Positions 1 through 35,665 of a stretch of DNA of 35,665 bases are shown in pieces; the first letter of the stretch is position 1, and each line of letters begins with the position of its first letter. Made by a program: the position numbers and the translations under genes. Source of the stretch: Fluviicola sp. (lineage in GTDB: Bacteria; Bacteroidota; Bacteroidia; Flavobacteriales_D; Crocinitomicaceae); contig NVXV01000003.1 of NCBI GenBank assembly GCA_002734085.1, positions 136,972-172,636 of the forward strand, in the 5' to 3' direction. The notes below the pieces were generated by a model. That model worked only from the letters and a program-made list of their open reading frames with translations. It was not told the DNA's origin and did no database searches.

Positions 1-110
1 CCAATCACAACCATAATCGTGTTGTTTTGCAATTCAGTCCAAGTTGGCCAGCTCACTTTATGAACTAACTCGTGTACTGTATCCTGAAGGTATTCAACAA
101 TATTTGCCAC
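1..110 (-). CDS. secE: Preprotein translocase subunit SecE (partial, cut by window edge)
   Basis: N-terminal 36 residues or so of SecE, the small essential subunit of the SecYEG translocon in the inner membrane. The frame begins at a GTG (108-110) and reads VANIVEYLQDTVHEL followed by KVSWPTWTEL, the conserved amphipathic-helix motif (K-V-x-W-P) just before the SecE membrane segment. The rest, and presumably nusG and rplK, lie beyond the left edge. It follows tRNA-Trp by 15 bases, the usual bacterial order tuf - trnW - secE - nusG. No ATG is available in frame downstream of the tRNA, so GTG is the best start. The identity is clear from motif and context despite the short length. Confidence 0.9.
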   Translation of the reverse strand, partial: MANIVEYLQDTVHELVHKVSWPTWTELQNNTIMVVI

Positions 111-125
111 TATTTTTCTATTTTG

Positions 126-198
126 CACGGGCGGTAGGATTCGAACCCACGACCAATGGTTTTGGAGACCAGTACTCTACCAACTGAGCTACACCCGT
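126..198 (-). tRNA. trnW: tRNA-Trp (anticodon CCA)
   Basis: A 73-base cloverleaf on the minus strand with acceptor arms ACGGGTG/CGCCCGT (one U-G pair), a D-arm with AGCTCAGTTGGTAGAG, anticodon loop CTCCAAA and T-loop TTCGAAT. The anticodon CCA reads UGG (Trp). CCA is not encoded at the 3' end, so it must be added by nucleotidyltransferase. It lies between tuf and secE, 2 bases after the U-tract of a terminator-like hairpin. Confidence 0.97.
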
Positions 199-200
199 AG

Positions 201-226
201 AAAAAGGGGAGCCAAAAAACTCCCCT
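201..226 (-). terminator. Intrinsic terminator-like hairpin after tuf
   Basis: On the minus strand AGGGGAG and CTCCCCT form a 7-bp stem around a T-rich 8-base loop, followed at once by TTTTT. It lies 22 bases past the tuf stop codon and its U-tract ends 2 bases before mature tRNA-Trp. It probably lowers transcription from abundant tuf into trnW-secE; readthrough is likely needed for the downstream genes unless they have their own promoter. Confidence 0.75.
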
Positions 227-248
227 AATTTCTATAATTTATATTGAA

Positions 249-1436
249 TTACTCAATAATCTCAGTAACCTGTCCAGCACCTACAGTTCTACCACCCTCA
301 CGGATTGCAAAACGTAGACCTTTGTCCATTGCTACTGGTACGATTAATTCTACAGTAATAGACACGTTATCACCAGGCATAACCATATCACGGTCTTCAC
401 CTAAGATGATTTCACCAGTTACATCCGTAGTACGGAAGTAAAACTGTGGACGGTATCTATTATGGAATGGTGTATGACGACCACCCTCTTCTTTCTTCAA
501 TACGTATATCTCAGCTTTAAATTTAGCATGTGGAGTTGTAGTACCTGGCTTACAGATAACCATACCTCTACGGATATCTTTTTTATCGATACCTCTTAAA
601 AGAAGACCAACGTTATCACCAGCTTCACCTCTATCCAAGATCTTACGGAACATCTCAACACCAGTTACAGTAGAAGTTAATTTCTCTGCACCCATTCCTA
701 AGATATCTACCTCTTCACCAGAGTTGATTACACCAGTTTCAATACGACCAGTTGCAACAGTACCACGACCAGTGATCGAGAATACATCCTCAACAGGCAT
801 CAAGAAAGGCTTATCAACCTCACGTGGAGGAAGTTCGATATAAGAATCAACTGCATCCATCAATTCATCGATAGCTCCAACCCATTTATCGTTTCCTTCC
901 AAAGCTCCAAGAGCAGATCCTTTAATGATTGGTGTATTATCACCATCATAATCATAAAAAGATAGAAGTTCTCTAATTTCTAACTCTACTAATTCCAATA
1001 ACTCTTCATCATCCACAAGGTCAACCTTGTTCATGAACACTACAATTCTTGGTACACCAACCTGACGTCCAAGTAGGATGTGCTCACGAGTTTGAGGCAT
1101 AGGCCCGTCAGTCGCAGCAACAACTAATATTGCACCATCCATCTGAGCAGCTCCCGTTACCATGTTTTTTACATAGTCGGCGTGACCTGGACAGTCAACG
1201 TGTGCATAGTGACGATTATCAGTTTCGTACTCAATGTGAGACGTGTTAATAGTAATACCACGCTCTTTCTCCTCTGGAGCGTTGTCGATTGTATCAAAAT
1301 CACGTGATTCAGCAAAACCTTTCTTGTGAAGTACTGCTGCGATTGCTGCAGTCAAAGTTGTTTTACCATGATCGACGTGTCCGATTGTTCCAATGTTTAC
1401 GTGTGGTTTGGAACGATTAAATGTTTCCTTAGCCAT
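249..1436 (-). CDS. tuf: Elongation factor Tu
   Basis: EF-Tu, the GTPase that delivers aminoacyl-tRNA to the ribosomal A site. The 395 residues are the family's usual length. Visible motifs are the P-loop GHVDHGKT (residues 19-26), DCPGH (switch II), NKVD and the GSAL guanine-specificity motif, followed by the two beta-barrel domains with [11 protein letters not shown] and a C-terminal EGGRTVGAG segment. The start [14 protein letters not shown] is canonical for the family. It sits directly downstream of four tRNA genes and upstream of tRNA-Trp and secE, as in the E. coli tufB operon. Expression probably comes from the strong promoter at 1963-1992. Identity is certain. Confidence 0.99.
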
Positions 1437-1534
1437 TTTTTATTTGTTACTTGTTAATATACTATTTAAAAACCTACCTTTAAAATATGCGAAATTTCAC
1501 CCATTTTCACGAGTGAATGTCACATAAACTTTCG

Positions 1535-1606
1535 AGCCAATGACGAGAATTGAACTCGTGACCTCTTCCTTACCAAGGAAGCGCTCTACCCCTGAGCTAC
1601 ACCGGC
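1535..1606 (-). tRNA. trnT: tRNA-Thr (anticodon GGT)
   Basis: A 72-base cloverleaf with acceptor arms GCCGGTG/CATTGGC (two G-U pairs), anticodon stem CTTCC/GGAAG and loop TTGGTAA, giving anticodon GGU for ACC/ACU threonine codons. T-loop TTCAATT. No encoded CCA. It is the last of the four tRNAs before tuf and corresponds in position to E. coli thrT. Confidence 0.97.
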
Positions 1607-1634
1607 ACTGAGTTCTTTTAAAAAGCTAAATATG

Positions 1635-1707
1635 AGCGGGAGACGAGACTCGAACTCGCGACCCTCAGCTTGGAAGGCTGACGCTCTACCAACTGAGCTA
1701 CTCCCGC
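1635..1707 (-). tRNA. trnG: tRNA-Gly (anticodon TCC)
   Basis: A 73-base cloverleaf with perfect acceptor arms GCGGGAG/CTCCCGC, anticodon stem TCAGC/GCTGA and loop CTTCCAA, giving anticodon UCC. T-loop TTCGAGT. No encoded CCA. Corresponds in position to E. coli glyT. Confidence 0.97.
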
Positions 1708-1722
1708 TTATAAATCTTCTTG

Positions 1723-1805
1723 TGGGGGGAGAAGGATTCGAACCTTCGAAGGTATAAACCAACAGATTTACAGTCTGTCCTCGTTGGCCGCTTGAGTATC
1801 CCCCC
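1723..1805 (-). tRNA. trnY: tRNA-Tyr (anticodon GTA)
   Basis: An 83-base class II tRNA with acceptor arms GGGGGGA/TCCCCCC, anticodon loop CTGTAAA (anticodon GUA), a long variable arm, and T-loop TTCGAAT. No encoded CCA. Corresponds in position to E. coli tyrU. Confidence 0.97.
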
Positions 1806-1824
1806 AATCTAAAGATGTTTCATG

Positions 1825-1898
1825 AGCCGATGGAGGGACTCGAACCCCCGACCTGCTGATTACAAATCAGCTGCTCTAGCCAGCTGAGCTACATCGGC
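1825..1898 (-). tRNA. trnT: tRNA-Thr (anticodon TGT)
   Basis: A 74-base cloverleaf with acceptor arms GCCGATG/CATCGGC, anticodon stem CTGAT/ATCAG and loop TTGTA, giving anticodon UGU. T-loop TTCGAGT. No encoded CCA. First gene of the tRNA-tuf transcript, corresponding in position to E. coli thrU. Confidence 0.97.
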
Positions 1899-1962
1899 AC
1901 TTTTGTTGGTATTTTTAGCTTTTTAAAGAACTCCCTACACGTTAAAAACCCGTTCGGGGTTG

Positions 1963-1992
1963 CAAATGTATGAAAGAAATATTTTACAGCAA
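1963..1992 (-). promoter_or_regulatory. Promoter of the tRNA-tuf operon
   Basis: On the minus strand TTG (1992-1990), a 19-base spacer and TACATTTG (1970-1963) match the Bacteroidota consensus TTG-N19-TAnnTTTG exactly. The predicted start near 1957 gives a leader of about 60 bases before tRNA-Thr(UGU). A 5-bp hairpin (AACCC/GGGTT, 1961-1947) followed by a T-run would lie at the extreme 5' end of the transcript. Confidence 0.75.
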
Positions 1993-2011
1993 GCATTTTT
2001 TATCTTTTTTT

Positions 2012-2045
2012 TAAAAAAAAGAGCGCTATTTTAAAATAGCGCTCT
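2012..2045 (-). terminator. Intrinsic terminator of hpf
   Basis: A near-perfect palindrome with arms AGAGCGCTATTTT/AAAATAGCGCTCT (2020-2045) is followed on the minus strand by eight T residues (2020-2013). It lies 31 bases past the hpf stop and separates the xerC-hpf transcript from the tRNA-tuf promoter. Confidence 0.88.
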
Positions 2046-2075
2046 GTAGATACTTAAAATAAAGGGTTTTACACT

Positions 2076-2375
2076 TTATACAGCCATTACCTTTCCTTTG
2101 TGTTTTTTAATCTGCTTTCTCAGTGCCTCAACAGCTTCAACTGTAGCTTCTTCAAAAGAGTCACATTGTTTTTTAGCAAATAGATCCTTACCAGGGATAT
2201 TCATTTTAATCTCAACTGTTTTATTGTCTTGAACAGATTTTCGTTCAACCCTTAAATAAACTTCGCACGCTACAATGTTATCAAAAAAATGAGTTAACTT
2301 TTCTAGCTTTTCGTTGATAAAATTAATTAACTTTTGGTCTGATGAGAAACCAACTGATTGAATGTCTATATCCAT
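2076..2375 (-). CDS. hpf: Ribosome hibernation-promoting factor, HPF/YfiA family (short form)
   Basis: HPF/RaiA-type protein that binds the 30S decoding region and inactivates ribosomes in slow growth. The sequence shows the family's beta-alpha-beta-beta-beta-alpha plan: MDIDIQSVGF, a helix with INEKLEKLTHFF, strands with EVYLRVER and VEIKMNIPGKDLFA, and a second helix with FEEATVEAVEALRKQIKKHK. The chosen ATG (2373-2375) gives 99 residues, the usual short-form length, and lies 4 bases after the xerC stop; an ATG 21 bases further upstream would overlap xerC and add MGTKTKN, which fits the family less well. No C-terminal dimerisation extension is present, so this is short HPF rather than long HPF. 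Cotranscribed with xerC. Confidence 0.93.
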   Translation of the reverse strand: MDIDIQSVGFSSDQKLINFINEKLEKLTHFFDNIVACEVYLRVERKSVQDNKTVEIKMNIPGKDLFAKKQCDSFEEATVEAVEALRKQIKKHKGKVMAV

Positions 2376-2379
2376 ATTT

Positions 2380-3255
2380 TTAGTTTTTGTGCCCACGAGG
2401 ATGAGCTTGTTTATAAATCTTAGTTATTTCATCAAACGAATTATGCGTATAAATTTGTGTTGCGCTTAAATTTGCATGGCCTAAAACCTCTTTGAGGGTT
2501 TCTAATCCTGCACCATTATTAAGCATATGTGTTGCAAATGTGTGTCGCAACACATGCGGACTCTTTTTTTGCATATCCGTGAGTAATGAAAGGTAATAAT
2601 TTATCTTTCTATAAACAAGTTTTGGATATATTTTATTTCCTTTTTCAGTTAAGAATATACTTTTCGAATTGTGTTCTATATTAACTGGATGATTGAGAAA
2701 AGTATTCAATTCATGATTGAGTTCTTTTGTAATAGGAATAAGTCTCTCTTTGTTCCGTTTACCTAAAACTTTAATAACTCCATTTTGTACATCGCTTTTT
2801 TTAAGTTCGATTAATTCAGATAACCTGATACCTGTTTGATAAAATACCTCTATAATTAATCGATCTCGAAAACCTTCAAATGTATCTGGAAAGACTTCGT
2901 TTAATTTATTTAAATCTAGCTCTTCTTCTTTAACGAACTCTGGTAACCGTTTTTTTTGTTTCGGTCCTTTTATCCTCAACATAGGGTCGACTGTTATGAA
3001 CGATGATCTCAGTGCCCATTTAAAGAATGTTCTAAGCGAAGATAGTTTTCTGTTTACAGACCTATTGTTTAGGTTTGAATTTACTAATTCAACAAGCCAA
3101 GAGCGAATGATTTGATAATTGACTTCTTCCAACTCCTCAATTGATTCAACTCCACTAAACTCTAAAAATGAAGAAACATCATTAATGTATGCGGTCAACG
3201 TATGGTTGGAGCAGCGTTTTTCAGAGATAAGGTATGATTCGAATTTTTCGAGCAT
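2380..3255 (-). CDS. xerC: Tyrosine recombinase XerC
   Basis: Site-specific tyrosine recombinase, likely one of the Xer pair that resolves chromosome dimers at dif. At 291 residues it has the N-terminal SAM-like core-binding domain (about 1-90) and the catalytic domain. All catalytic residues are visible: R144 (TGIRLSEL), K166 (LGKRNKE), H234 and R237 (HVLRHTFATHML), H260 (LGHANLSATQ) and nucleophile Y269. The start codon follows directly on the U-tract of the rpsU terminator, leaving no room for a separate leader. It ends 4 bases before hpf. The genomic setting next to housekeeping genes and the absence of any flanking mobile element favour Xer over an integrase. XerC versus XerD is a less certain call. 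Confidence 0.9.
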   Translation of the reverse strand: MLEKFESYLISEKRCSNHTLTAYINDVSSFLEFSGVESIEELEEVNYQIIRSWLVELVNSNLNNRSVNRKLSSLRTFFKWALRSSFITVDPMLRIKGPKQKKRLPEFVKEEELDLNKLNEVFPDTFEGFRDRLIIEVFYQTGIRLSELIELKKSDVQNGVIKVLGKRNKERLIPITKELNHELNTFLNHPVNIEHNSKSIFLTEKGNKIYPKLVYRKINYYLSLLTDMQKKSPHVLRHTFATHMLNNGAGLETLKEVLGHANLSATQIYTHNSFDEITKIYKQAHPRGHKN

Positions 3256-3283
3256 AAAAAAAGGAGTCTGTTTAGACTCCTTT
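3256..3283 (-). terminator. Intrinsic terminator of rpsU, touching the xerC start codon
   Basis: On the minus strand AAAGGAGTCT/AGACTCCTTT form a 7-bp GC-containing stem extended by A-T pairs, loop AAAC, followed by T residues down to 3256. The next base begins the xerC ATG (3255-3253). The hairpin is 23 bases past the rpsU stop. Confidence 0.85.
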
Positions 3284-3305
3284 ACGTATAAATCAATATA
3301 ATGTT

Positions 3306-3497
3306 CTATATTTCGTCAGAAAGTATGCGTTGTTTATAAGCAGCTTTAATACGTTGTTGACGTATCTTAACAGATGGCTTAATAAACTCTTTACGTTTAC
3401 GTAGTTCACGCATTACACCTGTTTTTTCGAATTTCTTCTTATACTTCTTAAGCGCGCGCTCAATGTTTTCTCCTTCTTTAACTGGTACTACTAACAT
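3306..3497 (-). CDS. rpsU: 30S ribosomal protein bS21
   Basis: Small subunit protein S21, located near the anti-Shine-Dalgarno region of 16S rRNA. The 63 residues are basic and match the family: MLVVPVKEGENIERALKKYKKKFEKTG, split here as MLVVPVKEGENIERAL then KKYKKKFEKTG, followed by RELRKRKEF and a Lys/Arg-rich tail with KAAYKQR. It has its own promoter (3542-3571) and terminator (3256-3283), so it is mainly monocistronic. In Bacteroidota bS21 has been linked to sequestering the 16S anti-SD tail, consistent with the general lack of Shine-Dalgarno sites in this window. Confidence 0.97.
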   Translation of the reverse strand: MLVVPVKEGENIERALKKYKKKFEKTGVMRELRKRKEFIKPSVKIRQQRIKAAYKQRILSDEI

Positions 3498-3541
3498 ATT
3501 TTTGTATATAACGTTTCTTTATAAATACTTAAATCGGACGG

Positions 3542-3571
3542 CAAAGATAATAACTTAAATGTTATCAACAA
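3542..3571 (-). promoter_or_regulatory. Promoter of rpsU
   Basis: On the minus strand TATCTTTG (3549-3542) matches TAnnTTTG. Three overlapping TTG triplets lie upstream, the middle one (3571-3569) at the optimal 19-base spacing. The predicted transcript starts near 3536, giving a leader of about 40 bases. Confidence 0.75.
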
Positions 3572-3574
3572 CAA

Positions 3575-4714
3575 TTATTTTAAAATTTCTCGAGAAATTA
3601 CAACTTTTTGAATCTCCGATGTTCCTTCGCCAATTGTCATAAGCTTTGCATCCCTTAAAAACTTCTCAGCTGGATACTCTCTTGTGTAGCCATAACCACC
3701 CATAATTTGAACCGCTTCATTTCCGCACATAACAGCTACTTCACTTGCAAAATATTTTGCATAAGCTCCTTCTTTCGTCATTGACTTCTTATTATTCTTA
3801 AGTGAAGCTGCATTAAACGTAAGCAACTCAGCTGCTTTTACATTTGTAGCCATATCAGCCAACTTAAAACTAATTCCTTGGAACTGAGCGATTGGTTTAC
3901 CAAATTGCTCGCGTTCTTTTGCATACTTTACAGAAGCTTCATAAGCTCCACGCGCAACACCACAACTTAATGCAGCGATAGAAATTCTACCACCGTCTAA
4001 AACCTGCATAGCTTGCATAAAACCTTTACCTACTTCACCTATTACATTTTCGTCTGGCACTCTTACATTATCGAAAATAAGTTCTGCCGTTTCACTTGCT
4101 CTAACACCTAACTTATCCTTAATCTTAACGGCTGAAAATCCCGGTGTTCCCTTCTCCACGATAAATGCAGTAATTCCTTTACTGTCTAATAATTCACCTG
4201 TACGAACAAGTACTACCGCAACATCTCCAGATAATCCGTGCGTAATCCAGTTTTTAGCACCGTTGATTACCCATTCATTCCCTTCTTTAACCGCGGTTGT
4301 CTTCATTCTCATCGCATCTGAACCTGTGTTTGGTTCTGTCAAGCCCCAAGCGCCAATGAATTCACCAGACGCAAGTTTTGGTAAATATTTTTTCTTTTGT
4401 TCTTCTGATCCGTGATAATAAATATGACCTGTACATAATGAGTTATGTGCCGCCACAGAGAGACCAATTCCACCACAAACTTTACCTAATTCGATTAGAG
4501 CCGTAACGTATTCATCATAAGTAAATCCACTTCCCCCATATTCTTCAGGAACATATATGCCTAGTAAGCCTAGCTCACCCATTTTTTTCATTACGTCAAC
4601 AGGAAAATGTTCTTTATCATCCCATTCGTTCATCTTCGGTCGGATTTCTTTTTCTGCAAAATCTCTAACCATTTGTTGAATCATCAACTGATTCTCATTC
4701 AAATCAAAATTCAT
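3575..4714 (-). CDS. Acyl-CoA dehydrogenase (short-chain/butyryl-type)
   Basis: FAD-dependent acyl-CoA dehydrogenase that introduces the alpha-beta double bond in acyl-CoA and passes electrons to ETF. At 379 residues it has the three-domain family layout: N-terminal helical domain (1-115), beta domain with the FAD/substrate motif WGLTEPNTGSDA (123-134), and C-terminal helical domain with REQFGKPIAQFQ and QIMGGYGYTREYP. Glu363 in IGEGTSEIQ is at the catalytic-base position of short- and medium-chain enzymes, which points to short-chain or butyryl-CoA-type substrates rather than isovaleryl or long-chain. It lies 31 bases after apt and is probably the last gene of that operon. The exact chain-length preference cannot be read from sequence. 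Confidence 0.93.
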   Translation of the reverse strand: MNFDLNENQLMIQQMVRDFAEKEIRPKMNEWDDKEHFPVDVMKKMGELGLLGIYVPEEYGGSGFTYDEYVTALIELGKVCGGIGLSVAAHNSLCTGHIYYHGSEEQKKKYLPKLASGEFIGAWGLTEPNTGSDAMRMKTTAVKEGNEWVINGAKNWITHGLSGDVAVVLVRTGELLDSKGITAFIVEKGTPGFSAVKIKDKLGVRASETAELIFDNVRVPDENVIGEVGKGFMQAMQVLDGGRISIAALSCGVARGAYEASVKYAKEREQFGKPIAQFQGISFKLADMATNVKAAELLTFNAASLKNNKKSMTKEGAYAKYFASEVAVMCGNEAVQIMGGYGYTREYPAEKFLRDAKLMTIGEGTSEIQKVVISREILK

Positions 4715-4745
4715 TCTTTATATTTTTAATAAGCTAATATTCGCT

Positions 4746-5276
4746 TTAATAATCCGCTAAAATAATAATATTTTTAGTGAACTTGTTTAGTTTTTCCCTA
4801 CCCTTTAAAAATGAAAGCGCTACAAGAAAATTAAAACCTTGTACATGTCCACCTTGTTTGGTTATAATTTCAGCTGCGGCAGAAGCCGAACCCCCAGTTG
4901 CTAATAGATCATCATGTATGAGTACTTTGTCTCCCCTATTAATAGCATCTGTATGCATTTCCACTGTTGCGCTTCCGTATTCTAAATTGTAGCTATAACT
5001 GATTTTATTATACGGTAGTTTTCCCTCCTTACGTATTAAAACAAAAGGAATACCCAATTTCATTGCTAAGGGATAACCAAATAAAAATCCTCGGCTTTCA
5101 ATTCCAGCTATTTTTGTTATTCCACTATTTTTATAATGTTCGTACAAACTTGACAATACCTCATTAGATAGCGTTGGATTTAACATTATTGGAGTTATAT
5201 CTTTAAATACAATTCCTTTTTTTGGAAAATCAGGAACATCTCTAATTTCAGATTTTATTTTTTCACCTATTTGCAT
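4746..5276 (-). CDS. apt: Adenine phosphoribosyltransferase
   Basis: Purine salvage enzyme forming AMP from adenine and PRPP. The 176 residues match the family length. Motifs are the N-terminal IRDVPDFPKKGIVFKDITP, the ESRGFLFGYPLA segment and the 13-residue PRPP-binding motif VLIHDDLLATGGS (118-130), where His replaces the usual hydrophobic/Val residue before the Asp pair. The ATG overlaps the stop codon of the upstream helix-hairpin-helix gene (TAATG), suggesting translational coupling. Likely part of the symporter - HhH - apt - acyl-CoA dehydrogenase operon. Confidence 0.96.
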   Translation of the reverse strand: MQIGEKIKSEIRDVPDFPKKGIVFKDITPIMLNPTLSNEVLSSLYEHYKNSGITKIAGIESRGFLFGYPLAMKLGIPFVLIRKEGKLPYNKISYSYNLEYGSATVEMHTDAINRGDKVLIHDDLLATGGSASAAAEIITKQGGHVQGFNFLVALSFLKGREKLNKFTKNIIILADY

Positions 5277-6196
5277 TACTCTATTGTTAAATAAGGTTTT
5301 AGCGTTTCAAGTTTTCCTTGATCTATCAAAATAGATTTTAATAAATCATCAGTCTTCTTGTACTCACCATGAGCTTCACGAGTTGAAACAATCGAATTTG
5401 CTATGTTCCAAGAAATATATTTATGATTGTTCAGTTCTTTACGAGTTGCCGTATTTATATTTATTTTTTGAATGTCAGAATCGACTATAATTAAACTTCC
5501 TTTTATTACTGAGAGCTTTTCATGATCCATTCTATATATTTCGAGAAGCTGATCCAGATCATGAATCCCACCATAATCATTTCTTAATTTAATAATTTGT
5601 TCAGCAAAAAAAGGACCTATTCCAGATACTTCCTTTAATTCTTCTTCAGTGGCTATATTTATATTAACGGTGATTTTATCAGTTGTATTGGATTCCTCGA
5701 TAACTTCACGATTCTCAATTGACGAAATAGTATCTGGTAAATCTATTACCCCGTAGAGTTCAGCATATAAATCTTCATCAACAATATAGAGTCTTTTTAC
5801 GTCAGCTTTCACTCTGAATTCACCGCCATTTTGTTTGTAATTGACAATGGTCTGGACTTGTTTTTCAGAGAAGCCTATTGCCTTCCAATCTTCAAATGAG
5901 TATGTATTCGGATTAAAAGGCTCGGTAGGTATATTATAAGAAAAGGGCTTTTGTTCTTCTTGTTTATGAGCTAGATGTCGTCCTTTTGAATCTTCCTCAA
6001 ATTTTTCAGAATTGTTTACTTTATTCTCAGTCAACTCTTCAACTTGAAACTTTAAAGAATCATCCATGAAATAATTTCTATAGACTCTTGGAAGAACAGC
6101 AACAATTATAAAAACGAAGAGCAATACAAAAAACCCTCTTCTTGATTTTCTCGAAAAAACTAACCAATCTTTATCCCATGACTTGTCAGACATCAA
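5276..6196 (-). CDS. Membrane-anchored helix-hairpin-helix (ComEA-like) protein
   Basis: Helix-hairpin-helix protein of 306 residues. A charged N-terminus is followed by one membrane segment (about 20-37, FFVLLFVFIIVAVLP) and a linker, then three HhH-type units: one with AIGFSEKQVQTIVNYKQNGG, a canonical ComEA unit with INIATEEELKEVSGIGPFFA then IIKLRNDYGG, and a third with ININTATRKELNNHKYIS. ComEA-type proteins bind DNA non-specifically outside the membrane and some take part in DNA uptake, but many Bacteroidota copies have no shown role. There is no signal-peptidase site, so a membrane anchor is more likely. It starts 10 bases after the symporter stop and overlaps the apt start. Two ATGs begin the frame; either may be used. 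Confidence 0.85.
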   Translation of the reverse strand: MMSDKSWDKDWLVFSRKSRRGFFVLLFVFIIVAVLPRVYRNYFMDDSLKFQVEELTENKVNNSEKFEEDSKGRHLAHKQEEQKPFSYNIPTEPFNPNTYSFEDWKAIGFSEKQVQTIVNYKQNGGEFRVKADVKRLYIVDEDLYAELYGVIDLPDTISSIENREVIEESNTTDKITVNINIATEEELKEVSGIGPFFAEQIIKLRNDYGGIHDLDQLLEIYRMDHEKLSVIKGSLIIVDSDIQKININTATRKELNNHKYISWNIANSIVSTREAHGEYKKTDDLLKSILIDQGKLETLKPYLTIE

Positions 6197-6206
6197 AGGA
6201 GTAATT

Positions 6207-8279
6207 TTATTTAAACTGTTTTATAGCTCCAGATTTAATTCTCTGGAAATAATCTACCATATCTCTTCTTACCTCTCCAGACATTATCACCAGACCTAAA
6301 ACATTCGGGAAGGCCATACCCAGAATCATTAAATCCGAGAAGTCTATTACAGCACCAAGTCCAACTGAAGACCCAATAACTACAAATATCAAGAATATCA
6401 CTTTGTAAGTGTAGGCTGCTGGTTTTGTTTCTCCAAAAACATAAGTCCACGCTTTAAGTCCGTAATAAGACCATGAAATCATTGTTGAGAATGCAAATAA
6501 TACTACTGCAAAAGATAAAACGTACAATGACCAATCACCAAGTGATGAAGAGAATGCCGCTGATGTTAATGCAGCTCCTTCCAAACCTTCTGGATCGGCT
6601 GCATATCCTGTAAAAATAATTACTAAAGCTGTCATAGTACAAACAACCACAGTGTCAATAAAAGGCTCTAAAAGAGCAACAACTCCTTCACTAATTGGCT
6701 CCTTCGTTCTAGCAGCGGAGTGAGCAATAGCCGCCGAACCAACACCTGCCTCATTGGAAAATGCTGCTCTTTGGAATCCTAAAATTAGTACTCCTATGAA
6801 ACCACCATAAATAGCGTCTGGACTAAAGGCTCCGTAGAATATTGTTGAAAAACCATTACCTAAATTATCATAATTAAAAGCGATAATTGTAATTGCAGAG
6901 ATCACATATATTGCAACCATTGAAGGTACAATTTTATCAGTTACTCGAGCTATGCTTTTAATACCACCGATAATAACAATACCAACTAGTGCTGCCATTA
7001 CTAATCCAAAATAAAATCCATAAGACTCAAATCCATCCCAACCTGGAATTCCTGCTAACTGATTAAATGCTTGATTTGCCTGGAACATATTTCCACCACC
7101 TAAAGATCCACCAACACATAAAATAGCAAATAAGATAGCTAATACTTTTCCTAATTGCTTGAATCCAGGACCTCTTTTAGCTAAACCTCTACTCAAATAG
7201 TACATAGGTCCTCCAAATACTTCTCCATCTTCTTTCTGGTGACGATATTTTACACCCAATGTACATTCAACAAATTTTGAAGCCATTCCAATAAACCCTG
7301 CAAGTATCATCCAAAAAGTTGCTCCTGGTCCACCCATACTGATTGCGATAGCTACACCAGCGATATTTCCTAGACCTACTGTAGCAGAAAGTGCGGTAAC
7401 TAATGCTTGGAAATGCGAAACCTCACCAGAATCATCAGATGGATCATCATATTTACCTCTAACCAAAGCGATAGCATGTCTTGCCCCTTTCAGTTGTATA
7501 AAGCCCATTCTGAAAGTAAAGAAAATTGCCCCTAACACCAGCCATACAACTATCAATGGTATTCCCTGAACCTTGTTAGATAAGTTTTTGTAATAAAAGG
7601 GTTGTGGATCTGTATATTCAATTCGTCCTAGGTTTTTTTCTGAACGATTTCCTCTTTTATTGGTGTAGTAAACTTTATCACCAGGACTCACTTTTTCTCC
7701 TTTATGTTCACCATGGTGTAAAGTTCCTGCACCCATAGCAAAATATGGAAACTCAACATCACCATCTTTTAAATAAGCGATAATTTCTTGGTGTTCAACT
7801 TTAGATCCGTCTTCTTTTACCCATCTTGAAAGGGTATAGTCTTTCTTTTCTTTTTCAAGTGCAAATGGAGCTTTTAAAATGTACTCCCCGACTTTAACTG
7901 TATCCGACCAAATGTTTGCAAAAAGAATATTTTGCATAAAAGCTACTGCAGGCTTCATTGTATTATTGAAAGTCTCGGGAATACTATTCGCCTCGACTAT
8001 TCCCTTGAGTTTTACGGTATCATTAGCAGCATCTACCACAGAAACTTTTATAGAGTCCCCTTCAGATAATTTTTTAGCTACTCGAGTATAAATAGATATC
8101 TCCTTAACGTTCCAAATATATCGGTAGGGAGGCTTACCTCCAGTTGGGATTACTTCAGCTGTAACGTCATTAATTGCAGGAAGATCGTCACTTATACTTA
8201 ACTCTGCTTTGAGTGGCTCATTCTGACTAAATAATATTGAAGATAAAATCAATGAAAACGTTAGCAATAAAAATCTCAT
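6207..8279 (-). CDS. AGCS-family sodium:amino-acid symporter with large extracytoplasmic N-terminal extension
   Basis: Sodium/alanine-type symporter. The region from about residue 239 to 690 is a complete AGCS transporter: TM1 ([16 protein letters not shown]), [27 protein letters not shown] and [16 protein letters not shown] are family hallmarks. Typical members are 440-550 residues; this one is 690 because of an added N-terminus. Residues 1-18 form a signal peptide (ending ILFSQ). Residues 24-92 look like an Ig-fold SprB/PKD-type repeat ([13 protein letters not shown] ... [11 protein letters not shown]). Residues 127-208 resemble a lipoyl/biotinyl barrel-sandwich domain ([29 protein letters not shown]) but lack the normal Asp-Lys attachment dyad. 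The extension would face the periplasm. First gene of the probable operon with the HhH gene, apt and the dehydrogenase. Substrate is inferred only from the family. Confidence 0.93.
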
Positions 8280-8378
8280 AAATTAAAATTTTAGCATTTG
8301 TTTAAACTAGTAATGTCCGAATATGATAAAAAACAGTAGCTGTTAATTATTTAATTCGCTAAAGTAAAAATAATTATA

Positions 8379-9272
8379 TCAAAAATCCACCTCCATTAAA
8401 AATAAGGCAGATTTAATGTCGGAAGATGAATAATTCAACACTTGTTTTGACTTCGTGAGGTTAAGACCTGAATTTTTTGGTCTTGGTGCTTTTTGATTAA
8501 GCATATCTGTTGTGATCGAATTTACTTGGGTATTGGAAATCTCTAAATATTCTGCGATTTCAACTACAAACTCAAACATGGAGTGAGTTTTTGGGCCTGA
8601 CATGTTAAACAGGCCTGTTTCGTTTAACAAGAGTATTTTCATACACCCTACCGCTAAATCTTGAGCAAATGTCGGGGCACGATACTGATCATTAACTATA
8701 TTTAAGGTATTACCTCTCTTTAACTCCTCAATTGCCCATAGGACAATATTTGACTTGGAGAGGTTTTCACCTGAGCCATAAACAACAGAAGTTCTAACAA
8801 TAGAATAGTTCTTATATCCGGAAGTTCTAATTTTTTCCTCAGCAATTAGTTTTGATTTACCGTATTCACTTATAGGGTTTGGCTCATCATTTTCAGTATA
8901 ATCACCCTTCTCACCATCAAAAATAAAATCGGTTGAAATTTGTTGTAGATGGCACTTATTTGTTTTAGCATATTCTAATAAATTGACTACACCTAAAACA
9001 TTTATCTTATGGCATTTTCCATTATTATCTTCGCACTGATCTACATTTGTTAATGCCGCAGTATTAATAATATGTGTTGGTCTAAAGTTGGTCAATACCT
9101 GATTGACTTCATTTACATTCGTAATATCCAATGACTGATACTGACGATTACTACACTTTGAATTTCTGTTCGACCCTAGAGATGTGGCTAAAAAATCAAT
9201 TTTTTCAAATTTGCAATAATCCACAAGCTTTTGCCCTAATAAACCGTTACTTCCTGTAATTAAAAGCCGCAT
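8379..9272 (-). CDS. NAD(P)-dependent sugar-nucleotide reductase, RmlD-like extended SDR
   Basis: Extended short-chain dehydrogenase/reductase of 297 residues, closest in pattern to dTDP-4-dehydrorhamnose reductase (RmlD). It shows the nucleotide-binding motif TGSNGLLG (6-13), the STDFIFDG segment typical of RmlD (113-120), the catalytic Tyr/Lys pair Y137 and K141 in EYGKSK, and a substrate-side RAPTFAQDLA motif. No other rhamnose-pathway genes are nearby, so the substrate is open; dTDP-6-deoxy-hexose reduction is the family's main role. It starts 9 bases after the PspC-like gene and is probably the third gene of that operon. Confidence 0.82.
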   Translation of the reverse strand: MRLLITGSNGLLGQKLVDYCKFEKIDFLATSLGSNRNSKCSNRQYQSLDITNVNEVNQVLTNFRPTHIINTAALTNVDQCEDNNGKCHKINVLGVVNLLEYAKTNKCHLQQISTDFIFDGEKGDYTENDEPNPISEYGKSKLIAEEKIRTSGYKNYSIVRTSVVYGSGENLSKSNIVLWAIEELKRGNTLNIVNDQYRAPTFAQDLAVGCMKILLLNETGLFNMSGPKTHSMFEFVVEIAEYLEISNTQVNSITTDMLNQKAPRPKNSGLNLTKSKQVLNYSSSDIKSALFLMEVDF

Positions 9273-9281
9273 AGAAATAAA

Positions 9282-9518
9282 TTATAGTTCCCAAATAGAT
9301 CTTCTCTTTTTGGAGAAAGTAAAAATGTGTTTATTTTCCAAAACCCAACCCATACTAAGGTAGATAATAAGTGGTGATCCTAACGCAATGAACGAACTAT
9401 ATATAAAGAACAGTCGTACTTTTGAACTTTTAACCCCCAATTTTCTGGCCCACCACTCGCTAACCCCGAAGGAACGCATTTCAAAGAAAAAGACTATCTT
9501 CTGAATTAATCTCTTCAT
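9282..9518 (-). CDS. PspC-like small membrane protein
   Basis: A 78-residue protein resembling the PspC domain: a short amphipathic start, FGVSEWWARKLGVKSSKVRL (aligning with the PspC pattern in which a folded N-terminal turn precedes VRLLF), one hydrophobic span (FFIYSSFIALGSPLIIYLSMGWVL, split FFIYSSFIALGSP / LIIYLSMGWVL), then a basic tail ending SIWEL. The start overlaps the 3' end of the DUF2851 gene by 38 bases. An internal ATG at 9479 would start one base after that stop codon, but the FFFEMRSFGVS stretch before it looks conserved in related flavobacterial proteins as I remember them, so the longer form is preferred. Function unknown; PspC proteins are linked to membrane-stress responses. 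Confidence 0.72.
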   Translation of the reverse strand: MKRLIQKIVFFFEMRSFGVSEWWARKLGVKSSKVRLFFIYSSFIALGSPLIIYLSMGWVLENKHIFTFSKKRRSIWEL

Positions 9519-10803
9519 TATTATTTTTGTTGCTCTTTTCTAAAACTTCGTGTCCTACTTTACAGGACAAACATTTTTTAAAATTACAAAATTCATTCTT
9601 TAATTCAATTAATCCTTGACTTTCTGCAGCATTTTTTGGAGATACTCCAATTTTTTTCCAACTTCTCGTGATATTATTTTTCTCTGGAGGAATATTCTCG
9701 AGAAGATTTAAGGCATTATCTGAATATTCAAAATCATGCTCTAGATGCTGTAAATAAACTAAATACGGTGCAATACCATTTATCAATATTAGCTGAAAAG
9801 AGTTTTCAGAGATTTTGGAATTGTGCTTATTACTTAGTACATTAAATCGAAAATGTTTTTCCCAATATTTAGAAACAGGCTTGTCAAAAGCTATCTTAAA
9901 TTCCTGAACTACATTTTTGTCTTTGATTGATTGTTTGAAATCCATACCCCAGTGAAAAAGCAATGCACTTAGCTGTGCCAAGCGAAATGTTGGAAAACTA
10001 TATGGTCTCATACCGCTAAATTTCCAAGATACAGGGTTCATCTCTGGGAGTTTATATTTTGACTTAAGCATCCTCCAACTTTGAACTAATTGATCAGTGT
10101 ATTCGTCTTCTGGCTCAATATTTAATAACCCAGCGCATCCAAACAATATCGCTTCAACCCTAACGACATCCCACTTTTCTCGAGCAATGATCTCAAAAGG
10201 AATTATTTGAGCGAGCTCTATCATAGGAAGCTTATTTACTCTTCCTCCAAAAGATTGAAACAGTGCTATTAAAAGAGCCCTTTTCCTATCCTGAACATCA
10301 TCTTTTAGGTACTTCATTAATTCTTCTCCTTTTCTTTCTAAACGTTGGAAAAGAGCGACATTTATCTGCTGTCGGATATTGAACATGTCTACTTGCTTCA
10401 AATGTTGAGCACATGGCACCTCATCATTTCCATTTGAAATTACATCGAATTTTTCAAAGTGAACCCTATCAATTTTATTCTTTAACTCCAGAGTCGGAAT
10501 AGCTTGGCCATTTAACAATACCTCTCTATCATGTATTAAAACTACATGGAGAATAACATTGTCATACGCTCTATCAAATTGGTGTTTGTGCAAATACCAA
10601 TCTGATGACTTTACGTGAATTTCTATATTTCCGGACCATTGAATTCCGTCAATTTTAACAGAACCATTAAAAAAATCAGGACCAGCATCTAAATTGTGCC
10701 AGCCTGAATTGACAAGTTCAACTTTTCTTCCATCAATTAATTTCAAATCATTTAAAGGCAAACGTTTAAGGCGCCATAAGTAGTGCAAATATTCTTCTTG
10801 CAT
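9481..10803 (-). CDS. DUF2851 family protein
   Basis: Protein of 440 residues recognisable as DUF2851, a family found mainly in Bacteroidota with no established function. The diagnostic N-terminus reads EEYLHYLWR, then SGWHNLDAGPDFFNGSVKIDG and WSGNIEIHVKSSDWYLH (split here at the glycines), followed by a long helical region. No signal peptide or membrane segment is visible, so it is likely cytoplasmic. Four cysteines near the C-terminus include CNFKKCLSCKVG, a possible metal site. The partner downstream is a PspC-like protein overlapping by 38 bases, a pairing I believe recurs in flavobacteria, which hints at a shared role. Confidence 0.85.
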   Translation of the reverse strand: MQEEYLHYLWRLKRLPLNDLKLIDGRKVELVNSGWHNLDAGPDFFNGSVKIDGIQWSGNIEIHVKSSDWYLHKHQFDRAYDNVILHVVLIHDREVLLNGQAIPTLELKNKIDRVHFEKFDVISNGNDEVPCAQHLKQVDMFNIRQQINVALFQRLERKGEELMKYLKDDVQDRKRALLIALFQSFGGRVNKLPMIELAQIIPFEIIAREKWDVVRVEAILFGCAGLLNIEPEDEYTDQLVQSWRMLKSKYKLPEMNPVSWKFSGMRPYSFPTFRLAQLSALLFHWGMDFKQSIKDKNVVQEFKIAFDKPVSKYWEKHFRFNVLSNKHNSKISENSFQLILINGIAPYLVYLQHLEHDFEYSDNALNLLENIPPEKNNITRSWKKIGVSPKNAAESQGLIELKNEFCNFKKCLSCKVGHEVLEKSNKNNNEEINSEDSLFL

Positions 10804-10831
10804 TTTGGTGGTGTGTTTAAAGTTAGACTAC

Positions 10832-10862
10832 CTAAGATAATAAAATATAGATGTAAGAGCAA
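10832..10862 (-). promoter_or_regulatory. Possible promoter of the DUF2851 operon
   Basis: On the minus strand TTG (10862-10860), 20 bases, then TATCTTAG (10839-10832), one mismatch from TAnnTTTG. A start near 10826 would leave a leader of about 23 bases. Plausible but imperfect. Confidence 0.35.
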
Positions 10863-11006
10863 AGAAATTCATGGAATTCTAGAACTAAAACAAAGCTTTT
10901 CCAGCACTTTTGTATTGGGTTAAGCTCAGCTTCTATATAGAAAATAAATAATCCGAGAATAATTGAGAGTTCTGAGACCTATAGCAAGGAGGTCTTGGAT
11001 TTAAGA

Positions 11007-14000
11007 CTATTCCTTATCACGGCTTTTAATTCCTTTTAACGCAATCAAAGTTATATCGTCTGTTTGTGGTTGTTCCCCAATCCAAGCTTCTAGGTGTTCT
11101 CTAAATATCTCATTTTGTTCTTGAAGATCCTGACGAGTTAAGGCATCTAATAAAGCAAGGAACTTTTTAATCGTAAGTTTCTTATTCTTCTCCCCACCAA
11201 ACTGATCTGGATAACCGTCAGAAAACAAATAAAGTATTTGATTTTGATTCAAGTTGATTTCCTTTGTCTGGTACTTGAAGTCATCCGTTTCAGGCATATC
11301 ACCAATATGTTTCGCGTCTGTTTTGTACACCGTGATGTCTTCGTTTTCGTCGTCTGTCACTACAAATCTACCACCAGCACAGGCATATTGTACGCTTTCA
11401 TCTTCATGATTAAAAACGCATACAACAGCTTCCATACCATCTTTAATTCTATTCTGACCGTCTCTTGGTAAAACGTCGATAAGTCGCTTGTCTAATTCAT
11501 CAAATATTTGTCCAGGATCTGTAACTTTAGCTTCTAAAATTATCTGATTCAATATATTAATCCCTAGCAACGTCATAAACGAACCAGGTACTCCATGTCC
11601 AGTACAATCAGAGCAAACGATTATAGTCTTGTTATCAACTTCATTTAACCAGTAAAAGTCACCACTAACAATATCCTTAGGTTTAAACAAAATAAAGTGT
11701 TCAATAAATGTTTTTTCAAAGTCATTTGACCTTGGAAGCATATTAAATTGAATTCTTCGCGCATAATTAATAGAAGAAGTGATGTCCTTATTTTGTTCCT
11801 TTATTATTGCATTTGCCTCTCTTCTTTCTGTAATGTCTCTTGCCAAACCTAAAAATCCGATAACAATATTGTCAGCACCAGGCTTTAAAAGAGTAGTTAA
11901 GTTTTGACCCAACCATCTTTCCTGCCCCTCAGGTGTTGTTATTGGAAACTCCAAGTAATCGTGTTTCCTTCTCTCTTTGAAGTTCTGCGCGTAGAACGTT
12001 CGAACCTTAGATTGATATTCTCCTATTATTACAGAAGTAATTGATTTGCCAATCAAATCATTTTTACTTCTTCCAAAGACTTCTTCACACTTCTCATTAA
12101 CAAACGTAAAGTTTCCTTGTGGATCGGTTTGAAAAATCAAGTCATCCGCATTCCGAACGATTAATTCATAATAATTTTCTAGATTTATTTTATCCGTAAC
12201 GTCCTGTCCTAATATTACTCTAACGTCATCTGAAAACTCTTTACAGGACCATTGATAATAAACGATGTCTCCTGTCTTTGAAAAAAGTGGAGTAACGAAT
12301 ATTTTTCCTTCTTGAAATTCATTTTTCAGATCTACATTTGAGAATTTCTTATGCTGACTATTCCGAGGTTGATATTGATTTAATTCACTAACAGAAGTTC
12401 CTTTTAACTCCACTTTAAGGTCTAATAACTCTTCAATGTTTTCACTGGCATACGATATTTTTCCGTCACCATCAAAAGCCACAACTAATACATTTCCCTT
12501 ATTTACAACCCCCGAAGTAAAAATCAATCTCTCAAGAGAGTTGTTTCTCAAGTATGTCATAAAAACAGAAAGGAACGCAGCAACACATATAGCTATTAAA
12601 AACAAATACTGGTTGTATAAAGCTTCCTCTAAATAAAAAGTCATTGCTACGCCTGACAAAATGAATATAAATCCAAATGCAATGGCCGATTTAAGTCCTC
12701 TGAAAATAAAAGGTGCAACAAAAGCAATTAATAATATCGCCATTAAATAAAACGGATGGATATTGGATAAAAATGCACAAACAAAGTTGAACCCAAGTAA
12801 TATAAAAAATCCTATTATTAAAAGTTCGTTTGATCTCTGAACGAATCGTTTTGAAAGGCTCACTATAAGAAAAAGACCAAAAACTAAAACTCCTACAAGA
12901 ATAGATGAAATATCATGAAGTTGAATCGTTTCATCCATCCGAGGGGCAAAAATATGTGCTGCTGTATTTGCAAAAGCTCCAAACAACAAAATACTACCCG
13001 CGACCCTTCTATTTGCTCCTACATCCCTAGATAAAATAATGTTTTTTCTACTAAATTTCTTAGTCTTTTCAAGAACAAAAAAGTTAGCGATAATAACTAA
13101 ACCTATAATTAAAATAATGAACCATTTTGTTCTAAAAAAAGGAAAGTAGACTCTAAAGCTAAATGTTGAGGTTTCACTAATAACTTGTTCATCTATAGTC
13201 GCACGTACTTTAAACGTATAGTCCCCACCTGATAAATTATTATAAAACGCTTCCTGAGACGTGGTCCAATCAGACCATTCATTGTCGAACCCTTCTAATT
13301 TATAGCTGTACCTTACAAAATCATTTTTAGCATTTATGCATTTAAATTGAAATGAAAGATTGTTGTTATCGACATGAAAAACAGGAACTCCCCCAGGCTC
13401 TAGCTCTTGGTAAAAAGACCTGAAATCTTTATTCTGAACCTTCCGAATACTTGGAGCGATCGGTTTAATTTTTTTCTGAAGAAATTCAGGCTTAATCATA
13501 AACAAACCTTCTAGGGTTCCAACAAAAATATTCCCGTTTTCATCTTTATAAGAAGATCTCATATGGGTTTCATACCCATTAAAACCATTTTCATTGTTAT
13601 AGGTATTACTTGATTCTGGGACTCCTTCTTCATCCACTTTAATAACAGTTATCCCCTTGTTCGTACCAACAATGAGATTTCCGTAATTATCCGTATTCAG
13701 TGTGTATAACAGTGTAGAAGGTAAAAATCTCTGAGCTGTAATAGCAGTGATTGTTCCGTCTTTTTTATAACAATACAATCCTTCATCTAAAGTAAACCAG
13801 CAGTTACCATAAATATCTTTTGCTGAATTTCCAACATAAGAACCAATGCTAAGTCCATTTACTTTTCCAGGCAAGTGAGTTAATGTTGTATCCCCTAAAC
13901 TATAAAGAAATACTCCGTTATTAGACCCAAAAAGAATTGAGCTCGAATCATCTGGTATTATTGCATTATAGAAATATGCTGGAGCCTTATCAAATAGTCG

Positions 14001-15344
14001 TTTTTCATTATTTTTTAAATTGTGTTGAGTTAACCCCTTCCCTTCTTCGGAAATCCATACAGAACCAAATGCATTAAATATCAATGATACTCTCTTGCCA
14101 TCATACGCCTTAAAGGCATTACTACTTATTAAATTGCCATTTTGTATTTCTTTAATTCCTTTTGTTGTTGCAAATAAATATCGATCCTCAAATTGGGTCA
14201 TTGCATTTACTACGACATCACCATATTCTCTAAAGTCTGAAGATTTACTTCCAACATAAGTATTACCTTCACTGTTAGTTAGAATAATTTCATAGTTGGC
14301 TGTTCTACCTATAAAACGGATGTAGTGATCTTCATATAAGGAATGAAAGTTTAATTTAGTAAATGGTTCAAGTGAAATTCTAAAAATACCAACGCTTCTC
14401 GTAGTCACCCAAATATCTCTATTTCTATCTATAAAAACATCCGTAGGGCTTTTGATTTGTTTAATCGAATTGTTTGTTAAAACGACAAAATCATTATTGC
14501 TTATATCCTTAGTAATAACTTTTCCAAAATTTGTGACATATACATTGAAATCATATCTATGGTTGGACTTGACAACAAACTCTCCCTCCTCTAAAAGTGT
14601 CTTTTCAATATTAGTTCTAATGAAAAACTTTGGTCTAAAGTCATCCATTAAAACGGTCATTTCCTGAGTCAGGTCTCTGTTGCTAAGCACTAAAGAATCG
14701 CCTGTTTTATACACACTAGTGAAGTTTTTTGTTGTATTCTCATCTGTGCCTAACCATTCATTTAAATGAATGATTTGTTTGTCATAAACTAGAAAATTCC
14801 CTTTAGAAGTAAACAGGAATACAGCATTATCAACAATACTGCTACCATAAAAATGCATGCTTTTATCATAAGGGTAAAGCTTTTGTTCTCTTAATATCTC
14901 ATGGTTATCACTATATATTGCAATTCCGCCGTCTTGAACAACAACTAAATCATTGTAGAAATGTATTATTTTTTGATTTTGTCCCTTATACTGAATGGAG
15001 TCAATACGTTCAATTTGATTATATCTCAGTTTAAAAATCCCTCTATACTGAGTGGAAAAAATAACATTTCCTTGGTCATCAAAATCAATTGAATTTATGT
15101 GTCGATTTGTTCTTCCTTGAATCTCTTCAAGGTAGTCCATTTTTTTACCATCAAACCGCATAAGACCGGCTCCATCGGTACCAAACCACAAGTAGCCATC
15201 GCTCGATTCATTTACTGAAAGTAGAGAAGAAAGAATTAAGCCATCCGTATGATCATAATTCTTAAACGTATATAGTTGTGCATTACTAACTGTAGCAATT
15301 AACAGAAATAATACACAAATAAAGATACGTACTACAAATTTCAT
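11007..15344 (-). CDS. Multidomain receptor: two-component-regulator propeller, Y_Y_Y, multi-TM, PAS, SpoIIE/PP2C phosphatase
   Basis: Very large signalling protein (1445 residues from the chosen start). Order: signal peptide (1-23, ending VSNAQ); periplasmic two-component-regulator propeller repeats (about 25-620; units such as DGYLWFGTDGAGL, NRDIWVTTRSVGI, NGNIFVGTLEGLF); Y_Y_Y domain (about 655-735; YSYKLEGFDNEWSDW); one TM (about 740-762); a six-helix membrane block (about 785-935); two PAS-like domains (about 945-1050 and 1058-1175, the second with NFTFVNEKCEEVFGRS); and a SpoIIE/PP2C Ser/Thr phosphatase (about 1195-1440). Metal-binding Asp residues are visible: D1229 (SGDFYW), D1246 (SDCTGHG), D1302 (DGMEA), D1376 (FSDGYPDQ) and the final TDDITL. 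No histidine kinase or DNA-binding domain. The ATG at 15344 is chosen because it begins a clear signal peptide; an ATG at 15452 would overlap purK and place 36 unlikely residues first. Phosphoprotein target unknown. Confidence 0.9.
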   Translation of the reverse strand: MKFVVRIFICVLFLLIATVSNAQLYTFKNYDHTDGLILSSLLSVNESSDGYLWFGTDGAGLMRFDGKKMDYLEEIQGRTNRHINSIDFDDQGNVIFSTQYRGIFKLRYNQIERIDSIQYKGQNQKIIHFYNDLVVVQDGGIAIYSDNHEILREQKLYPYDKSMHFYGSSIVDNAVFLFTSKGNFLVYDKQIIHLNEWLGTDENTTKNFTSVYKTGDSLVLSNRDLTQEMTVLMDDFRPKFFIRTNIEKTLLEEGEFVVKSNHRYDFNVYVTNFGKVITKDISNNDFVVLTNNSIKQIKSPTDVFIDRNRDIWVTTRSVGIFRISLEPFTKLNFHSLYEDHYIRFIGRTANYEIILTNSEGNTYVGSKSSDFREYGDVVVNAMTQFEDRYLFATTKGIKEIQNGNLISSNAFKAYDGKRVSLIFNAFGSVWISEEGKGLTQHNLKNNEKRLFDKAPAYFYNAIIPDDSSSILFGSNNGVFLYSLGDTTLTHLPGKVNGLSIGSYVGNSAKDIYGNCWFTLDEGLYCYKKDGTITAITAQRFLPSTLLYTLNTDNYGNLIVGTNKGITVIKVDEEGVPESSNTYNNENGFNGYETHMRSSYKDENGNIFVGTLEGLFMIKPEFLQKKIKPIAPSIRKVQNKDFRSFYQELEPGGVPVFHVDNNNLSFQFKCINAKNDFVRYSYKLEGFDNEWSDWTTSQEAFYNNLSGGDYTFKVRATIDEQVISETSTFSFRVYFPFFRTKWFIILIIGLVIIANFFVLEKTKKFSRKNIILSRDVGANRRVAGSILLFGAFANTAAHIFAPRMDETIQLHDISSILVGVLVFGLFLIVSLSKRFVQRSNELLIIGFFILLGFNFVCAFLSNIHPFYLMAILLIAFVAPFIFRGLKSAIAFGFIFILSGVAMTFYLEEALYNQYLFLIAICVAAFLSVFMTYLRNNSLERLIFTSGVVNKGNVLVVAFDGDGKISYASENIEELLDLKVELKGTSVSELNQYQPRNSQHKKFSNVDLKNEFQEGKIFVTPLFSKTGDIVYYQWSCKEFSDDVRVILGQDVTDKINLENYYELIVRNADDLIFQTDPQGNFTFVNEKCEEVFGRSKNDLIGKSITSVIIGEYQSKVRTFYAQNFKERRKHDYLEFPITTPEGQERWLGQNLTTLLKPGADNIVIGFLGLARDITERREANAIIKEQNKDITSSINYARRIQFNMLPRSNDFEKTFIEHFILFKPKDIVSGDFYWLNEVDNKTIIVCSDCTGHGVPGSFMTLLGINILNQIILEAKVTDPGQIFDELDKRLIDVLPRDGQNRIKDGMEAVVCVFNHEDESVQYACAGGRFVVTDDENEDITVYKTDAKHIGDMPETDDFKYQTKEINLNQNQILYLFSDGYPDQFGGEKNKKLTIKKFLALLDALTRQDLQEQNEIFREHLEAWIGEQPQTDDITLIALKGIKSRDKE

Positions 15345-15438
15345 AGGAGCTCTTAAATTAGAATCAATAAAACTACGAAAAATAACCAACAAATACTTGC
15401 AAAAATCTAGGATATAGCAGACTGACGAACTTAAAACA

Positions 15439-16590
15439 TTATTTTTTAGCAATTATTTTTATTGCCTTTTGAACCATTCTAGCGTTTTCTTTTGCTTTTT
15501 CAATAGATTCATTGAGGATCGTAGCGTGTCCCATCTTTCTATGAGGCTTTGTCTCTGCTTTTCCATATAGATGAACATATACACCTTTGTGCTGAATTAC
15601 TTTATCCAAACCATCATAAATAGCCGAACCAAAAAAATTCTTTTCCCCCAATAAATTAACCATCACACCTGGTGTTTTAAGCGATGTATCACCTAATGAT
15701 TGATTGGTAATTGCTCTTAAATGTTGTTCAAATTGAGAAGTATAGTTACATTCAATCGTATGGTGTCCACTATTGTGTGTTCTTGGAGCTACTTCATTTA
15801 CAAGTAAATCTCCATCTTTTGTCAAAAAAAGCTCTACTGCTAAGAGTCCTACCATATCTAATTTTTCAATCACATCTTTGGCGATTTTTTGCGCGCTTTG
15901 TTCGATTTCAGAAGAAACACTGGCTGGAGAAAATAGGAACTCTACTAAATTCAAAGTTGGACTAAACTCGCATTCGACTAGAGGAAAAGACTTCACTTCT
16001 CCTTTTTCGTTTCTAGCAACAATAACAGATAGTTCTTTATCAAAATCTACCAACTCTTCTAATAAAGATGGGGCTTCAAATCCATTCACGATGTCTCTTT
16101 CATCGTTGATTTTATAAACTCCTTTACCATCATAACCGCCTTTTCTCAATTTTTGCATTGCCGGGAGGAAGTCTATCGCACTCTCGAGTTCTTTTTTGTT
16201 TGAAATTAATTTATATGGAGCAGTTGGAATATTATTTTCTTTATAGAACTCCTTTTGTAATCCTTTATCTTGAATTAATCTTAAAACACGTGGTTGAGGG
16301 AAAACTTTTACTCCTGAGTTTTCAAGCTCCTCTAGTGCATCCACATTTACATGTTCGATTTCAACAGTCAAAACATCTTTGTCCTTTCCAAAATCGAGAA
16401 CATCACCAAAGTCATTAATATCTCCTATTGTAAACTCATGAGCCAATTTCCCGCATGGTGCAGATAACGCACTGTCCATAGCATAAATATGAATATCATA
16501 ATTCATAGCTGATTGAATCAACATTCTTCCTAGCTGCCCTCCTCCTAAGACGCCAAGTTTAAAACTATTTCCGTACCACAGATTTTTCAT
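15439..16590 (-). CDS. purK: 5-(carboxyamino)imidazole ribonucleotide synthase
   Basis: ATP-grasp enzyme of de novo purine synthesis that converts AIR, bicarbonate and ATP to N5-CAIR. The 383 residues match the family. Motifs: N-terminal FKLGVLGGGQLGRMLIQ, ATP-grasp loop KGGYDGKGVYKI, ELSVIVARN, and the C-terminal NEVAPRTHNSGHHTIE. The ATG at 16590 fits the usual short extension before the GGGQLG motif. A well-formed promoter (16595-16622) lies so close that the mRNA may have almost no leader. It is divergent from the hpt-adk-obg operon and is followed, 94 bases on, by the propeller-phosphatase gene. Confidence 0.96.
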   Translation of the reverse strand: MKNLWYGNSFKLGVLGGGQLGRMLIQSAMNYDIHIYAMDSALSAPCGKLAHEFTIGDINDFGDVLDFGKDKDVLTVEIEHVNVDALEELENSGVKVFPQPRVLRLIQDKGLQKEFYKENNIPTAPYKLISNKKELESAIDFLPAMQKLRKGGYDGKGVYKINDERDIVNGFEAPSLLEELVDFDKELSVIVARNEKGEVKSFPLVECEFSPTLNLVEFLFSPASVSSEIEQSAQKIAKDVIEKLDMVGLLAVELFLTKDGDLLVNEVAPRTHNSGHHTIECNYTSQFEQHLRAITNQSLGDTSLKTPGVMVNLLGEKNFFGSAIYDGLDKVIQHKGVYVHLYGKAETKPHRKMGHATILNESIEKAKENARMVQKAIKIIAKK

Positions 16591-16594
16591 ACTA

Positions 16595-16622
16595 CAAAAG
16601 TATTCAAATCATTTAAATTCAA
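16595..16622 (-). promoter_or_regulatory. Promoter of purK
   Basis: On the minus strand TTG (16622-16620), a 17-base spacer and TACTTTTG (16602-16595) match the Bacteroidota consensus. The expected transcription start (about 16588-16591) coincides with the purK ATG at 16590, suggesting a leaderless or near-leaderless transcript. Confidence 0.6.
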
Positions 16623-16650
16623 AATAGTCAAGCACAAGAATATAAAATAT

Positions 16651-16658
16651 TATCTTTG
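16651..16658 (+). promoter_or_regulatory. -7 box of the hpt-adk-obg operon promoter
   Basis: TATCTTTG matches TAnnTTTG exactly. No TTG is present at the usual distance upstream, so the -33 element is poor. The expected start is near 16664, downstream of the first possible hpt GTG, which argues for initiation further in. Confidence 0.5.
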
Positions 16659-16684
16659 TGAAAGTAGTAAAGAAAACAATTGAG

Positions 16685-17212
16685 GTGCAAATAAAGGACA
16701 AAGATTTTAAACTCTTTATAAGTGAAAGTGAGATTCAAACAGAAATTTCAAAATTAGCAGCAAAAATCAATAATGATTACGCTGGAAAAGATGTGATATT
16801 CTTGGGTGTATTAAATGGTGCATTTATGTTTGTAGCTGATCTTCTAAAAAACATCAATTTAGAATGCGAGGTTTCGTTTATAAAAGTTTCTTCATATAAA
16901 GGCACATCTACAACCGGAAATGTTCATGAACTCATCGGGCTTGTAAGCTCTCTAAAAGACAAACACGTTTTGATCGTTGAAGACATTGTTGATACAGGGC
17001 TAACACTGGATAAAATCTACTCAATGATTGATCACGATGAACCGAATTCTCTTGAAGTTGTTTCACTACTTTATAAACCCGACTCTTTCAAAGGGAATCA
17101 TCCACCCAAGTACTTTGGATTTAGTATTCCTAATAAATTTGTGGTCGGATACGGATTAGATTATATGGAGCAAGGTAGAAATACCTCTGCTATTTATAAA
17201 TTAATAGAATAA
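16685..17212 (+). CDS. hpt: Hypoxanthine phosphoribosyltransferase
   Basis: Purine salvage enzyme forming IMP/GMP from hypoxanthine/guanine and PRPP. Motifs: GVLNGAFMFVADLL, VSFIKVSSYKGTSTTG and the PRPP-binding loop VLIVEDIVDTGLT, with a C-terminal FVVGYGLDYMEQGRN typical of Hpt. The reading frame is open from a GTG at 16658, but that codon overlaps the -7 promoter box, so the GTG at 16685 (start VQIKDKDFKLFISE) is preferred; it gives 175 residues, near the usual 175-180. Both starts are GTG and no in-frame ATG is available near the N-terminus. First gene of hpt-adk-obg-PAP2, 10 bases before adk. Confidence 0.94.
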   Translation: MQIKDKDFKLFISESEIQTEISKLAAKINNDYAGKDVIFLGVLNGAFMFVADLLKNINLECEVSFIKVSSYKGTSTTGNVHELIGLVSSLKDKHVLIVEDIVDTGLTLDKIYSMIDHDEPNSLEVVSLLYKPDSFKGNHPPKYFGFSIPNKFVVGYGLDYMEQGRNTSAIYKLIE

Positions 17213-17222
17213 TAAAATTATA

Positions 17223-17798
17223 ATGTTAAACTTAGTATTATTTGGACCTCCAGGGGCAGGAAAAGGGACTCAATCTCAAAAATTAATTGAAAAATATGGA
17301 TTAATTCATCTTTCAACTGGTGACATTTTCCGTGCTAATATTGGAGGTGGAACAGAACTCGGTAAACTTGCTAAAAGCTATATTGACAAAGGACAGTTAG
17401 TGCCAGACGAAGTGACAATCAACATGTTGAATTCTGAAGTGGAAAAACACGAGAATTCGAAAGGTTTTATATTCGATGGGTTTCCTAGAACTCACCCACA
17501 GGCTAAAGCTTTAGACAAGTTAATGCAGTCTAAAGACACTAACATTTCTGCTATGATAGCCTTAGACGTTCCTGAAGATGAATTAATGGGTCGTTTGAAG
17601 AAAAGAGCACTTGACTCAGGAAGAACTGATGACGCAGATCCGAAAGTAATTGCAAATCGCATTGAAGTTTATAAAAACGAGACTGCTCCCGTAAAAAAAT
17701 ATTATGAGGCTCAGGATAAATTTTACGCTATTAATGGCTTAGGAAGTATTGATGAGATTACAGAGCGACTCTTTAAAACAGTTGACTCTTTAAAATAG
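17223..17798 (+). CDS. adk: Adenylate kinase (short-LID type)
   Basis: Interconverts AMP + ATP and 2 ADP. The 191 residues show the P-loop GPPGAGKGTQ (8-17), LSTGDIFRANI, the FDGFPRT motif and RLKKRALDSGRTDDADPKV, split after GR. The LID is the short form (as in eukaryotic AK1) without the long Cys-containing insert of E. coli or Bacillus enzymes, which is normal in Bacteroidota. It lies 10 bases from both hpt and obg, so the three are cotranscribed. Confidence 0.97.
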   Translation: MLNLVLFGPPGAGKGTQSQKLIEKYGLIHLSTGDIFRANIGGGTELGKLAKSYIDKGQLVPDEVTINMLNSEVEKHENSKGFIFDGFPRTHPQAKALDKLMQSKDTNISAMIALDVPEDELMGRLKKRALDSGRTDDADPKVIANRIEVYKNETAPVKKYYEAQDKFYAINGLGSIDEITERLFKTVDSLK

Positions 17799-17808
17799 TT
17801 AAGGCTAA

Positions 17809-18798
17809 ATGGCTTCAGATAATTTTGTTGACTACGTAAAAATCCATTGTAAATCTGGTAACGGAGGAAGTGGTTCTCGACACATGAGACGAGAAAAATA
17901 TATCCCGAAGGGTGGTCCTGATGGTGGTGATGGTGGTCGAGGTGGTCATGTTATTGTTAGAGGAAATAAGCAAATGTGGACTTTACTTCACTTGAAGTTT
18001 AACAAACATACAAAGGCTCAACATGGAGAACCGGGTAGAGGTAATCAAAAAACTGGAGCTGAAGGAAATGATGCTTATATCGATGTCCCGATTGGAACGA
18101 TAGCAAGGGACAATGAAACGAATGAAATTCTTTTCGAAATTAGCGAAGACGGTCAGGAAGAGATTCTAAAAAGAGGAGGAAGAGGAGGTAAAGGAAACAC
18201 CCATTTCAAAAGCTCAACCAATCGAACTCCCGATTATGCCCAAACGGGTGAAGAAGGGGCTGAAGGGTGGTGTATTCTTGAACTTAAAGTTTTAGCTGAT
18301 GTTGGTTTAGTTGGCTTTCCTAACGCTGGAAAAAGTACACTTCTTTCAGTTTTATCTGCTGCTAAGCCTGAAATTGCCAATTATCCATTTACGACTTTAC
18401 GTCCCAATTTAGGAATTATTAGCTATCGAGACAATACTTCCTTTATCATGGCTGATATTCCGGGAATAATAGAAGGAGCTCATGAAGGCAAAGGTTTAGG
18501 ATTGAGGTTTCTAAGGCATATCGAGAGAAATTCACTTCTTTTATTTATGATTCCTGCTGATAGTGAAGATATAAAAAAGGAATTTGATATCTTATTGAAT
18601 GAGTTAAAGCAATATAATCCTGAGTTACTTGACAAGGAGAGAATTCTTGCCATCACTAAATCGGATATGTTAGATGAAGAGCTAATGCATGAGATAAAAC
18701 AAGAACTGCCTGATATTTCGACTATTTTCATTTCTTCAGTAAGCAATTACAACCTCGTTGAGTTAAAAGATTTACTCTGGAAAAAACTCCAAGTATGA
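17809..18798 (+). CDS. obg: GTPase Obg/CgtA
   Basis: Essential ribosome-assembly GTPase acting on the 50S subunit. At 329 residues it has the glycine-rich Obg fold (1-160; [21 protein letters not shown]) and the G domain with P-loop GFPNAGKST (169-177), [16 protein letters not shown] (switch II), TKSD and SSVS. It ends after the G domain and lacks the C-terminal OCT or TGS extension seen in some phyla, which is usual for this lineage. Its stop overlaps the next start by 4 bases (ATGA), suggesting translational coupling. Confidence 0.97.
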
Positions 18799-19385
18799 TC
18801 GAATGGATTGAAAAGATCGACCAAGAATTATTGCTATTTATCAATGGACTGTATACCCCTTTTCTCGATGAAGTGATGTGGGCAATAAGTGGCAAATTAA
18901 TTTGGTTTCCGCTTTATCTGTTTTTATTTATTCTTGTTTTTAGAAAAACATCAACAAAACAAGCCGTTTGGTTTGTATTATTTGGTTTTTTAGCAGTTGG
19001 TTTAGCAGATTTTACAGCAACTTTTGGTTTTAAAGAAATGATTGCTCGGTACCGACCCTCTCACCATTTAGTGCTGGGTGACATGTTACATTTCTACGAA
19101 ATGAAACCTGGAGAGTTTTATAAAGGTGGGATACATGGATTTGTATCTGGACATGCAACAAACTCTTTCGCCATTGCCGTGATGTTTAGTCTACGTTTAA
19201 GAAGACACTATAAATACATAACTGCATTACTAATATTTTGGGCAATTTTAGTTTCTTATAGTCGAATGCATCTAGGGGTACATTATCCTACAGATATCAT
19301 TGGCGGAGCAATATTAGGTACAACAATTTCGCTTTTAATGTATTGGGGCTATAAGAAAGTGGCAAATGTTAAGCAACCGGAATAA
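18795..19385 (+). CDS. PAP2-family membrane phosphatase
   Basis: Integral membrane phosphatase of 196 residues with five or six hydrophobic segments. The three-part PAP2 active-site signature is complete: [10 protein letters not shown] (K-x6-RP), SGHATNSF and [12 protein letters not shown] (SR-x5-H-x3-D). Likely substrates are phosphatidic acid, phosphatidylglycerophosphate or undecaprenyl pyrophosphate; sequence alone does not decide. Translationally coupled to obg by a 4-base overlap. Its last 17 bases overlap the 3' end of the convergent acyltransferase gene. Confidence 0.9.
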
Positions 19386-20691
19386 ACTGATTAATTCGTT
19401 CTAAAAGGCTTTCCCTTAAAGTTGCTATCTCCGACAAGTCTCTTTCTAAAGTAGATTTGTATTTTTTGTGATCTTTAATCTTGTTGAAGTACCCATAAGC
19501 AATCATTCCAGACAGCGGAGCCACAGTAAAGAAGTAACCTATCCAAATGAGCCAGGAAGGATAGATCAAATAATAGCCTAAAAAAACAAATATCAGATTA
19601 AATAATCCTATAGCTACAACACCAAGTGTCATTTTAACACTTCCCCAGAATACTTTTCTTCGAAATGATTTTTCAACAAAGTTCTTTATTAATTTATAGG
19701 GTAAATAATTATGAATTAATCCTAAAATTGCAAACGGCCATAAGAGCGCGAAATAGAGTTTAACTCTAGCATCAGATCGCTTTTTATTTACTATTTCGGC
19801 AACATGTTTTTCTTCGATTTTCTCCTTTTTTAATAGATCAAAATAAGCTTTTAAATCATCTCTAAGACAAACCATTTCAACTACTTCATCTAATTCTTGA
19901 GAATTCATCCAGTCTGCAAGATCCTTTGAATACTGCCATCTTTTAATTAAAGGGATAGATTTATCTGCATCAACCGCATTCATTCCTTTTTTTGTAAGTC
20001 GCATTATATATTCGTGCGTACCAGCCCATTCCTTTTTACGGACATCTGTGATTTGTTCCCGCATCTTAGTCTCCACTAATTTAGTCAAGTCGTAAATTGT
20101 CTTATTGGGGTCATCAATAAATTTTTGGCGGTAATCATTTAAACAAATAGGATCGCTGTTTGAAATTACAACATCACTTCCAATTGTATTTGGATCAGAA
20201 TAATTAACCCCTACAGCTCGAATATAAACTTTCTTTGCCCAATCCATATCTTCAAGAGCACCAAATCCGATTCTCACCGCGCCCTTTTTAACTGGCTTTA
20301 ATCGACGAATAAATATATCATCCGTAAATCCTTCTGAGAAAATAAGTAAACTTCTTCCGTATTTTAAAATGCGATAACACTTTCTAAAGACATTTTCGTT
20401 TTTCTCTTTCGTATTTTCGCCATCAATGTCACGATAAATAGGAAACATATGGGAGGCCCATAAAATTGGTTTTAAAATCGGCGTAAATACGTCAGATCTT
20501 GTCATGAAAAATACAATTGGTGGTTGGCATTGAGCAACCACAAGGGGATCCATAAATGATGCTGCGTGATTACTCGCAAAAATAGTTCTTGCAAATCGCC
20601 TCTTAGGTTTATTTACCGTAATTAAACGGGGATAATATACCCACAATGGATATTTCAGAAAGTACTTTAAAAAAAAATAGAGCGGACGCAT
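19369..20691 (-). CDS. PlsC-like acyltransferase with C-terminal membrane domain
   Basis: Glycerophospholipid acyltransferase family protein of 440 residues. Residues 25-200 hold the PlsC domain: the catalytic motif NHAASFMD (H42 and D48, an H-x5-D spacing rather than H-x4-D, as in the glycerol-3-phosphate acyltransferase-like branch common in Bacteroidota), VFFMTRSDVF, MFPIYRD, and FSEGFTDD, matching the FPEG motif. Residues 210-330 are soluble and helical; about 305-410 holds three or four hydrophobic segments. Possibly acylates glycerol-3-phosphate or lysophosphatidate, or takes part in lipid modification. It overlaps the PAP2 gene tail-to-tail, an enzyme acting on the same lipid pool. Own promoter likely at 20714-20746. 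Confidence 0.85.
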   Translation of the reverse strand: MRPLYFFLKYFLKYPLWVYYPRLITVNKPKRRFARTIFASNHAASFMDPLVVAQCQPPIVFFMTRSDVFTPILKPILWASHMFPIYRDIDGENTKEKNENVFRKCYRILKYGRSLLIFSEGFTDDIFIRRLKPVKKGAVRIGFGALEDMDWAKKVYIRAVGVNYSDPNTIGSDVVISNSDPICLNDYRQKFIDDPNKTIYDLTKLVETKMREQITDVRKKEWAGTHEYIMRLTKKGMNAVDADKSIPLIKRWQYSKDLADWMNSQELDEVVEMVCLRDDLKAYFDLLKKEKIEEKHVAEIVNKKRSDARVKLYFALLWPFAILGLIHNYLPYKLIKNFVEKSFRRKVFWGSVKMTLGVVAIGLFNLIFVFLGYYLIYPSWLIWIGYFFTVAPLSGMIAYGYFNKIKDHKKYKSTLERDLSEIATLRESLLERINQFIPVA

Positions 20692-20713
20692 TTCAACAAA
20701 AATGAATTTTTTC

Positions 20714-20746
20714 CAAAGCTAACAAAATTAGCATATTCATTTTCAA
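20714..20746 (-). promoter_or_regulatory. Likely promoter of the PlsC-like gene
   Basis: On the minus strand TAGCTTTG (20721-20714) matches TAnnTTTG, with a TTG (20746-20744) 22 bases upstream, slightly longer than ideal. Predicted leader is about 15-20 bases. Confidence 0.45.
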
Positions 20747-20756
20747 AAATCTAAGT

Positions 20757-22034
20757 TTAAATTGCGTCGAAACACAACTTGATAACATTTGAATCATTAT
20801 TTTCAAAGAATTCAATATTGCCCTCTAGTTGTTCTACTAATGCTGATATTAATATACTATGAATATTAGTGTCTTCATCTAAGTGCACATTTTCAAAGAG
20901 ATTTGAACTCACATTATCTTCAATCCGCAATTCGTAATAATTTTTATTCTTACACTCTCCTATATAAACATCAAAATGAACTTCTTTTAAATCTGTTAAC
21001 TCACTAACCTGAGACAACCATGTGTTAATTAATTCTGTTAAAAACAAGCCAAGCGGAACCAAAGTATTTAGATTAATGTGTTTATAGCTGATTTTTTGAT
21101 CAAAAGTTATATATATGTTTTCATTTAAACTTTTCAAGTGATTCATTAAATCTCTTACATAACACTCAATATCTACTAAGTTCATTTCTAGTGACTTGTA
21201 TATATTTTGATGAATTAGAGCCATTGCTTGAACCCTGTTATGAATCTCTTTCAAATCTGATTTTGAATTATCGTCAGATTCAGTTAAGTAAAGTTTCAAA
21301 ATACTTGAAATAATTTGCAAATTATTATTTACTCTATGATGAACCTCCTGGATCAACAACTCTCTTTTATCGTGTTGATATTTAAGTTCACTATACTGGG
21401 TTGACAAAGCATCAATTGCTCTGTCCAAATCTGAACTTTTCTTTTCTAAGATGCTTTCCAGCCTGTTTTTAACTTTCTCTAAATCATTTTTTTCTTGAAT
21501 TTTAACTAAAGCACCTACTGCAATTGAGGCTAAAATTTCAAAAAGTTTAATGTGATACTCATTAAAGAAATTTACTTCTGGATGCTCACTACTGATAACA
21601 GCATAAACCTCATTGTTTATTTTTATTGGAACCTCAATTTCTGATCCAGCTGAAATAATATCTTTAACATAATCTTTTTCTTTCGAAATATCAGCAGCTA
21701 GAATTGATTTTCCATCTAGAGCAACAATTCCTGCTAGACCTTCACCAATATTTAATTTTAACCGATTCTGAATGACTTTATCTTTGTTAGACTTGTATCC
21801 GTGAGCTGCGACTTGAATTAACGAATTATCTTCGTGATTAACTTTATAAATAACACAATCTACTAAATTTAATCTTTCAGGAATTTCATTAATGAATGTG
21901 TCAAACACATCCTCTTCTGTATAAGATGATACAATTCTTCGACTAAAAGAATGAATCACATCAAGAAAGGACGTGAGCGATTTTTGATTTTTAGGCTCTT
22001 TTAAGTCAAAGTTATATAGCTTTTCTCGCTTCAT
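20757..22034 (-). CDS. GAF-domain HisKA_2-type sensor protein with degenerate ATPase domain
   Basis: Soluble protein of 425 residues. Residues about 20-180 are a GAF domain (LNIGEGLAGIVALDGKSILA; FNEYHIKLFEILASIA). Residues 180-225 form a coiled coil. The HisKA_2 H-box is intact: LIQEVHHRVNNNLQIISS, with H232 as likely phosphoacceptor. The following ATPase domain has the HATPase pattern of lengths but has lost its key residues: the N-box reads ELINTWLSQ where the TPR kinase at 27996-30044 has ELSVNSLKYA, the G1 motif DNGxG is DNVSS, and the G2 Gly-rich stretch is replaced by TNIHSILI. It is therefore probably unable to bind ATP normally. It lies 85 bases after the PorP/SprF gene on the same strand. 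It may act as a phosphotransfer or scaffolding partner. Confidence 0.82.
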   Translation of the reverse strand: MKREKLYNFDLKEPKNQKSLTSFLDVIHSFSRRIVSSYTEEDVFDTFINEIPERLNLVDCVIYKVNHEDNSLIQVAAHGYKSNKDKVIQNRLKLNIGEGLAGIVALDGKSILAADISKEKDYVKDIISAGSEIEVPIKINNEVYAVISSEHPEVNFFNEYHIKLFEILASIAVGALVKIQEKNDLEKVKNRLESILEKKSSDLDRAIDALSTQYSELKYQHDKRELLIQEVHHRVNNNLQIISSILKLYLTESDDNSKSDLKEIHNRVQAMALIHQNIYKSLEMNLVDIECYVRDLMNHLKSLNENIYITFDQKISYKHINLNTLVPLGLFLTELINTWLSQVSELTDLKEVHFDVYIGECKNKNYYELRIEDNVSSNLFENVHLDEDTNIHSILISALVEQLEGNIEFFENNDSNVIKLCFDAI

Positions 22035-22119
22035 TTTGTAGTACTCGAAACTTCAAGTTACTAAAGAATAATCGGTTTAGGTTGAAACAATAAGGATTTC
22101 TGACCACATTTTCGACAAA

Positions 22120-23130
22120 CTACAGTTTTTCGTCGTCTTTTAGCTCTTTTTTAACGTTCCTATTATTTCCTATAACGAAACCAAGTTGTAATTCGTGAAC
22201 GAAATTGGAAGTTCTTTGAACAGGTCCAGCTGCAACATCATACGCGTATCCAAACCTAAAATTATTTGCGAAATTAAGACCGACTCCAAAATTTATCGCA
22301 TCTCCAAAACGATAGGCAACATTGATCCAGTATTTATCTTCATAAATCACACGTGTTCCAAGATTAAAAGAAAATGGCACCTTTCCAATTAGCTGTGCCA
22401 TAAAATGAGGTTCGATAGCAAAATCTCCAATCAAATCAAGTTCATACATTCCATATCCGAACCAGTGTCTACCAAAATTAGATTGAGTAACAATATTATC
22501 AATAACCAAGTCATTTTTCAGAAGCTGTGTGCTCGATATACCAAAGTGGAAATTCTCACTATAAAAAGCTATTCCCGCATTGATGTCAAATATATTTTGA
22601 TTTGAATTTCTCGATAAAAACTCGTTGTATTGTGCGTCGTCTTGTTCTAAGAGAACAACTTTTGAGCTATTCAATCCTAAGTTTGACCAACCAGCACTTA
22701 CCCCCAAACTGAGCATAGTTTTACCTGTAAACCTTATGTGGTATGCATAACTTGCCATTACAGAATTTTTCATAAAGGGTCCAATATGATCAGACAATAA
22801 CCTTCCTCCTATCACATGTTTATTCTTTCCAACACGATTTTTAGGGTTTTTAAAGATTGACTCACGATCAACATTAAATTCATCCAGAACTTCTTTTCTA
22901 CTATTAAAGCTAATTTCAGAATGACCAGTGGCGTAAAATGATTGTGGTGTGCCTTCCATACCTAACCATTGTCTTCGATATCCAACATCAAATTGCATTG
23001 TTTTAGTCAAGCCTCCTGCAGCTGGATTAAAAAAGTATGCATTGTTATAATATTGAGAAAACTGTGCCTCTTGCTGAGCAATTAATGTACTTATGCTCAC
23101 CAAAAACAATGTCACTAATAAATATCTCAT
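22120..23130 (-). CDS. PorP/SprF family type IX secretion system outer-membrane protein
   Basis: Outer-membrane beta-barrel-like protein of 336 residues. Signal peptide 1-18 (ending LIAQ) is followed by the family's defining start QFSQYYNNAYFFNPAAGG, then alternating strands typical of PorP/SprF (AYRFGDAINFGVGLNF, FRFGYAYDVA) and a short charged tail. PorP/SprF proteins help deliver type B T9SS cargo to the cell surface and are commonly encoded just downstream of their cargo. Here it starts 11 bases after the 1325-residue type B protein, so the two form a cargo-partner pair. Confidence 0.93.
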   Translation of the reverse strand: MRYLLVTLFLVSISTLIAQQEAQFSQYYNNAYFFNPAAGGLTKTMQFDVGYRRQWLGMEGTPQSFYATGHSEISFNSRKEVLDEFNVDRESIFKNPKNRVGKNKHVIGGRLLSDHIGPFMKNSVMASYAYHIRFTGKTMLSLGVSAGWSNLGLNSSKVVLLEQDDAQYNEFLSRNSNQNIFDINAGIAFYSENFHFGISSTQLLKNDLVIDNIVTQSNFGRHWFGYGMYELDLIGDFAIEPHFMAQLIGKVPFSFNLGTRVIYEDKYWINVAYRFGDAINFGVGLNFANNFRFGYAYDVAAGPVQRTSNFVHELQLGFVIGNNRNVKKELKDDEKL

Positions 23131-23141
23131 AACTCTTCTTT

Positions 23142-26100
23142 TTATCTAATTATACTAATTGGTCCAGTAATCTCTGTTCCTTGATCATCATTTAATATTA
23201 TTCTATAGAAGTAAGAACCCATTGGCAATGGCTCTCCTTCATTCATCCTTGTTCCATTCCAAGGCTCCTCATATCCCGTTGATTCAAAAACGAGTCCTCC
23301 CCATCTATTCACAATCTTAACTTCATTGTCAGGATATAAAATATTTAAGTTTTCAATTACAAGAAGGTCATTTACTCCATCTCCATTAGGAGTGATTACA
23401 GTAGGAATAATAGGGTCGTATTCTCCACAAAGGCCAATAGTTACAGTAATTGTATCTAGCGTTGTTCCGCAAATTGGGTGATTTTGTCCAAATACAATTG
23501 TATTATCCCCACCACCCAGGTTATAAACTAAAGTCGAACTATTTGATGCCGTTTCGAAATCTGCAGCACCATTTATTACGTACCATATACTATTTACTCC
23601 CTGAGGTGAATCCGTTCCATTTAAGACTATACTGTTACCAGCACAAACTGATGTATCGCCCGTAAATATCTCAGTCTCTAATTTATTAAATATGCTTAAA
23701 GTATCTGAGGTAACTGGACAGTTCCCATTTGAAATTGTCCATGATAAGTCATTCCATCCACTAGAGAAATTATATGCTAAAGTATTTGGTGAGTTCTCAT
23801 CCAAAAACGAGACACTTCCACTTGCATCACCCCAAGTTCCAATTCCAACACTTGGTTGATTGGCCGATATGTTCAAAGACGTATCTGAACATAAAAACAA
23901 AGTATCTTGTGTACTTGCAGGTAACGGCTCTTGGAAAACAGTTACTACTACAGTATCAGTTGTACTTCCACAGTCAGCAGAAGAGATTTCCCATACAAAA
24001 ACATTACTTCCATACGTCATATTATTGACCCCAGTAATGTTTGCAAATTCGTTATTAAAGTTTCCACTACCTGATGCTAAAATCCACTCACCTGTACCAG
24101 AAGTTGCTGGATCTGCTTCGATCACAATACTCGTTGTATCACAAAGTTGAGTATCCTCAGTTAGAACGTTCGCTTGACTTGGAGATTGTAGAACTTCTAC
24201 GTTAAAGGTACATGAAGCTGTATTTCCAGAAGGATCCGTTACTTCGTATGTTTGAATTGTTATTCCAACAGGGAACTGATCTCCAGAGGACAATCCAGAA
24301 CCATCAATCTGAGAAACAAAAATTCCAGCGCAATTATCATTGGCAATTGGTGCTGCGTAGGTAACAATTGGATCACATGTTGAAATATTAGCTGGACAAT
24401 TAATTGTAGGGTCAATAGATTCTGTCACCGCTAATTCAAATGAACACGTGTCCGCATTACCAGATCCATCAGTTGCTATAATTTCTACATTATGAGTCCC
24501 TGTTCCAATCTCTGTTCCAACCGCTGGATTTTGTGTAAGAACCACACCTGGACAGTTATCCGTTGCGCTTGCCATACCAGTGTAATCAGTAATTTGATAA
24601 TTACAATCAGTTCCATTATTCACAGACTGGTTCGCTGGACAAGTTACTGTTGGAGGGGTTATATCGTTTGGAATCGTATTAATGAAACAACTTGTGCTAT
24701 TTCCATTTTCATCAGTCAAAATTACTTCTATTACATCCGCTCCACTTAAGTTAGTTCCAGAAGCTGGATTCTGTGTCACAGTCATATCAGCAAATGCAGA
24801 ACAGTTATCACTACCAGTAACTACTCCGGTTAAATCAGGAGCTAAATAATCACAACTTGCATTTACGTTAACTATCGAATCAGAAGGACACATAATTGTT
24901 GGATCCTCTTGATCATCAATTGTTACTTCTAAATCACAAGTACTGAAGTTCCCTGAAAGATCAGTTACTGTCAACGTTACCGTTGTTGGTCCGCTTATCG
25001 AAGAGCCTACAGCTGGCGACTGAGTAACAGCTAAGTCCGCGGAAACATCACAGTTGTCATTAGCTGTAACTAATCCTGTGTAATCCGTTAAAACTGCGTT
25101 ACAAGATGCATCAGAAGGCTCTACTTGATCTGGGGCACAGTTTGTAATAGTTGGAGCCATATTGTCTTCTACTGTCAATTCAAATGTACATGTACCTACG
25201 TTACCACTTGGGTCTTCAACAGACATTTCAATTTGATGCACCCCTGCATTTAATACTGTACCAACTGCAATATCTTGTGTAATTGTAAAATCTCCAACAG
25301 AAAAACAGTTATCAGTACCAGTTGTGGCACCCGAATAATCTGGTACAGAGAATTCACAGTTTACATCACTACTTTCAGTTGTATTAGAAGGACAAAAAGC
25401 TTGAGGATTTGTTGTGTCCGTTAGCGTAACGTCGAAGTCGCAAGAACTAGTATTACCCGAATCATCTTCAGCCGTTAAAGTAACTGTTTGAACTGTTCCT
25501 TCTCCTGAAACCAGAGTACCAGGGGCAGGTACTTGAGTAATTTGAATTCCACCGAGAGCGGGACAGTTATCTCCAGCTGTAGCATCACCTGTATAATCTG
25601 GCAAACTTGCATTACAAGCTGAGTTTGTCGGTAAGGTCTGATCTGCAGGACATGTAATTGTTGGATCTTCCATGTCTATCACCGTTACCTCAATATTACA
25701 AGATTTTGAATTACCAGATGAATCAATTGCAGTGAGCGTTACTGTTGTAGCTCCTGAAATAGTAGACATCGGACTCGGTGATTGTTGGAAAGTCATATCA
25801 AGTGCACTTGAAGTACAGTTATCGTTCCATATCACCTGATCTGTATAATCACGGATAAGCGTATCACATGTTCCAACTTCTGTTTCTTGCGTTTGGTTGG
25901 AAGGGCATGTAATATTCGGAGAAATAGTATCAACTAACTCTACCGTAAAAGAACATGTGGATGTATTACCTGCCAGATCAGTTGCAGAAATTTCAACAAC
26001 TTGATCAGAAGACATTGGGGTTCCAGAAGCAACATTCTGTCCTATGACTAGATCACCAAAAACTGTACAGTTATCACTAACAGTCGCTAAACTTAAATAA

Positions 26101-27119
26101 TCATCCACTGTAGATTCACAAGACGCATTCGCATAAGCTGGTTGATTAGCAGGGCATGTAAGATCTGGAGATATAGTATCGACCGACCTAACATCTAGCA
26201 GGCAACTGTTAACATTTCCAGATTCATCTTCAGCAAATATTTCAACTTCTACTACTGTCAAGTGACCAGAGATAACTGTTCCTGCTGGAATATCCTGATT
26301 CACTAAAATATTAGCTATCGAAGTACAATTATCATTTACTGCAACAAATGGAGGTAACTCTAAATCTGGAACTGCTGCGTCACAGTTTTGGTCTACATAT
26401 ACATTTACGTCTGTAACGCAATTCATTGTTGGTGCCTCTGTATCATTTGAAGAGAGTTGAATATTATATATTGCAGCAGACGGATCTGTTCCTGTATTAT
26501 CATTATTATTTACCCACTGAAAGCCAATTTGAACATTTGGGTTATTATTAGCAGAGCCTGGCAAAGTCAAGGTATAAGCTGTCCACAACCCCTGCGGAGC
26601 ACAAGTTGTTGCCGTCTTCGGTGTATCATCAATCTTATTCCATACGGAGCCATCAAAATACCATACAGAAAGGTCATCATTTGCACCATCACCATTCTCC
26701 ATATACTCAAAAGTAAGTTCAATTCCACACTCCCCTGTACAGTCAATTACAGGTGATTCTGCTCGCTTACTTGTAGTTGCATCAAAGCCAAAACCGCCAT
26801 CACCATTTAAATATGCCGCTCCAGCATCGATTGCTCCAGCACTAATGTGTAGCGTTGGATTATTACCACATCCAGCACCACAATTTCCTACACCTTCGCC
26901 ATTTTCTTCCGCACTTATATACCAAACATTAGCATCAGCACCATTGGTTCCAGTACTTGAAACTGACCACGCCCCATTAGGAGAAGCAAACCCATTAGCT
27001 AACGTACCTGTATTACAACCAGCGCCAAATGTCTCTGTCCAAAACACTTGAGCGTTATTTTGACTATAAACAAGAATGCTGATAAAAACGAGTAGGCCTT
27101 TTAAAAAGGATAATTTCAT
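23142..27119 (-). CDS. HYR-repeat surface protein with type B T9SS (gliding-motility) C-terminal domain
   Basis: Secreted surface protein of 1325 residues. Signal peptide 1-23 (ending NNAQ); an N-terminal Cys-rich jelly-roll-like domain (24-224; WTETFGAGCN, LTFEYMENGDG); nine HYR (hyalin-repeat) Ig-like modules (225-977), each with a Cys-Pro start, a second Cys, a DNC motif and a fourth Cys in SGNxxxC; three PKD/Ig-like modules (978-1235); and the type B sorting domain (about 1236-1325; TPNGDGVNDLL, IVNRWGGLVFES, PMGSYFYRI). HYR proteins of Bacteroidota are adhesin-like and anchored on the surface through T9SS. The PorP/SprF partner follows 11 bases downstream. Ligand unknown. The frame is intact with no sign of frameshift. 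Confidence 0.93.
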   Translation of the reverse strand: MKLSFLKGLLVFISILVYSQNNAQVFWTETFGAGCNTGTLANGFASPNGAWSVSSTGTNGADANVWYISAEENGEGVGNCGAGCGNNPTLHISAGAIDAGAAYLNGDGGFGFDATTSKRAESPVIDCTGECGIELTFEYMENGDGANDDLSVWYFDGSVWNKIDDTPKTATTCAPQGLWTAYTLTLPGSANNNPNVQIGFQWVNNNDNTGTDPSAAIYNIQLSSNDTEAPTMNCVTDVNVYVDQNCDAAVPDLELPPFVAVNDNCTSIANILVNQDIPAGTVISGHLTVVEVEIFAEDESGNVNSCLLDVRSVDTISPDLTCPANQPAYANASCESTVDDYLSLATVSDNCTVFGDLVIGQNVASGTPMSSDQVVEISATDLAGNTSTCSFTVELVDTISPNITCPSNQTQETEVGTCDTLIRDYTDQVIWNDNCTSSALDMTFQQSPSPMSTISGATTVTLTAIDSSGNSKSCNIEVTVIDMEDPTITCPADQTLPTNSACNASLPDYTGDATAGDNCPALGGIQITQVPAPGTLVSGEGTVQTVTLTAEDDSGNTSSCDFDVTLTDTTNPQAFCPSNTTESSDVNCEFSVPDYSGATTGTDNCFSVGDFTITQDIAVGTVLNAGVHQIEMSVEDPSGNVGTCTFELTVEDNMAPTITNCAPDQVEPSDASCNAVLTDYTGLVTANDNCDVSADLAVTQSPAVGSSISGPTTVTLTVTDLSGNFSTCDLEVTIDDQEDPTIMCPSDSIVNVNASCDYLAPDLTGVVTGSDNCSAFADMTVTQNPASGTNLSGADVIEVILTDENGNSTSCFINTIPNDITPPTVTCPANQSVNNGTDCNYQITDYTGMASATDNCPGVVLTQNPAVGTEIGTGTHNVEIIATDGSGNADTCSFELAVTESIDPTINCPANISTCDPIVTYAAPIANDNCAGIFVSQIDGSGLSSGDQFPVGITIQTYEVTDPSGNTASCTFNVEVLQSPSQANVLTEDTQLCDTTSIVIEADPATSGTGEWILASGSGNFNNEFANITGVNNMTYGSNVFVWEISSADCGSTTDTVVVTVFQEPLPASTQDTLFLCSDTSLNISANQPSVGIGTWGDASGSVSFLDENSPNTLAYNFSSGWNDLSWTISNGNCPVTSDTLSIFNKLETEIFTGDTSVCAGNSIVLNGTDSPQGVNSIWYVINGAADFETASNSSTLVYNLGGGDNTIVFGQNHPICGTTLDTITVTIGLCGEYDPIIPTVITPNGDGVNDLLVIENLNILYPDNEVKIVNRWGGLVFESTGYEEPWNGTRMNEGEPLPMGSYFYRIILNDDQGTEITGPISIIR
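24189..26447 (-). repeat. Nine tandem HYR-module repeats (about 84 codons each) inside the adhesin gene
   Basis: 753 codons encode nine successive modules with the pattern D-x4-P-x2-x-C-P ... C ... DNC ... SGN-x3-C. The modules keep the Cys and DNC positions but are otherwise diverged at both protein and DNA level, so they are old duplications rather than fresh copies. The ninth module is shorter and has CDPIVTYAAP in place of the usual second segment. The first also differs (PPFVAVNDNC). Confidence 0.85.
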
Positions 27120-27178
27120 AATGTAATAGTTAATTCTATAAAAAACTTATTCTGAACTGCGAATATAGATAATTCAAT

Positions 27179-27212
27179 CAAAATTATAAAACATCATTGT
27201 GTTGAATATCAA
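27179..27212 (-). promoter_or_regulatory. Possible promoter of the HYR adhesin - PorP/SprF pair
   Basis: On the minus strand TAATTTTG (27186-27179) matches TAnnTTTG, with TTG (27212-27210) 23 bases upstream, longer than optimal. A second candidate, TATATTCG, lies further downstream in the 163-base gap. Neither is decisive. Confidence 0.3.
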
Positions 27213-27282
27213 TGTTATTTTTAGATTAGAGTAGTATATGGTAAAATCTTACTATTTTTTTGTAGTTATAATTTAATCAAAC

Positions 27283-27999
27283 CTATACTTTTTGAAAAAA
27301 ACCAAATACTTCTTCTTTGTACGCATTGCTGACGGGGATTACTTTTCCGTTAATTATAAAAGAGCTTTTATCAATACCTTCTACATTTTCTAAATTCACT
27401 ATATACGAGCGGTGCACTCTTTTTAGAATTTTATAACTTATTTGGCTTTCAAATCTGTGTAGATTAAAAGAGAGCGTGTAATTTCCGTTTTTAGTTACAA
27501 CTTTGCAATAACTTCCTGAAGCTTCAATGTATAAAGTATCCTTCAACATCACTTTTCGATAATAATCTCCCCCTTTAACAAAAATAGAATGCAAGTCAAC
27601 CTTACTCTCCTGCATTTCTAAGATATATTGATTATGTCTTTCAATAGCTAATTCTATAGCAATAGTGAGATCTTGGTGTCTGTAAGGTTTTGAAATAAAT
27701 GCATGAGGGGAGGTTTTTAACGCTCTAGTTACAAATTGTGAACTTGTATTTGAAGTAACATAAATGATAGGGATATTATAATTACTATTAATTATTTCGG
27801 CAGTTTCTATCCCATCTAATTTTCCTTTAATATTGATGTCCATTAGTATGATGTGTGGAGGAGTTTTTTCTATATTCTCTAATGCTTCCTCACTAGAAAT
27901 AGCGATAGAACTAACTTCAAAACCATCATTTTTTAAATCTCCCGCAATATCTTCTGCAACAAGTACCTCATCTTCCACAATTAATACTTTTATTTTCAT
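27283..27999 (-). CDS. LytTR-family response regulator
   Basis: Response regulator of 238 residues. Receiver domain 1-120 with acidic pair E9/D10, phosphoacceptor D54 (ILMDINIKG), the Thr/Ser switch in IIYVTSNTS and K-P in FISKPYRHQD. The C-terminal LytTR DNA-binding domain (about 138-236) contains YIEASGSYCKVVT, FNLHRFESQI and LKRVHRSYIVNLENV. Its start overlaps the stop of the upstream TPR histidine kinase by 4 bases (ATGA), identifying the pair as a cognate two-component system. The LytTR target is not known; the adjacent HYR adhesin operon or the divergent T9SS cargo gene are candidates by position only. Confidence 0.93.
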   Translation of the reverse strand: MKIKVLIVEDEVLVAEDIAGDLKNDGFEVSSIAISSEEALENIEKTPPHIILMDINIKGKLDGIETAEIINSNYNIPIIYVTSNTSSQFVTRALKTSPHAFISKPYRHQDLTIAIELAIERHNQYILEMQESKVDLHSIFVKGGDYYRKVMLKDTLYIEASGSYCKVVTKNGNYTLSFNLHRFESQISYKILKRVHRSYIVNLENVEGIDKSSFIINGKVIPVSNAYKEEVFGFFQKV

Positions 28000-30044
28000 G
28001 ATTTGATTCTTTTATAACTTTTAAATAAAAGATGATAATGAAGACCATCATTGTCATCAATTTCTAGTTTTCCATTGAGTTGTCTGGTCAAAGATTGTAC
28101 CAATCGATACCCGAAAGAATCAGAAGCAAAAAGATCATCCTTCTTTCCTGTACCATTGTCTTTAAATGATAAGTATAATTGTTTATTCTTTTCTGTCAGG
28201 GCAATTTCAAGCTCATTTTCCCGCTCTTTGTCAAAGGCATATTTAAGTGAGTTTACAGACAATTCATTAATAATTAATCCTATCGGAATAGCCGTATCAA
28301 TATCCAACCAAGTATCACCCATAGCAATATTGGTGCTAATTTCTCCCTTTTCAAAACCAAATGTATTTGATAAACTTTCAATGAGCTTTTGAGTATATTC
28401 CTGCATTTTAATACCCGAAAACTGATCGTCCTGATAGAGCAGTTTATGGATCAAACCAATGGAGTTTACCCGATCCTTTCCTTCCATTATAGCTTTTTTT
28501 GCTACCTCATCAGTAATATCTTTTTCCTGAAGACTCAACAAACTGGAAATCACCTGAAGGTTGTTTTTGACTCGATGGTGAATTTCTCCTAAAAGCAATT
28601 CGTTCTCTTTATTTTTTTTCTGGATCAATCGCTTTTGTTTTCGTGTTGTTTTGAGTCTTGATATCAGAACAATAACAAACGCAGTTACCAGTATCAAACC
28701 AAAAACAGAACCCCACATGATAAGTTGTTGTTGTTTCTTTTCAGCATTAGAAATAGCGATTTCCTTTTCATGCTCAACCTGTTTAAGTGCCTCCTTCTTT
28801 TCAAACTCGTACTCCATGTTTTGTTCAATGATCGACTTTTGGGATTCTATGTCCATCAGACTATCTCGCATTTCAACAAAAAGCTTATGCATTTCTAATG
28901 CTTTCAACCCTTGTCCTTGTTTTTCATAAACTTGGTAGAGTAACTCAGAAGCAGCTCTAATTTTTTCAGGTTTACTTATTTCTCTAGCAAGCGTTAACGC
29001 TTTTTCTCCATAATTCTGAGCTTGGACGAGATTGTTTTTTTCGTAATCTATTTGCCCTAATCCAATAAAACATGCAGCAACTCCATTTTTTATTCCAAAT
29101 TGCTGTAGTAATCCCAGAGATTTTTTTATGTATACATAGGCTGAATCTAAATCTCCTTGGTCTTTATACAAAAAACCTAAATTATACATCGTATTAGCAC
29201 GACCATAAGCATTCCCTATATCATTGTTAATACACAACGCTTGACGGGTATATTTCACCGCTTTTGAATAGTTTTTAGACTTACTGTATATATGACCAAT
29301 ATGGATTAAATTTGAAGCCAAAGCACTTTGATTTCCAATTTCTTCATTAATTTCCTTTGCATCCAGAAAGTAACTCAACGCCTTTGCTGTATCACCTTGC
29401 TGATTGTACATAAAACCAATATTATACTTGCCAGTTGCTATACTGCTTTTATCACCGAGTTTTTCTGCAATCTTTAATGATTGAATATAATAGCGAAGTG
29501 CTTCTGGAAGATTTCCTTTTGTGTGGTAGGTAGAGCCGATATTATTCAGTGAGTTGGCCTCCAAATTTAGGTCTCCAACCGACTGTCTTAAAAAAAGTGC
29601 TTTCTGATGATAAAACAAGGAAGAGTCTAACTTGCCTTTTTTAGTATAGACACTCGCAAAATTTGTGTAGGTATTTGAGATGCTGAGCTTATCGTCAAGT
29701 GTTTTTTGAATCGATAAAGACCGCTTGAAATGAAACACAGCAGCATCATAATGGCCTTTGTCCTTTTTTAAGTATCCCAACCAATCATGAGCCTCTGATT
29801 GACCTTTTAAAAAGTTAATTTCTTGAGCCAATGAAAGTGCCTTTTCACAAATATAAATCGCCGTATCAGGGTTTTTCAAATAAAACTGATCTGCCAATTC
29901 CAAATAAGTATTTACAACAGTAGTATCATGAACTGTTTCATCTTGAATAATGCTATTCAAGCGATCCACCTCACTTTCCCTGCTCTGCGTAAAAGAACTA
30001 AAAGATAAAAATAGACTTACCAATACTAAAAGCTCTTTTTTCAT
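27996..30044 (-). CDS. TPR sensor histidine kinase (HisKA_2 type)
   Basis: Sensor kinase of 682 residues. Signal peptide about 1-19; eight or so tetratricopeptide repeats (about 45-395; for example NIGSTYHTKGNLPEALRYYI, split at the turn) on the outer side; a coiled coil; one TM (about 441-463, VFGLILVTAFVIVLI); HisKA_2 H-box LLLGEIHHRVKNNLQ with H489; and a complete HATPase domain with N-box ELSVNSLKYAF, G1 FKDNGTGKKDD (DNGTG 629-633) and FGYRLVQSLTRQL. Motifs are all intact, in contrast to the GAF protein at 20757-22034. It overlaps the LytTR regulator by 4 bases. This TPR-kinase/LytTR pairing is common in Bacteroidota; the signal sensed is unknown. Confidence 0.93.
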   Translation of the reverse strand: MKKELLVLVSLFLSFSSFTQSRESEVDRLNSIIQDETVHDTTVVNTYLELADQFYLKNPDTAIYICEKALSLAQEINFLKGQSEAHDWLGYLKKDKGHYDAAVFHFKRSLSIQKTLDDKLSISNTYTNFASVYTKKGKLDSSLFYHQKALFLRQSVGDLNLEANSLNNIGSTYHTKGNLPEALRYYIQSLKIAEKLGDKSSIATGKYNIGFMYNQQGDTAKALSYFLDAKEINEEIGNQSALASNLIHIGHIYSKSKNYSKAVKYTRQALCINNDIGNAYGRANTMYNLGFLYKDQGDLDSAYVYIKKSLGLLQQFGIKNGVAACFIGLGQIDYEKNNLVQAQNYGEKALTLAREISKPEKIRAASELLYQVYEKQGQGLKALEMHKLFVEMRDSLMDIESQKSIIEQNMEYEFEKKEALKQVEHEKEIAISNAEKKQQQLIMWGSVFGLILVTAFVIVLISRLKTTRKQKRLIQKKNKENELLLGEIHHRVKNNLQVISSLLSLQEKDITDEVAKKAIMEGKDRVNSIGLIHKLLYQDDQFSGIKMQEYTQKLIESLSNTFGFEKGEISTNIAMGDTWLDIDTAIPIGLIINELSVNSLKYAFDKERENELEIALTEKNKQLYLSFKDNGTGKKDDLFASDSFGYRLVQSLTRQLNGKLEIDDNDGLHYHLLFKSYKRIKS

Positions 30045-30068
30045 TTACAAAGAATTTTATATGCCTCA

Positions 30069-30076
30069 CAAAGTTA
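30069..30076 (-). promoter_or_regulatory. -7 box upstream of the TPR kinase
   Basis: On the minus strand TAACTTTG (30076-30069) matches TAnnTTTG. No TTG sits at the usual spacing. Predicted leader is about 20 bases. Confidence 0.4.
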
Positions 30077-30123
30077 GTGAATTAGCTCACAAATTATCAG
30101 CTCAACGATTAAAATAACAGCTG

Positions 30124-30131
30124 TATGTTTG
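30124..30131 (+). promoter_or_regulatory. -7 box upstream of the type A T9SS cargo gene
   Basis: TATGTTTG matches TAnnTTTG, 25 bases before the ATG at 30157. No TTG at the usual distance upstream. It lies back to back with the kinase -7 box in a 112-base divergent gap. Confidence 0.4.
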
Positions 30132-30156
30132 ATTCGTACTTTAAATAAATTGAATT

Positions 30157-31557
30157 ATGAAAACAACAATTACACTTTTATTCTTTGCTTTTGGTTTGAC
30201 ACTAAATGCACAAACAACTCAAGAGTGGCAACAAATTGGAGATGAATTGATCGTACCAACCACCACTGATGAATACGTAGCTTTGGAGTTTGATCAATTC
30301 GGAACCGCTTACTATGCTTATTCGAACAATAGTTCAAATTCTTCATTAAATGTTTATAAAATGGAGGGTTCATGGACACAAGTTGGCCCTTCCGATATAA
30401 CATCCGGAGCTTTTATACGAAATAAAGCCATCGCGTTTGACACGTTGGGCGTTCCCGTTGTGGCTATTACGGACGGCACAGGCAACTTATCGGTACTCAA
30501 ATTCGATGGAGCAAACTGGGACACGCTTGGAATTGCTGGTTTTGCTAATACAGATGGCACGAATTATCGAATTTCCGTGACGATGGATAGCTTAACAAAT
30601 CAACCTGTCGTGGCATACAGAGACAATACGTCAAACAAACTTTGCGTTCAATCTTTTGATGGGAACAACTGGACTTATTTAAATGGAGGTCAGGATATTT
30701 CTGCTGGATCGGCAAGTTTAATTGACATAACAGTTAGTTACTCAAACACGAAGTTGGTGGCGTATGCTGAAGGAGCGAAAGCCGACACAGCTGTTGTTTT
30801 AATGACATATAATGGAGCCACGCTATGGGACGCTTTTGGTGGAGGTGGAACAGACTCTATTGCATCCAATAGTTCGGTCAAAAATTTAGAAATTGATTAT
30901 TCAGATGGTTACGCAGCGATCGCATACATTAATGCTAATGACGACTCTATTTATTACAATCGACTTCAAGGGTTTCCAACTTGGGCTGAATTTGGAGGCG
31001 CAATTGGTTATGCTGATTTCTATACCGACATTGCTGTGCAGCGGAGTAATCTACAAACTTCAAATATCAATCCCGGAGCATATTTTGCCTTCGCTGATAC
31101 TGAAGAACTGTATGGGGTTACAGTGAAAAAAGTAGCTGATGGAGGTTTTACATCATCAAACACGGCTCAAACATTGGGAGATGCCGGGTTTGATTCAAAC
31201 ACACCCTATGATGTTGCATTTGGAATAGACCAATACGATTCTCTATATGTTGCTTTTGGTTCGCCTGTTGTCGGAATAAAAGTGTACAAATACAGAACAA
31301 TATCAACAGCATCTTTGGAACAGGAAAAGAGCACAGATTTTCAAATTTTTCCAAACCCCTCAAATGGAATGATGAATATTAAGTCAACTTTAAAAACTGC
31401 CCAATTAAAAGTGATAGATATTTCAGGTAAAATACAGTTCACTAAAGTAGTTAGTGGAAACACAAAAATTGACTTGAGTAATTTAAATAGTGGCCTTTAC
31501 TTTATGCAAGTCACCGAGAATGACAAAGTGTTTACTAAGCGAATAATTATTCAATAA
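30157..31557 (+). CDS. Secreted protein with type A T9SS sorting domain
   Basis: Protein of 466 residues. Signal peptide 1-18 (ending LNAQ); a central region (about 25-385) of recurring beta-strand units with Trp and Gly such as FDGANWDTLG, FDGNNWTYLNGG and RLQGFPTWAEFGG, and VVAITD/VVAYRD strands, suggesting a beta-propeller; and a C-terminal type A sorting domain (about 395-466) with FQIFPNPSNGMMNIKS, LKVIDISGK, LNSGLYFMQV and a final KRIIIQ. The CTD directs export by T9SS and is removed at the cell surface. No catalytic motif is visible. It is divergent from the TPR kinase. Confidence 0.88.
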   Translation: MKTTITLLFFAFGLTLNAQTTQEWQQIGDELIVPTTTDEYVALEFDQFGTAYYAYSNNSSNSSLNVYKMEGSWTQVGPSDITSGAFIRNKAIAFDTLGVPVVAITDGTGNLSVLKFDGANWDTLGIAGFANTDGTNYRISVTMDSLTNQPVVAYRDNTSNKLCVQSFDGNNWTYLNGGQDISAGSASLIDITVSYSNTKLVAYAEGAKADTAVVLMTYNGATLWDAFGGGGTDSIASNSSVKNLEIDYSDGYAAIAYINANDDSIYYNRLQGFPTWAEFGGAIGYADFYTDIAVQRSNLQTSNINPGAYFAFADTEELYGVTVKKVADGGFTSSNTAQTLGDAGFDSNTPYDVAFGIDQYDSLYVAFGSPVVGIKVYKYRTISTASLEQEKSTDFQIFPNPSNGMMNIKSTLKTAQLKVIDISGKIQFTKVVSGNTKIDLSNLNSGLYFMQVTENDKVFTKRIIIQ

Positions 31558-31695
31558 ATTAATACCATTTTATTTAAAGTGTAATCGACTCTTTTTGCTA
31601 TCAAAGTACATACTTACTTATTAAAATAAGTTTAAAGCGCTTAAAATAAACAGGTTACTATACAAAACAAAACATTATAACTAAATTAAATAATC

Positions 31696-31703
31696 TATAT
31701 TTG
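31696..31703 (+). promoter_or_regulatory. -7 box of the 31728 gene
   Basis: TATATTTG matches TAnnTTTG, 25 bases before the ATG. No TTG at the expected -33 distance. The rest of the 170-base gap (31558-31727) shows no clear terminator. Confidence 0.45.
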
Positions 31704-31727
31704 AGTTAAATTTTAAAAATAATCAAG

Positions 31728-33464
31728 ATGAATAAATTACTAAACTTCAAAATAATAACCCTCCTGTTTATTTCGATTCAATTTGTATGTTTGGCTCAAA
31801 AGCCGAAAAAAACACATGACCATGAAAATTTTGTAAAAAAGGTGACCTTATCGCTAGCACCTTCTTTGATTACAAAATGGATGCCTGATGATGAAGCAAT
31901 AAATTACGTAGCCGGTAAAACGGATAAAACAAAAGCGCAATTGAAAAGCGACGTAGAGCGCTTATCCGAACAAGTCAAAGAAGACGCCCAATTTATTATT
32001 GATAATGGAATTTACGCCAATAAGTACAACAAAATATCAGTCAATGTCAAGCAGGAAAAACCTGTGAAAATTGCAGACATTGTTTTGCATTGCGAATTTA
32101 AAGGAGATGTTTTTGATATTACGCTGAAGGATTGCATTCAAACTGATCGATCCTGGTACCTGGGAGGTCGGATCATTCCTTCCGGTGATGGCATAGAAAG
32201 CGCCATTGCCAAACAGGAAGAAAGAAAAAATAAACCACAAGGAGGACTGTTAGGGAAAATCGCTGAAATGGAGGAGTCTACAAATGAGGAAGCAGCAGAA
32301 TCATCCAACCGAATGATATACCAAGCCAAACGTTTCCCAATGATGGGAAATGATGCATCTTCTCAATTTGTTCAGCACGATAAAATTGGTCAAACCATGG
32401 ACGGTTATTACATCGATCAGGATTACAAAAAAGTAGAGACTAAAATAAAATACGAAGCACCTGAGATTATGATGGATCCCAATAAGTTTATAAAAATAAA
32501 TGGGTACGACATCGTCAAATCGAACTTCAAAGCCTTTTATGTAGCCGACCAGATGTATGTTTTTACAGGTGAATATTGGGATATTCTGGTCAAAGAAGGC
32601 GCCATTCGAAAGTTGGCCAGAGTTGTCAAAAACGAAGAAACAGGGAACTATGTTTTGGGTGAGTTGGTTCAGAAACTAGAAATGGGACCTGAAAACACAG
32701 TATCATTTATGATGGGCTTCAAAAACAAAATGGCTGAATTGGTAAGTGATAATGCTGAAATGGCTACTAAAGTGAAGAACAAAGAAGACGGGTACAAATT
32801 CAAGGATATTGACAAGATTTTGAATGAATACAATGCTTGGTTCGATCAGCAATACCCGGGAAAGGCTGAGTATTTATTGGAAAGAGCCAATGGTATTAAT
32901 AATTCAGGAGCAGATGTCAACAGTGCTACAAATTCAACAAACTCGCAGGATCAGTTGGGTAAGGACATTTTTAACGCATTAAAATCTGAAAATGTAGAAA
33001 ACTTTAAACCTTACCTTTTTACCAAAGAGGATATTGAAAATTCATCCATTAAATCTGAAATAAAGAATAAAATGCTAAGTGAATTTAACACTGATCCAGA
33101 AAAGTCTAAATCTGAATGGTACGGTTTAAAAGGTAATGTTTTAGATTTAGTTGATGAATTCAAACTAATTGCAGATAAAAGTGTTGAAATTGAGAAAATT
33201 GAATTCAAAGAAAATATAAGAGAATCAAAAGAGGTAGGAGTCGAAGTTTCTGAGGCAAAAACACATCTCCAAATTGGAGGACAAAATGGTTATTACTATA
33301 GGTTAACCTTAGCAAAATTGTCTGGAAAATGGAAGGTTGTTGAAATCAGAGGGAATATAGTTAATTTAAACAACCCTGCAGAAGAATCCGTTGAAGAAGC
33401 AGCTGAAGAATCGGTTATTAATGAGTCAACTGAGGAAGCCGAAGAAGCTGAAGGTGATAATTGA
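31728..33464 (+). CDS. Unrecognised secreted protein with acidic C-terminal tail
   Basis: Not recognised as a known family. The 578 residues begin with a signal peptide (about 1-23, ending CLAQ; the Cys at 21 is followed by LAQ and does not make a convincing lipobox). Residues 25-190 contain HENFVKKVTLSLAPSLI and a Lys-rich helical part; about 185-200 is an acidic Ser/Glu linker (EESTNEEAAESS); about 200-400 is mixed, with repeated Lys-containing strands (DPNKFIKINGYDIV, MYVFTGEYWDI). Residues about 415-545 (DIFNALKSENVENFKPYLF ... YYYRLTLAKLSGKWKVVEIRG, split at the dots) have the look of an NTF2-like fold, an inference only. The last 30 residues are almost all Glu, Ala, Ser and Val. It ends in a strong terminator and has no obvious partner. 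Confidence 0.75.
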   Translation: MNKLLNFKIITLLFISIQFVCLAQKPKKTHDHENFVKKVTLSLAPSLITKWMPDDEAINYVAGKTDKTKAQLKSDVERLSEQVKEDAQFIIDNGIYANKYNKISVNVKQEKPVKIADIVLHCEFKGDVFDITLKDCIQTDRSWYLGGRIIPSGDGIESAIAKQEERKNKPQGGLLGKIAEMEESTNEEAAESSNRMIYQAKRFPMMGNDASSQFVQHDKIGQTMDGYYIDQDYKKVETKIKYEAPEIMMDPNKFIKINGYDIVKSNFKAFYVADQMYVFTGEYWDILVKEGAIRKLARVVKNEETGNYVLGELVQKLEMGPENTVSFMMGFKNKMAELVSDNAEMATKVKNKEDGYKFKDIDKILNEYNAWFDQQYPGKAEYLLERANGINNSGADVNSATNSTNSQDQLGKDIFNALKSENVENFKPYLFTKEDIENSSIKSEIKNKMLSEFNTDPEKSKSEWYGLKGNVLDLVDEFKLIADKSVEIEKIEFKENIRESKEVGVEVSEAKTHLQIGGQNGYYYRLTLAKLSGKWKVVEIRGNIVNLNNPAEESVEEAAEESVINESTEEAEEAEGDN

Positions 33465-33470
33465 TTTATT

Positions 33471-33518
33471 AAACTCGGTTGACTAAAACATTCTGATGCT
33501 TTGGTCAATCGAGTTTTT
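33471..33518 (+). terminator. Intrinsic terminator between convergent genes
   Basis: Arms at 33471-33487 and 33500-33516 pair over 17 positions (two G-U pairs) around a 12-base loop, and the plus strand continues with TT after the arm's TTT. It ends the 31728 gene and, being nearly symmetric, could also help stop transcription of the LOG gene, although the minus-strand tail is only A/T-mixed. Confidence 0.82.
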
Positions 33519-33533
33519 AAAGAGTTGAACAAA

Positions 33534-34211
33534 TTAGAAGTTTGGTGTTAATGCATGTGTCTTGAAGAAGTCATCAATATACTCAATCGCTTCTTCTTCC
33601 GTGTCCACAATTCTAAATAAGTCCAAATCGCCTTCAGATATATTTCCTTCGGCAAGCATTGTGTTCTTTACCCAATCCATAAGACCTTGCCAGTATTCTT
33701 TTCCGATTAGAACAACAGGCTTTTTATTTATCTTTTTCGTTTGAATTAAGGTTAAAGCTTCAAACATTTCATCAAGTGTTCCAAAACCACCAGGAAGTAC
33801 AACAAATCCTTGAGAGTACTTTACAAAAACTACTTTTCTCACGAAAAAATAGTCAAATTTTAAATTCGATTCAGCGTCAATGTATTGGTTTCCGCTTTGT
33901 TCGAAGGGTAAATCGATATTCAAGCCTACAGATTTTCCTCCACCCTCTTGTGCGCCTTTGTTACCAGCCTCCATGATTCCGGGGCCTCCTCCGGTAATGA
34001 CACCATAACCGCGTTCACCAAGCATTTTGGAGACCTTCACTGCTTTTTGGTAATATTTATTTTGTGGTTGAGTACGAGCTGAACCAAAGACAGAGATACA
34101 TGGTCCAATTTTCGCCATGCTTTCATATCCATTAACAAATTCAGCCATTATTTTAAAAATAGCCCAACTGTCGTTTGTTTTTATCTCATACCAATCTTTC
34201 CTTACATTCAT
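33534..34211 (-). CDS. LOG-family nucleotide phosphoribohydrolase
   Basis: LOG/TIGR00730-type protein of 225 residues. Rossmann-like fold with GGGPGIMEA (74-82) and the signature PGGFGTLDE (140-148), which in the family holds the catalytic Glu and binds the ribose-phosphate. Members hydrolyse cytokinin ribosides or purine nucleotide 5'-monophosphates to base and ribose 5-phosphate; the bacterial role is often nucleotide turnover. The ATG lies 4 bases after the uvrA stop, so it is cotranscribed with uvrA. Earlier naming as lysine decarboxylase is misleading for this family. Confidence 0.9.
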   Translation of the reverse strand: MNVRKDWYEIKTNDSWAIFKIMAEFVNGYESMAKIGPCISVFGSARTQPQNKYYQKAVKVSKMLGERGYGVITGGGPGIMEAGNKGAQEGGGKSVGLNIDLPFEQSGNQYIDAESNLKFDYFFVRKVVFVKYSQGFVVLPGGFGTLDEMFEALTLIQTKKINKKPVVLIGKEYWQGLMDWVKNTMLAEGNISEGDLDLFRIVDTEEEAIEYIDDFFKTHALTPNF

Positions 34212-34215
34212 TTTT

Positions 34216-35665
34216 TTATCTATTTAATTCAATTTCTAAATAACTTGAAGTGTGTGATTTCTTTTTCTTCTTCACTAATTGTTCTGGAGTTCCTTCCGCC
34301 ACAATTTGACCACCTTCTTGTCCCCCATTAGGTCCAATGTCAATAATATAATCTGCCACTTTAACAATATCTAAATTGTGCTCAATCACCAAAACTGTAT
34401 TCCCTTCTTCTACAAGTCTATTTAGGACTTCAAGCAACATTCGAATATCTTCAAAATGCAGACCGGTAGACGGTTCATCGAGAATATAAATTGTTTTCCC
34501 TGTGCTGCGTTTTGATAATTCAGAAGCTAGCTTTATTCTCTGAGCTTCTCCCCCTGATAAAGTTGTAGAAGCTTGACCTAGTTTCACATAACCTAGCCCA
34601 ACAGAAACTAATGTCACCAATATACGATGAATTTTTGGTATCGGTTCAAAAAACTCGGCAGCTGTTTCGATATTCATGTCCAAGACATCAAAAATCGATT
34701 TACCTTTATATCTAACTTCCAACGTTTCGCGATTGTACCTTTTTCCTCCACATGTTTCACATTCTACATAAACATCAGGAAGAAAGTTCATTTCTATAAC
34801 TTTTAATCCTCCACCCTTGCAAGTTTCACACCTTCCTCCTTTCACGTTAAATGAAAATCGTCCAGGCTGATAACCTCTAATTTGTGCTTCAGGTAAACTT
34901 GCAAATAGTGAACGTATTTCAGTGAATACTTTTGTGTACGTTGCAGGATTAGATCTTGGTGTTCTACCGATAGGGCTCTGATCAATTTCAATCACCTTAT
35001 CTAAATGATCTACGCCTTTGATACTTTTATAAGGTAATGGTTCTTTTACACCGTTATAGAAAAAAGCATTTAAAATCGGGTAAAGCGTTTGGTTAATTAA
35101 TGAAGATTTTCCACTCCCCGAAACACCTGTCATACAAGTGAAAGTACCCAGTGGGATTTTTAAATCCACATTTTTCAAGTTATGCCCTGAAGCACCTGAA
35201 AGGACTAATTTTTTACCATTTCCTTTTCTTCGCTTTTTGGGTAATTCTATTTTTAGTTCGTCTTTAAGGTATCTTGATGTCAATGAATTACCTGACAACA
35301 AACCTTTATAATTTGTCGCATTTATAATTTCTCCTCCATTGATACCCGCTCCCGGACCAATATCAACGATAAAATCAGCTGCTTCAATCATTTCACGATC
35401 ATGCTCCACTACGATAATTGAATTCCCCGTGTCTCTTAAGCGTTTTAATGAATCAATTAATCTTGTATTATCTCTCTGATGCAATCCAATACTCGGCTCA
35501 TCTAGAATATAAAGTACATTCATCAACTCTGAACCAATTTGAGTCGCTAATCGAATACGCTGCCCCTCTCCTCCAGAAAGTGAACGAGCAGATCTGTTCA
35601 AAGTAAGGTAATCTAGTCCTACCGCCAAAATAAACGAAAGTCTATCATTGATTTCTTTGAGAATG
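34216..35665 (-). CDS. uvrA: Excinuclease ABC subunit A (partial, C-terminal half)
   Basis: C-terminal part of UvrA, the damage-recognising ATPase of nucleotide excision repair. The frame is open to the right edge (reads [20 protein letters not shown] into the known sequence), so the true start lies outside and the TTG at 35626-35628 is internal. Visible: ABC signature 1 [12 protein letters not shown], Walker [13 protein letters not shown], second Walker [11 protein letters not shown], zinc-finger cysteines CETCKGGG ... CETCGG, signature 2 [12 protein letters not shown] and Walker [11 protein letters not shown]. No break or frameshift in the visible part. It is followed after 4 bases by the LOG gene. 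Confidence 0.98.

Follow-up and report, generated by a model that had tools for sequence, protein, structure and literature searches.

An AGCS symporter of Fluviicola sp. with a predicted periplasmic extension built from an Ig-like domain and a lipoyl-like insertion

The DNA examined here (hereafter the window, meaning the whole 35,665-nucleotide stretch of a Fluviicola sp. contig) carries a gene for an AGCS-family symporter in which about 220 further residues lie between the signal peptide and TM1. These residues comprise an Ig-like domain of the SprB type and a lipoyl/biotinyl-like domain. Sequence comparisons indicate that the carrier itself has a conserved pre-TM1 helix, that the Ig-like domain precedes this helix and that the lipoyl-like domain is inserted between it and TM1.

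Gene architecture and the insertion site

The gene lies on the minus strand, and its parts map to the window as follows.

6207..8279, minus strand: whole gene for the AGCS symporter with its putative periplasmic extension (690 aa)
8223..8279, minus strand: signal-peptide-like start, residues ~1-19 (by eye, with a model helix at 2-17)
7989..8216, minus strand: SprB-repeat/Ig-like domain, residues ~22-97, six strands (PF13573 matches in the family; model strands 24-94)
7917..7982, minus strand: the carrier's pre-TM1 helix, residues ~100-121 (alignments and model)
7566..7916, minus strand: inserted stretch from the pre-TM1 helix to TM1, residues ~122-238 (comparison with insert-free members, and model)
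7665..7841, minus strand: lipoyl/biotinyl-like core, residues 147-205, with the turn K171-D-G-D174 lacking an attachment lysine (profiles, Foldseek)
6210..7556, minus strand: transporter from TM1 (residue 242) to the C-terminus, predicted LeuT-type fold (PF01235, TIGR00835, 6cse)

An earlier sequence-only reading of this gene had given its open reading frame, several motifs with their residue numbers and the K-D-G-D turn, all of which are as described. It had placed the extension at 7640-8279. The extension is real, but this span takes in no more than residues 1-213. The inserted domain, with its strands, continues to residue ~238-241, so the full extension occupies window positions 7557-8279. 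In the full-length model (pLDDT 84.4, pTM 0.81), six strands (24-94), one helix (100-119) and ten strands (122-241) are predicted before TM1, and a count of residues 20-240 finds no cysteine. Because basic residues (R257, K264, R267, R274 and K276) come after TM1, the positive-inside rule places the N-terminal side of the carrier most probably in the periplasm. Together with the signal-peptide-like start, this agrees with the extracytoplasmic location proposed earlier for the extension.

The carrier is an AGCS symporter. Both PF01235 (residues 280-685, E 4.1e-128, 428.4 bits against a cut-off of 24) and TIGR00835 (residues 243-677, E 3.2e-125, 418.3 bits against a cut-off of 272.65) match above their curated cut-offs. 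The predicted full-length model aligns in Foldseek with AgcS (6cse; E 1.1e-24, TM-score 0.91 on the target, 38% identity), which supports a predicted LeuT-type fold for an intact-looking core. This is the sole AGCS gene matched in its own genome. The AGCS family (TC 2.A.25) is described as symporting alanine or glycine with Na+ or H+ (PMC10862720), and by analogy with the family the window carrier would perform Na+/H+-coupled alanine/glycine transport.

Members that carry neither extra domain (L026-L030 and others) retain the signal-peptide-like start, the helix and TM1, and every one of the 28 sequences in alignment A1 has P110 and F120. Residues 100-121 therefore belong to the carrier itself. 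Across the 57 members aligned more broadly, the invariants of this helix are E102, N105, P110, V112 and F120. A simple N-terminal fusion was also considered and is ruled out, given that the helix separates the two domains. Classic AGCS proteins (32 stretches, inspected by eye) run through ~15 residues straight into TM1 with no signal peptide, whereas the window protein begins with a signal-peptide-like segment and carries both extra domains; read by eye, these ~15 residues would correspond to the pre-TM1 helix.

The junction of helix and TM1 is occupied in several other ways. Members with the Ig-like domain only (L024, L175, L184, L188 and L198) carry a short loop with an NG(D/T) motif in place of the lipoyl-like insert. 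A different segment of 105-117 aa, here called X1, fills the site in six rows (L178, L189, L191, L240, L241 and L242), and another of 79-87 aa, X2, does so in five (L231, L232, L246, L235 and L031), two of which have a longer N-terminal part; L025 has a short segment there. Pfam returned nothing better than E 0.1 for the eight of these 12 rows that were scanned, seven of them X1 or X2 rows, and hhalign of X1 against X2 gave 5.3% (E 0.0074). The number of kinds among these other inserts is unsure, because there are 12 sequences, the X2 rows are scattered on the tree and the comparison of X1 with X2 stands at 5.3%. Elsewhere in the protein, L022 has ~84 additional residues from the Ig-like domain to the pre-TM1 helix, and in G013, G048 and G055 the AGCS matches break at query residues ~410-418 within one open frame, which suggests a second insertion site or a longer loop in the core.

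Identity of the two extra domains

A lipoyl/biotinyl-type domain had been proposed from the sequence, and family profiles, PDB profile matches and the predicted fold all bear this out. Biotin_lipoyl (PF00364) matches 39 of the 57 aligned members at E <= 0.01 (best 2.2e-7). The window protein on its own gives no match to PF00364, and reaches E 0.05 with an E2 model. A profile of the insert aligned by hhalign with 25 E2 lipoyl stretches at 98.6% (E 9.8e-16, 57 columns), but these stretches had been selected by attachment motif within loci that the similarity search with the extension had brought up, and the comparison is therefore not independent; the unbiased support consists of the family Pfam and PDB profile matches. 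Six control comparisons, in which the X1, X2 and Ig segments were each paired with E2 and with the insert, gave 0.2-1.5%; among the further controls, Ig against X2 gave 0.1% and X1 against X2 the 5.3% mentioned above.

Searched against the PDB at E <= 0.1, the extension profile matched 25 distinct sequences, 20 of them lipoyl or biotin carriers (best 4e-5); the other five include phage decoration and Ig-like proteins. The model of the extension alone (pLDDT 91.3, pTM 0.82) gave 784 Foldseek matches at E <= 10 and just one at E <= 0.001. The top rows are biotin carboxylases with two domains aligned at an rmsd of over 13, and clean single-domain matches were obtained with the lipoyl domain 1ghj (E 6.3e-3, TM 0.76 on the target, rmsd 2.3) and the biotin carboxyl carrier protein 5gua (E 7.8e-3, TM 0.72 on the target, rmsd 4.5). 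The inserted domain is thus predicted to have a barrel-sandwich fold.

The attachment dyad was rightly read as missing from the window protein, whose aligned turn has Asp at the position of E2's Lys. The dyad is also not conserved across the family: five of the 57 members have Asp-Lys at the aligned place, and 11 have it somewhere in the turn. Those five members are what speaks for a functional lipoyl or biotinyl carrier domain. We consider such a function extremely improbable, since the other 52, the window protein included, have no Asp-Lys at this point and since the domain would be exported, away from the known lipoyl and biotinyl ligases, which act in the cytoplasm. For the window protein specifically, an active lipoyl domain is rejected on account of the absent attachment lysine, and its lipoyl-like domain is probably unmodified and non-catalytic.

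The sequence-only reading had also suggested that the extension might bridge to an outer-membrane or cell-wall partner, much as membrane-fusion proteins do. Matches to Biotin_lipoyl_2 in eight of 57 members and to HlyD_3 in one, profiles that we take to include membrane-fusion proteins, are consistent with this idea. Against it stand the 39 members matched by Biotin_lipoyl and the PDB matches to E2 and biotin carriers. In addition, residues 122 to 241 are modelled without any helix, and hence without an alpha-hairpin in the insert. Pfam identified no outer-membrane factor among the 23 neighbour clusters that occur in 8 or more of the 81 loci, though one cluster (17 loci) is an FtsX-type permease; each cluster was scanned through one representative or the window's own gene, and one had no match. 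The proposed kinship with membrane-fusion proteins is not supported by these observations, and the Pfam matches, the helix-free model and the PDB matches lead us to reject such an ancestry for the insert. A bridging role is accordingly very unlikely.

The Ig-like assignment rests on the family in a similar manner. PF13573 (SprB) matches 47 of the 57 aligned members at E <= 0.01 (best 2.8e-11), and the window protein alone matches at E 0.0066 (16.5 bits against a cut-off of 28) to 0.019. Foldseek pairs the Ig part of the extension model weakly (0.33) with intimin 2zqk, and the phage decoration and Ig-like proteins among the PDB profile matches also bear on this domain. The SprB-like, Ig-like domain of the earlier reading is therefore upheld by family-level profiles and the predicted fold, with a weak match for the window protein alone. 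It is present as one copy on a membrane carrier, with no repeat array.

The positions that are invariant in all 57 members bear on whether the extension might capture substrate or gate the carrier, by binding amino acids or small peptides or by closing the periplasmic entrance. The extension would sit next to TM1 on the periplasmic side, and nutrient uptake across the outer membrane makes a periplasmic hand-over plausible. However, the sole invariants of residues 122-205 are W153 and G185, neither of which is polar, and relatives exist that do not have the lipoyl-like domain. Capture or gating is therefore unlikely in our view, although the polar invariants of the Ig-like part, E73 and D83, leave room for capture by that domain.

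Distribution, history and selection

A family of AGCS proteins with the same extension, for which the sequence-only reading had proposed a search, does exist; it is mostly from Bacteroidota and has a conserved neighbourhood. The relatives considered are the best 80 of 259 stretches, and by the NCBI ranks of their titles 79 are Bacteroidota (73 of the 80 loci being Flavobacteriales) and one is Pseudomonadota, a metagenome bin titled Algicola. The nearest two (86% identity) come from uncultured Flavobacteriales, followed by Brumimicrobium (Crocinitomicaceae, Flavobacteriales). Alignments A3 and A4 take in 56 of these 80 loci. A4 consists of the window and those 56, hand-chosen and sampled by similarity to the extension (n=57), and in it the extension aligns end to end with 15 extension residues invariant. 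Locus L083 was left out of the alignments though it has two AGCS genes; L047 and L078 are represented by the second of their tandem copies.

A match is present in 42 of 59 near genomes, the window's own genome among them, and is nearly full-length in 20; one genome of the same genus has a second copy with the full arrangement. Among 395 genomes of the phylum (own included), full-length matches to the extension profile occur in at least eight, in frames of 691-715 aa, with scoring confined to no more than 7 candidates per genome. Partial matches occur in other frames, at profile positions 129-185, where some frames carry the E2 motif, and at ~17-77, where frames reach 4911 aa. The window extension alone, used as a query against the genome contigs, found no relative. 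AGCS itself is matched in 217 of the 395 phylum genomes and in 198 of 299 genomes of the order, with open frames of ~430 to 790 aa among the matches listed. In one genome of the same genus, a second copy of AGCS (L251:449-2547) is broken into two frames that overlap. That extension and carrier had separated naturally in this copy was considered and set aside, a frameshift or sequencing error being likelier because the break falls inside TM1 at a run of T.

In 81 loci, the AGCS gene is accompanied by an HHH gene (77 loci), an acyl-CoA dehydrogenase (76), DUF2851 (74) and an XerC-like integrase (69), and all four are present in 65. This conserved neighbourhood suggests vertical inheritance. Several other features of these loci were observed. 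A potassium-channel-type gene (Ion_trans_2, TrkA_N, TrkA_C) lies ~1.6 kb upstream of AGCS in 38 of the 81 loci (e.g. L066:4842-5849), which belong to other lineages, and is absent from that place in the window. Two AGCS genes share one ~12.7 kb locus in L047, L068, L073, L078 and L083. The window also encodes a 1481-aa protein (11007-15452) that combines regulator propeller, Y_Y_Y, PAS and SpoIIE domains, and a 1325-aa protein (23142-27119) in which HYR repeats accompany a CHU_C type IX secretion domain.

A quick tree of the carrier core was made from 99 rows, dereplicated at 88% identity from 159 (loci L201-L230 contributing four to the row set), and 29 of its 96 inner branches are open. Of these rows, 57 have the Ig-like and lipoyl-like domains, five the Ig-like domain only, 20 neither, 12 another insert and five are classic, the classes being assigned by eye with Ig plus lipoyl as the default for the rest, in a sample enriched for the extension. 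Rows with X1 and X2-type inserts lie apart from the lipoyl-bearing rows, within starred groups of 12 and 16 rows, respectively. X1 needs two changes and X2 three changes for three rows, and each may thus be more than one event or kind. The lipoyl-bearing rows need five changes, at least two of them forced by starred branches. One-clade tests, on groups named after the tree had been seen, reject a single clade of rows with both domains (p 0.029), and give p 0.44 when the Ig-only rows are added and p 0.25 for X1. The lipoyl-like insert could have been gained once and then lost in places, or gained several times; both histories fit.

Mean pairwise identity is 0.73 for the core, 0.42 for the Ig part, 0.50 for the helix and 0.39 for the insert, and dN in the Ig part and the insert, calculated for seven pairs, is ~2 to 6 times the core dN. 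Each of these pairs shows less nonsynonymous than synonymous change, the latter being saturated for many pairs. The extension is under purifying selection.

These patterns bring in a further explanation, namely that the loop between helix and TM1 tolerates insertions and that the domains placed there are merely structural or have no specific function. Different segments, or none, at the same site are in keeping with such a permissive loop, as is the faster evolution of the extension. The position of the Ig-only rows, near or among rows with both domains, is what occasional loss of the lipoyl-like part would produce. Purifying selection and the 15 extension residues invariant in 57 members argue otherwise, but these members were sampled by similarity to the extension. 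We regard mere decoration as a real, if somewhat doubtful, possibility.

Possible role and relation to known systems

The most likely role of the extension, which we put forward tentatively, is that of a periplasmic, non-catalytic docking or positioning cap. The AGCS cation symporter core would carry out transport, and the two periplasmic modules would take no part in its chemistry. Instead, they would serve as a cap for docking or positioning the carrier relative to another periplasmic or cell-wall component, or to a second copy of itself. We favour a docking cap because the extension appears unmodified, changes faster than the core, is absent or replaced in relatives and would lie on the periplasmic side. 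Such a cap would also explain why different segments fill the same site. However, no partner was found, the commonest neighbours (the HHH gene, acyl-CoA dehydrogenase, DUF2851 and the XerC-like integrase) are not envelope partners, and domains placed between helix and TM1 could equally gate or feed the carrier.

A broader proposal is that the helix-TM1 junction of Bacteroidota AGCS proteins is an insertion hot spot, where at least three unrelated periplasmic domains (lipoyl-type, X1 and X2) were placed independently because a periplasmic module there serves these symporters in a common way, for example in gating, in receiving substrate taken up across the outer membrane or in envelope docking. 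We offer this as a possible but rather speculative view.

The window protein would be a case of a metabolic carrier-type domain turned into a structural element on the periplasmic side of a LeuT-type symporter and retained by many Flavobacteriales, in a position that relatives fill in different ways. If the modules are functional, Bacteroidota inner-membrane amino-acid carriers may be linked to the envelope or controlled from the periplasmic side. Natural comparisons are readily available in relatives with no insert, with the Ig-like domain only and with both domains. The literature searched (titles and the starts of abstracts) contained no description of this architecture; most subscription papers were outside its reach, and hence the arrangement is not shown to be undescribed.

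Among known systems, AgcS of Methanococcus maripaludis (6cse) is the same carrier, with profile positions 244-680 matching AgcS 17-448. E2 lipoyl domains and biotin carboxyl carrier proteins (PF00364) resemble the inserted domain in profile and predicted fold, but the window domain sits in a transporter, presumably in the periplasm, and the attachment lysine is absent from it and not conserved among its relatives. SprB repeats (PF13573), to which the Ig-like domain is allied by family matches, are known from long surface adhesins, whereas the window protein has a single copy on an inner-membrane carrier. Membrane-fusion adaptors of the HlyD type also carry a periplasmic lipoyl-type domain. In those adaptors, however, the domain is split by an alpha-helical hairpin, whereas the insert of the window protein is predicted to have no hairpin and is nearer in sequence to E2 and biotin carriers.
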